From Eubacterium sp. (lineage in GTDB: Bacteria > Bacillota > Clostridia > Lachnospirales > Lachnospiraceae), in NCBI GenBank assembly GCA_017539165.1, contig JAFYHN010000042.1, forward strand, positions 1 through 46,116: DNA of 46,116 nucleotides. The letters run 5' to 3'. How positions within the stretch are numbered: position 1 is the first letter of the stretch; every line of letters starts with the position of its first letter. Below are positions 1 through 46,116 of the stretch, in pieces. The notes beneath the pieces are model-generated. The model was not told the origin of the DNA and ran no database searches. It worked only from the letters and a program-made list of their open reading frames with translations. Position numbers and translations under genes: made by a program.

Positions 1-140
1 CGGACTAATCTCTATGTTAGATTACTACACCGAAAGGTGTGTTACTTGTTAAGTTGATTGAACCGCCGTGTACCGAACGGTACGCACGGTGGTGTGAGAG
101 GTCGGAATTTCTCAATTAAGAGAAATTCCTCCTACTCGAT
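1..140 (+). mobile_element. Group IIC intron, 3' end (domains V and VI)
   Basis: This is the 3' terminal part of a group II intron that begins outside the window. Domain V is the stem starting at about 61 (ACCGCCGTGTAC), with the CGAA loop and the return strand GTACGCACGGTGGT. It is followed by GTGAGAGG and a domain VI stem with arms GGAATTTCTC and GAGAAATTCC. The end CTACTCGAT fits the AY 3' consensus, so I place the junction near 140. Domain V closely resembles, from memory, that of the Oceanobacillus iheyensis class IIC intron. The reverse transcriptase ORF would lie to the left. Confidence 0.85.
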
Positions 141-169
141 TTTCTGAAAAACATTTTATATTATCTAGC

Positions 170-199
170 ATGTCGTTCACAAACTCGTTATGTCGTTCA
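170..199. promoter_or_regulatory. Direct repeat, possible LytTR-type operator
   Basis: The 10-base word ATGTCGTTCA occurs at 170-179 and again at 190-199, exactly 20 bases apart, upstream of the ABC exporter operon. Direct repeats about two helical turns apart are typical of LytTR-family response regulators, which often control ABC exporters in Firmicutes. No LytTR gene is in the window, so the assignment rests only on repeat geometry and position. Confidence 0.4.
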
Positions 200-268
200 T
201 AAAAAAACAGTTGAAAAAATGTCCTTGTAGGTTTGAAATATAGAAAGCGACTGAAGGGAGAAAAGCAG

Positions 269-1126
269 ATGTCAATCATAGTAAAGAATTTGTCAAAGAA
301 TTATAACGGCGGAAAAGTAAAAGCACTTAAGGATATAAGTATGGAGATTCCTGAGGGGACATTTGGATTGCTGGGCGAGAATGGTGCCGGAAAAAGCAGT
401 CTTCTTAGGATAATGGCTACAGTTTCGGTAATGGATAAAGGTGAGGTAACGTATGATGACCAGGATATAGTTAAGAATACCGGAAGTGTTCGTAACATGA
501 TGGGATATCTGCCTCAGAAGTTTGACTTTTTTGAGAAGCTGACTGTTTATGAGATGTTAGAATATATTGCCCTGTTAAAGGGTATGAAGAATTGCAGAGA
601 AGAGATATTAGAACTGATAGAGGAATTCAACCTTAAAGATAAGGAGAAGGTTCCAATTTGTAAGTTATCTGGAGGCATGAAACAGAGGGTGGCGATAGCA
701 CAGTCACTATTGGGTGATCCAAAGTATGTTATCTTAGATGAACCGACAGTAGGACTTGATCCGACGGAAAGATTAAGATTTAGAAATATACTGAACAGAA
801 GACGTAAAAAGACTAATATGATCATATCTACTCATATAATATCTGACGTTGATATGCTGTGTGAGAATGTGGGGATTATGAAGGCCGGAGAGATGATCTT
901 TTGTGGCTCTGTTAAAGATGTGTTGAAAAAGGTTGAAAATAAAATCTTTGTAGAAGAGACTTCTGATGATCATGAAATAAAAGAAGATGATTATCACAGA
1001 ATCATATCGGTTACCAGAAAATCGAAAGGGCTTGAGATCAGGTATGCTGCTGAAAGCGGAGCAAATCCGGTTGCACCGACTCTTGAGGATGCATACTTTT
1101 ATATGATGAATATAGATAGAGGATAA
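269..1126 (+). CDS. ABC transporter ATP-binding protein (exporter type)
   Basis: This is the ATPase subunit that would energise the membrane proteins encoded next. Walker A is GENGAGKSS, the signature is LSGGMKQRVAIAQ, Walker B is YVILDEPTVGLDP and the switch histidine lies in IISTHI. The product is about 285 residues, with a C-terminal tail usual for drug or peptide exporter ATPases. An in-frame TTG at 233 would extend the protein, but ATG 269 has AAGGGAG eight bases upstream and starts just before the conserved domain. It forms an operon with the two following genes (gaps of 4 bases). The substrate is unknown; a bacitracin- or lantibiotic-type exporter is possible. Confidence 0.9.
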   Translation: MSIIVKNLSKNYNGGKVKALKDISMEIPEGTFGLLGENGAGKSSLLRIMATVSVMDKGEVTYDDQDIVKNTGSVRNMMGYLPQKFDFFEKLTVYEMLEYIALLKGMKNCREEILELIEEFNLKDKEKVPICKLSGGMKQRVAIAQSLLGDPKYVILDEPTVGLDPTERLRFRNILNRRRKKTNMIISTHIISDVDMLCENVGIMKAGEMIFCGSVKDVLKKVENKIFVEETSDDHEIKEDDYHRIISVTRKSKGLEIRYAAESGANPVAPTLEDAYFYMMNIDRG

Positions 1127-1130
1127 AGTA

Positions 1131-2561
1131 GTGAAGGATATTTTGAAAAAAACCGGAAGGATTATAGAGACAGAGATTTTTCATAACAGGGTATTATATG
1201 TGTTGGTCAATATCTGCATACTGACTTTGGTAGTTTGTCTTCAGCTGGGGGATATAACTATGCAGATAACTGGGAACTACACTATAGTAATATGGATTGC
1301 CATAAATGTTTATCTGATATTTCAGATATTTATGAAGGACAACAGAGAGCATATTCTCTGTATCTGCAAAATGAATAATAAAGAAAGGTATCTGTTTCTG
1401 ATCATTCTTGGTATTAAGGCGAATCTTGTTTGGTTTTTGGTTTTGTTTGGACAGCTGATATTTGTTTTTCATGCAAAAATATTAAATGCTTTGGTAATAT
1501 CTTTGGTGCAGTTTTTGTATGCTATCAGCTTAGGGGCATTCTGTTCCGGAATTAGAATTAAAGGATTTGGATTATTTTGTATCGGTGTGTTGGGTATATA
1601 TAACTTCATCTGTTGTAATCCATATGACTACGATGCTGCGAGTCATTTTTTCTTTATAAGTGAATCTGTATTTACAGTTAATAAGTTGAACTTGGAAAGT
1701 ATGATGAATACTCTGATCCTGACAGTGGTATGGTTTGTTCTTGCATATCTTGCGGTGAGGATCAGTGCTGGAAAAAGCAAGAAAGCAGTTTTAGGAGTGG
1801 TATGTCTGTTTCTGGTTGTTTACTCGGGATATCTTATAGGTTCATCGATATATAACCAAAATAATCAGAAACAGTTATGTAGCAAAAAAATAGGGAACCT
1901 TGTGGTTGATGCTAAGGGATTATCGGAAAAAGAATTCGAAGATATGGTTGTGATTCTGGATAAAACAGAGGATAGGATCAGTCATGTTATGGGAACGGAA
2001 GATCAGAAAAAGACTTATACTATTCAGGCAAACTATCTTCCGGAGATCCTATGGATGATAAAAAATGATAAAGTAATAGACCTTAGTATTGAAAAAAACG
2101 GTGGACAGATCAATGTATTGTCACCCAATATGGTGTATTACGATAATCCCGACTTGTTGGAGAGTTTTCTGGATTATCTGATTTTGCAAATGAGTACTTA
2201 TAATGATGATTATTACAAGAGTAAATATACAAGACATTTGATGGATGGTTATGCGATAGGCATTCAGGAAGAGATTGTGAAGAGTATCGGGATAAAGAGT
2301 GCGGAAGAGGTATATCTAAGTGAACGGCAAGAAAATGATGAGATGATGAAACTGCCGATGACAGAATATAATTTTATTAAAAGAATATCTTATCTGATCT
2401 ATATGAATCATCCTGACTTGGTCAGACCACTATATGAGAGTGTATATAACGGAGATATTTCTTCGGATGAAGAATTTGTAGATCTGTTAAAAACAGAATA
2501 TGAGGAAATCTATAAGGATCAGATGGTAGAGGATATATTGGACAGGGTTTTTAAGGAGTAA
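1131..2561 (+). CDS. ABC exporter membrane subunit with a large extracytoplasmic C-terminal domain
   Basis: A 476-residue membrane protein starting at GTG, four bases after the ATPase gene. About seven hydrophobic segments lie between residues 22 and 237 (roughly 22-38, 50-68, 88-113, 118-140, 145-162, 192-212, 219-237). The last 235 residues are hydrophilic and probably outside the cell. Within them, RHLMDGYAIGIQEEI (368-382) looks a little like the second half of a gluzincin peptidase active site (the W-x-x-E-G-x-A element), but Asp replaces the expected Glu and no HExxH precedes it. Read as the permease half of the exporter. Any peptidase-like fold would be catalytically dead and is speculative. 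Confidence 0.7.
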   Translation: MKDILKKTGRIIETEIFHNRVLYVLVNICILTLVVCLQLGDITMQITGNYTIVIWIAINVYLIFQIFMKDNREHILCICKMNNKERYLFLIILGIKANLVWFLVLFGQLIFVFHAKILNALVISLVQFLYAISLGAFCSGIRIKGFGLFCIGVLGIYNFICCNPYDYDAASHFFFISESVFTVNKLNLESMMNTLILTVVWFVLAYLAVRISAGKSKKAVLGVVCLFLVVYSGYLIGSSIYNQNNQKQLCSKKIGNLVVDAKGLSEKEFEDMVVILDKTEDRISHVMGTEDQKKTYTIQANYLPEILWMIKNDKVIDLSIEKNGGQINVLSPNMVYYDNPDLLESFLDYLILQMSTYNDDYYKSKYTRHLMDGYAIGIQEEIVKSIGIKSAEEVYLSERQENDEMMKLPMTEYNFIKRISYLIYMNHPDLVRPLYESVYNGDISSDEEFVDLLKTEYEEIYKDQMVEDILDRVFKE

Positions 2562-2565
2562 ACGG

Positions 2566-3273
2566 ATGCGATTTAAGAGAGACATTTTCCCTAAATGTAC
2601 AATATTAAAAAGAAATATATTGTTTTGGATTTTTGGTTTGATAATCTTTATTGTTCTGCCTGTGGCAGATAATAAGTCATACCTATTGATAAAAAACTAT
2701 GAACAGAATATATACCGTCTTCTTTTCCAGCAGGTATTTATTGTGTTTTTCAGTGCGGTATTTGTACATTTCTTATTTTATGAGAAGGAACTAAAGTCGA
2801 TAAAAGAATACAAGATCATATATACGCTGAATATAAAAAATGAGATCTATTCTTATTTTTTTGCAGGAATGATCTCTTTTGGAATCCTCTTCTTAAGCGG
2901 TCAGATAATAGGGACAGTGATCAATTTAGTGCTTGGAGGAAAGATTTTTCCGATTCTTTTGGGGGCAAATATATTGGTTGTTTCTTTGGAATATGCGACT
3001 GCTGTGCTTCTCCTTATGGGACTCAGGCTTTTGTTTATAAAAGATATAGTTGTGTATGGAATATTATATGTGGTGATATTTATATCAATGATGACCAATA
3101 ATGTCTTTGTAAGTATGCCTTTATCGATAAATATTCTGGGCGTCGGAAATCAGGAATATTATGTGGATTTTCGCCCTGGATTATGGATCGGAAGACTGGT
3201 TTTATTATCTATATCCGTGGTCGTATTTAAGCTCGGAATATATAAATTTGAAAAGAATATTTATACTTCTTAA
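2566..3273 (+). CDS. Polytopic membrane protein, third gene of ABC exporter operon
   Basis: A 235-residue protein with about six hydrophobic segments and no recognised domain. It starts four bases after the previous stop, with AAGGAG placed inside the end of the upstream gene, so it is probably translationally coupled. Its size and topology suit a second ABC-2-type permease subunit forming a heteromeric channel with the preceding protein and the ATPase. I see no catalytic motif. The membrane topology is visible; the role is inferred from the operon. Confidence 0.65.
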   Translation: MRFKRDIFPKCTILKRNILFWIFGLIIFIVLPVADNKSYLLIKNYEQNIYRLLFQQVFIVFFSAVFVHFLFYEKELKSIKEYKIIYTLNIKNEIYSYFFAGMISFGILFLSGQIIGTVINLVLGGKIFPILLGANILVVSLEYATAVLLLMGLRLLFIKDIVVYGILYVVIFISMMTNNVFVSMPLSINILGVGNQEYYVDFRPGLWIGRLVLLSISVVVFKLGIYKFEKNIYTS

Positions 3274-3319
3274 AAATCCAACATATATCTAAAAAAGGTT
3301 ATATAGAAGTGAAATGCAA

Positions 3320-3350
3320 CGAAACGTATAATTAAATCATCGAAAACGTA
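3320..3350. promoter_or_regulatory. Possible promoter and operator repeats before sugar ABC operon
   Basis: TATAAT at 3327-3332 is a good -10 element, but there is no convincing -35. ACGAAACGTA (3319-3328) and TCGAAAACGTA (3340-3350) form an imperfect direct repeat about 21 bases apart that flanks the -10. This geometry would suit an AraC- or LacI-type regulator. No regulator gene is adjacent, so the call is weak. Confidence 0.3.
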
Positions 3351-3380
3351 GAAAATCTTATGGAGATAGGAGATACGAAA

Positions 3381-4838
3381 ATGAGAAGATTTAACAAAGT
3401 AGTTGCATGTGCTTTAACACTTGCAATGTCTGCAAGCGCAGCTGTTGGATGCGGCTCAGCAGATAATTCAACATCAGAAGAAAGTGGTACAACAACAGCC
3501 ACTGCAGTAGAAGAAAAAACAGAATCAGAAACAGAGGCGACAGAAACTAATTCAGGTTCAGGAGCGGGATCGGTTTACATGCTCAACTTTAAACCTGAGA
3601 CGGATGAGGCTTGGCAGCAGCTTGCTTCAGACTATAAGGCTGAAACAGGAGTTGAAGTTACAGTTCTTACAGCAGCTGACGGGCAGTATAATACAACTCT
3701 TCAGTCTGAGATGGCTAAGGAGTCTGCGCCTACTATCTTTAATGTCGGAAATTCATCAGCAGCCCAGACATGGGATGACTATACATATGATATGTCCGGC
3801 ACAGATCTTTATTCACATCTTACAGATAAATCTCTTGTCGTAACATATAATGGAAAAACAGCAGCTGTAGCAAACTGTTACGAAGCATACGGAATCATCT
3901 ATAACAAGAAGATTATAAGTGATTACGCTACAATGGACGGAGCAGTTATCAAATCTGTTGATGAGATCAACAGCCTTGATAAGCTTGAGGCGGTAGCTAA
4001 GGATATCAACGACAGGGTTGATGAGATAAATGACCAGTTTGGTTATGAGCTTACAGAAGCTTTTGCATCGGCAGGCCTTGATGATGGTTCTTCATGGAGA
4101 TTCTCAGGACATCTTGCAAATCTCCCTCTTTACTATGAGTTCAAGGATGATGGTGCTGATCTTATCGCAGGAGAAGCTGAGATAGATGGTACATATCTTG
4201 ATAACTTCAAGAGAGTATGGGATATGTATGTTGGAACATCTGCAGCAGATCCTAAGACACTTAACTCAGGTTCTTACAATGCAGAAACAGAGTTTGGTAT
4301 GGAAGAGGCAGTATTCTATCAGAATGGTGACTGGGAGTTCAGCCCTCTTACAAATGCAGAGAATGGTTACCTTGTAACAGCTGAAGATATCGGAATGCTT
4401 CCTATATACTTCGGTGTTGATGATGCTAACGAAGGTCTCTGTGTAGGTACAGAGAATTATTGGGCAATCAATGCTAAGGCTGATCAGGCAGATATCGATG
4501 CATCTCTTGATTTCCTTACATGGTGCATTACATCAGACGAAGGTCGTGATGCTATAACAAATACTATGGGACTTGCAGCTCCTTATGATACATTTTCAGG
4601 TGAATTCGAAACACAGAACGTATTTAAGAAAGATGCTAACAAGCTTATGTCAGATGGAAAGACATCAGTTGCATGGTCATTCAATGCTACACCTAATGTA
4701 GATGATTGGAGATCAGGAGTAGTATCTGCACTTACAGCCTACACAGATGGCTCAGGTGATTGGGATGCTGTAAAGGATGCATTTGCATCAGGATGGGCTG
4801 AGCAGTGGAAACTTGCTCAGGAAGCTCAGGCAGAGTAG
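3381..4838 (+). CDS. Carbohydrate ABC transporter substrate-binding lipoprotein
   Basis: An extracellular sugar-binding protein of solute-binding family 1 (MalE-like), about 485 residues. The signal peptide ends in a lipobox with the lipidated cysteine at residue 24 (SAAVGC), followed by a Ser/Thr/Glu-rich linker. The mature part has the usual two-lobed features, including an NYWAINAKA stretch and a later GLAAPYDTF segment. An upstream in-frame ATG at 3360 is less likely: AGGAG lies eight bases before ATG 3381 and the signal peptide starts there. It is followed by two permease genes. No ATPase is encoded nearby, so a shared MsmX-like ATPase elsewhere is expected. The sugar is not predictable from sequence alone. 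Confidence 0.9.
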   Translation: MRRFNKVVACALTLAMSASAAVGCGSADNSTSEESGTTTATAVEEKTESETEATETNSGSGAGSVYMLNFKPETDEAWQQLASDYKAETGVEVTVLTAADGQYNTTLQSEMAKESAPTIFNVGNSSAAQTWDDYTYDMSGTDLYSHLTDKSLVVTYNGKTAAVANCYEAYGIIYNKKIISDYATMDGAVIKSVDEINSLDKLEAVAKDINDRVDEINDQFGYELTEAFASAGLDDGSSWRFSGHLANLPLYYEFKDDGADLIAGEAEIDGTYLDNFKRVWDMYVGTSAADPKTLNSGSYNAETEFGMEEAVFYQNGDWEFSPLTNAENGYLVTAEDIGMLPIYFGVDDANEGLCVGTENYWAINAKADQADIDASLDFLTWCITSDEGRDAITNTMGLAAPYDTFSGEFETQNVFKKDANKLMSDGKTSVAWSFNATPNVDDWRSGVVSALTAYTDGSGDWDAVKDAFASGWAEQWKLAQEAQAE

Positions 4839-4859
4839 ACACCTTAAACGTATGAAAAA

Positions 4860-4892
4860 GATGACAGTGGAAATCTGATTTCCGCTGTCATC
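4860..4892. repeat. Intercistronic hairpin, diverged copy of the dispersed hairpin family
   Basis: A 15-base arm at 4860-4874 (GATGACAGTGGAAAT) pairs with 4878-4892 around a CTG loop, with one G-U pair. No T run follows, and the permease gene lies 23 bases on. It probably protects or attenuates mRNA so that the binding protein is made in excess over the permeases. The core is very close to the hairpins at 37771, 40169 and 41876. Confidence 0.8.
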
Positions 4893-4915
4893 ATTAAGAT
4901 AGAGAGGAAAGTAAG

Positions 4916-5770
4916 ATGGAAAAGGCTACAAAAAAATACTGGCCCATATTTGTATTTCCAACTATGGCAGCATTTTTTATAGGTTTCATAATACCTTTTT
5001 TATACGGAATATTTTTGTCATTCTGCAAGTTTACAACTGTTGTTGACTGGAAGTGGGTTGGCGTTAAGAATTATACCAAGATATTTGTTGTAAACGGAAA
5101 GGTTGATACCAATTTCCTGCATTCTCTTTGGTACACATCTCTTTTCACGGCAGTTACAGTTGTTATCATTAATGTTTTTTCATTTGCTGTTGCTTTGCTT
5201 CTTACAAAAGGAATCAAGGGAACAAATGTTTTCAGAACGGTATTCTTTATGCCTAACCTTATAGGTGGTATCGTACTCAGTTATATCTGGCTGATGATAT
5301 TCAACAGTGTTCTTCAGAATTATTCACAGACTATAGTAAGTACACAGTGGCATGCTTTCTGGGGAATGGTAATCGTAGTGGCATGGCAGCAGATAGGATA
5401 TATGATGGTAATCTATATCGCTGGAATCCAGAATATTCCTCTTGATGTTATAGAGGCGGCAAGAATCGATGGTGCCAATAGATGGCAGCTTCTTACAAAG
5501 GTAAAGATTCCGATGCTGATGCCTACCATCACGATATGTACTTTCCTTACATTGACAAATGGATTCAAGTTATTTGATCAGAACTTTGCACTTACCGGTG
5601 GTAATCCGGGGAAAGCAAGTCAGCTTCTGGCGCTGAATATATATGATACTATGTACGGTTCAACAGGCTGGCAGGGTGTAGGTCAGGCTAAAGCGGTAAT
5701 ATTCTTTATTCTGGTTGCTGTTATATCACTGATTCAGAATAAGATTACCACAAGTAAGGAGGCTGATTAA
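4916..5770 (+). CDS. Carbohydrate ABC transporter permease (MalF/UgpA type)
   Basis: A 284-residue inner-membrane permease with six predicted membrane segments. The cytoplasmic EAA loop that docks the ATPase is clear: EAARIDGANRWQLLTKVKIP. GAGAGG lies before ATG 4916. It is the first permease of the pair, next to the upstream binding protein and the second permease two bases downstream. It imports the sugar captured by the lipoprotein at 3381 and perhaps the one at 6781. Confidence 0.93.
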   Translation: MEKATKKYWPIFVFPTMAAFFIGFIIPFLYGIFLSFCKFTTVVDWKWVGVKNYTKIFVVNGKVDTNFLHSLWYTSLFTAVTVVIINVFSFAVALLLTKGIKGTNVFRTVFFMPNLIGGIVLSYIWLMIFNSVLQNYSQTIVSTQWHAFWGMVIVVAWQQIGYMMVIYIAGIQNIPLDVIEAARIDGANRWQLLTKVKIPMLMPTITICTFLTLTNGFKLFDQNFALTGGNPGKASQLLALNIYDTMYGSTGWQGVGQAKAVIFFILVAVISLIQNKITTSKEAD

Positions 5771-5771
5771 A

Positions 5772-6674
5772 ATGTCTGAAATAAAGAATACCTATCCTTT
5801 AAGTAAAAAGAAAAAGTCAGGTGTTACGACAGTTCTCCTGGGAATCCTGTCGCTGGCCTGGATAGCACCGATACTGGTCGTAATCCTTAATTCATTTAAG
5901 AAAAAAGCTTATATATTTAAGAGCCCATTCGGTATTAGTTCTAAACCTTTATCAGCGGGTTTTGATATGTGGCAAAAGGGAATAAGCAGGGCAATGGCCG
6001 GGATGCTTAACTATAAAAATGCCCTTAAAAAAACTGATATGCTTCAGTGTTTTGGGTGGTCGCTGTTTATCACAGTTGGTTCGGTTGTTCTTATAATATT
6101 ATGCACATCTATGTGCGCATGGTATATCACTAGAGTGAAGAATAAGATAACTCATGCTATCTATATAGCCTGCCTCTTCTCTATGATAGTTCCGTTCCAG
6201 ATGGTAATGTTTACGCTCTCAAAATTCTCTAACATTCTTCATCTGGGGAATCCATTTGGTATTATCATTGTGTACCTTGGATTCGGAGCGGGACTTGCGG
6301 TATTCATGTTTACGGGATTTGTAAAAAGTATACCGATAGAGATCGAGGAGGCTGCGTATATTGATGGCTGCAGTCCTATACAGACTTACTTCAGAGTTGT
6401 CTTTCCGATATTGAAACCAACTGCGATTACAGTTGCCATACTTGAAGCAATGTGGATATGGAACGATTATCTTCTTCCAAGTCTTGTTCTGAATGTGAAT
6501 AAATACAGGACCATTCCAATAGCAATACAGTATCTGAAACAGAGTCATGGCCAGATTGACTGGGGTGCAATGATGGCGGCACTGGTTATGGCAATCGTTC
6601 CGATAGTTGCATTCTATATGGCTTGTCAGAAGAGCATAATCGAAGGCGTAACCGCAGGTGCGATAAAGGGATAG
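5772..6674 (+). CDS. Carbohydrate ABC transporter permease (MalG type)
   Basis: A 300-residue permease with six membrane segments and an EAA loop, EEAAYIDGCSPIQTYFR, followed by VVFPILKP. The N-terminus is lysine-rich (KKKKSG) and probably cytoplasmic. A strong AAGGAGG lies at the end of the preceding permease gene, two bases upstream, so the two are coupled. It makes the second half of the membrane channel. Confidence 0.93.
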   Translation: MSEIKNTYPLSKKKKSGVTTVLLGILSLAWIAPILVVILNSFKKKAYIFKSPFGISSKPLSAGFDMWQKGISRAMAGMLNYKNALKKTDMLQCFGWSLFITVGSVVLIILCTSMCAWYITRVKNKITHAIYIACLFSMIVPFQMVMFTLSKFSNILHLGNPFGIIIVYLGFGAGLAVFMFTGFVKSIPIEIEEAAYIDGCSPIQTYFRVVFPILKPTAITVAILEAMWIWNDYLLPSLVLNVNKYRTIPIAIQYLKQSHGQIDWGAMMAALVMAIVPIVAFYMACQKSIIEGVTAGAIKG

Positions 6675-6709
6675 GTAGTACTAAAACTTCTTTTAAATTA
6701 CTCACAAAT

Positions 6710-6743
6710 AAGGTACAATCGATAGTAAATATCGTTGTACCTT
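6710..6743 (+). terminator. Stem-loop after sugar permease operon
   Basis: AAGGTACAATCGATA (6710-6724) pairs with TATCGTTGTACCTT (6730-6743) around GTAAA, with one bulged base. The T run is poor, so it may be a weak terminator allowing read-through to the second binding-protein gene, or a processing stem. Confidence 0.5.
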
Positions 6744-6780
6744 ATTGACGTTTAAGAAAATGAAAAGATAGGATAATTAA

Positions 6781-8481
6781 TTGAAAAAGAAAGCTATTAT
6801 ATTAATATTTTTATTTATTCTTTCTCTGTGTGGATGTGAGAAAGGTACAACTTCAAATTCAGAGAATATTTCGACTGAAGAATATGACAGGATGATGCAG
6901 GATGCTGCGACGACTCCATACGGAAAGTATCCGGAAACAATCTACTATACTTTGGGGAAAGTTACCGGAGAGAATAATTCCAATCTTCCGTCTGGTGACA
7001 CATATGAGAACAATGAATATACCAGATATCTTCTGGACAAGATAAATGTCCAGAATGAGGATGACTTTGAGGGAAATGAGTATTCGGATTATGATAAGCT
7101 GGCAGAGATGGCCATAAAGACCAGAAATATTCCGGATATCATGGTTGTCAGTGATTATGACACGCTCAAGGATGTAGTTGAGGCGGGACTTGTGGAAGAT
7201 CTGACAGATGCGTATGAGAGATGTGCAACTCCCACTATCAGAAATATATATGAGAGTTATGGTGATGAAGTTCTCGGGACGGCTACATTTGACGGACGGC
7301 TCATGGCTATTCCTGAAACGAGTATATCTTCGGGACCGAGTCTTATCTGGCTAAGAAAAGACTGGATGAATATTCTCGGACTAAAGGATCCGGAGACGTT
7401 GAATGATGTTATCGAGATTGTCAGGGCATTTGTTGAAAAGGATCCGGGAAAGAATGGAAAAGGTAACACGGTAGGTCTGGTCTGCGATGAGGAGCTGACG
7501 GGAGATACGGGTTACAGTTATGAATACCAGCTTGATATGATATTTGCAAGTATGGGTGCATTTCCTAAACAGTGGATCGAACGTAATGGAGAGATCGTGT
7601 ATGGTTCGGTTCAGCCGGAAGCAAGGATGGCGCTCCTCAAGATTCATGCTTTATATGATGAAGGAATACTGGATGATCATTTTCTGTTCAGGACTACGAA
7701 CAACATTATCGAACTTGTTGAAAATGGCCAGTGTGGTTCTTTTTTTGGACCATGGTGGGCGCCGAATAATCCGCTGATGGATGCAGCTGCGAATGATCCT
7801 TCTGCTGACTGGAAACCTTATCTTGTTTCGACTGATGATAAAGTTGGAGGGAAGGTGAGTTATGCTTCTCAGAAAACTACTGGAAAGTATGTTGTCGTTA
7901 GAAAGGGATATGAGCATCCGGAGATTGCAGTAAAGATTATAAGCGTTTTGTTCGATTATGCCAGATATGAGGCAAATGATGCTGAAGGAATAAAAAGGTA
8001 CTTTGAGCTGAATGTTGATCCGACTGCCAGACCGCTGGCGATAAATGTTGATTATAAAGATGCACTAAGCAGGTGCTATAAAGATATAACTGCTGTGATG
8101 AACGGCGAAAAAGACGAGTCTGAGCTTCCAATCCTGGAGGATTCATATTACAATGTATGTAAGGATTATGATCGTATACAGGAACATACTCCTCAGGAAT
8201 GGGCGGCTTATACATCACGTATAACGGCGCTCAAGATTATTTCCGATGCAGAGTCTGCTGGAAGACTTGATCTTGTAGATTCGCTGTACTTCGGTGAGAC
8301 AGCTACTATGAAGACGGACTGGTGGAAGCTTCGGGAATATGAGAAGGAAACATATCTTCAGATAGTAACTGGAGATAAGAATATAAGTTCTTTTGATGTG
8401 TTTGTTAAGAAGTGGAAGTCCAGTGGAGGAACTCAGATAATGGAAGAAGTAAGGGATGAACTTGGGGCGGCAGATAAATAG
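6781..8481 (+). CDS. Extracellular solute-binding lipoprotein, large (LipO/LplA-like)
   Basis: A 566-residue lipoprotein starting at TTG, with AGGA seven bases upstream. The signal peptide ends at Cys19 (LSLCGC). Its length and segments such as MVVSDYDTLKDVVEAGLVED and SLIWLRKDWMNILGL fit the 500-560-residue LipO/LplA branch of family 1 binding proteins, often linked to complex polysaccharide fragments. Members usually sit beside their own LplB/YtcP permeases; here no such pair follows. It may use the permeases at 4916-6674, which lie about 100 bases upstream, or may act as a surface sensor. The start codon is certain only from the signal peptide. Confidence 0.85.
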   Translation: MKKKAIILIFLFILSLCGCEKGTTSNSENISTEEYDRMMQDAATTPYGKYPETIYYTLGKVTGENNSNLPSGDTYENNEYTRYLLDKINVQNEDDFEGNEYSDYDKLAEMAIKTRNIPDIMVVSDYDTLKDVVEAGLVEDLTDAYERCATPTIRNIYESYGDEVLGTATFDGRLMAIPETSISSGPSLIWLRKDWMNILGLKDPETLNDVIEIVRAFVEKDPGKNGKGNTVGLVCDEELTGDTGYSYEYQLDMIFASMGAFPKQWIERNGEIVYGSVQPEARMALLKIHALYDEGILDDHFLFRTTNNIIELVENGQCGSFFGPWWAPNNPLMDAAANDPSADWKPYLVSTDDKVGGKVSYASQKTTGKYVVVRKGYEHPEIAVKIISVLFDYARYEANDAEGIKRYFELNVDPTARPLAINVDYKDALSRCYKDITAVMNGEKDESELPILEDSYYNVCKDYDRIQEHTPQEWAAYTSRITALKIISDAESAGRLDLVDSLYFGETATMKTDWWKLREYEKETYLQIVTGDKNISSFDVFVKKWKSSGGTQIMEEVRDELGAADK

Positions 8482-8512
8482 TCATCTACTATGATGGATA
8501 AAGGAGTTAGGT

Positions 8513-9256
8513 ATGATAAAAGCAGAAAACCTATCGATGGTTTATGGGAAAAATTTCAAGGCTGTGGATGGGCTGTCATTTAATATTCAGCCTGGAGAGA
8601 TTGTTGGATTTGCCGGACCTAACGGGGCTGGGAAGACCACCTGTATCAAGATGCTTACCGGAATACTTAGACCGACAGAGGGGAAGGCAACTATCAATGG
8701 TTACGATATAGTGGAAGAACCTATAAAGGCAAAGGAAAGCTTTGCATATGTTGCTGACAATCCTGACATACTGCTTCAGCTTACGGGTATAGAATATATT
8801 AATTACATAGCAAACCTGTACAGGGTTCCTATGGATCAGAGGACTGACAGGATAAATGAACTAGCTGAACGATTCGGTATTAAGGATAGTCTCGGCAGAC
8901 CGATGAGAGAATATTCTCATGGTATGCGTCAGAAGACAATGGTTATTGCCGCTCTTATACATAATCCACCTGCGTGGATTTTGGATGAGCCTATGACAGG
9001 ACTTGATCCTACGGCGGCGTTTGAATTAAAACAGATGATGAAGGAACATGCGGAGAAAGGAAATGCGGTTCTCTTCTCGACGCACGTTCTTGAGGTTGCG
9101 GAAAAGCTGTGTGACAGAATAATGATAATCAACCATGGAAAGAATCTGTATCAGGGTACTGTTGAAGATCTTGCGGCTGCTAATCCGGGAAAAGATCTGG
9201 AAGCGATATTTATTGAGATGATCGGTGGAGTAGCTGAAGAGAAGATTGCTGATTGA
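8513..9256 (+). CDS. ABC transporter ATP-binding protein (ABC-2 exporter)
   Basis: A 247-residue ATPase with Walker A GPNGAGKTT, signature YSHGMRQK (His replaces the second Ser/Gly of the usual LSGGQ), Walker B WILDEPMTGLDP and H-loop FSTHVLE. AAGGAGTT lies seven bases before ATG 8513. It overlaps or touches the membrane gene that follows, which is its partner. The variant signature SHGM is common in YxlF/CcmA-like exporters of this class. Substrate unknown. Confidence 0.92.
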   Translation: MIKAENLSMVYGKNFKAVDGLSFNIQPGEIVGFAGPNGAGKTTCIKMLTGILRPTEGKATINGYDIVEEPIKAKESFAYVADNPDILLQLTGIEYINYIANLYRVPMDQRTDRINELAERFGIKDSLGRPMREYSHGMRQKTMVIAALIHNPPAWILDEPMTGLDPTAAFELKQMMKEHAEKGNAVLFSTHVLEVAEKLCDRIMIINHGKNLYQGTVEDLAAANPGKDLEAIFIEMIGGVAEEKIAD

Positions 9257-9266
9257 GGGTTGGTAT

Positions 9267-10934
9267 ATGAATATAAAAGGTATTAGTTCATTAACTGCAA
9301 TACTTTCTAAGAATTCTGAGATGCAGCTTCCGGAGAAGACGGGATATAAGGTGCTTGCTCTGCTGGCTGTATCCTGTATCATGATCCCGTGTACAGTTAT
9401 AGTCGGATTTATCAGTTATGTTATGACGGAGGCACTGCTTGAGGCGGGAAGCCCAGGGGGTGGAATGCTTTTTGAGATGCAGATACTTTCTGCGTTTTCG
9501 ATGATATTTGGAATTCTTGTTATATTTAGTGTGCTGTTTTTTTCATCCGACAGAGAGCATTTTGTAACTCTGCCTATTCCGGCACACCATCTAATGATGT
9601 CTAAGTTTCTCTTTGCGTACTTTGCAGAGAGTGTTATGGAATTTCTGATCCTTATTGCTGTATTTGTTGGATACTTCCTGGCGATCGGAAGAAATATCGG
9701 CATAGGTGCTGCGCTTAATCCGATATCGCTCATTGCTGCGATTCTTGGGGTTGCGCTCATTCCTCTTGTTCCGATGATCTATTGTGCAATATTCAGTCTG
9801 ATCCTTATGGCTGTTCTTAAAGGTGTAAAGGATACCAAGATATTCTATCGTATGTCGACGATATTTCTTCTTATCTTTGCTGGAATTTTCGTATATTCAT
9901 TAAGAGGAATAGGCGAGATAAATATGGAGAACTACGTGGAGTCTCTGGGAAGTGGAAAGAATCTTCTGCTCAGAACTCTGAACGCTGTGTTCTTTCCTGT
10001 GCCATGGCTTTCGGAAGCTATAAGCGGTGGAAGTTTCTTATATCTTCTGCTTTATATTATTGGAAATGCAGCACTTTTGTGTGTTCTGTTTTTCCTTGGT
10101 AAAGCACTTTATCAGACCGGACTTTATACTGCTGCCAGTCTTGGCTCATCTAAGAAGGCGGAAGTTAAATCCAGCGACATCATAGATCAGTCTCAGTTTA
10201 TTGCGAGCTTCCTTAAAGAGTTGAGAGTGATTCTCAGAACAAAAGCTTTTTCGGGAAACTGTGCATATATAAATGTCCTTTGGCCGGCAGGAGCCTGGGC
10301 GCTCTTTCATTTTACGAAGGATAAACCGGGTATGGCTGCATTTATTGAAATGTATCAGAGCGGAAGAGAACGAGCTGATATGATATTAATCATAATAGTG
10401 ATAGGGGTTGCGTTTATCGCTACGGCGCTGAACTCGCTTGCATCGACTGCATTTACGCGGGAGGGGCAGCATCTGAGCCTTATTAAGTTTATTCCGGTAC
10501 CTTATGAAACACAGATGTATGCAAAGGGTTTTCTGAGTTTGATATTTACTTATCCTGCACTGCTTATTACTGATATAATCATATGCGTTTACATGAAAGC
10601 ACCATTTTATATCGGGGCATTCTATGCGATAGTTATGTTGCTCGCTCATATACTTTCGATAATCATTGGTATGATGATGGACAGTTCATCTCCTTATGTA
10701 GAATGGGATGACGAGTATAGTGCATTAAGAGGGAATCTGAATACATTTTTCAATATGGCGGTAATGATGCTTCTTTCTGTGATTGTTACCGGTCTGGGTA
10801 TTCTACTTTATGAACTACTTAAACTTCCGATCGGAGTGTATTATATGGTGATACTCGTAAGTCTTACGATAGCTACTGTCAGGATGTTTAGTGTGGGAAA
10901 GAAGAGGATACTAGATAATATGGAAAAGATGTAG
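9267..10934 (+). CDS. ABC-2 type exporter membrane protein
   Basis: About 555 residues with roughly twelve hydrophobic segments in two clusters, separated by a hydrophilic stretch around residues 290-330. Although an in-frame TTG at 9246 overlaps the ATPase gene, ATG 9267 has GAGGG seven bases upstream and is preferred. The double-length layout suggests a fused pair of six-helix units that could form the whole channel with the ATPase at 8513. It resembles large permeases seen in Lachnospiraceae without assigned substrates. Confidence 0.8.
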   Translation: MNIKGISSLTAILSKNSEMQLPEKTGYKVLALLAVSCIMIPCTVIVGFISYVMTEALLEAGSPGGGMLFEMQILSAFSMIFGILVIFSVLFFSSDREHFVTLPIPAHHLMMSKFLFAYFAESVMEFLILIAVFVGYFLAIGRNIGIGAALNPISLIAAILGVALIPLVPMIYCAIFSLILMAVLKGVKDTKIFYRMSTIFLLIFAGIFVYSLRGIGEINMENYVESLGSGKNLLLRTLNAVFFPVPWLSEAISGGSFLYLLLYIIGNAALLCVLFFLGKALYQTGLYTAASLGSSKKAEVKSSDIIDQSQFIASFLKELRVILRTKAFSGNCAYINVLWPAGAWALFHFTKDKPGMAAFIEMYQSGRERADMILIIIVIGVAFIATALNSLASTAFTREGQHLSLIKFIPVPYETQMYAKGFLSLIFTYPALLITDIIICVYMKAPFYIGAFYAIVMLLAHILSIIIGMMMDSSSPYVEWDDEYSALRGNLNTFFNMAVMMLLSVIVTGLGILLYELLKLPIGVYYMVILVSLTIATVRMFSVGKKRILDNMEKM

Positions 10935-10963
10935 GCAATAATAGGATGATGTGTTTTCGAATT

Positions 10964-11006
10964 ACAAGAATTTGTTAACGTGCTGGGTACGTCAACAAAT
11001 TCTTGT
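10964..11006. terminator. Long stem-loop after ABC-2 exporter
   Basis: An 18-base arm, ACAAGAATTTGTTAACGT, pairs with 10989-11006 (one G-U pair) around a 7-base loop. No T run follows directly. It is the first of two consecutive hairpins between the exporter gene and murA. Confidence 0.6.
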
Positions 11007-11018
11007 TACAATTAGCCT

Positions 11019-11056
11019 AAAACGCTAATTATTTTGCAAGCAAAAATTAGCGTTTT
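11019..11056. terminator. Strong hairpin terminator between exporter and murA
   Basis: AAAACGCTAATT (11019-11030) pairs perfectly with AATTAGCGTTTT (11045-11056). The inner bases ATTTTGC and GCAAA extend the stem with a small bulge, leaving an AA loop. The four Ts at the end of the 3' arm and the As at the start of the 5' arm suit termination in either direction. The rest of the 346-base gap 10935-11280 holds the murA promoter and a 5' leader of about 140 bases with no structure I could recognise. Confidence 0.75.
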
Positions 11057-11110
11057 GCCTAATTATACCCGTAAAAACCCCACATTTGTAACAATTCTGT
11101 AATATTTTTG

Positions 11111-11138
11111 TTTACAAATCCAGATTTTATGTTATAAT
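11111..11138 (+). promoter_or_regulatory. Promoter of murA
   Basis: TTTACA at 11111-11116 and TATAAT at 11133-11138, separated by 16 bases, give a good vegetative promoter. Transcription would start near 11145, leaving a leader of about 135 bases before murA. Confidence 0.7.
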
Positions 11139-11280
11139 GATATGGTTATTGAGTATTACGTAAACTATTACATTCTAAACTTGAAATTAATACTTGATTA
11201 TTAGTGATTGTTTTGACGATTACATGACTTGAAGATAAGACGATTAAAACTATTAATAATCCAAGGAAGATTATCATATT

Positions 11281-12582
11281 ATGGAACAGTATGTCATAAG
11301 GGGAGGAAATCCTCTTGAGGGTGAAGTTGTTATAGCGGGGGCTAAAAATGCAGCACTGGGAATACTGGCGGCTGCAGTAATGACTGACGAAAAAGTAACT
11401 ATCGAAAACGTACCATATGTTTCAGATACGAGAACCTTACTTAAGGCTATTGAAAACATAGGTGCTACTGTAGAGTACAAGGACAGACACACGGTTGTTA
11501 TCTGCGGAAAGGGTATCCGTGAAGGACAGCCTGTCGATGATGAGTATATCAGAAGAATCAGAGCATCTTATTATCTTATAGGTGCACTTCTCGGAAAGCA
11601 TAAGTATGCTAACGTAGCACTTCCGGGTGGTTGTGATATCGGTTCAAGACCTATTGATCTTCATATCAAAGGATTTGAAAAACTCGGTGCAAAGACTGAG
11701 ATAGTTCCAGGCGGAAGTATTGTAGCAGAAGCAAAGGAACTTCATGGTGCACACATTTACCTCGATACGGTATCTGTTGGTGCTACCATCAATATAATGC
11801 TTGCAGCATCTCTCAGTCCTGGAAAGACTACTATCGAGAATGCCGCTAAGGAGCCGCACATAGTTGATGTAGCGAACTTCCTTAACACAATGGGTGCAAA
11901 TATAAAGGGTGCCGGTACAGATGTGATTCGTGTACGCGGTGTTGATAAACTGCATGGAGCAGAGTATTCTATCATTCCTGATCAGATTGAAGCGGGTACA
12001 TTTATGGCTATGACAGTAGCTACTCGTGGAAATGTTCTTATCAGAAATGTCATCCCTAAGCATTTGGAAGCTATATCTTCCAAGCTTGTAGAGATGGGAG
12101 CTCATGTTATAGAGTATGATGATTCTGTCAGAGTAATGGCTGATGGTAATCTTAAAGCTACACAGATAAAGACACTTCCATATCCTGGATTCCCAACAGA
12201 TATGCAGGCACAGATGGCTGCTATACTGGGACTTTCAGATGGAACAAGTATAGTAACAGAGAGTATCTTCGAGAATCGTTTCAGATACGTTGCTGAACTT
12301 GCTCGTATGGGAGCTAAGATCAGAGTTGAGGGTAACTCAGCTATCATATCCGGAGTAAAGAAGTATACTGGTGCAAGACTTGTTGCTTCTGACCTTAGAG
12401 CTGGAGCTGCGCTTGTTATCGCTGCACTTTCAGCAAGCGGAGTAAGTACTATTGAAGATATCCAGTATATCAAGAGAGGATATGAGGACTTCGATGAGAA
12501 AGTCAGATCACTTGGCGGTATCATGGAGATAGCTAAGGACGAGAACGAGGTTCAGAAGTTCAAATTAAAGAAAATAGTTTAA
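11281..12582 (+). CDS. murA: UDP-N-acetylglucosamine 1-carboxyvinyltransferase
   Basis: This enzyme transfers enolpyruvate from phosphoenolpyruvate to UDP-GlcNAc, the first committed step of peptidoglycan synthesis in the cytoplasm, and is the target of fosfomycin. The 433-residue product has the N-terminal GGNPLEGEVVIAGAKNAAL and the loop PGGCDIGSRPIDLHI, whose cysteine is the catalytic residue alkylated by fosfomycin (Cys115 in E. coli). Length matches the family. AAGGAAG precedes the ATG. It is monocistronic, with its own promoter and terminator. Low-GC Gram-positives often carry two copies, and which paralogue (MurA or MurZ) this is cannot be told here. Confidence 0.95.
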   Translation: MEQYVIRGGNPLEGEVVIAGAKNAALGILAAAVMTDEKVTIENVPYVSDTRTLLKAIENIGATVEYKDRHTVVICGKGIREGQPVDDEYIRRIRASYYLIGALLGKHKYANVALPGGCDIGSRPIDLHIKGFEKLGAKTEIVPGGSIVAEAKELHGAHIYLDTVSVGATINIMLAASLSPGKTTIENAAKEPHIVDVANFLNTMGANIKGAGTDVIRVRGVDKLHGAEYSIIPDQIEAGTFMAMTVATRGNVLIRNVIPKHLEAISSKLVEMGAHVIEYDDSVRVMADGNLKATQIKTLPYPGFPTDMQAQMAAILGLSDGTSIVTESIFENRFRYVAELARMGAKIRVEGNSAIISGVKKYTGARLVASDLRAGAALVIAALSASGVSTIEDIQYIKRGYEDFDEKVRSLGGIMEIAKDENEVQKFKLKKIV

Positions 12583-12591
12583 TGCATACAA

Positions 12592-12628
12592 GTGACAACT
12601 GAGGTGAAAAACTTCAGTTGTCATTTTT
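12592..12628 (+). terminator. Rho-independent terminator of murA
   Basis: GTGACAACTGAGGT pairs with ACTTCAGTTGTCAT around a short A-rich loop and is followed by a T run. It lies ten bases after the murA stop. Confidence 0.88.
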
Positions 12629-12669
12629 GTATTAATGGCTATATTTTTTTGTTTATTTTTTTTAGAGAA

Positions 12670-12704
12670 ACAACTTGTACATACATATATACAAGTTGTA
12701 TATT
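12670..12704 (+). promoter_or_regulatory. Promoter and palindromic operator of the arabinose operon
   Basis: TTGTAC (12675-12680) and TATATT (12699-12704), 18 bases apart, form the likely promoter. A perfect palindrome with arms ACAACTTGTA (12670-12679) and TACAAGTTGT (12690-12699) covers the -35 and the spacer. The half-site TTGTAC matches AraR sites of Bacillus, but there the half-sites abut, whereas here the arms are 10 bases apart. The AraR-like regulator in the operon downstream is the obvious ligand, implying autoregulation and repression without arabinose. Confidence 0.65.
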
Positions 12705-12762
12705 AGGGGTTATGGTAATGCGCGAATCATAACATTAAAATATATAAGCAGGAGGTCTTATC

Positions 12763-14268
12763 ATGAAGCTTTTTATTAATCCACATGAAAAACTGGCTTA
12801 CATCAATCCTGAGATTCAGGGACATTTTTCCGAGCATCTTGGAAGATGTATCTATGAAGGAATCTATGTGGGCGAAGATAGCGACATCCCAAACGTGAAC
12901 GGAATGAGGAAGGATGTTGTTGAAGCTCTTAAGAACATTCAGATTCCAGTACTTAGATGGCCAGGTGGATGTTTCGCGGACGAGTATCATTGGAAGGATG
13001 GAATCGGTCCAAAAGAAACTAGAAAAAAGATGATCAATACGCACTGGGGCGGAGTTGTGGAAGACAACAGTTTCGGAACACATGAGTTTATGGAACTCTG
13101 CAAGCAGCTTGGGTGTAAAACCTATGTGAACGGAAATGTAGGCTCAGGAACGGTTCAGGAGATGAGTGAGTGGGTTGAATACATGACATTTGATGGTGTA
13201 TCACCTATGGCTGATCTCAGAAAAGAAAACGGACATGATGATCCATGGATAGTTGACTACTTTGGAGTAGGAAATGAAAACTGGGGATGTGGTGGAAACA
13301 TGACTCCGGAATACTATGGAAATCTCTATAGAAGATATCAGACATACGTAAGAGATTATAATAAGGATAGAAAGATATTTAAGGTCAGCTGTGGACCAAA
13401 TGCAGATGATTATGAATGGATTGATGCTGTAATGAAGACTTGCTTCAGAGCTCCGGCTCCGGAACAGTTCCATGGATTTATGGACGGAATGTCTCTTCAT
13501 TATTATACAGTTCCTCATGATTGGGATGTTAAGGGAAGTGCAACTGACTTCACAGATAAAGAATGGTATCTCACACTTCGTAAGACTCTTAAGATGAAAG
13601 AAATCATCGAAACTCAGGCAGCAATCATGGATAAGTATGATAAGAAGCGCCAGGTTGGAATCATAGTTGATGAATGGGGTACATGGTATGACTGTGAGCC
13701 GGGTACGAATCCGGGATTCCTGTATCAGCAGAATACTATCAGAGATGCTGTAGTTGCAGGTGTAAATCTGAACATCTTCAACAAGCATGCAGACAGAGTG
13801 CTGATGGCAAATATAGCACAGATGGTAAATGTTCTCCAGGCAGTTATCCTTACAGATGGTGAGAAGATGATCCTTACACCAACATATCACGTATTTGATA
13901 TGTATAAATGTCATCAGGGTGCTGAACTTGTAAGCAGTTATGTTGAGAACGAGACTATCGGTCTAGAAGAAGAGAATATGGTACCAGCTCTCAGCGAGTC
14001 TGTATCAATTGGAAAAGACGGACGTTTACATGTCACTATTGCAAACCTTTCTATTGATAAGTCATATGACATCGATGGTGTAGTTACAGATAGTGAGATC
14101 AAGGGAGTTTCGGGCGAGGTTGTAACAGGCGAGATACATGAGCACAATACATTTGATGCTCCTGAGAATGTAGTGAAGAAGAGCTTTGATGATTGTCAGA
14201 TTGTTGACAACAAGCTTAAGTTCACGGTTCCTGCAGCAAGTGTACTTCATCTGTCTGTAGAGGTATAA
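12763..14268 (+). CDS. abfA: Alpha-L-arabinofuranosidase, glycoside hydrolase family 51
   Basis: A retaining arabinofuranosidase that trims terminal alpha-L-arabinofuranose from arabinoxylan or arabinan oligosaccharides. It has 501 residues and no signal peptide, so it works in the cytoplasm on imported fragments. Glu172 in [12 protein letters not shown] is the acid/base and Glu304 in [10 protein letters not shown] is the nucleophile, both in the expected GH51 context, with a C-terminal beta-sandwich ending near residue 501. The RBS is AGGAGG, eight bases before ATG. It is the first gene of the arabinose operon behind a palindromic operator and feeds arabinose to the kinase and epimerase encoded downstream. 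Confidence 0.95.
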
Positions 14269-14272
14269 AAAT

Positions 14273-14539
14273 ATGGGAGAAACTGCAGCTGAAGGAAGAA
14301 AGATCTGCAGAAAATGTCTTCTGAAGGAATATGACGAGAAGGCATATAAGGAAACTATCGAACAATATATCCAGAGAATGGGATCTGACATGCGCGCTGA
14401 TGATGACATTTATCGTAGAAGACTTGATATATGCAAGGAATGCGACAAACTGATTCAGGGCACGTGCCAGGCCTGCGGCTGTTATGTGGAACTCAGAGCA
14501 GCTGCCAAAACCGGAAGATGTCCCAAAAAGAAATGGTAG
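14273..14539 (+). CDS. Small Cys-rich protein, zinc-ribbon-like
   Basis: An 88-residue protein that starts four bases after abfA. Cysteines are arranged as CRKC near residue 13, CKEC near 60, CQACGC near 70 and a final C near 83, suggesting one or two structural zinc or metal sites. It resembles small Lachnospiraceae proteins of a domain of unknown function (perhaps DUF6171; from memory and unconfirmed). Its tight place inside the arabinose operon suggests co-expression, but I see nothing that gives its role. Confidence 0.75.
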   Translation: MGETAAEGRKICRKCLLKEYDEKAYKETIEQYIQRMGSDMRADDDIYRRRLDICKECDKLIQGTCQACGCYVELRAAAKTGRCPKKKW

Positions 14540-14554
14540 GACAGGTAAATAAAA

Positions 14555-15643
14555 ATGAGAAATAAAGATAATGATTTATTAAAATATCATCAGATTGAAG
14601 ACGATATGAAAGAGCTCATTTTTTCCGAGGATATTCAGCCGGGAGATAAGCTTCCCTCCGAGAATAAATTGGCCGCTAAGTATCAGGTTAGTCGACAGAC
14701 GGTTCGTAAGGCGCTTCAGAACCTGCAGGCCGAGGGGTATATATATTCCGTTCATGGAAGTGGAACCTTCTGTTCGGAACTGGTAAGACACAAGAAGAAT
14801 TCGAAGAACATAGCTGTTGTTATGACCTATCTTTCGGATTATATATTCCCGAAGATAATCAAGGGAATAGATTCGGTGCTTACACGGGAAGGATACAGTA
14901 TCATTCTTAAGAACACGAACAATTCCAGATCGAGGGAGTCCGAGTGTCTTGAGGATCTGCTGATGAAGGATGTGGACGGGATCATCATAGAACCGAGCAA
15001 AAGCCATATATATTGTAAACATATTAATCTTTATAAGAAACTGGAAGAATATGGGGTACCATATATATTCATCCAGGGAAGCTATTCACAGATGGAAGAT
15101 AAACCACAGGTACTTCTTGACGATGAGATGGGAGGGTATCTTCTGACAGAATATCTTATAAAGAACGGTCACCGTAATATAGTAGGAGTTTTTAAAAGCG
15201 ACGACAGTCAGGGACAGAATCGTCATAAGGGTTATGCAAAAGCTCTGAAGGAAGCGGGGATTCCATATGATCCTGAAAAGGTGATATGGTTTTATACGGA
15301 GGACAGAAGGATACATCCCTATACAGGTGTCCTGGAAATGGTCAGGAAAGACAAATCCATAGATGCGGTTGTCTGTTATAACGACCAGATTGCAATGAAC
15401 ATTATTAAAGCTTTATCTGATGAAGGGATTCGCGTTCCTGAAGATATATCAATAACGGGATATGACAATTCACAGACTGCATCAGAGACGGGGCTTAGGC
15501 TGACAACAATAGTACATCCACAGGAACAACTTGGGGAGATGGCTGCGTCTATGCTTCTCAAAATGATCAGAGGAGAACAGATAGATAAGAAAGTTGTTAT
15601 AAGTCCGGAGCTTATAGAAGGAAATACATGTAAGAAAAGATAA
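14555..15643 (+). CDS. araR: AraR-like transcriptional repressor (GntR DNA-binding domain, LacI-type sensor)
   Basis: A 362-residue regulator. Residues about 10-75 form a GntR winged helix (PGDKLPSENKLAAKYQVSRQ and a following GYIYSVHGSGTF). Residues about 85-360 are a LacI/periplasmic-binding-protein-like sensor with a DGIIIEP element, VVCYNDQIAMN and the ITGYDNSQTA segment. This domain pair is the hallmark of AraR, which binds arabinose and leaves its operators. The gene sits between abfA and the kinase, so it should control its own operon through the palindrome at 12670-12699. Its ligand is inferred from neighbours. Confidence 0.88.
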   Translation: MRNKDNDLLKYHQIEDDMKELIFSEDIQPGDKLPSENKLAAKYQVSRQTVRKALQNLQAEGYIYSVHGSGTFCSELVRHKKNSKNIAVVMTYLSDYIFPKIIKGIDSVLTREGYSIILKNTNNSRSRESECLEDLLMKDVDGIIIEPSKSHIYCKHINLYKKLEEYGVPYIFIQGSYSQMEDKPQVLLDDEMGGYLLTEYLIKNGHRNIVGVFKSDDSQGQNRHKGYAKALKEAGIPYDPEKVIWFYTEDRRIHPYTGVLEMVRKDKSIDAVVCYNDQIAMNIIKALSDEGIRVPEDISITGYDNSQTASETGLRLTTIVHPQEQLGEMAASMLLKMIRGEQIDKKVVISPELIEGNTCKKR

Positions 15644-15657
15644 CAGGAGGTTATGCA

Positions 15658-17241
15658 ATGTCAGAAAAAAGTATTATTGAACAGGGATTAACAAGTATCG
15701 GTATCGAGTTTGGATCGACCAGAATTAAAACTGTTATGGTTGATATGAATGGAAAGCCACTGGCTCAGGGAAGCCACACATGGGAGAATCAGTATGAAAA
15801 TGGCATCTGGACATATAGTCTGGATATGATATGGAACGGTCTGGCAGATAGTTATGCAGATCTTGTAAAAAATGTAGAGAAAGAATACGGAGCATCGATC
15901 ACAAAGGTTCAGTCCATAGGTTTCAGTGCCATGATGCACGGATATATGGCATTTAACGCTGCTGGCGATCTTCTTGTTCCTTTCAGAACATGGAGAAATA
16001 CCATAACTGAAGAAGCTGCATCAAAGCTTACTAAGGAATTTGGTTTCAATATACCTCAGAGATGGAGTATAGCTCATCTCTATCAGGCAATCCTTAACGG
16101 TGAGGATCATGTGGGAGATATCACATTCTTTACAACACTTGCGGGTTATATTCACTGGCAGCTGACAGGAGAGAAGGTTCTTGGAATCGGTGATGCATCA
16201 GGAATGTTCCCAATCGACAGTACAACAAGAGATTACAACAAGGATTACCTTGCTAAGTTTGATAAACTTATTGAAGGAAAGGGCTTCGGCTGGAAGCTTG
16301 AGGATATACTTCCTAAAGTGCTTGTTGCCGGTGATGCTGCAGGAAAGCTTACAGCAGAAGGTGTTAAGAAGCTTGATAGAAGCGGAAAGCTTGAAACTGG
16401 TGTTCTTGTATGTCCTCCTGAAGGAGATGCAGGAACTGGAATGGTTGCTACAAACAGTGTTGCTATCAGAACAGGAAATGTATCTGCAGGTACTTCAATC
16501 TTCGCAATGGTAGTTATGGAAAAGGCACTTAACAAGGTTCATGAGGAAATAGATGTTGTTACTACTCCTGTTGGTGATGATGTTGCCATGGTACATTGTA
16601 ACAACTGTACTTCAGATATAAATGCATGGGCTAAGCTTTTCAAAGAGTATTCAGAAGCTATGGGATTTGAAGTTGATATGGATAAGCTCTATACAACAAT
16701 GTTTACATCAGCTATGAAGGGTGCTCCTGATTGCGGCGGTCTGATGGGATTCAACTATTTCTCAGGAGAACCTGTAACGGGATTCGAAGAAGGAAGACCA
16801 GTATTTATCAGAAAACCTGATGCTGATTTCAGCTTTGCGAACTTTATGAGACTTAATCTGTTCTCGGCAGTTAGTACACTTAAGTATGGCCTTGATATCC
16901 TCTTCAAGGAAGAGAATGTTGCAGTAGATAAGCTCTACGGCCATGGTGGATATTTCAAGACAAAGGATGCAGGACAGAGAATCATGTCTGCAGCTATCGG
17001 AGAGCCTGTAACAGTTATGGCTACTGCTGGTGAAGGTGGAGCGTGGGGTATTGCATTGCTTGCGCTTTACGCGGTTAATAAGAATAAGTCACTTGCTGAG
17101 TTCCTTCAGGAAGATATCTTCGGAGGAGAAGAGGGCGAGTCTGTTATGGCTGATAAGGCAGAGATAGACGGAATGAATGCATTTATGGATTCATTTAAGA
17201 AGGCTATGCCTGTTGAAAGAGCAGCTATCGAAGCATTCTAG
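15658..17241 (+). CDS. FGGY-family carbohydrate kinase, probable L-ribulokinase
   Basis: A 527-residue sugar kinase of the FGGY/hexokinase fold. The N-terminal phosphate loop is [23 protein letters not shown] and a second lobe with [20 protein letters not shown] and the late [14 protein letters not shown] adenosine segment follow. AGGAGG lies just before ATG 15658. Between AraR and AraD, the natural reading is phosphorylation of L-ribulose to L-ribulose 5-phosphate. The sequence is not close to the classical E. coli AraB start, so it may be a separate FGGY subgroup, and xylulose is a possible alternative substrate. Confidence 0.85.
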
Positions 17242-17258
17242 ATGAAGAGGAGAACATT

Positions 17259-17954
17259 ATGTTAGAAGAATTAAAAGAGAAAGTATACCTTGCAAATATG
17301 GAACTCCCTAAGAGAGGTCTTGTTACCTATACATGGGGAAATGTAAGTGAGATCGATCGCGCTACAGGATACTTTGTTATCAAACCAAGTGGAGTAGATT
17401 ATGAAACTATGACACCTGATGATATGGTAGTAATGGATCTTGATGGAAATAGAGTAGAAGGAAGATATAAACCTTCATCTGATACACCTACTCATCTTGA
17501 ACTTTATAAGAGATATGCTGATATAGGTGGCGTTGTTCATACACATTCACCTGAGGCAACTTCATGGGCTCAGGCTGGAAGAAGTATCCCTCTTTATGGA
17601 ACAACTCATGCGGATTATTTCTATGGAGAGATTCCTTGTGCGAGAGGACTTACTCAGGAAGAGATAGATGAAGCATATGAGAAGAATACGGGACTTGTCA
17701 TTATAGAGACATTTGACAGCCGTGGACTTAACCCAATCTATACTCCTGCAGTTTTGTGCGTAAATCACGGACCATTCACTTGGGGAAAAGATGCTGCAGA
17801 GGCAGTTCATAATGCCGTAGTCCTTGAAGAAGTTGCCAAGATGGCTACTAAGACAGAACTTATCAATCCTAAGGTACAGTCAGCACCTGACAGAATAAGA
17901 GATAAGCACTTCTTCCGTAAACATGGAGAGAATGCATATTATGGACAGAATTAA
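17259..17954 (+). CDS. araD: L-ribulose-5-phosphate 4-epimerase
   Basis: A 231-residue class II aldolase-like enzyme that converts L-ribulose 5-phosphate to D-xylulose 5-phosphate, which enters the pentose phosphate pathway. The metal ligands are visible as His94 and His96 in GVVHTHS and His170 in CVNHGPF, with Asp75 near [11 protein letters not shown], each one position from the E. coli residues. GAGGAG precedes ATG 17259, 17 bases after the kinase stop. It is the last gene of the operon. The isomerase araA, needed between arabinose and ribulose, is not in the window. Confidence 0.95.
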
Positions 17955-17993
17955 TCTGAAGAAGATTATAATAGAATAATAAAATACAAATAA

Positions 17994-18041
17994 AAAAACG
18001 AGGAGACCAAATAGATATAACTATACGGTTTCCTCGTTTTT
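17994..18041. terminator. Bidirectional terminator between araD and the AraC-type gene
   Basis: AAAAACGAGGAGACC (17994-18008) pairs with GGTTTCCTCGTTTTT (18027-18041). A and T runs flank both sides, so it can stop transcription from the convergent araD (+) and regulator (-) genes. Confidence 0.9.
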
Positions 18042-18070
18042 GTTATGCTCTTTTTTAGGTTTTGTGCCAT

Positions 18071-19102
18071 TTAAGAGTACATATCGGTGCAGATAGGTAG
18101 TGGTGTACTGGCTTTGGCAACGTGTCCGACTGCGGCAGCTGCTTGTTCAGGTGTAAATACCTTACCTTGGGTGAAGTCCTTCGATTCGTTCAGTGTACGA
18201 AACTCCGAAGGTGCGTATCCTGTTGCCTGGTGGAATGCACGGGCAAAAGCAGAACTGCTTGAAAAACCTGCTGCTAGTGCAATCTCGGTTACAGACAGAG
18301 TATGGTTTACCAGGAGTTCCTGAGCGAAAGAGATACGTTTCTGGATCAGATACTGATAGAACGTCATATCTGTAAACTGTTTAAATAGTCTCTCGAAATA
18401 GTACTTGCTCAGTCCGACGTGTTCGGCAACCTGGTTCAAGGTAATCTGTTCTGTAAAATGCTCTGATATGAAACCACATGCATTAAGTAATGGCAAAATG
18501 TCTTCTGTCGATTTTTCTGCACCCTCCTCTTTTTTGGATTTCGAAACTTTTCTGGCAGGAGTATTCATCCCTACAAGAGCGGTGAATTCGAGGAGTTTTG
18601 CGCATATCATTGTTTCCACGTAGAGTGGGAGGTCATCTGTTGCATGTATATTAGTTTCTTCTGAATTGGCAGGTGATAACTGGGAAGTGGAAAAATACAG
18701 ATCCCGGATTTCTAATGCCAATTTCCACAGATCGTCATAGACAGTGGATGGAAAAGAGTCTTTGCTGATCTTTACTGCCGGATTAAGTAGCAGAAAAGCT
18801 GTGTCCAGCTCGTATATATGAAGTGGACGTAGAAGATCTGCCTGGATATATATTCGGCTGCCAGGTGATTCTGGAAATATTTCATGAACTACAGAAGGAC
18901 AGATCATCAGAATGTCGCCAGTCTGAAGAGGAAAATCAATTCCGCCGCAGCATACGCGATAGGTTCCTTCTGTAATGGCAATGATTTCTACATCGGTATG
19001 CCAATGAGGAGGATAGTATAAAGGTTCTTTATTTATATAGACACGTACGTGCCTATTGCCCCGACGATGAATGATTTCTTGGGGCTTTGAATTTTCTTTC
19101 AT
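18071..19102 (-). CDS. AraC-family transcriptional regulator with cupin sensor domain
   Basis: A 343-residue regulator. Residues about 15-95 form a cupin-like sensor (YYPPHWHTDVEIIAITEGTY, then GDILMICPSVVHEI). Residues about 205-305 hold two helix-turn-helix units of the AraC type (ITLNQVAEHVGLSKYYFERL and SVTEIALAAGFSSSSAFARA). It is divergent from the binding-protein operon at 19372 and probably activates it when a xylo-oligosaccharide is bound. Phased repeats lie between the genes. The ligand is inferred from the neighbouring GH120 gene. Confidence 0.92.
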   Translation of the reverse strand: MKENSKPQEIIHRRGNRHVRVYINKEPLYYPPHWHTDVEIIAITEGTYRVCCGGIDFPLQTGDILMICPSVVHEIFPESPGSRIYIQADLLRPLHIYELDTAFLLLNPAVKISKDSFPSTVYDDLWKLALEIRDLYFSTSQLSPANSEETNIHATDDLPLYVETMICAKLLEFTALVGMNTPARKVSKSKKEEGAEKSTEDILPLLNACGFISEHFTEQITLNQVAEHVGLSKYYFERLFKQFTDMTFYQYLIQKRISFAQELLVNHTLSVTEIALAAGFSSSSAFARAFHQATGYAPSEFRTLNESKDFTQGKVFTPEQAAAAVGHVAKASTPLPICTDMYS

Positions 19103-19155
19103 AACTTGACTCCGTAATTTTTGGTAGATTTGTGGTATAAATTGTGCCTTTCCTC

Positions 19156-19183
19156 TCTATATTATTATACAATTTTTAGTCAA
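19156..19183 (-). promoter_or_regulatory. Promoter of the AraC-type regulator gene
   Basis: Read on the minus strand, TTGACT (19178-19183) and TATAGA (19156-19161) are separated by 16 bases, about 55 bases upstream of the start at 19102. Confidence 0.6.
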
Positions 19184-19186
19184 AAA

Positions 19187-19267
19187 CAATAGTTTTCTGC
19201 TCGAAATGGCAATAATTGTTAAACAAAAAAGCAATAATTGGATAGTGTATGTGCAAAAGTATATGTT
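19187..19267 (+). promoter_or_regulatory. Phased repeats and promoter of the xylo-oligosaccharide operon
   Basis: CAATAGTT (19187), CAATAATT (19210) and CAATAATT (19232) recur at 23 and 22 bases, about two turns each; the last two extend to GCAATAATTG. The third repeat overlaps a probable -35, TTGGAT (19238-19243), with TATGTT (19262-19267) as -10. This spacing and position fit sites for an AraC-type activator touching RNA polymerase, most simply the divergent gene product. Confidence 0.5.
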
Positions 19268-19371
19268 AAAATGTACAAGAATTACAACAAAAAAGCACCT
19301 GAAAACCAATAATTTATACAAACTGTCGGGCGAACGGGGGTTCAGTCTGACGAAAAAGAGGAGGACAGGAA

Positions 19372-20832
19372 ATGAAGATGAAAAAGTTTATGGCACTTGC
19401 ATTGAGTGTTGCTATGACAGCGTCTTTAGTGGCTTGCGGGGGTAGCAGCAATGGTGGTTCGGATACTTCCGGACAGACTGAGGCAACAACAGCCAGCACC
19501 ACTCAGGAGGACAAAGACAGCGACAACGGATCTGGATCCGATGCTGCAGAGGCCAGCACTGGTGCAAAGCAGACAGATGGAAAGAATGTTCCTGAGCTTA
19601 CAAAGGACGACATGACCATCACACTTTGGGACATCGCGACAGAAGAACCTAACAGAAGTACACAGGAAGCAGCTGTTGCACGTTTCATGAAAGATTATCC
19701 AAACATTCATGTTGATCAGGTTCATCAGCAGAACGACAACTACAAGCAGCAGCTTGTTGTAGCAATGAGTTCTGGAAAATGTCCAGATATGTACATCTCT
19801 TGGGGCGGTGGTCCTATGGCAGAGTACTATAATTCAGGATATGCTGATGATATCACAGAGCTCTTCAATAAGTACGATCATCCGGAATTTATTGATGCAG
19901 CTGTAGCACAGGGTACATATAAGGATAAGGTTATTGGTATCCCATTCGGTAGTTTGTCTGGATGCGACGTATTCTATAACAAGACCATCTTTAATGATAT
20001 GGGACTTGAAGTACCTCAGACGTTAGATGAACTCGAAGCAGTATGCGAGAAGTTAAAGGCAGCAGATATTACTCCTTTTGCACTTGCAAATGCACCAAAG
20101 TGGACAGGATCTATGTACTACATGTATCTTGTAGCTCGCCACTCAGGAAATGCTGAGTTCGATGCAGCTTATACACAGGAAGGTTCATTTGGATCAGAAG
20201 CATTTATTTTTGCAAGTGATAAGATTCAGGATTGGGTAAAGAAGGGATACTTCCCTGACGGTGTTAACTCACTTTCACCTGATGATGGTCAGGATAAGCA
20301 GCTTCTTTATGATGGATCTTGCGCTATGATGCTCCATGGTTCATGGATGGCAGGTAGTATGGCAGCTGATAACCAGGAATGGTATGACCAGAACATTGGT
20401 GTATTCCGTTGGCCAGAAGATTCAGAAGCTAAGGCAAAGGGTGTACCTCAGGATGTAGAAATCGGTACAGCTATCGGTAATGCATTTAACTTCTATAGTA
20501 ATGGTGATAAGGCTAAGCTTGAAGCAATGTATGTACTTGCAACACAGTATTTCAATGATGATACATATAATACGGAGCAGATGGAGCACCTCAATACACC
20601 TTCTATCAAGGGATATGAGGAGCAGGTTACAGATCCTAACATGAAGACTATCACAGAAGTATTCTTCAATGCTTCAAACGTTCAGCTCTGGTATGATCAG
20701 TATCTTCCAGCTTCTGTTACAGAAGTGCATAAGGACAGCATGTCAGCACTGTTCGGTCTTGAGAAGACAGGTGCCGAGATTGGTGCAGATCAGGATAAGG
20801 CAATGAAGGAAGCTATAGCTGAGCAGCAATAA
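19372..20832 (+). CDS. Carbohydrate ABC transporter substrate-binding lipoprotein (likely xylo-oligosaccharide)
   Basis: A 486-residue family 1 binding lipoprotein. The signal peptide ends at Cys22 (SLVAC), followed by a Ser/Thr/Gly/Asp-rich linker to about residue 75. The mature domain includes MYISWGGGPMAEYYNSGYAD and the KAKGVPQDVEIGTAIGNAF region typical of sugar binders. GAGGAGG precedes ATG 19372. It heads an operon with two permeases and a GH120 beta-xylosidase, so xylo-oligosaccharides are the most probable ligand. That is inferred from the enzyme, not read from binding residues. Confidence 0.9.
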   Translation: MKMKKFMALALSVAMTASLVACGGSSNGGSDTSGQTEATTASTTQEDKDSDNGSGSDAAEASTGAKQTDGKNVPELTKDDMTITLWDIATEEPNRSTQEAAVARFMKDYPNIHVDQVHQQNDNYKQQLVVAMSSGKCPDMYISWGGGPMAEYYNSGYADDITELFNKYDHPEFIDAAVAQGTYKDKVIGIPFGSLSGCDVFYNKTIFNDMGLEVPQTLDELEAVCEKLKAADITPFALANAPKWTGSMYYMYLVARHSGNAEFDAAYTQEGSFGSEAFIFASDKIQDWVKKGYFPDGVNSLSPDDGQDKQLLYDGSCAMMLHGSWMAGSMAADNQEWYDQNIGVFRWPEDSEAKAKGVPQDVEIGTAIGNAFNFYSNGDKAKLEAMYVLATQYFNDDTYNTEQMEHLNTPSIKGYEEQVTDPNMKTITEVFFNASNVQLWYDQYLPASVTEVHKDSMSALFGLEKTGAEIGADQDKAMKEAIAEQQ

Positions 20833-20866
20833 ATGATTGAAACGCCACAAGTCTGACTTCGCATTG

Positions 20867-20892
20867 TGCTTGCAGTTTAAGGACTGCAAGCA
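20867..20892 (+). repeat. Intercistronic stem-loop after binding-protein gene
   Basis: TGCTTGCAGT pairs perfectly with ACTGCAAGCA around TTAAGG, with weaker outer pairs beyond. No T run follows. As at 4860, it sits between a binding-protein gene and its permease gene, where such stems commonly raise the level of the upstream message. Confidence 0.7.
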
Positions 20893-20951
20893 TGATGTGA
20901 GGAAAGACCTTATGGCGTGTATTTATGAGGTTTTTAGACAGAGGAGGACAT

Positions 20952-21869
20952 ATGGCAACGAAAAATATATCAACCAAAAGTTTGGCGAGAACGAAAAGGA
21001 GGCGAGTCCGTATAGCAGCGACAGCATTCCTGTTACCAGCCTTACTTCTGATCGCTGTATATTTCATTTATCCGATTATAGACACCTTTGTTATCAGCGC
21101 GTATAAATGGAATGGAATCTCTTCTAATCGAACATTTATCGGATTACAGAACTGGAACACGCTGATACATGATAAATATTTTTGGTCTGCATTTGGCCGA
21201 AATGTTATCATAATGGTGTTATCGATTGTATTACAGATTCCTATTGGATTGTTTCTTGCAACATTTCTCGTGGCAGGAGGCAAGAGATATAATATCCTCA
21301 AGGTGGTATGGTTTCTGCCTTATCTTATGAGTTCTGTAGCAATCGCATTCTTGTTCACTTATGCACTTGCTACAAACGGAGGAATGTTCTCCGCATTTGC
21401 GAGCCTGATTTCAGGAAAAAGGGTAACTGTAGATCTTTTGGGAAGATCACCTCATGCACTGTTCACAATTATTGGTGTCATGACATGGCAGTATACACCA
21501 TTCTACATGGTTTATTTCCTTGCAGGTTATGGTGGAATTGATTCATCAATCTATGAAGCTGCAGTTATCGATGGTGCAACACGTTGGCAGTATACTAGAT
21601 TCATTGCGATTCCAATGCTCGGTCCTATCTTTAAAACAGCCTGCACAATGTCACTCATTGGCTCGCTGAAGTACTTTGATCTGATCTGGAATATGACTCA
21701 GGGTGGCCCTGTTAACTCAACGGAGCTTATGGCAACATATATGTATAAACTGTCTTTCCAGCAGTTTAATATGGGCTATGGTTCATGCGTAGCAGCTGGA
21801 ATGTTTGTACTGATTACTATCATAGCGCTTGTTTTCCAGAGGATCTTTGTAGTAAAGGAGGATTATTGA
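20952..21869 (+). CDS. Carbohydrate ABC transporter permease (MalF/UgpA type)
   Basis: About 305 residues with a basic N-terminus (RTKRRRVRIA), six membrane segments and the EAA loop YEAAVIDGATRWQYTRFI followed by AIPML. GAGGAGG stands at 20941-20947, so ATG 20952 is preferred to the in-frame ATG at 20925. It is the first permease of the xylo-oligosaccharide operon. Confidence 0.92.
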   Translation: MATKNISTKSLARTKRRRVRIAATAFLLPALLLIAVYFIYPIIDTFVISAYKWNGISSNRTFIGLQNWNTLIHDKYFWSAFGRNVIIMVLSIVLQIPIGLFLATFLVAGGKRYNILKVVWFLPYLMSSVAIAFLFTYALATNGGMFSAFASLISGKRVTVDLLGRSPHALFTIIGVMTWQYTPFYMVYFLAGYGGIDSSIYEAAVIDGATRWQYTRFIAIPMLGPIFKTACTMSLIGSLKYFDLIWNMTQGGPVNSTELMATYMYKLSFQQFNMGYGSCVAAGMFVLITIIALVFQRIFVVKEDY

Positions 21870-21870
21870 T

Positions 21871-22734
21871 ATGGCACGACCTATTTACAAACCCAAAAAA
21901 GTCCACAAAAAACATTCCGGTCCGGTGTGGTATGTTGCATTTGCTTTGGCTATCATTTGGATGATCATCACATTGACACCGTTTATGTTTATGATTTTTA
22001 ACTCTTTCAGAAAGCAGTTTGATATGTTGCAGCAGGGTGTATTCCATTTCCCTGATCCATGGTACTTCAAGAACTATGTAGAAGTTATATCGAACGGATT
22101 CTTCGGTTATTTCTTCAGAAGTATCATCGTTGTAGCAGTATCACTGGTACTGATGCTGATAATTGCAGCATTTGCAGCTTATCCGCTTTCAAGAATGAAC
22201 TTCACTTTACGTGAGTTTCTTTACGCTGGAGTTGTAGCGATGATGTCTGTGCCTATGCATGTTACATTGATCCCAATCTTTAAGTTAACTACTGATATGG
22301 GATTCTATGATTCGCTTAAAGCTCTGATTGGTCCATATGTTGCTTTTGCACTTCCAATGGCTGTATTTGTTTTGGTTGCGTTCATGAAGACAATACCTAG
22401 AGAACTTGAGGAAGCTGCAGAAATCGATGGTTGTGGTCGTTTCAAAAACTTCTTTATGATAATACTTCCACTGTCAAGACCTGGTCTGGCAACATTGGCA
22501 ATATATAACGGCGTAGCGATGTGGAATGAATTTGCTTTTGCAAATACACTTCTCCAGAGCCCTGGCAAAAAGACACTTTCTCTGGCGCTTGGTCAGTTTA
22601 AGGGAGAACATGCTTTGGATATTCCTATCATCCTTGCAGTACTTACATTATCTGTTCTTCCGATGATCGTTCTCTTCATTGTATTCCAGGATAAACTGGT
22701 TAAAGGTATGATGGCAGGTGCTGTGAAAGGATAA
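21871..22734 (+). CDS. Carbohydrate ABC transporter permease (MalG type)
   Basis: A 287-residue permease with six membrane segments. Its EAA loop is EEAAEIDGCGRFKNFFMI. AAGGAGG lies inside the end of the preceding gene, one base away, so translation is coupled. With the previous permease it forms the channel for the sugar bound by the lipoprotein at 19372. The ATPase must be encoded elsewhere. Confidence 0.93.
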   Translation: MARPIYKPKKVHKKHSGPVWYVAFALAIIWMIITLTPFMFMIFNSFRKQFDMLQQGVFHFPDPWYFKNYVEVISNGFFGYFFRSIIVVAVSLVLMLIIAAFAAYPLSRMNFTLREFLYAGVVAMMSVPMHVTLIPIFKLTTDMGFYDSLKALIGPYVAFALPMAVFVLVAFMKTIPRELEEAAEIDGCGRFKNFFMIILPLSRPGLATLAIYNGVAMWNEFAFANTLLQSPGKKTLSLALGQFKGEHALDIPIILAVLTLSVLPMIVLFIVFQDKLVKGMMAGAVKG

Positions 22735-22758
22735 TGTTTGTCCGGAAGGGAGAAGGAT

Positions 22759-24762
22759 ATGCAAGTCTATGTATCGGCTTCCGCAGTCCGGAGTGGTTGT
22801 GGAAGTAAAGATGCACCATTTAAGACAATCAATGAAGCAGCACAGATTGCAGAGCCTGGTGATGAAGTTTTGGTTGCTCCAGGAATCTACAGAGAATATG
22901 TCTGCCCTGCACATGCGGGAACAGAGAAAGATCGTATTGTATATCGTTCGATAGAACCACTGGCTGCTGTCATTACTGGTGCGGAACAGATTAAGAAATG
23001 GGACCTCTTTGACGGGGATACCTGGCTTGCTAGGATTCCGAACGGTTTGTTCGGTGAATACAATCCCTATATAGAAACACTTCGGGGTGACTGGTATCTT
23101 CAGCTTTGGCCTGCTCACACCGGAGAGGTTTATCTGAATGGACGATCCATGTACGAGGTGGCATCACTGAAAGAAGTGTTGAATCCGCAGATCTTGCGTA
23201 AATCCTGGGATCCGGAAGGTACTAAGTATCAATGGTTCACAGAGCAGGAGGACGGTGTTACACTTATTTATGCCAACTTTCGTGGCATAGATCCTAACCA
23301 GGAAAATGTTGAAATAAATGTGAGACGTAATTGTTTTTATCCGGATCGTAGTGGTGTTGACTACATCACCGTGAGTGGTTTTACAATCCGTCAGGCTGCG
23401 ACACAGTGGGCGCCGCCTACAGCTTATCAGGATGGAATGATCGGACCTCGTTGGTCGAAAGGATGGGTTATTGAAGACTGCGAGATATCCGATTCTAAAT
23501 GCAGTGGAATTTCACTTGGTAAGTATCTCCAGCCTGATAATGAAAACAAGTGGTCTACGGGTTTTATCAAAGATGGTGCTCAGAATGAGAGAGATGCCAT
23601 CTGTCTGGCATTGATTGAGGGTTGGACCAAGGAGAATATTGGCTCGCATATTGTTCGACGTTGTAATATTCATGATTGCGGACAAGCCGGGATTGTCGGT
23701 CATTTGGGAGGCGTCTTCTCAACAATAGAAGATAATCATATACATCACATAAACAATAAGCAGGATATAAACGGAGCAGAGAACGCTGGAATCAAGATGC
23801 ATGCAGCAATTGATGTGGTGTTCCGCCGTAATCATATACACCATTGTACACGTGGTCTATGGCTTGATTGGCAGGCACAGGGAACCAGAGTGACCGGTAA
23901 TCTTTTCCATGACAATACTCCACCGGATGGAACGGAGATCACCATGGAACTGGCTATTGGTGAAGATTTATTTATTGAAGTCTCACATGGTCCTACGTTG
24001 GTTGACAACAATCTTTTGCTTTCTGATGTGGCCTGTAGACTAAGTACGCAGGGTTTGGCATTTGTCCATAATCTGATTGCAGGATCATTTACCTTTGTCG
24101 GTGAAGGAGTAGATAGTGGTGGCAAACGTTTTACCAATATGCGGTATACGCCATACCATTTGCCTCATCGTACGGAAATACTTGGCTTCATGTCGATTCT
24201 GCATGGAGATACGCGATTCTATAATAACATTTTCCTTCAGAAGCCTATACGACCTCTTTTGACTGAGGGGGCGAAAAAACTTGGGCTTGATCGTATAAGT
24301 GCGATGAACTTCGCTTGTGGTACATTTCCTTATGACGGCTATCCGGATGAGGAAAGTTATCTGGCACAGTTTGCTGCTGAGAGTTTCATGTCATTGGATG
24401 GACGTGATAAGTATTACGATCATCTTCCAATGTATTTTGGAGGAAATGTATATTGTAACGGTGCAAAGCCTAGCGATGGAGATGAGGATGCATGTACGAT
24501 TCAGCAGGATATTGAGCTGTCACTTACAGAGTCTGACGGTGCACCTGTTTTGAAAACAAATTTATATGAGTATTTACGTCCGAGTTCTACCGGTATTATT
24601 TCTACGGCACTCCTCGGACAGGCTTTTGAACCAGAACAACGCTTTGAGAAGCCGGACGGAACGGCTATCGTATTTGATACGGATTATCTTGGGGCACACA
24701 GAGAAGTTCTTCCGCTAGCCGGTCCTTTTGCGGCATCTCCGGGAGATACAGCACTTTTCTAA
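22759..24762 (+). CDS. Beta-xylosidase, glycoside hydrolase family 120
   Basis: A cytoplasmic enzyme of about 667 residues that should release xylose from short xylo-oligosaccharides. The fold is a right-handed parallel beta-helix with many short repeats such as HIHHINNK and RNHIHHCT. Segments that I recall from Thermoanaerobacterium XylC are present, including WAPPTAYQDGMIGPRWSKGW and GIVGHLGGVFS. Asp370 in GLWLDWQAQGTR matches the nucleophile and Glu407 in IEVSHGP matches the acid/base. Between them is a loop of about 15 residues (TPPDGTEITMELAI) longer than in XylC. ATG 22759 has AGGGAGAAGG upstream; the in-frame TTG at 22738 is rejected. There is no signal peptide. Confidence 0.88.
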   Translation: MQVYVSASAVRSGCGSKDAPFKTINEAAQIAEPGDEVLVAPGIYREYVCPAHAGTEKDRIVYRSIEPLAAVITGAEQIKKWDLFDGDTWLARIPNGLFGEYNPYIETLRGDWYLQLWPAHTGEVYLNGRSMYEVASLKEVLNPQILRKSWDPEGTKYQWFTEQEDGVTLIYANFRGIDPNQENVEINVRRNCFYPDRSGVDYITVSGFTIRQAATQWAPPTAYQDGMIGPRWSKGWVIEDCEISDSKCSGISLGKYLQPDNENKWSTGFIKDGAQNERDAICLALIEGWTKENIGSHIVRRCNIHDCGQAGIVGHLGGVFSTIEDNHIHHINNKQDINGAENAGIKMHAAIDVVFRRNHIHHCTRGLWLDWQAQGTRVTGNLFHDNTPPDGTEITMELAIGEDLFIEVSHGPTLVDNNLLLSDVACRLSTQGLAFVHNLIAGSFTFVGEGVDSGGKRFTNMRYTPYHLPHRTEILGFMSILHGDTRFYNNIFLQKPIRPLLTEGAKKLGLDRISAMNFACGTFPYDGYPDEESYLAQFAAESFMSLDGRDKYYDHLPMYFGGNVYCNGAKPSDGDEDACTIQQDIELSLTESDGAPVLKTNLYEYLRPSSTGIISTALLGQAFEPEQRFEKPDGTAIVFDTDYLGAHREVLPLAGPFAASPGDTALF

Positions 24763-24794
24763 AAAGTTGTTTGATTCTATAAAATAAATGATTG

Positions 24795-24832
24795 AAAGGG
24801 ACTGATGCACTTAGTGTTCAGTCCCTTTTATA
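24795..24832 (+). terminator. Rho-independent terminator of the GH120 operon
   Basis: AAAGGGACTGA (24795-24805) pairs with TCAGTCCCTTT (24818-24828), ending in Ts. It closes the sugar operon. The rest of the 301-base gap holds the metG promoter and leader. Confidence 0.88.
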
Positions 24833-24913
24833 TGAGCAAGAAGCGAAGCGGATTGCGAATATCATCGACATAGTTTTTGATGCTGAATAGATAGTTCAGT
24901 GTGTTATTGTACT

Positions 24914-24941
24914 TTCACAACTCGTAAATATGTGGTACAAT
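24914..24941 (+). promoter_or_regulatory. Promoter of metG
   Basis: TTCACA (24914-24919) and TACAAT (24936-24941), 16 bases apart. Transcription would begin near 24948, just where the first leader helix begins, which supports both calls. Confidence 0.6.
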
Positions 24942-24950
24942 GACATACAG

Positions 24951-25052
24951 CGCTTTGCTTTATAAGCTTTAGACTTTGTACGGATGAGTTCCATTAGCTT
25001 ATACAAGTGCGAATAATACGGGGTTCATTTCCCCGAAGGTAAAGCAAAGGAG
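24951..25052 (+). ncRNA. Structured metG leader RNA, possible cis-regulator
   Basis: Three paired elements fill the leader. CTTTGCTTTA (24953-24962) pairs perfectly with TAAAGCAAAG (25040-25049), whose end overlaps the Shine-Dalgarno AAAGGAG (25046-25052). ATAAGCT (24962-24968) pairs with AGCTTAT (24996-25002). CGGGG (25019-25023) pairs with CCCCG (25031-25035). In addition TTGTA (24976-24980), in the loop of the second helix, can pair with TACAA (25002-25006) just downstream, a pseudoknot layout. The outer helix would hide the ribosome-binding site. I see no T-box or SAM-I core. Pairings are read by eye; ligand and function are unknown. Confidence 0.5.
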
Positions 25053-25063
25053 AATTAAAGAAT

Positions 25064-27067
25064 ATGTCAAAAAGACCTTATTACATTACAACAGCTATAG
25101 CCTATGCATCCGGTAAGCCTCATATTGGTAATACCTATGAGATTGTTCTTGCAGACAGTATTGCAAGATACAAGAGATTTATCGGATATGATGTTCGTTT
25201 TCAGACGGGAACGGATGAGCATGGCCAGAAGATTGAAACCAAGGCGTTTGAAGAACTCAATACACCTAAGGAATTCGTCGACGAGAAGGCAACTGAGATT
25301 AAGCGTATATGGGATCTTATGAATACTTCTTATGACAAGTTCATCAGAACAACGGATGAGTATCATGAGAAACAGGTTCAGAAGATATTTAAAAAGCTTT
25401 ATGATCAGGGAGACATTTATAAGGGGTCTTATGATGGATTGTACTGTACACCATGTGAATCATTTTGGACTAAATCCCAGCTTGTAGATGGATGTTGTCC
25501 TGATTGTGGAAGACCTGTAAAGGAAGCTTCTGAGGAAGCATATTTCTTCAAGATGAGTAAGTATGCTCCAAAGCTTATCAAGTATATTGAGGATCATCCA
25601 CAGTTTATTCAGCCTGAATCAAGAAAGAATGAGATGGTTAATACATTTCTTAAACCGGGACTTCAGGATCTCTGTGTTTCAAGAACATCATTCAAGTGGG
25701 GTATTCCTGTAGATTTTGATGACAAGCATGTTGTATATGTATGGATAGATGCACTTTCAAACTATATCACTGGTCTTGGATATGATGTGGATGGAAATAA
25801 TGATCCACTTTACGATAAGTACTGGCCGGCAGATCTTCATCTGATAGGAAAGGATATCCTTAGATTCCATACTATCTATTGGCCAATCATGCTCATGGCT
25901 CTTGGAATTCCACTTCCTAAGCAGGTATTTGGACATCCATGGCTTATCCAGAGCGATGGTAAGATGAGTAAGTCTCGCGGAAATGTACTTTATGCCGATG
26001 ATATGGTTGATCTTTTTGGAGTAGATGCAGTTAGATACTTCCTTCTTCATGAGATGCCTTTTGAGAATGATGGTGTGGTTTCATGGGAGCTTCTGATTGA
26101 GAGAGTTAACTCTGATCTTGCCAATACATTAGGTAACCTGGTAAATAGAACTATCTCAATGTCGAATAAATACTTCGATGGAGTAGTAACAAATACAAAT
26201 GTTACTGAAGAAGTTGATGATGATCTTAAGCGAGTTGTTGGAGATACAAGACTCCGTGTAAATGATTGCATGGATAAACTCCGTGTAGCAGATGCCATGA
26301 CAGAAGTATGGAATCTGTTTAAGAGATGTAACAAGTATATAGACGAAACAATGCCTTGGGTACTTGCAAAAGATGATTCAAAGCAGGCTAGACTTAATAC
26401 TGTTCTTTATAACCTTATAGAGAGTATTACTATAGGGGCTACGCTTCTTGAAGCATTTATGCCTGAAACATCTGAGAAGATACTCAAGCAGTTGAATACA
26501 GAGAAGAGAGCGGTTACTGAGCTTGGTCAGTTTGGACTGTATCCATCAGGAAATAAGGTTACTGATGAACCAGAAATCCTTTTTGCCAGAATAGATACAG
26601 CTCAGATGCTTGCTGAGATAGAGAGACTCTTCCCGCCAAAGGAGCCTAATCCAATAGATCCTGAGGAGATAAAGAAAAAGAAAGAGGCTAAGGAGAAAGA
26701 AGACAAGAAACAGCCTGCTTCAGTAGATGCAGTTCAGAAAGCTGTAATAAGCATTGATGATTTTGATAAGCTTCAGCTTCAGATTGGTGAAGTGCTTTCT
26801 TGTGAAGAAGTTCCAAAGTCTAAGAAACTTATATGTTCACAGGTTCAGGTTTCCGGAAAGGTTCTTCAGATTGTTTCGGGAATAAAGAGTTATTATAAAC
26901 CTGAAGATATGGTAGGTAAGAAGGTTGTTGTTATAACAAACCTTGCGCCTGCAAAACTTGCTGGTGTCCTGTCAGAAGGAATGCTCCTCTGTGCAGAGGA
27001 TGAAGATGGAAATCTTTCACTTTTAACTTCAGATAAGGATATGCCTGCAGGATCAATGATCAGTTAA
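25064..27067 (+). CDS. metG: Methionine--tRNA ligase
   Basis: A class I aminoacyl-tRNA synthetase that charges tRNA-Met for initiation and elongation. The 667-residue product has the HIGH-type motif PHIGNTY (residues 19-25), a zinc knuckle with CTPC and CCPDC near residues 127-150, KMSKS at 300-304, and a helical anticodon-binding domain. A charged linker (KKKKEAKEKEDKK) near 545-560 leads to a C-terminal OB-fold tRNA-binding and dimerisation domain (ISIDDFDKLQLQIGEV onward). All parts expected of the Bacillus-type enzyme are present. Translation may be controlled by the leader at 24951-25052. Confidence 0.97.
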   Translation: MSKRPYYITTAIAYASGKPHIGNTYEIVLADSIARYKRFIGYDVRFQTGTDEHGQKIETKAFEELNTPKEFVDEKATEIKRIWDLMNTSYDKFIRTTDEYHEKQVQKIFKKLYDQGDIYKGSYDGLYCTPCESFWTKSQLVDGCCPDCGRPVKEASEEAYFFKMSKYAPKLIKYIEDHPQFIQPESRKNEMVNTFLKPGLQDLCVSRTSFKWGIPVDFDDKHVVYVWIDALSNYITGLGYDVDGNNDPLYDKYWPADLHLIGKDILRFHTIYWPIMLMALGIPLPKQVFGHPWLIQSDGKMSKSRGNVLYADDMVDLFGVDAVRYFLLHEMPFENDGVVSWELLIERVNSDLANTLGNLVNRTISMSNKYFDGVVTNTNVTEEVDDDLKRVVGDTRLRVNDCMDKLRVADAMTEVWNLFKRCNKYIDETMPWVLAKDDSKQARLNTVLYNLIESITIGATLLEAFMPETSEKILKQLNTEKRAVTELGQFGLYPSGNKVTDEPEILFARIDTAQMLAEIERLFPPKEPNPIDPEEIKKKKEAKEKEDKKQPASVDAVQKAVISIDDFDKLQLQIGEVLSCEEVPKSKKLICSQVQVSGKVLQIVSGIKSYYKPEDMVGKKVVVITNLAPAKLAGVLSEGMLLCAEDEDGNLSLLTSDKDMPAGSMIS

Positions 27068-27087
27068 TGAGGATATTTTAGATTATT

Positions 27088-27816
27088 ATGAAAATTTTTG
27101 ATAAAAGATGTAAGAGATTGTCTGTGATATGTTTAATATTAGCTATGGCATTTGTTCTTACATCCTGTGGAAAAGGATCACATTACGAAGCATATATCAG
27201 AGGACTTATAAAAGCGAATTATCTTGGTATTCCTGGCGAATATGTTAAGATGACAGGTTCGAGTCAGGAAGATGCGGAAGCGCTATATCTGCAGAATGTA
27301 ACAAGACTTGCAGATAACTTGTCAGCTTATTTTGGACTGGATATATCAGGTGATGCCGAACTTGCTCCTGCAATGGTGGATCTTGCAAAACAGATCTACG
27401 GTAAAGCTAAGTTTGAGGTCGGTGACGCATATAAGGATAACAATATCAACTATGTAGATGTAACAATCTATCCGATAAATATCCTGTCACAGGTTGATGG
27501 TGATGTGACAGAGTATATTGATAAGTTCAATAAGGCTGTTGATGCGGGAGAATACAACAATTACACTAAGGAAGAATATGAATATGAATTCGCCAGTGGT
27601 GTTATAGGTATTCTTGCAGATGCTGCGAGTGAGATTGAGTACGCAGATCCAGAGATCGTCAAGGTGAGAATTATTACTACTGATGATTCTTACTATATAG
27701 GAAGTGACGATTTCAAAAATATTGATCTTGCAATGATGGCAACTTCGAAGGCGGTCCCTAAACCTGAAACGGCAACTGAAAGTGATGCCGAAGGTGAGGC
27801 TGAGGATTCTGAATAG
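27088..27816 (+). CDS. Lipoprotein of unknown function
   Basis: A 242-residue lipoprotein with the signal peptide ending at Cys27 (VLTSC). The mature part is helical and acidic, opening with GSHYEAYIRGLIKANYLGI and ending in a Glu/Ser-rich tail (TATESDAEGEAEDSE). I recall similar Lachnospiraceae proteins carrying domains of unknown function (DUF5105-like), not confirmed here. The start follows metG by 20 bases with only a weak GAGG, so it may be read from the metG transcript. Confidence 0.75.
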   Translation: MKIFDKRCKRLSVICLILAMAFVLTSCGKGSHYEAYIRGLIKANYLGIPGEYVKMTGSSQEDAEALYLQNVTRLADNLSAYFGLDISGDAELAPAMVDLAKQIYGKAKFEVGDAYKDNNINYVDVTIYPINILSQVDGDVTEYIDKFNKAVDAGEYNNYTKEEYEYEFASGVIGILADAASEIEYADPEIVKVRIITTDDSYYIGSDDFKNIDLAMMATSKAVPKPETATESDAEGEAEDSE

Positions 27817-27841
27817 AGATAAAAAAATCTGTCGAGGCGAT

Positions 27842-28546
27842 ATGAACACAAAAGTGTATATGTGTAAACTTGATAGTGAGGTTATTAATCGGGAGGGGTT
27901 CGGTATTACCGGGCGCCTCCCGATATGCCGTAAGAAAAAAATAGCTAAGATAAAGAATGATATGGCCAGGAATCAGAGTTATGTGGCTGGAAGACTTATT
28001 GTAATGCTGCTTGCTGATGTTCTGAGACTTGATGAAACGGAAACGGTCTGTTTTCTTGATTCTGATAAACATAGTGAAGAAGAAAGAATCGTAAGAATAG
28101 ACGGTAAAGTGATTCACTATAACATATCACATTCCGGCGAGATCGTTACAGCGGCTGTTTCGGAAAAGAGTATTGGAATAGACGTTGAATGTAAGACAGA
28201 TAAAGATTTTCGGATAACAGGAAGAATGTTTGCTGATGAAGATAAGAAATATATAGCAGACAGTCAGGAAAGATTTCGAGAAGTCTGGACTGCAAAAGAG
28301 GCATTTCTCAAATGTACAGGTAAAGGAATCAGTGTTCCACTTTCGAGTTTTACGCTTGATTATGATAGAGAATATACGGAAGAAGACTTCAAAGTAAGAC
28401 AGATTATCTCGAAAGGATATGATCTGGAAGACAGGGAATACTATGTTTTTTCTAAAAAAATAGAAGATTTTGACTACAGTTTTTCGGTTTGTTCAGAATT
28501 TAAAAACTTATTACTTGACATGGTATGGGTAGAAGTGTTATCATGA
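27842..28546 (+). CDS. 4'-phosphopantetheinyl transferase, Sfp type
   Basis: About 234 residues. The enzyme moves the phosphopantetheine arm from coenzyme A to a serine on carrier proteins of fatty-acid, polyketide or non-ribosomal peptide systems. The two magnesium and CoA motifs are SIGIDVE and REVWTAKEAFLKCTGKG. The in-frame ATG at 27782 lies inside the preceding gene; ATG 27842 has GAGG upstream. No carrier-protein synthase is nearby, so the partner is unknown; it could serve the general ACP. Confidence 0.88.
   Translation: MNTKVYMCKLDSEVINREGFGITGRLPICRKKKIAKIKNDMARNQSYVAGRLIVMLLADVLRLDETETVCFLDSDKHSEEERIVRIDGKVIHYNISHSGEIVTAAVSEKSIGIDVECKTDKDFRITGRMFADEDKKYIADSQERFREVWTAKEAFLKCTGKGISVPLSSFTLDYDREYTEEDFKVRQIISKGYDLEDREYYVFSKKIEDFDYSFSVCSEFKNLLLDMVWVEVLS
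28515..28544 (+). promoter_or_regulatory. Promoter of tRNA-Arg, inside the transferase gene end
   Basis: TTGACA (28515-28520) and TATCAT (28539-28544) are 18 bases apart, ending at the stop region of the preceding gene and about 43 bases before the tRNA. A short CTGTGAAGCGG...CTTCACAG stem lies between them. Confidence 0.55.
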
Positions 28547-28587
28547 CAAATGCTGTGAAGCGGAACACTTCACAGAGGTATAAAAAT

Positions 28588-28661
28588 GCGTTCTTAGCTC
28601 AGCTGGATAGAGCGTCTGGCTACGGACCAGAAGGTCGGGGGTTCGAATCCTCTAGGACGCA
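28588..28661 (+). tRNA. tRNA-Arg(ACG)
   Basis: A complete 74-base cloverleaf. GCGTTCT pairs with AGGACGC, the D arm is AGCTC..GAGC and the anticodon loop is CTACGGA with ACG, read as ICG after deamination. The T loop is GGTTCGAATCC and the discriminator is A. CCA is not encoded. Confidence 0.97.
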
Positions 28662-28666
28662 AGTAT

Positions 28667-28720
28667 AAAACAGCCAGTAAACCGATAAGAAAAACGGTTT
28701 TTGGCTGTTTTTTCTTTTTT
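28667..28720 (+). terminator. Terminator of tRNA-Arg
   Basis: AAAACAGCCAGTAAACCG pairs with CGGTTTTTGGCTGTTTT around an A-rich loop, followed by a long T run that merges with the -35 of the dnaX promoter. Confidence 0.9.
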
Positions 28721-28747
28721 GACACATACGTCGTATCATTGTATAAT
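28719..28747 (+). promoter_or_regulatory. Consensus promoter of dnaX-ybaB-recR
   Basis: TTGACA (28719-28724), 17 bases, TATAAT (28742-28747): a perfect vegetative promoter whose -35 starts on the last bases of the T run of the tRNA terminator. Confidence 0.9.
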
Positions 28748-28791
28748 ATGATGGACTATGAAAAGATTCCGGAAGGATGGATACAGGTTGT

Positions 28792-30558
28792 ATGTCATAC
28801 GTTGCATTATATAGAAAGTTCCGCCCGGATACATTTGATGAGGTAAAGGGCCAGGAGCATATAGTTACAACTTTAAAGAATCAGCTTATGCATGACCGAG
28901 TAGGACATGCATACCTTTTTTGCGGTACAAGAGGAACAGGAAAAACTACCGTGGCAAAGCTGATGGCAAAGGCTGTAAACTGTGAGCATCCGAAAGAGAA
29001 CGGTCCATGTGGTGTCTGTGATAGTTGTAAGTCTATAGCCGACGGAAGCTCACTCAATGTTATTGAGATAGATGCTGCATCTAATAATGGTGTTGACAAC
29101 ATCAGACAGATTAAAGAAGCAGTTCAGTATTCACCCGCTCAGGGTAAGTATCTGGTATATATCATAGATGAGGTTCATATGCTTTCAGCAGGAGCTTACA
29201 ATGCTCTTCTGAAAACATTGGAAGAACCCCCGGAGTATGTTATATTCATTCTTGCTACAACAGATGAACATAAACTTCCAGTCACTATTAAGTCAAGGTG
29301 TCAGAGATATGATTTCCATAGGATTTCGCTGGAGACCATAACAGACAGACTTGAAGAGATTGTCGGACGCGAAGGTGGAAGCGCATCGAGAGATGCTCTT
29401 CGATTCATTGCCAGAAGTGCGGACGGCTCTATGCGAGACGCGCTGTCAATCCTCGATGAATGTATGTCTGCCACGTTAGGTGAGGAACTTACCAGGGACA
29501 GTGTCCTTAAGACTATAGGTGCTGTGTCAGTAGATATATATGTTGATCTTCTTCGGGCTGTAAATGAGGATGATGCCAACAGAGTTCTTGATATAATAAA
29601 TGAAGCCATATGGAATGGTAAAGATCTGACTAAGTTTGTTGATGACTTTACCTGGTTTATGAGAAATGTCCTCTTCCTGAAGCTTTCACCTGGTCTTGCC
29701 GGGGATATGGATATGACGGAGGAGAATGCAGCACAGCTGAGTGAGTTGGGACAGAACTTTTCTGTTGATACGCTTACAAGATATCTGAATATACTTCAGA
29801 AACTGTGTTCTGATATAAGATATTCATCAGTCAAGAGAGTAACTCTTGAGATGGCTGTTATCAGAATGATGAGACCTGAGACTGATATGGATCTCAGTTC
29901 CGTAATAGGAAGACTTGAAAGACTTGAGAAGGGATTTACCTCAACTGCTATATCTGAAGAAGCTGCTCCGTCGACAGATGCCGCCGGTGTTTCAGAAGGT
30001 TCATCTTCTACAGTTGAATCCCGAGAGATAGAAGCGCTGGTAGATCATAAAGTTGAGAAGGCTATTAGAGAGCTGATCAAAAGCGGTGAACTAAGTGGTG
30101 TTGCGCCGACTGAAGAAAAACAGGATCCCAAGCTTCAGAGTGATATAATAATTCAGAATATACGAGATGGTTTTCCGCCTGCAGAGGCTGAAGAACTGAT
30201 AAGGATTTCAAAGGGCTGGAATACGGAAGTTATTTCAAAACTTGAAGGACTTCAGAAACAGTATGCAAATGACCTTATCATAGAACCTGCAAAGGATTAT
30301 ACAAGTGACGGTGCCGGAAGACTGGTCATAGTATTCGATGAGAAGGATGACATGAACCAGCGATATTTATACTATAAGGATGATAAGCATCGTTCGGATC
30401 TGGCAGACGAACTGTCGAAGATATTTAAAAAGCATATAGAGCTGGACATTGTTATGAGACGCGGAGTTAAAGGCGTACTTGACAGAGAGTCTACAGCACT
30501 TAATAAGATTCAATATGATGTAAGACAAGTAGAAAGGGAGGAAGAAATAAATGGCTAA
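28792..30558 (+). CDS. dnaX: DNA polymerase III subunit gamma/tau
   Basis: The clamp-loader ATPase of the replisome, about 588 residues. It opens [20 protein letters not shown]. Walker A is GTRGTGKTT, the zinc site is formed by a Cys near [16 protein letters not shown], the Walker B-like site is IIDEVHML and the arginine-finger motif is SRCQR. A central helical domain III is followed by a variable C-terminal region with a Ser/Thr-rich linker near residues 385-410. An in-frame ATG at 28777 exists; 28792 is chosen because family members start at [12 protein letters not shown]. It is the first gene of the classical dnaX-ybaB-recR operon. Confidence 0.95.
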
Positions 30559-30904
30559 AAGAGGTGGCTATCCTGGAGGAATGATGCCTGGAAATATGAA
30601 TAATCTGATGAAGCAGGCACAGAGAATGCAGAAGCAGATGGAGGAGACTCAGGCTGAACTTGAGGCAAAAGAATATGAGGCTTCAGCCGGCGGCGGAGTT
30701 GTTACAGTTAAGATAAATGGACAGAAAGAGATCACAGAGCTTAACATATCTGAGGAGGTTGTTGATCCTGATGATATAGAGATGCTGCAGGATCTTATAA
30801 TGGCTGCTGTTAATGAGGCTATACGTACACAGGCTGACGATGAGAAAGAACAGCTTGGTAAAATTACAGGAGGAATGGGCGGCGGCTTCGGAGGCCTGTT
30901 CTAA
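30551..30904 (+). CDS. Nucleoid-associated protein, YbaB/EbfC family
   Basis: A 117-residue DNA-binding protein with the family layout: a Gly/Met-rich start, a long helix [20 protein letters not shown], a small sheet with [15 protein letters not shown], and a Gly-rich tail ([11 protein letters not shown]). GGGAGGAAG precedes the ATG. It overlaps the end of dnaX by eight bases and recR by one, so translation is coupled. Confidence 0.95.
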
Positions 30905-31500
30905 TGGATATATATGGAGGGGAAGTCAGCAGACTTATAGAAGAGCTGGGACATCTTCCTGGAATAGGTGCAAGAAGTGCACAAAGGCTGGCATTTCATA
31001 TCATAGGTATGAAGGATGATCAGGCAAAGGCTTTGGCTGATGCTATCGTAAATGCCAAGTCACACATAAAATACTGCAAGGAGTGTTTTACGATCACTGA
31101 TAAGGATATATGTCCTATCTGCAGTGCTCCTGGCAGAAATCATAAGACTATAATGGTTGTAGAATCACCCAGGGATATGGCGGCGTATGAAAGAACGGGA
31201 AAATATGACGGGGTTTATCATGTTCTCCACGGAGTCATCAATCCCAGTCAGGGTATAGGCCCTGAAGAGATAAAGCTTAAGGAGCTTCTTCTCAGACTCA
31301 GAGAGGATGTAGATGAAGTGATAGTGGCTACAAACTCAAGTATAGAGGGTGAAGCTACAGCTATGTATATTTCTAAGCTGATAAAACCTTTGGGAGTTAA
31401 GGTTACCAGAATAGCCAGCGGGGTTCCTGTGGGGGGAGACCTTGAGGTTACTGACGAGGTAACTCTTATGAGAGCTCTCGATGGGCGAGTTGAGTTATAG
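30904..31500 (+). CDS. recR: Recombination protein RecR
   Basis: A 198-residue RecFOR-pathway protein that helps load RecA at single-strand gaps. It has an N-terminal helix-hairpin-helix ([16 protein letters not shown]), a four-cysteine zinc finger ([16 protein letters not shown]), a Toprim domain with [12 protein letters not shown], and the C-terminal Walker-like [13 protein letters not shown]. Length is normal. The start codon overlaps the stop of ybaB. Confidence 0.97.
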
Positions 31501-31524
31501 AATAATCAAAGGAGGGGTACAAAC

Positions 31525-32604
31525 ATGAAGAAGATTGGAATTTTAACCAGTGGCGGTGATTGTCAGGCTCTTAACCCTACAATGAGAGGGGTTGTAAAGG
31601 GACTGGAGAATCTCTTTGGAGATGTTGAAATCTATGGCTTCCTGGATGGTTATAAGGGACTTATCTATGGTAATTACAAAAAGATGAAACCGATGGAATT
31701 CTCAGGAATTCTTGGAAAAGGTGGTACTATCCTTGGAACCTCCCGTGTTCCTTTTAAGTATCTGGATACTCCTACCGAGGATGGAATCGAGAAAGTTCCT
31801 GCTATGAAGAAGACTTATAAGGAGTTGAATCTAGACTGCCTGGTAGTTCTTGGTGGTAATGGTTCTCAGAAAACTGCTTATAGACTTTCACAGGAAGGAC
31901 TTAATGTGATAGGACTTCCTAAAACAATTGACAATGATATATACGGAACTGATATGACATTTGGCTTCCAGAGTGCGGTTGATGTAGCAACTCATGCTAT
32001 CGACTGTATATATACAACTGCCGAATCACACAGCCGTATATTCGTTATAGAGACTATGGGACATAAGGTAGGCTGGATAACACTATATGCAGGTGTTGCC
32101 GGTGGTGCTGATGTAATCCTTCTCCCAGAGATTCCTTATGATATGAAGAAGGTTTATAAGACCATAGAAAAGCGTAGAAAGATGGGCAAGAACTTTATAA
32201 TCATGGTTGTTGCCGAAGGTGCTATATCCAAAGAACTTGCTAAGCTTCCTAAGAAGGAAAGGAAGCAGAAGATCGCGGAGAGACCTTATCCTTCAATCGC
32301 TTATGAGATAGCTGATATTCTTAGGGAAAAATATAAGGATACAGCTGATGTCAGAGTTGCACTTCCGGGTCATACCCAGAGAGGTGGAAATCCTGACGCA
32401 TATGACAGAGTAATATCAAGTCGTTTCGGAGCAAAGGCTGCAGAGATGATCAAGGCCAAGGATTACGGAAAACTTGTAGTATTTAAGAACAATGAGGTAA
32501 CAGCTATTCCTATGGAAGAATCCGCAGGAAAGCTTAAGTATGTTGATCCGGAGGATCAGCTTATTCTGGAGGCTAAAACACTGGGTATAAGTTTCGGTGA
32601 TTAA
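31525..32604 (+). CDS. pfkA: 6-phosphofructokinase
   Basis: A 359-residue glycolytic enzyme that phosphorylates fructose 6-phosphate. Active-site segments are GILTSGGDCQALNPTMRG (phosphate loop), GGNGSQKTA, PKTIDNDIYGTDMTFGFQSA, the MGHKVGW substrate loop and GHTQRGGNPDA. At the positions that tell donors apart, Gly follows Asn in GGNGS (as in ATP enzymes), while PKTIDND has Lys where classical ATP enzymes have Gly. This mixture is known in the long ATP-PFK groups, so ATP is the likelier donor, but pyrophosphate cannot be excluded. GGAGGGG precedes the ATG. Confidence 0.92.
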   Translation: MKKIGILTSGGDCQALNPTMRGVVKGLENLFGDVEIYGFLDGYKGLIYGNYKKMKPMEFSGILGKGGTILGTSRVPFKYLDTPTEDGIEKVPAMKKTYKELNLDCLVVLGGNGSQKTAYRLSQEGLNVIGLPKTIDNDIYGTDMTFGFQSAVDVATHAIDCIYTTAESHSRIFVIETMGHKVGWITLYAGVAGGADVILLPEIPYDMKKVYKTIEKRRKMGKNFIIMVVAEGAISKELAKLPKKERKQKIAERPYPSIAYEIADILREKYKDTADVRVALPGHTQRGGNPDAYDRVISSRFGAKAAEMIKAKDYGKLVVFKNNEVTAIPMEESAGKLKYVDPEDQLILEAKTLGISFGD

Positions 32605-32657
32605 GTCCGCGGAAGGCAGGTGCGTTATCCGGAAAAGCACTAGACAGGAATTGGTTG

Positions 32658-35372
32658 ATGTTTAAACGTACCATATTTGGGTCGCTCCTATTTGTAATAG
32701 TATTTATAGGAGCGGCTCTATCATTTAATTTTATACAGAATCGTCAGAGAAGTAAAAGAGCGGTAGAGGGTTATAACCCTACGATGGCAAAGGCATATAT
32801 TGTTTATGAAGGTGAACAGGTAAACAGTATGCTCGGATATAAGAGAACTATCGACACAAGTCTTTACCGAGACTCTATAGTTCCAATCGATTCCGAGAAA
32901 ACTGTAAATATCAAGTTATCTGATCTGGTTGATGATAATGCGGATATTAAGTACGAACTCAGAAGTTTCAGAGGTGATAATCTGGTAGAAGAGGGAGATT
33001 TCAGGTTTGTAACCAGAGATGGTGATTATAATCAGTATTCAACTGCTTTTAGAATGGATCTTACCCCTGGTACAGAATATAGTCTGGTAATAAAGGCAAT
33101 ATCTGATTCAGAGACTATCACTTACTATACAAGAGTAGTGAAACTTGAAAAGAACAAATTACCGGATTTTCTTGAGTTTGCCAAGGATTTTTCAAATGCA
33201 ATCTATGAAGAAAATAAGCTCGCAAATACACAGGCCAGCAGTACAGATGCGGTGACTACATTTAACGTATCAGGAGAAGTAGCTGAGCTGAAGAATAAGG
33301 CTAATCAAAATGGTGACAGCAAGGTGACTGCATCAAGTACGGATGCAATGGTTGGCTTTAAAGATGCTGATATAAGAAGGGTATTTGGTAGTGCGGATGC
33401 GATGAGTTCTGAATACAATGCTACTAAGGCCAGTGAGATCACTTCCAATGGTAATCCTGGATATGTTACTCTGAGTTCATCTTTCGAAGATGCAATATTC
33501 AATGGAATCAGAATAGATCGATTCAATGATCCGGTTCCGAAGGTCAGAGAAGTTACTGAAGACAGTGCGCTGATCGAGCTTAGATATAAAGCTATTTCTG
33601 TTGATGGTGGTGTTGCTACAACTTATGCGATCGCTGAGTATTTCGATATGGAATATGACAATGGTTCTGCTTCTATCAATGTTAATGACTACAGAAGATA
33701 TGTTAGTCAGGATTTTACGGGAGACTCTGTAAGTACAGTTCAGAACAGTGTTTGTCTGGGTATTACTGCCGATAGAAATCCAAAGTATCTGACTAATAAG
33801 AATATGCATAAAGTTGCATTTGTGGCTGACAGCAGTTTATGGATTTACAATAATTCTGATAGTATATATTCAAGTGTTTACGGTACTTCTACAGATGAAG
33901 CTGAGGAGGAAAGAACTCCGCAGGAGGGCTATGGTATAAATCTCCTGAATATGGATGATGAGATCCTGGATTTTGTTGTGTATGGAAGAATAAATGAAGG
34001 ACCTCGTGAAGGATTGAATGGGATCGTTCTTTATGAATACAATATTAAGGAAGCGACGCTCAAGGAAGTATTGTTCATCGATTCAGATATGTATTACGAA
34101 ACAATGAAGCTGTCTGTAGGTAAGATGTGTTACTTTGATAAAGCTAACAGAACATTTTACTGTATGATGGGCAATAAGATCTATGGAATAGATATTATAT
34201 CCGGACAGACTGAGACAATTGTAGAAAATGTTACTGCAGGCCAGATACTTGTTTCGGATGATATGAAAGTTATAGCATATCCTAATAATATAGATCCAAC
34301 AAAGGTAACGGAGCTTACGATTCATGATTTTGAATCCGGTAAGGAAACTGTTCTCAAGAGAAATGGACACAAGCTTCGTCTTATAGATCTTGTAGGAGAA
34401 GATATTATATATGGTACATCTGTTGATTCCAATATCGGCAAAGCTGTAGATGGAACACCGGAATTCCTATATGATCAGCTTAATATAGTTGATAGAAAGG
34501 GAAATGTCCTCAAGAACTATGAGAAGAAAGGTTTTCTTGTTTCTGATGTTACCATTAACAAAAAGAATATCACGCTAGAGAGAGTAACCAGAGATAAAGA
34601 AACCGGTGAACAAAAAGAAGCTGAAGGTGATTACATCTCATATAAACCGAAGGATAACAGTGATTCTATCAAAACTGAGGTTTCGGATAATAGTGTGGGA
34701 AACCAGGTGCTCAATCTTAAGTTTCCTGCCTCTATATATATTAGTCAGGGAAATGAGGAGATATTTACAAAAGTTTCATCTGCGACAAGTGATATAGACC
34801 TCAGTCTCAAGGCAGAGGTAGATAATGATCTGATTTACTTATTTGAACCATCAGGGCTTATCGGTTACGAGTATAGTATTGGAAAAGCTATAAGAAATGT
34901 ATATGAGAATCAGGGATATGTAGTTTCTATGGATGGAAACGTACTCTACAGACTAAAACAGATGAGACCTTATCGTACTGTTGCTCAAACATTTCCATAT
35001 AAAGCGGTTGATAATGAAACGGATACATTTGCTGCATGCAATTATATGTGTATGCTGGCTGCAGGAATTCAGGGTGACTATGATGAAATCAGAGCAAAGA
35101 ATGACTGGGAAGGAAGCTTTGCAATGTATTCTGATAATGTAAAGGGAATGAATATTTCCGGAGTCAAGCTGGATACGGCTATAGGATATCTTAGTGACGG
35201 AATGCCTTTTGCTGCTAAGCTGGGTGATTATTATGTGCTTGTAGTAAGTTACAACGATGATTTTATCAGATATTACGACCCGCTACAGGATAAAGAAGTT
35301 AAGACCCAGAGGCATGTATTCCAGGTTGGAGTTAATAAAAAAGGGAATGAGTTTTATACGTATGAAAAGTAG
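32658..35372 (+). CDS. Large membrane-anchored extracellular protein with degenerate C39-like C-terminus
   Basis: About 904 residues. One membrane helix lies near residues 5-22 (IFGSLLFVIVFIGAALSF); the rest is probably outside the cell. Residues about 40-150 look like a beta-rich module, with a Ser/Thr/Asp-rich stretch at 190-245. Residues about 380-680 have short strands suggesting a beta-propeller (SLWIYNNSDSIY, KIYGIDIISGQTETI). The last 130 residues resemble a C39-type cysteine peptidase fold: Cys794 in FAACNYMCML and Asp874 in RYYDPL are in place, but Tyr858/859 in GDYYVLVVSYND stand where the histidine should be. It may bind rather than cut peptides. TTG 32655 is rejected for ATG 32658. 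Confidence 0.7.
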   Translation: MFKRTIFGSLLFVIVFIGAALSFNFIQNRQRSKRAVEGYNPTMAKAYIVYEGEQVNSMLGYKRTIDTSLYRDSIVPIDSEKTVNIKLSDLVDDNADIKYELRSFRGDNLVEEGDFRFVTRDGDYNQYSTAFRMDLTPGTEYSLVIKAISDSETITYYTRVVKLEKNKLPDFLEFAKDFSNAIYEENKLANTQASSTDAVTTFNVSGEVAELKNKANQNGDSKVTASSTDAMVGFKDADIRRVFGSADAMSSEYNATKASEITSNGNPGYVTLSSSFEDAIFNGIRIDRFNDPVPKVREVTEDSALIELRYKAISVDGGVATTYAIAEYFDMEYDNGSASINVNDYRRYVSQDFTGDSVSTVQNSVCLGITADRNPKYLTNKNMHKVAFVADSSLWIYNNSDSIYSSVYGTSTDEAEEERTPQEGYGINLLNMDDEILDFVVYGRINEGPREGLNGIVLYEYNIKEATLKEVLFIDSDMYYETMKLSVGKMCYFDKANRTFYCMMGNKIYGIDIISGQTETIVENVTAGQILVSDDMKVIAYPNNIDPTKVTELTIHDFESGKETVLKRNGHKLRLIDLVGEDIIYGTSVDSNIGKAVDGTPEFLYDQLNIVDRKGNVLKNYEKKGFLVSDVTINKKNITLERVTRDKETGEQKEAEGDYISYKPKDNSDSIKTEVSDNSVGNQVLNLKFPASIYISQGNEEIFTKVSSATSDIDLSLKAEVDNDLIYLFEPSGLIGYEYSIGKAIRNVYENQGYVVSMDGNVLYRLKQMRPYRTVAQTFPYKAVDNETDTFAACNYMCMLAAGIQGDYDEIRAKNDWEGSFAMYSDNVKGMNISGVKLDTAIGYLSDGMPFAAKLGDYYVLVVSYNDDFIRYYDPLQDKEVKTQRHVFQVGVNKKGNEFYTYEK

Positions 35373-35456
35373 AGATGAGATGCGATAAGTGAACAGGTCC
35401 GCAATGGTCTCGAAAGACATATATATACTGCTTCGAGAAGAAAGACAGAGTGATAC

Positions 35457-35495
35457 ATACGTATAAAAAGAAAACATAAAGAAGTATATACGTAT
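35457..35495. promoter_or_regulatory. Two identical palindromes upstream of the cyclophilin gene
   Basis: ATACGTAT occurs at 35457-35464 and 35488-35495, 31 bases (three turns) apart and 32 bases before the start. It could be a binding site pair. No clear promoter hexamers were found. A stem TCTCGAA/TTCGAGA (35408-35438) lies upstream. Confidence 0.3.
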
Positions 35496-35526
35496 TAAAT
35501 TATATAAGAAAGAAAGGATTAAGAAA

Positions 35527-36045
35527 ATGGCAAATCCAGTTGTTACAATTGAGATGGAAGATGGAGGAATAATTAAAGCGGAGCTTTATCCGGAGGTTGC
35601 TCCAAATACGGTGAATAATTTTATATCACTTGTAAAGAAGGGATTCTACGATGGGGTTATCTTCCACCGTGTTATTCCGGGATTTATGATCCAGGGTGGT
35701 GATCCTGATGGAAGAGGAACTGGTGGACCGGGATATTCTATCAAGGGTGAGTTCGCTTCTAATGGATTTAAGAATGATCTTAAGCATGAAACAGGTGTAC
35801 TATCTATGGCACGTTCTATGATGCCTGACAGTGCAGGATCTCAGTTCTTTATCATGCATGAGACATCGCCTCATCTTGATGGTGAGTATGCTGCTTTCGG
35901 TAAGGTTATCGAGGGTCAGGATGTAGTTGATAGAATCGCTACTACAAAGACAGGATGGGCTGATAAGCCTGTTGAGCCTCAGGTCATGAAGACTGTAACT
36001 GTTGATACACAGGGTGTTGATTATCCTGAACCAGAGAAGTGCTAA
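35527..36045 (+). CDS. Peptidyl-prolyl cis-trans isomerase, cyclophilin type
   Basis: A 172-residue cytoplasmic cyclophilin that speeds proline isomerisation. The core motif is complete: FHRVIPGFMIQGGDPDGRGTGG, then GEF, MARSMMPDSAGSQFFIMH and the late HLDGEYAAFGKVIEG. There is no signal peptide. GAAAGG lies about eleven bases before ATG 35527. It is probably a single-gene unit. Confidence 0.95.
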   Translation: MANPVVTIEMEDGGIIKAELYPEVAPNTVNNFISLVKKGFYDGVIFHRVIPGFMIQGGDPDGRGTGGPGYSIKGEFASNGFKNDLKHETGVLSMARSMMPDSAGSQFFIMHETSPHLDGEYAAFGKVIEGQDVVDRIATTKTGWADKPVEPQVMKTVTVDTQGVDYPEPEKC

Positions 36046-36094
36046 TGTGATTCTTTCGAAGAATCTTAATAAAATATAAGGAGAGAAATCAAGA

Positions 36095-37273
36095 ATGAAT
36101 GAATTAGAATTAAAGTATGGATGTAACCCAAATCAGAAACCTTCTAAGGTTTTCATGAAAGATGGAAGCGACCTTCCTTTTGCAGTAGTAAATGGAAAGC
36201 CGGGATATATCAATCTTCTGGATGCATTTAACGGTTATCAGCTTGTCAAGGAGCTCAAGAAGGCTACAGGTCTTCCAGCGGCTACATCTTTCAAGCATGT
36301 ATCTCCTGCGGGTGCTGCAGTAGGTCTTCCTCTTACAGATATCGAGAAGAAGATATACTGGGTAGATGATATGGGTGAGCTAAGTGCTCTCGCATCAGCT
36401 TATGCTCGTGCAAGAGGTGCTGACAGAATGTCTTCATTCGGAGATTTCATTTCTCTTTCAGATATATGTGATGCAGATACAGCTAAGCTTATCAAGAGAG
36501 AGGTATCAGACGGAATCGTTGCTCCGGGTTATACAGATGAGGCTCTTGAGATTCTCAAGGCTAAGAAGAACGGTAACTACTGTGTGATCCAGATAGATCC
36601 GGATTATGTACCTGCTCCACTTGAGACAAAGGATGTGTACGGAGTTACATTTGAGCAGGGAAGAAATGAGCTCGTTATCGATGATGATTTCTTCTCAAAT
36701 GTAGTTACAGATGCTAAGGAGATTCCTGAGTCAGCTAAAATCGATCTTGCTATCTCAATGATCACTCTTAAGTATACACAGTCTAATTCAGTTTGCTATG
36801 TTAAGAACGGTGCAGCTATCGGAATAGGTGCTGGACAGCAGTCACGTATTCACTGTACAAGACTTGCTGGTGAGAAGGCTGATAAGTGGTTCCTCAGACA
36901 GTCACCACAGGTACTTAACCTTCCATTTAAGGCTGATATCAGAAGAGCAGACAGAGATAACACAATCGACGTTTATATCAGTGATGATTATGAAGATGTA
37001 ATCGGTGAGGGCGAGTGGCAGAAGTACTTTACAGAGAAGCCTGCAGTATTCACTAGAGAAGAGAGAAAAGCATGGCTTGCTAAGAACACAGGAGTTGCTC
37101 TTGGTTCTGATGCATTTTTCCCATTTGGTGATAATGTTGAGAGAGCTCACAGAAGTGGTGTTGAGTACATCGCTCAGCCAGGTGGATCAGTAAGAGATGA
37201 TAATGTTATTGAGACATGTAATAAGTATGGAATAGCTATGGCATTTACAGGAATCCGCCTGTTCCATCACTAA
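36095..37273 (+). CDS. Phosphoribosylaminoimidazolecarboxamide (AICAR) formyltransferase, stand-alone
   Basis: A 392-residue enzyme that formylates AICAR with 10-formyltetrahydrofolate to give FAICAR in purine synthesis. The AICAR-transformylase half of bifunctional PurH is clear: YGCNPNQKPSKVF, FKHVSPAGAAVGLPL (catalytic Lys-His), KYTQSNSVCYV, GAGQQSRIHCTRLAG, and SDAFFPFGDNVERAHRSG. The N-terminal IMP cyclohydrolase half of usual PurH is absent; such stand-alone forms occur in Clostridia, where IMP closure is done by another enzyme. AAGGAG precedes ATG 36095. Confidence 0.93.
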   Translation: MNELELKYGCNPNQKPSKVFMKDGSDLPFAVVNGKPGYINLLDAFNGYQLVKELKKATGLPAATSFKHVSPAGAAVGLPLTDIEKKIYWVDDMGELSALASAYARARGADRMSSFGDFISLSDICDADTAKLIKREVSDGIVAPGYTDEALEILKAKKNGNYCVIQIDPDYVPAPLETKDVYGVTFEQGRNELVIDDDFFSNVVTDAKEIPESAKIDLAISMITLKYTQSNSVCYVKNGAAIGIGAGQQSRIHCTRLAGEKADKWFLRQSPQVLNLPFKADIRRADRDNTIDVYISDDYEDVIGEGEWQKYFTEKPAVFTREERKAWLAKNTGVALGSDAFFPFGDNVERAHRSGVEYIAQPGGSVRDDNVIETCNKYGIAMAFTGIRLFHH

Positions 37274-37298
37274 GATATAAATCTATACGTGCTTTAAG

Positions 37299-37330
37299 AT
37301 GGCAGTTGAGGTAGAAACCTTAGCTGCCAT
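37299..37330 (+). terminator. Terminator after AICAR formyltransferase gene
   Basis: ATGGCAGTTGAGGT (37299-37312) pairs with ACCTTAGCTGCCAT (37317-37330), including G-U pairs, and is followed by TTATTAT. Confidence 0.75.
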
Positions 37331-37336
37331 TTATTA

Positions 37337-37365
37337 TGTAATAGGAAACAGCGTTTCCTATTACA
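37337..37365. terminator. Perfect hairpin between formyltransferase and tRNA-Gly genes
   Basis: TGTAATAGGAAAC (37337-37349) pairs perfectly with GTTTCCTATTACA (37353-37365) around AGC. It lies seven bases after the preceding hairpin and 56 bases beyond the end of the opposing tRNA-Gly, so it may stop transcripts from that side. Confidence 0.6.
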
Positions 37366-37421
37366 TTAAAACGCTCCGCTGAGGATGCGTCATCAGTTCT
37401 GATGTGTTGAGAAACAAAAAA

Positions 37422-37492
37422 AGCGGGTGATGGGAATCGAACCCACATATCCAGCTTGGAAGGCTGGTGTTCTACCACTGAACTACACCCGC
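37422..37492 (-). tRNA. tRNA-Gly(TCC)
   Basis: A complete 71-base cloverleaf on the minus strand. It starts GCGGGTG at 37492, the D arm is TTCA..TGGTA and the anticodon loop is CTTCCAA with TCC. The T arm is GGGTTCGATTCCC, the acceptor return is CACCCGC and the discriminator is T. CCA is not encoded. A consensus promoter stands about 42 bases upstream. Confidence 0.96.
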
Positions 37493-37533
37493 GTGTCGTA
37501 TGCTTGCGACATATTTATTTAAACAACTAGTGT

Positions 37534-37562
37534 ATTATATGAAAATTATAGTTGATTGTCAA
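37534..37562 (-). promoter_or_regulatory. Consensus promoter of tRNA-Gly
   Basis: On the minus strand, TTGACA (37557-37562), 17 bases, TATAAT (37534-37539): a perfect vegetative promoter pointing at the tRNA gene. Confidence 0.88.
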
Positions 37563-37595
37563 GATATAAAATAAAAATTTTGTGATTGCCATTTT

Positions 37596-37757
37596 CTTAA
37601 AGAAAGATGTGAATTCATTAAGAACAGTTATGGAGGAAGACTCGGTGGTATCATGTTCTGGGATTTCTATCGGGATGTAATGAAGAGCGACGGAAAGAAG
37701 CTTACGGCCTATGTCGATGATTATCTAGGAAGTGGAGCTATTTACAAAGTTAGATAA
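37596..37757 (+). pseudogene. Remnant of a GH18-like gene, C-terminal end only
   Basis: An open frame of 53 codons without a start codon in context ends at a TAA at 37755. It reads SYGGRLGGIMFWDFYRD and then KLTAYVDDYLGSG. The LGGIMFWDFYRD element is typical of the last beta-strand of GH18 chitinase/endoglucosaminidase barrels. Sequence upstream is A+T-rich with no continuation before a stop, so only the tail of a gene remains. A terminator hairpin follows. The fragment is too short for certain family assignment. Confidence 0.5.
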
Positions 37758-37770
37758 TTAAGTATACAAA

Positions 37771-37815
37771 AAATATGACAGTTGAAATCTGATTTCAACT
37801 GTCATATTTTTTTGC
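37771..37815. terminator. Dispersed hairpin family, intact copy; terminator
   Basis: A perfect 18-base stem: AAATATGACAGTTGAAAT (37771-37788) pairs with 37792-37809 around CTG, followed by seven Ts. It sits 14 bases after the GH18-like remnant. It is the cleanest member of the family that recurs at 40151 and 41876, with a diverged one at 4860. Confidence 0.9.
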
Positions 37816-37953
37816 CCTGAAATCAATAACCATTATTATTCATGCGCATCTTAATATAGAATTAATGTTCAGTTAAAGCATCTTAATATTGAATCCTATA
37901 TTATATGGGCATAAACGAAAAACATTCAATCAATAAAGGAGAAAATATTAGAT

Positions 37954-40140
37954 ATGAAAAAAAGATTTATACCATTAACGCTTGCTGCATGTACTATTAT
38001 GACAGCGTTTACGGGATGTGGGGCTGATACAAATGGAGAAACCACAGCTTCTTCGGTACAGATTGATACGCAGAGTATAGCAGACGATATTGCAACCGCC
38101 GATTTAGCGGAGGAAGATGTACACAGTGAAATAGTAGATACGGCAACAGCCAGTACGGCAGAAGCTGATTCTGATTCAGAAGTTGTAACAGGAGGAAGTC
38201 CTTGGATTGATTCTGATATAAAAGAAAATGTGACAGCAGATACTGTAGCAGATCCGAAAGATGATTTTCATCTCTATGCAAATAAGGACTGGATCTTAGA
38301 AAATGATATTCCGGAGGGAACTACTTCGTGGGATCGAGGTTCAGCGCGAAGCAAGGAAGTAAAAAAACAATGTATGGATCTTTTAAAGGATGATAGTGTA
38401 GAGGGACATGATGCAGAACTTGTCCGGACATACAACAAGCTTATTTTGGACTGGGATGCCAGAAATAAACTTGGTGTAAGTGAGCTTCAGGAAAAATACG
38501 ACAAAATAGTAAATGCTCAGAGCATTGATGATATATCTAAGCTGCTCACAGAAGAGGATACAGTATACGACTTTAATCATTTCGTAAAATTTGATGTAGC
38601 AGTTGGTCTGAATGATCCTGGAAAAAACATTGTATTTATAGAAACTCCGAATCTGATGCTTGACGATTCAGCTGAATATGCGAATAGAACAGAGCTTGGT
38701 GATGTGTATTATGGATATAATAAAGAAACGTTCATATACATGGCACCTAAGCTTGGTATGACAGAAGAGGAAGCAGATAAATGTTTTGATGACGCTATTG
38801 CATTTGAGACTAAGCTTGCTTCAAAAATCTATACTACTGAAGAACAATATGCAGATGATTATTATGATAAGGTAAACAATGAGATGTCATTGGATGAGGT
38901 GGTTTCTAATTGTAATAACTTTCCGTTAAATGACATTATTAATTCGTCAGGATTTGCATATGATGGAACTTATCTTGTTACAACACCGGATTATCTAAAA
39001 AATCTTGATGAGATATATACTGAAGAAAATCTTAATGAAATAAAGTCTCTTATGATCGTAGATTATGTCTTGGAAGATGTCGCATATTTAGATAGAGATA
39101 CTTATGAAAAATTGACTGAACTAGAAAACAATTATTTTGGTAGTGAGGGTTCGGTGAGTGATGAAGAAATGGCTTGCTCTCTTGTGAAAAAGAATCTGCC
39201 TGATTCTTATCAGAAGGTTTATGTAGAAAAATATGGCAGTGAAGAAGATAAACAAAAGATGGAAGATCTTTGCAAGATGGTGATTGATACATACAGAGAG
39301 CTTCTTTCTGAAAATGAGTGGGCATCGGATGAGGCTAAAAAACTTGCGATTGAAAAACTAGACAATATGAAAGTAAATGTGGCATATCCGGATAAGTTTA
39401 ATGATACATCGGATATAAATATTGAAGGCTGTTCACTTCTAGAAGCAACGCATCAGATAAAACTTAATAAGATAAAAGAGAGTATTAAGTGTATGGGTAA
39501 AGAAAAAGATACGGAGAATTGGGCAAGTGAATTTCCTGTAACTATCTGTAATGCTTATTATTCTCCACAGGGTAATAGTATTAATATGCCTATTGGTTTA
39601 TTTGGTGGAGAATTCTATTCAGATGATATGAGTATAGAAGAGCTTTATGCTTCAATCGGGGCATACTGGGTAGGACATGAAGTTTCACATGCATTTGACA
39701 GAGATGGTGCCCAGTTTGATAAAGATGGTAATTTCAGAGACTGGATGCCAGAGGCTGATAAAGAAGAATTCCAGAAGAGAATAGATAAAATGGATAAGTA
39801 TCTTGATTCATTGATTGCTTTCGGAGATGAGCATTTTATAGGTACAAATAATGATGTTGAGATGACAGCAGATATGACGGGGCTTCAGTGTGCGCTTAAA
39901 ATGGCTTCAAAGATCGATGGATTTGATTACAAGAAGTTCTTTATAAAATATGCGCAGCTTCAGGTTAACCTCGCTTCTTATAATAGTGAACTACATGAGC
40001 TCACACAGGATATGCATCCACTTGCTTATTCAAGAACGAACGTACCAGTTCAGCAGTTTGAGGAGTTTTACGATGCATTTGATGTAAAAGAAGGCGACAA
40101 TATGTACCTTGCACCTGAAGAAAGAATAGTTGTCTGGTAA
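37954..40140 (+). CDS. Surface lipoprotein metallopeptidase, family M13 (neprilysin/PepO-like)
   Basis: A 728-residue zinc endopeptidase anchored by a lipobox cysteine at residue 22 (FTGC). A Ser/Thr/Asp/Glu-rich linker runs to about residue 85. The M13 body opens with PKDDFHLYANKDWI. Zinc and catalytic residues are HEVSH (575-579) and the ligand Glu636 with Asp640 in EMTADMTG; NAYYSPQGNSINMPIGLF precedes them. Length is normal for M13. It probably degrades oligopeptides outside the membrane. AAGGAG lies 13 bases before ATG. Confidence 0.93.
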   Translation: MKKRFIPLTLAACTIMTAFTGCGADTNGETTASSVQIDTQSIADDIATADLAEEDVHSEIVDTATASTAEADSDSEVVTGGSPWIDSDIKENVTADTVADPKDDFHLYANKDWILENDIPEGTTSWDRGSARSKEVKKQCMDLLKDDSVEGHDAELVRTYNKLILDWDARNKLGVSELQEKYDKIVNAQSIDDISKLLTEEDTVYDFNHFVKFDVAVGLNDPGKNIVFIETPNLMLDDSAEYANRTELGDVYYGYNKETFIYMAPKLGMTEEEADKCFDDAIAFETKLASKIYTTEEQYADDYYDKVNNEMSLDEVVSNCNNFPLNDIINSSGFAYDGTYLVTTPDYLKNLDEIYTEENLNEIKSLMIVDYVLEDVAYLDRDTYEKLTELENNYFGSEGSVSDEEMACSLVKKNLPDSYQKVYVEKYGSEEDKQKMEDLCKMVIDTYRELLSENEWASDEAKKLAIEKLDNMKVNVAYPDKFNDTSDINIEGCSLLEATHQIKLNKIKESIKCMGKEKDTENWASEFPVTICNAYYSPQGNSINMPIGLFGGEFYSDDMSIEELYASIGAYWVGHEVSHAFDRDGAQFDKDGNFRDWMPEADKEEFQKRIDKMDKYLDSLIAFGDEHFIGTNNDVEMTADMTGLQCALKMASKIDGFDYKKFFIKYAQLQVNLASYNSELHELTQDMHPLAYSRTNVPVQQFEEFYDAFDVKEGDNMYLAPEERIVVW

Positions 40141-40150
40141 TAATCCCAAA

Positions 40151-40206
40151 ATATGACAGTTGAAATCTTATGACAGTTGAAATCTGATTTCAACTGTCAT
40201 ATTTGT
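40151..40206. terminator. Dispersed hairpin family, copy with duplicated left arm
   Basis: The stem TATGACAGTTGAAAT (40169-40183) pairs with 40187-40201 around CTG. Just before it, ATATGACAGTTGAAATCT (40151-40168) repeats the left arm, so two copies compete for one right arm. It lies between convergent genes (M13 peptidase + and membrane protein -) and can terminate both. Confidence 0.85.
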
Positions 40207-40213
40207 TTTTGTT

Positions 40214-40693
40214 TTAATAAGTATCCATAGAATAATAGTATAATAAACAATTCTCGCTATCATATACTGCTACAGAATAACGTCCATCGGGTGGCTGAAA
40301 TTTATAATCATCTGAGTTTCGGTCTATGTAAAAGTAATATCCTTTTTCAATGTTTGGAATCCTATATTTTTCCTCAACTTGTTCTCCAAAAGGAAATGCT
40401 TTCTCTAGGTCGGGGGGGACAGGAAGTGGTTTCCATTTGGATTTTATTTCTTTATCGGTTTTTTTAGAACATTTTATTGTTGTCAAACTTGGTCCATTAT
40501 CAACAAATTTCATATAAAATGGTAATTCGTGTATAAGTTCTATTTTACATTGGTCAAGATTAATTTCCAAAATATCACCAATTACATCTGTTCTATTCGT
40601 TATCTTGGGAATATTAAAAGATGTAAGTATTATTATGATTGCTATTAATAGTAATATTAGTGGAATTAATTGTCTTTTTTCATCTTTTTCCAT
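40214..40693 (-). CDS. Small membrane-anchored protein of unknown function
   Basis: A 159-residue protein with one N-terminal membrane helix (residues about 10-27, LIPLILLLIAIIIILTSF) and a hydrophilic, probably extracytoplasmic remainder containing FPFGEQVEEKYRIPNIEKGY and a Tyr-rich end. No domain recognised. GGGAGAC lies about ten bases before ATG 40693. It is a lone minus-strand gene, convergent with the M13 gene. Confidence 0.65.
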   Translation of the reverse strand: MEKDEKRQLIPLILLLIAIIIILTSFNIPKITNRTDVIGDILEINLDQCKIELIHELPFYMKFVDNGPSLTTIKCSKKTDKEIKSKWKPLPVPPDLEKAFPFGEQVEEKYRIPNIEKGYYFYIDRNSDDYKFQPPDGRYSVAVYDSENCLLYYYSMDTY

Positions 40694-40922
40694 GTTGCTC
40701 TTGTCTCCCTTTTGCCTTTATAAAAATGAGTGTATTAGGAGAGAACATCTAGAGTGCATCTTTAGTGCATCGGTATTTTATCCTTTTTGTAAATGATTTC
40801 AAATGAGTGTCTTTATGATGTATTAAGGATGATTGCACAATGTAATAATAAAATTAACTTACTACAAAAAGTCTACCCTTTCCCCCAAAAAATATGGTTA
40901 AAGATAATAGGAGATTAGAAAA

Positions 40923-41867
40923 ATGAGAATAAATAAAAAAGCGTTAGGAGTAGTTCTGGTTATGAGTTTTTGCATTGCATTATTGTCAGCTTGTACAGAA
41001 ACTAGTGACGATGCATATGAAACATTTCTTGAAGGAAATAATACATTAAGTTTCAGCTACTATATAGACAATGTATATGTTGATAAAGAATACAAAAGCA
41101 GTCTAGATGAGGCTATGTTGAAACTAGGTTCAGATGATACTGAATACACTATTTCAGAGATTAAGGATGCTTTAAACAAATATATTGAAAAGGGTATAGG
41201 ATCGATGGAATATGCATATATTGATTGTGGGGTTGATGGGGTAAAAGAGATGGTTTTACGTATAGAGATGCCATCTGTTCATCCAGGAGCTAAATATTTT
41301 TGGGTTATAAAAGAAATCGAATCAAGATTACAGGTTATATATGCTTTTGAGGAATTTGGAGAAGGTTATCGGGATCATGTGTCAATTAATAAGTTTGGAT
41401 ATATTGAAATTGAATATAGAGATGCCACCTCAGTTCTTAGTCATCATTCGAGTTATATAGACGCTGATGGAAAGTATGAAGACGGCTACGGATTATCGTA
41501 TAACAGAAGTTTTGAAGGATTTGCTGGTGAAATGGAAGAAAAGGGTTATTTAGATAGAAATCTTGATGGGGAAATATATTGGTATGGTTTACATTTAGAG
41601 CCGAATAATAGTGGTAATACCCAAGAAAATTATATAAGTTACGAAGTGTACGATGAAGAAACAAAAGAAAAGATGGATATTCCGAATTTATATACGGATA
41701 GTAAATACAAAAAAGTAATGGATTATTTTAATGATGTATGTGGTGATAAAATTATTACAATGGATGAGCTCAATCAGAAAATAGAAGATAAACTTGATTC
41801 AATAGGATTGACTGAGCAGATAATGAATGGAGAAGAAGCAGAGTATAAAGAATTGAACATTGATTAA
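40923..41867 (+). CDS. Lipoprotein of unknown function
   Basis: A 314-residue lipoprotein with lipidated Cys24 (LLSAC). The mature part is acidic and contains YIDCGVDGVKEMVLRIEM, a pattern reminiscent of FG-GAP-like calcium-binding loops (D-x-D-x-D-G) seen in many Lachnospiraceae surface lipoproteins, but the loop is incomplete here. A conserved enzyme motif is not visible. TAGGAG lies ahead of ATG 40923. The 229-base gap upstream is A+T-rich and holds only short repeats (AGTGCATC twice, near 40750 and 40765). Confidence 0.7.
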   Translation: MRINKKALGVVLVMSFCIALLSACTETSDDAYETFLEGNNTLSFSYYIDNVYVDKEYKSSLDEAMLKLGSDDTEYTISEIKDALNKYIEKGIGSMEYAYIDCGVDGVKEMVLRIEMPSVHPGAKYFWVIKEIESRLQVIYAFEEFGEGYRDHVSINKFGYIEIEYRDATSVLSHHSSYIDADGKYEDGYGLSYNRSFEGFAGEMEEKGYLDRNLDGEIYWYGLHLEPNNSGNTQENYISYEVYDEETKEKMDIPNLYTDSKYKKVMDYFNDVCGDKIITMDELNQKIEDKLDSIGLTEQIMNGEEAEYKELNID

Positions 41868-41875
41868 TGGCATCA

Positions 41876-41930
41876 AAATATGACAGTTGAAATCTGATTT
41901 CAACTGTCATGATTTCAACTGTCATATTTT
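41876..41930. terminator. Dispersed hairpin family, copy with duplicated right arm
   Basis: AAATATGACAGTTGAAAT (41876-41893) pairs with ATTTCAACTGTCAT (41897-41910) around CTG. A second right arm, ATTTCAACTGTCATATTT (41912-41929), follows at once. This mirrors the left-arm duplication at 40151. It lies between convergent lipoprotein genes. Confidence 0.85.
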
Positions 41931-41938
41931 ATAAATGC

Positions 41939-42346
41939 CTATTCTGCTGGGTTGGTTATATAGAGATCGTCGAGCCCTCTGGCACGAAGAATATCGTCAT
42001 CGCCACGATAATAACAATCTCCGTTATCAGTAACCCATGTGTCATCGCCAGCTTCTTTAAGATTTACTTCTGTTCCATCCTTTGTATAAGCAATCAGTAT
42101 ACGACCGCCCTCGTCTGGGTTAACTTCGGCTCCTTCCATAGTAGTAGCTTCTGTAGTTTCAGTAGCTTTATCGGCGGTAGTGGTTTCTTCCTGCTTTTTC
42201 TCTGTAGTAGTTTCAGTAGTAGTTTTAGCGGCTGTAGTAGCCTGAGTGGTTTTATCTGAACCATCCTCCGGGCTACATCCGACAATAGCTACCATCATTG
42301 CACTTACGATAAAGAGTTTTCCAACATTTTTTATCATTTTTCTCAT
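41939..42346 (-). CDS. Small Thr-rich lipoprotein
   Basis: A 135-residue lipoprotein with lipidated Cys24 (AIVGC). A Thr/Glu/Lys/Ala-rich low-complexity linker (residues about 30-75) precedes a compact domain of 60 residues with RILIAYTKDGTEVNLKEAGD and GDCYYRGDDDILRARGLDDL. GGAGGG lies seven bases before ATG 42346. Function unknown; a cell-wall-spanning tether with a small binding head is one reading. Convergent with the lipoprotein at 40923. Confidence 0.75.
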   Translation of the reverse strand: MRKMIKNVGKLFIVSAMMVAIVGCSPEDGSDKTTQATTAAKTTTETTTEKKQEETTTADKATETTEATTMEGAEVNPDEGGRILIAYTKDGTEVNLKEAGDDTWVTDNGDCYYRGDDDILRARGLDDLYITNPAE

Positions 42347-42603
42347 TATTTTTCCCTCCGTAATCGATTGATTAGAATGCTCTCATTATAGAATCAAAAA
42401 GCATCAAACCATTATAAAATGTGTTACGAATATATTTAGTTTATATTACAAATGCTTTTGCTGTTGTGTTTTGGCGATTTGATTTGTATGTTGTCATTTT
42501 GATTGATTAATGTTGCCAAAATGTATTTTAAAAGATCCCGCATTGTTTTTAATGTCTGATAGATTTGAATAGTACATTAAAAATATATCTGGAGGGTATA
42601 GTT

Positions 42604-43356
42604 ATGTGTTTAATCGGAGTTCTGCCAAGTTTGGTGATTCTTGTCTTGATATGGAGAAGTAACGTAGGAAAGAGGGAACCTGCCCGATTTTTACGTAAGT
42701 TGTTTTTGTATGGTGCGCTGACGGTGATAAGTGCATTTATTCTTGGAGAAATGGGAGAAAATATTTACGGATCATTAGATAAGAATAGTATACTGTTCTT
42801 TTTGATTGATAACTTTATAGGTGTTGCTATGGTAGAAGAAGGTGGAAAATTTTTTGTCCTTAAAAAATTCACATGGAAGTCTTCCAACTTTAATTATACA
42901 TATAGTGCTGTGCTGTATGCGGTGATAATTTCACTGGGATTTGCAACGATTGAAAATGTATTTTACATGATAGATTCCGATCTTTTCGCTTTTATTATTC
43001 GAGCTGTGTTTAGTGTACCAGGACATGCAATATTTGGAGTATTTATGGGAGAATATTATGCAAAGGCAAAAGTTGCTGAAACATATGGTGATAAAAAGCA
43101 TGTTAGACAATATCTTACGATGGCCTATTTGGTGCCTGTTTTATTACATGGACTTGATGATTTTTTGCTGGATTGTGTCCACATAAATACGTGGCTTTTC
43201 CTATTTATTTATTTGGTATTCGAGATTACTGTTATCGTGGTAGGAATAAAAACGATAAAGCGATTAGTCAGAGAAGATACAGCTATATATAGAAATATTC
43301 AATTGCCTTGGTTTTTAAATAAACGTGAGATTGCATATTATTCTTCAAGCAGATAA
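42604..43356 (+). CDS. PrsW-like intramembrane metalloprotease
   Basis: About 250 residues with eight or so membrane segments. PrsW family motifs are visible: EEGGKFF (Glu78, Glu79), GFATIENVFY, PGHAIFGVFMGEY and LLHGLDDFLLD, which would bind the catalytic metal within the membrane. In Bacillus, PrsW cuts the anti-sigma factor RsiW. ATG 42604, with GGAGGG seven bases upstream, is preferred to an in-frame TTG at 42565. No anti-sigma factor or sigma factor gene is beside it, so the substrate is unknown. Confidence 0.85.
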   Translation: MCLIGVLPSLVILVLIWRSNVGKREPARFLRKLFLYGALTVISAFILGEMGENIYGSLDKNSILFFLIDNFIGVAMVEEGGKFFVLKKFTWKSSNFNYTYSAVLYAVIISLGFATIENVFYMIDSDLFAFIIRAVFSVPGHAIFGVFMGEYYAKAKVAETYGDKKHVRQYLTMAYLVPVLLHGLDDFLLDCVHINTWLFLFIYLVFEITVIVVGIKTIKRLVREDTAIYRNIQLPWFLNKREIAYYSSSR

Positions 43357-43385
43357 CAGAAAAAATAAAGAAAAAAAGCGAGAAG

Positions 43386-43412
43386 TCAGCAGCTGTCAGG
43401 CTGCTGATTTTT
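43386..43412 (+). terminator. Terminator after PrsW-like gene
   Basis: TCAGCAGC (43386-43393) pairs perfectly with GCTGCTGA (43400-43407) around TGTCAG, followed by five Ts. Confidence 0.9.
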
Positions 43413-43460
43413 GTATTATAAAATAATATTTTTTATGTTGTAAAAAAAAATATTTTTGTG

Positions 43461-43489
43461 TTGACAAATAATATTATACCGAATATAAT
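43461..43489 (+). promoter_or_regulatory. Consensus promoter of the CPBP protease gene
   Basis: TTGACA (43461-43466), 17 bases, TATAAT (43484-43489). Transcription would start near 43496, giving a leader of about 125 bases. The -10 lies inside the first operator dyad. Confidence 0.85.
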
Positions 43490-43528
43490 ATCGACTGTAA
43501 ACAATACTATACCATATATAATATTGTT
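43471..43528. promoter_or_regulatory. Tandem operator dyads over the CPBP promoter
   Basis: Dyad one: ATATTATA (43471-43478) and TATAATAT (43484-43491) around CCGAA. Dyad two: AACAATACTATA (43500-43511) and TATAATATTGTT (43517-43528) around CCATA, one mismatch. The centres are 33 bases apart, about three turns. The first covers the -10 and the second the start region, an arrangement expected of a strong repressor. Confidence 0.6.
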
Positions 43529-43620
43529 AAAAATATATGTTGCGCGACATATGATCTAAAAAATTACATATACCATTTATATCTTGTGGTAGGAATTAGG
43601 AAGATCTAAGGAGAAAAAAG

Positions 43621-44442
43621 ATGAATAGTTTTTTGAGAATAGTAAAATATATAGGCGGAATAGCACTAGCATTTGTACTTATGTCAATACTGCCAGCTAA
43701 AGTGGATCAATGGTTAAATCTACAGGATTCGCCATTTGAACCAATCATAACTTTAGGTGTTATTATACTTTGTCTTGCAATCGTAATTGTTACCTTTGGA
43801 CAGAAAAATGTATTTGCGTTTTCATTCAAAAGCTTTAGAGATACATTTATTATCGGTGGCACGATGACTGCTGTAACAGCATACTATTTTATTACTAATA
43901 TGTATAAAGCTGTAAAAGAATTTGGAAAACCTCAGATGGAAGGATTCGCTATAGCATTATTCCTTATCAATTTGTTTATAAGTGCCGGAATTCGTGAGGA
44001 ATTATTGACCCGAGGCCTGTTGTTCACATTTTTTAGAAAGGCATTTGGAAAAAGTAAAGCTTCATACATAGTTGCTATGTCGCTCTCATCAGTCCTTTTT
44101 GGATTATTACATTTGAGCAATCTTGATAATGCAGTTAATCCGATACCAATATATGCACAGATAATATACGCTATAGGAATAGGTTTCTTCTTGGCAGCAC
44201 TCTATGCAAGAACTAAAAATCTTTGGGGAAATATAATTCTTCATTTCCTTTTTGATCTTAGCTTAATGGTATATCCATACATTTATGCAAATAGATCAGA
44301 CATGGATGTTCTTATCGGTGAGTGGCTTGGTTCACATATCATTATCAAGTCAATTCTTATATCGGTAGTATCTATATTACTTGGTCTTTTCCTGATTAGA
44401 GACAGCAAGTTTAAGCCGATAATGGAAGCTGAAGAAGAGTAA
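43621..44442 (+). CDS. CPBP family intramembrane metalloprotease
   Basis: A 273-residue protein with about eight membrane segments. The CPBP (Abi, Rce1-like) motifs are intact: EELLTR (Glu126, Glu127, Arg131), FGLLH (His164) and HFLFD (His208, Asp212). Such proteins process prenylated or secreted peptides or give bacteriocin self-immunity. No bacteriocin precursor is recognisable nearby. AAGGAG precedes ATG 43621. Its consensus promoter is covered by two operator dyads, so it is probably tightly regulated. Confidence 0.92.
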   Translation: MNSFLRIVKYIGGIALAFVLMSILPAKVDQWLNLQDSPFEPIITLGVIILCLAIVIVTFGQKNVFAFSFKSFRDTFIIGGTMTAVTAYYFITNMYKAVKEFGKPQMEGFAIALFLINLFISAGIREELLTRGLLFTFFRKAFGKSKASYIVAMSLSSVLFGLLHLSNLDNAVNPIPIYAQIIYAIGIGFFLAALYARTKNLWGNIILHFLFDLSLMVYPYIYANRSDMDVLIGEWLGSHIIIKSILISVVSILLGLFLIRDSKFKPIMEAEEE

Positions 44443-44589
44443 AAAGGAATAGATAGATTAAATCCTTCAGTTACATTTTATTTACATTTGTGTGTTACTA
44501 TCCAAACGTTATTATACAACACGTGAATTTGGTAAAGTTAGGGCTTTATATACTAAATTCATAAAAGAAGTAAATAGGAGGATAGGAAA

Positions 44590-45942
44590 ATGAAGACACA
44601 CGAAACTCGTAAATCTGTCATGTCAATTATTTTGGCGATTGTTTTAGCGGCAGTTTTAGGATTCTGTTTTAATCCACTTATGACACAGGCTAAACAATCA
44701 AAACAATCTGGTCAGTCTAAGCAGACTAAGCAGGATAAACAGCCTAAACAGTCTGAACAGACTACAGAAGAAGACGAAGATATTTATTCGGCGGATCAAA
44801 TCAATTATCAAACAGTTGATCATCTTTTGAACCAAAATCTTGATAACAAAATCGTTATCCTTCATACAACGGATGTTCATGGAGCATTGATAAAGCTCGC
44901 TAATGTAGCATCTCTAAAAAAAGAACTGGAGAAGAAGGGTGCAGATGTTGTTTTAATTGATGGTGGTGATTTCAGTTATGCCAAAGAACATAAAGAAAAG
45001 CCGGAAGCACCAAAGGAATATGAATATTTGAATGATACCAAAGGACTTGGTGCAATTACCGTCATGAATGCTATGGGTTATGATTATGCTACTATAGGAA
45101 ATCATGAATATGAATTCGGGGCATCACAATTAAAGGATAATCTTGGATATGCGAATTTCCAGGTGATGAGTGCAAATATATATAGCAATGATTCAACAAG
45201 AGCTGATGGACTTGCTTATGCACCTAATTTTGTTTATCAGAATAAAGATAATCCAAACGTAAAGATTGGTTTTTTTGGACTGACAGCTATAGAAACAAGA
45301 AATCAAAAAGGAAAATTAGAAGGAACAACTATCGTTGGAGAATCGGAGGTTTCTGATAAAAATCCTAATCCAATGTTTAAGATAGCAAAGGAACAGGTTG
45401 AAGCTTTAAAAAATAAAAAAGTAGATACTATTATTGCAGTTACTCATTTGGGAGTAAAATTAAAGGAAAGCAGAAATAAGTATCTTGAAAACAATAGAAG
45501 TATAGATATGTACAATTACATTTCTAAAGCTTATGAAAATAGTAAAAATCCAATCGATCTTATACTTGACGGACATTCACATAATTCTCTTACATCTGGT
45601 AGACAGGGTGAACCAATAATGTCAGGTGGAATTCGTATGGATGGTCTTGGCGTTGTAATTATTGATAATAATGATAAGGCAAAACCTATTAAGGAATCAT
45701 TCCTCATCAAACTTGATGCACTTGAAAAAGGTATCAAAGCTGATCCGGAGATCACTACACTTGTACAAATGATAAGTTCTAATAAGATTGATCTGAAGGG
45801 ATTCACAAAGGCACAGCATGAAGCCTTTTTAAGAGGAGAGACTGTTCCTACTCTGCCAGATAATGCAGAAAAAGTAGCTAAAACTCCATCATCAAATAAT
45901 AATCGAGATAAGGGACGAAATACAAAGAACCGAAATAGATAA
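44590..45942 (+). CDS. Surface metallophosphoesterase, 5'-nucleotidase/UshA-like
   Basis: A 450-residue protein with an N-terminal signal/anchor (residues about 12-33) and a low-complexity linker of repeating Lys-Gln pairs (about 36-62). A calcineurin-type phosphoesterase domain follows: HTTDVHG (Asp95, His97), DGGDFS, IGNHEYEFG, AVTHLG and DGHSHN, which together form the two-metal site. The C-terminal domain normally giving nucleotide specificity is missing; the protein ends soon after in a Lys/Arg/Asn-rich tail. It may release phosphate from nucleotides at the cell surface, but the substrate cannot be read. AGGAGGA precedes ATG. Confidence 0.88.
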   Translation: MKTHETRKSVMSIILAIVLAAVLGFCFNPLMTQAKQSKQSGQSKQTKQDKQPKQSEQTTEEDEDIYSADQINYQTVDHLLNQNLDNKIVILHTTDVHGALIKLANVASLKKELEKKGADVVLIDGGDFSYAKEHKEKPEAPKEYEYLNDTKGLGAITVMNAMGYDYATIGNHEYEFGASQLKDNLGYANFQVMSANIYSNDSTRADGLAYAPNFVYQNKDNPNVKIGFFGLTAIETRNQKGKLEGTTIVGESEVSDKNPNPMFKIAKEQVEALKNKKVDTIIAVTHLGVKLKESRNKYLENNRSIDMYNYISKAYENSKNPIDLILDGHSHNSLTSGRQGEPIMSGGIRMDGLGVVIIDNNDKAKPIKESFLIKLDALEKGIKADPEITTLVQMISSNKIDLKGFTKAQHEAFLRGETVPTLPDNAEKVAKTPSSNNNRDKGRNTKNRNR

Positions 45943-45948
45943 AAATAT

Positions 45949-45982
45949 AAGCTGCAGTTCATAAAGAGCTGCAGCTTTTTAA
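45949..45982 (+). terminator. Terminator, also the target of the right-hand intron
   Basis: AAGCTGCAG (45949-45957) pairs perfectly with CTGCAGCTT (45969-45977), followed by TTTAA. The intron begins directly after, as expected for class IIC introns, which insert behind terminator hairpins. Confidence 0.9.
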
Positions 45983-46116
45983 GTATGACGGGCATGCCGT
46001 CAGTCTGTGGTGAAAGTCCACAAGGGGCGTAGTTGCCGACGAACCCCAAAGCGACTCCCAAGGTTTACACCGTGAGGTGTAGGCGAGAAGAAGGGATAGC
46101 GAAATCGTAGCCTGAC
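45983..46116 (+). mobile_element. Group IIC intron, 5' end (start of domain I)
   Basis: The first 134 bases of a group II intron running out of the window. It opens GTATGACGGGCATGCCGTCA (consensus GTGYG, with A at base three). A GACGG/CCGTC stem, the segment GTCTGTGGTGAAAGTCCAC and the later GGTTTACACCGTGAGGTGTA hairpin follow, all like the start of IIC domain I. The insertion site behind a terminator supports class C. It may be the same family as the intron ending at 140. Its maturase gene is outside. Confidence 0.8.

Follow-up and report, generated by a model that had tools for sequence, protein, structure and literature searches.

An anticodon-like CAU hairpin conserved in metG leaders of a Lachnospiraceae genus is a candidate operator for methionyl-tRNA synthetase

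Introduction

What controls the methionyl-tRNA synthetase (MetRS) gene of this Eubacterium species, and what reads the leader that precedes it? The gene, metG, lies within the 46,116 nucleotides of contig JAFYHN010000042.1 that we analysed (the window). MetRS reads CAU in its tRNA (PMC9976931, passage on methionine identity), and according to section 45 of that source, control of the Escherichia coli thrS operator passed from threonyl-tRNA synthetase (ThrRS) to MetRS when its anticodon-like sequence was changed to that of methionine. A sequence-only reading of the window had described the metG leader as structured, able to hide its own ribosome-binding site and devoid of recognisable riboswitches, and had named methionine, S-adenosylmethionine (SAM), tRNA and the synthetase itself as possible controllers. 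We followed up that reading within the window, across the genus and beyond it.

Results

The metG leader is structured and carries two CAU hairpins

The metG product has the catalytic, anticodon-binding and C-terminal tRNA_bind domains of a MetRS, and it is the only full-length MetRS match in the genome. Among the solved structures related to it are 2csx and 2ct8, which we take to contain tRNA. The open reading frame ahead of metG (positions 22738 to 24762) matches a glycoside hydrolase 120 insertion domain and a beta helix, with TTG as a possible start codon.

The leader folds better than chance. The stretch from 24940 to 25070 has a predicted energy of -35.1 kcal/mol compared with a mean of -23.3 kcal/mol for dinucleotide shuffles (z = -3.74), and none of 200 shuffles was as stable. 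All three helices proposed earlier can be read in the sequence. The outer helix (P1), which joins CTTTGCTTTA to TAAAGCAAAG, is perfect over its ten pairs and extends into the Shine-Dalgarno sequence, and the proposal that a structured leader could cover the ribosome-binding site is supported. The second helix, in which ATAAGCT (24962 to 24968) can pair with AGCTTAT (24996 to 25002) over seven pairs, did not hold up: it is absent from the best fold of the same stretch, it competes with the conserved hairpin at 24984 to 25002, and its 5' strand is not preserved in relatives (judged by eye, uncounted). Nor is a pseudoknot required between TTGTA (24976 to 24980) and TACAA (25002 to 25006), since this pairing can nest around the conserved hairpin.

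Transcription may start near 24948 to 24950. A promoter-like site does lie just upstream of the leader (Table 1), but two such sites were found near the leader against 2.5 expected in shuffles, so their frequency is about that of chance. In relatives, a box resembling TAAAAT or TACAAT stands some 6 to 8 nucleotides 5' of an invariant AGCGCTTT (by eye). In the leaders of G024, G053, G058, G008 and G031, a TATAAT-like box is followed immediately by a strong hairpin and a run of T, 5' of the CAU hairpin (by eye); in G024, this hairpin at the start of the leader reads CGGGTAGAC...GTCTGCCCG TTTTT, a terminator-like stem.

The content of the loops had been overlooked. Two hairpins of the leader present the methionine anticodon, CAU, at the place in the loop that an anticodon takes (Table 1). 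For the conserved one, the best fold in the window shows a 5-nucleotide loop, and an extra U-A pair may form across the loop. The second had no counterpart in 11 close relatives, where a 19-column gap, present in 11 of 11, overlaps its 5' half (the 3' alignment being poor). One tRNA(Met) gene of the window genome, presumably the elongator, has the loop UUCAUAC, which resembles UUCAUUC and UUCAUUA among the mRNA loops. The leader as a whole was not significantly similar to either of the two CAU tRNA genes found (65 of 500 and 51 of 500 shuffles were as good), and no initiator tRNA was recognised among the 23 loci scanned of the 34 tRNA matches in the genome.

Table 1. Positions of the features of the metG leader and gene in the window.
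Feature	Positions	Strand	Basis
Promoter-like site TTCACA-16-TACAAT, TG ahead of the second hexamer	24914..24941	+	sequence scan
Outer helix P1, 5' strand CTTTGCTTTA	24953..24962	+	sequence, best fold, strand-swap test
Conserved anticodon-arm-like hairpin, 5' stem ATGAGT	24984..24989	+	covariation, 25 distinct sequence windows of 29 leaders
Loop of the conserved hairpin, 7 nt, TCCATTA; CAU (24992-24994) at anticodon position 34-36	24990..24996	+	core conserved in the genus
Conserved hairpin, 3' stem GCTTAT; a U.G pair closes the loop	24997..25002	+	covariation
Second hairpin CGGGG-TTCATTT-CCCCG; 5-bp stem (25019-25023 with 25031-25035), 7-nt loop (25024-25030), CAU at 25026-25028	25019..25035	+	sequence, triplet detector
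Outer helix P1, 3' strand TAAAGCAAAG, overlapping the Shine-Dalgarno sequence	25040..25049	+	sequence, best fold
Shine-Dalgarno sequence AAAGGAG	25046..25052	+	sequence
metG, methionyl-tRNA synthetase, 667 aa	25064..27067	+	domain matches and sequence

The CAU loop is conserved and its stem covaries within the genus

With CAU in the loops, mimicry of an anticodon arm predicts that relatives should keep the loop while the stem drifts yet stays paired. Our genus sample comprised 61 genomes, 55 of them with a metG match at the cut-off, and the leader was obtained for 52. A detector open to any triplet, which required a loop of 6 to 7 nucleotides on a stem with 5 or more pairs and no fewer than 4 Watson-Crick pairs, was applied to leaders of 130 nucleotides. 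It returned a CAT-loop hairpin in 23 of the 52 leaders, against 8 for the next best of the 64 triplets and a mean of 0.8 (maximum, 4) in shuffles. The core YCAT[TA]HG, a pattern that itself fixes CAU and the G after the loop, was present in 36 of the 52 leaders within 80 nucleotides of the metG start, and the runner-up among the 64 triplets reached 10; the core lies 27 to 73 nucleotides 5' of the start codon. An early detector, which required TCAT and a stem with 4 or more of 5 positions paired, had given scattered matches in 6 of 80 named relatives, with no pattern.

Sorted by loop, 29 of the 52 leaders have 7 nucleotides and 7 have 6, and the core is missing in 16 (for example in G012, G027 and G003). 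Among the seven-base stretches at the core, the commonest is ATCATTA (8 leaders), followed by TCCATTA (7), TTCATTC (5), CCCATTC (4) and TTCATTA (4), others being rarer. At base 37, 35 of 36 loops have U, whereas both CAU tRNA genes found have A. An Rfam scan of all 16 core-less loci and one core-bearing locus, many with only about 300 nucleotides upstream, gave no match at the gathering threshold. G012 and G027 apparently have a very short leader directly after a promoter-like box (by eye).

Covariation was measured on gapless segments anchored on the core without regard to pairing; 29 leaders gave 25 distinct rows and 125 cells, the rows being related leaders whose counts are not independent events. 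The stem was paired in 89.6% of cells versus 56.0% in shuffles, two-sided changes occurred in 46 cells versus 13.3, and the covariation score was 0.841 versus 0.193 (0 of 500 shuffles reached the observed value in each case). Slid versions of the alignment were at most 42.4% paired. Compensatory changes affect four of the five stem pairs, and the fifth, adjoining the loop, is U.G in all rows but one. Measures that count pairs or pair types showed no excess over shuffles (411 of 500 and 295 of 500). The 6-nucleotide-loop form (7 leaders), closed by C-G, covaries too (6 of 500 shuffles on the score). The compensatory changes in relatives that the sequence-only reading called for thus exist, but they fall mainly in a hairpin that it had not listed (24984 to 24989 with 24997 to 25002). 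Leaders of different groups otherwise do not align (by eye), and the loop is their sole shared part.

Tandem CAU hairpins were found by the strict detector in 4 of the 52 leaders, those of the window, G016, G025 and G034, and the last three belong to the 6-nucleotide-loop form. For any other triplet, there were no tandems within 80 nucleotides, and within 130 nucleotides two triplets had one leader each.

A proposed model of autogenous control by MetRS

The leader is probably an autogenous translational operator for MetRS that works through mimics of the anticodon arm beside the Shine-Dalgarno sequence. In this model, the hairpin at 24984 to 25002, joined in the window species by the one at 25019 to 25035, would copy the anticodon arm of tRNA(Met) as a stem of 5 to 6 bp and a 7-nucleotide loop with CAU at positions 34 to 36. 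An excess of MetRS over its tRNA would lead the anticodon-binding domain of the enzyme to occupy the hairpin or hairpins; bound MetRS, together with P1 running into the Shine-Dalgarno sequence, would exclude the ribosome, and metG translation would drop. With abundant uncharged tRNA(Met), or with little MetRS, the leader would be free and metG would be translated. We infer the binding of MetRS to the leader, the repression and the idea that two arms serve one dimer. Several points were counted against a MetRS operator, namely, the U at base 37, a C at base 33 in 15 of 36 loops, the seven 6-nucleotide loops and the 16 core-less leaders, and also the background level outside the genus, the lack of similarity between leader and tRNA and the possible 5-nucleotide loop in the window.

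Among the controllers suggested at the outset, the synthetase itself is the one that our results favour. Nothing in our results supports methionine or SAM, and sensing of tRNA by codon-anticodon pairing is unlikely because the loops present the anticodon, CAU, which is unable to pair with the identical anticodon of tRNA(Met).

For the outer helix, covariation gives moderate support. In a strand-swap test of 12 long leaders in 6 groups, 13 of 720 permutations of the P1 strands (A-D) paired as well as the leaders' own combination, and in a looser pooled test the own strand was best in 3 of 16. An extension of the MetRS-operator reading, with which it can hold together, is that the long leaders form a two-state switch in which strand A, AGCGCUUUGU, pairs either with C, ACAAAGUGCU, or with D beside the Shine-Dalgarno sequence, the state being selected by MetRS binding. 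The A-C pairing is strong in energy, is the best duplex of A in G022, G026, G029, G042 and G047, and excludes the outer helix in these leaders; A-D is present in the folds of G026, G029 and G042. In the same strand-swap test, however, neither A-C (198 of 720 permutations as good) nor the B-C pairing P2 (520 of 720) showed covariation, and we consider such a switch unlikely.

The hairpin is restricted to metG at the sensitivity used

We built a covariance model of the hairpin from these metG leaders and ran it over the 61 genomes (E ≤ 1). Of its 30 matches, 22 fall in metG leaders; the remaining 8 are within open frames, 186 to 366 codons long, on either strand. The E values are weak (0.06 to 1 per genome), and the search filters lose members, with 22 of the 29 model rows recovered and the window's own hairpin lost; at this sensitivity, no other gene's leader in the 61 genomes scored comparably. 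A DNA search of 146 genomes with the leader aligned, besides the leader itself, only the metG leaders of G022 and G026, from the same genus, the remaining matches being 20 to 36 bases long and elsewhere. The same search in phages gave no match.

We also looked at thrS leaders of the genus, in a sample of 30 loci out of 55 genomes with a thrS match. None of the 30 had a CAT hairpin, and threonine triplets in hairpins of these leaders were not raised (1 to 2 of 30). A T-box core was found by regular expression in 21 of 30, and 1 of 5 scanned with Rfam scored over the threshold. In the window genome, a T-box match lies directly upstream of thrS (G000:C14:84511-86599); the genome has six T-box matches, two above the cut-off, and none is on the metG contig (C31).

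This restriction bears on two further readings. The CAU loop could kiss the metG start codon and hide it, with no need for a protein, given that CAU is complementary to AUG. In 34 of 36 leaders the start codon is followed by G, and this AUGG can pair with YCAU. Such a contact of four or five pairs would be weak, and AUG is common to nearly all genes, yet every model match outside open frames is at metG and none of the 30 thrS leaders has a CAT hairpin. U37 is moreover kept in 35 of 36 loops even though 12 of 36 leaders have, directly before AUG, a C or T that is unable to pair with it; because of this constancy, we regard start-codon kissing as distinctly unlikely. Alternatively, some other protein or a small RNA could recognise the YCAUUA hairpin and control metG. 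Neither base 37 nor the U.G closing pair agrees with the tRNA(Met) gene, as if set by a different reader. At the sensitivity used, however, metG is the sole gene at which the hairpin was found, and the invariant triplet of the hairpin is the one that MetRS reads in tRNA (PMC9976931, passage on methionine identity). We consider another reader very unlikely.

Outside the genus, metG is often preceded by a T-box core

Beyond the genus we scored 168 leaders, which came to 160 distinct ones after removal of 2 genus members and 6 duplicates; they represent 78 named contigs (not all Lachnospiraceae) and 82 genomes of the family. CAT hairpins were at background in this set (3 of 160 within 80 nucleotides; the median triplet had 2), and the core occurred in 9 of 160 compared with 36 for TTT. 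A T-box core was found before metG by regular expression in 59 of the 160. Nine loci picked from a list of regular-expression hits all matched the T-box family RF00230 (E ≤ 5.5 × 10−8), four of them above the gathering score, and two of the nine (L032 and L040) are titled Floccifex and Holdemanella.

The leader of the window yielded nothing credible in an Rfam scan at gathering and relaxed thresholds, including the T-box (RF00230), SAM and other riboswitch models, in agreement with the earlier remark that no known T-box, SAM-I or other riboswitch core could be seen in it. That metG is a methionine gene so often headed by a T-box core elsewhere would suit a small-molecule riboswitch (methionine, SAM) or a divergent T-box, but either is most improbable in a short leader that has no T-box core and no terminator-like site on its own + strand, that carries the anticodon and not the codon, and in which short hairpins alone appear to be conserved, an aptamer-like core being absent.

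Some out-of-genus candidates (L075, L168/G062, L236/G224 and G414/L291) are leads only. G224 (L290/L236) has two CAU hairpins before metG, with loops CUCAUCG and UCAUCC and GC-rich stems, and its congener G414 (L291) has a similar loop, CCAUCC, before metG, again on a GC-rich stem. G062 (L168) has two CAU hairpins in the 140 nucleotides before metG, one with an 8-nucleotide loop. Its congener G413 (L289) has a T-box-like 3' end and a terminator-like run, cut off by the contig end, and a weak Rfam T-box match (20.3 bits; E = 0.09). An exchange of one device for the other between G062 and G413 is possible.

Discussion

A metG leader that presents a methionine anticodon resembles the E. coli thrS operator in working principle; we claim no sequence kinship. 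As in thrS, an anticodon-like hairpin with the cognate triplet, the one that the enzyme reads in tRNA, lies in the synthetase's own leader 5' of the Shine-Dalgarno sequence. A second anticodon-like arm is seen in 4 of the 52 metG leaders. The thrS pattern of a 7-nucleotide loop with the cognate anticodon at positions 34 to 36, upstream of the gene's own Shine-Dalgarno sequence, is found at metG, as is a constant loop on a stem that changes in compensatory fashion. The differences are the enzyme and triplet (MetRS and CAU), the phylum and the single short hairpin of most metG leaders. The thrS operator with a methionine anticodon was artificial (section 45 of PMC9976931), whereas that of metG would be natural. 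The same section describes eukaryotic synthetases that bind their own mRNAs by anticodon mimicry; the principle is shared, but the layout of those sites is different, and in eukaryotic messages there is no Shine-Dalgarno sequence to cover.

The T-box (RF00230), which stands before metG in several other genera, likewise ties leader control of metG to the supply of tRNA(Met). It reads uncharged tRNA through a codon-like specifier, often in conjunction with a terminator. The metG leader described here differs in presenting the anticodon itself, in having no terminator-like site on the + strand and in matching no Rfam family. The absence of an Rfam family is perhaps due to there being only about seven conserved bases.

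An evolutionary reading of these data is tentative, and we would put it somewhat below an even chance. In a large genus of the Lachnospiraceae, and perhaps in lone species elsewhere, T-box control of metG by tRNA sensing may have been replaced by anticodon-arm mimics that bind MetRS. Second arms would then have arisen more than once, in the window species and separately in the 6-nucleotide-loop leaders, possibly so that one MetRS dimer holds both. Gain, loss and subclade are here readings of leader similarity.

In the literature that we searched (open-licence papers), we found no report of a natural anticodon mimic at a bacterial metG, and the only bacterial synthetase gene that section 45 of PMC9976931 names as controlled through anticodon mimicry is thrS of E. 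coli. The CAU hairpin of metG, conserved and covarying across a genus, would add a second example from bacteria, at a gene for which other genera use the T-box. If the model is true, the genus would provide in nature what was made artificially when the E. coli thrS operator was altered to respond to MetRS, and some 36 natural stem and loop variants are available from which to learn what MetRS needs beyond CAU. It would also mean that an RNA that senses tRNA can be exchanged for a decoy that binds protein.
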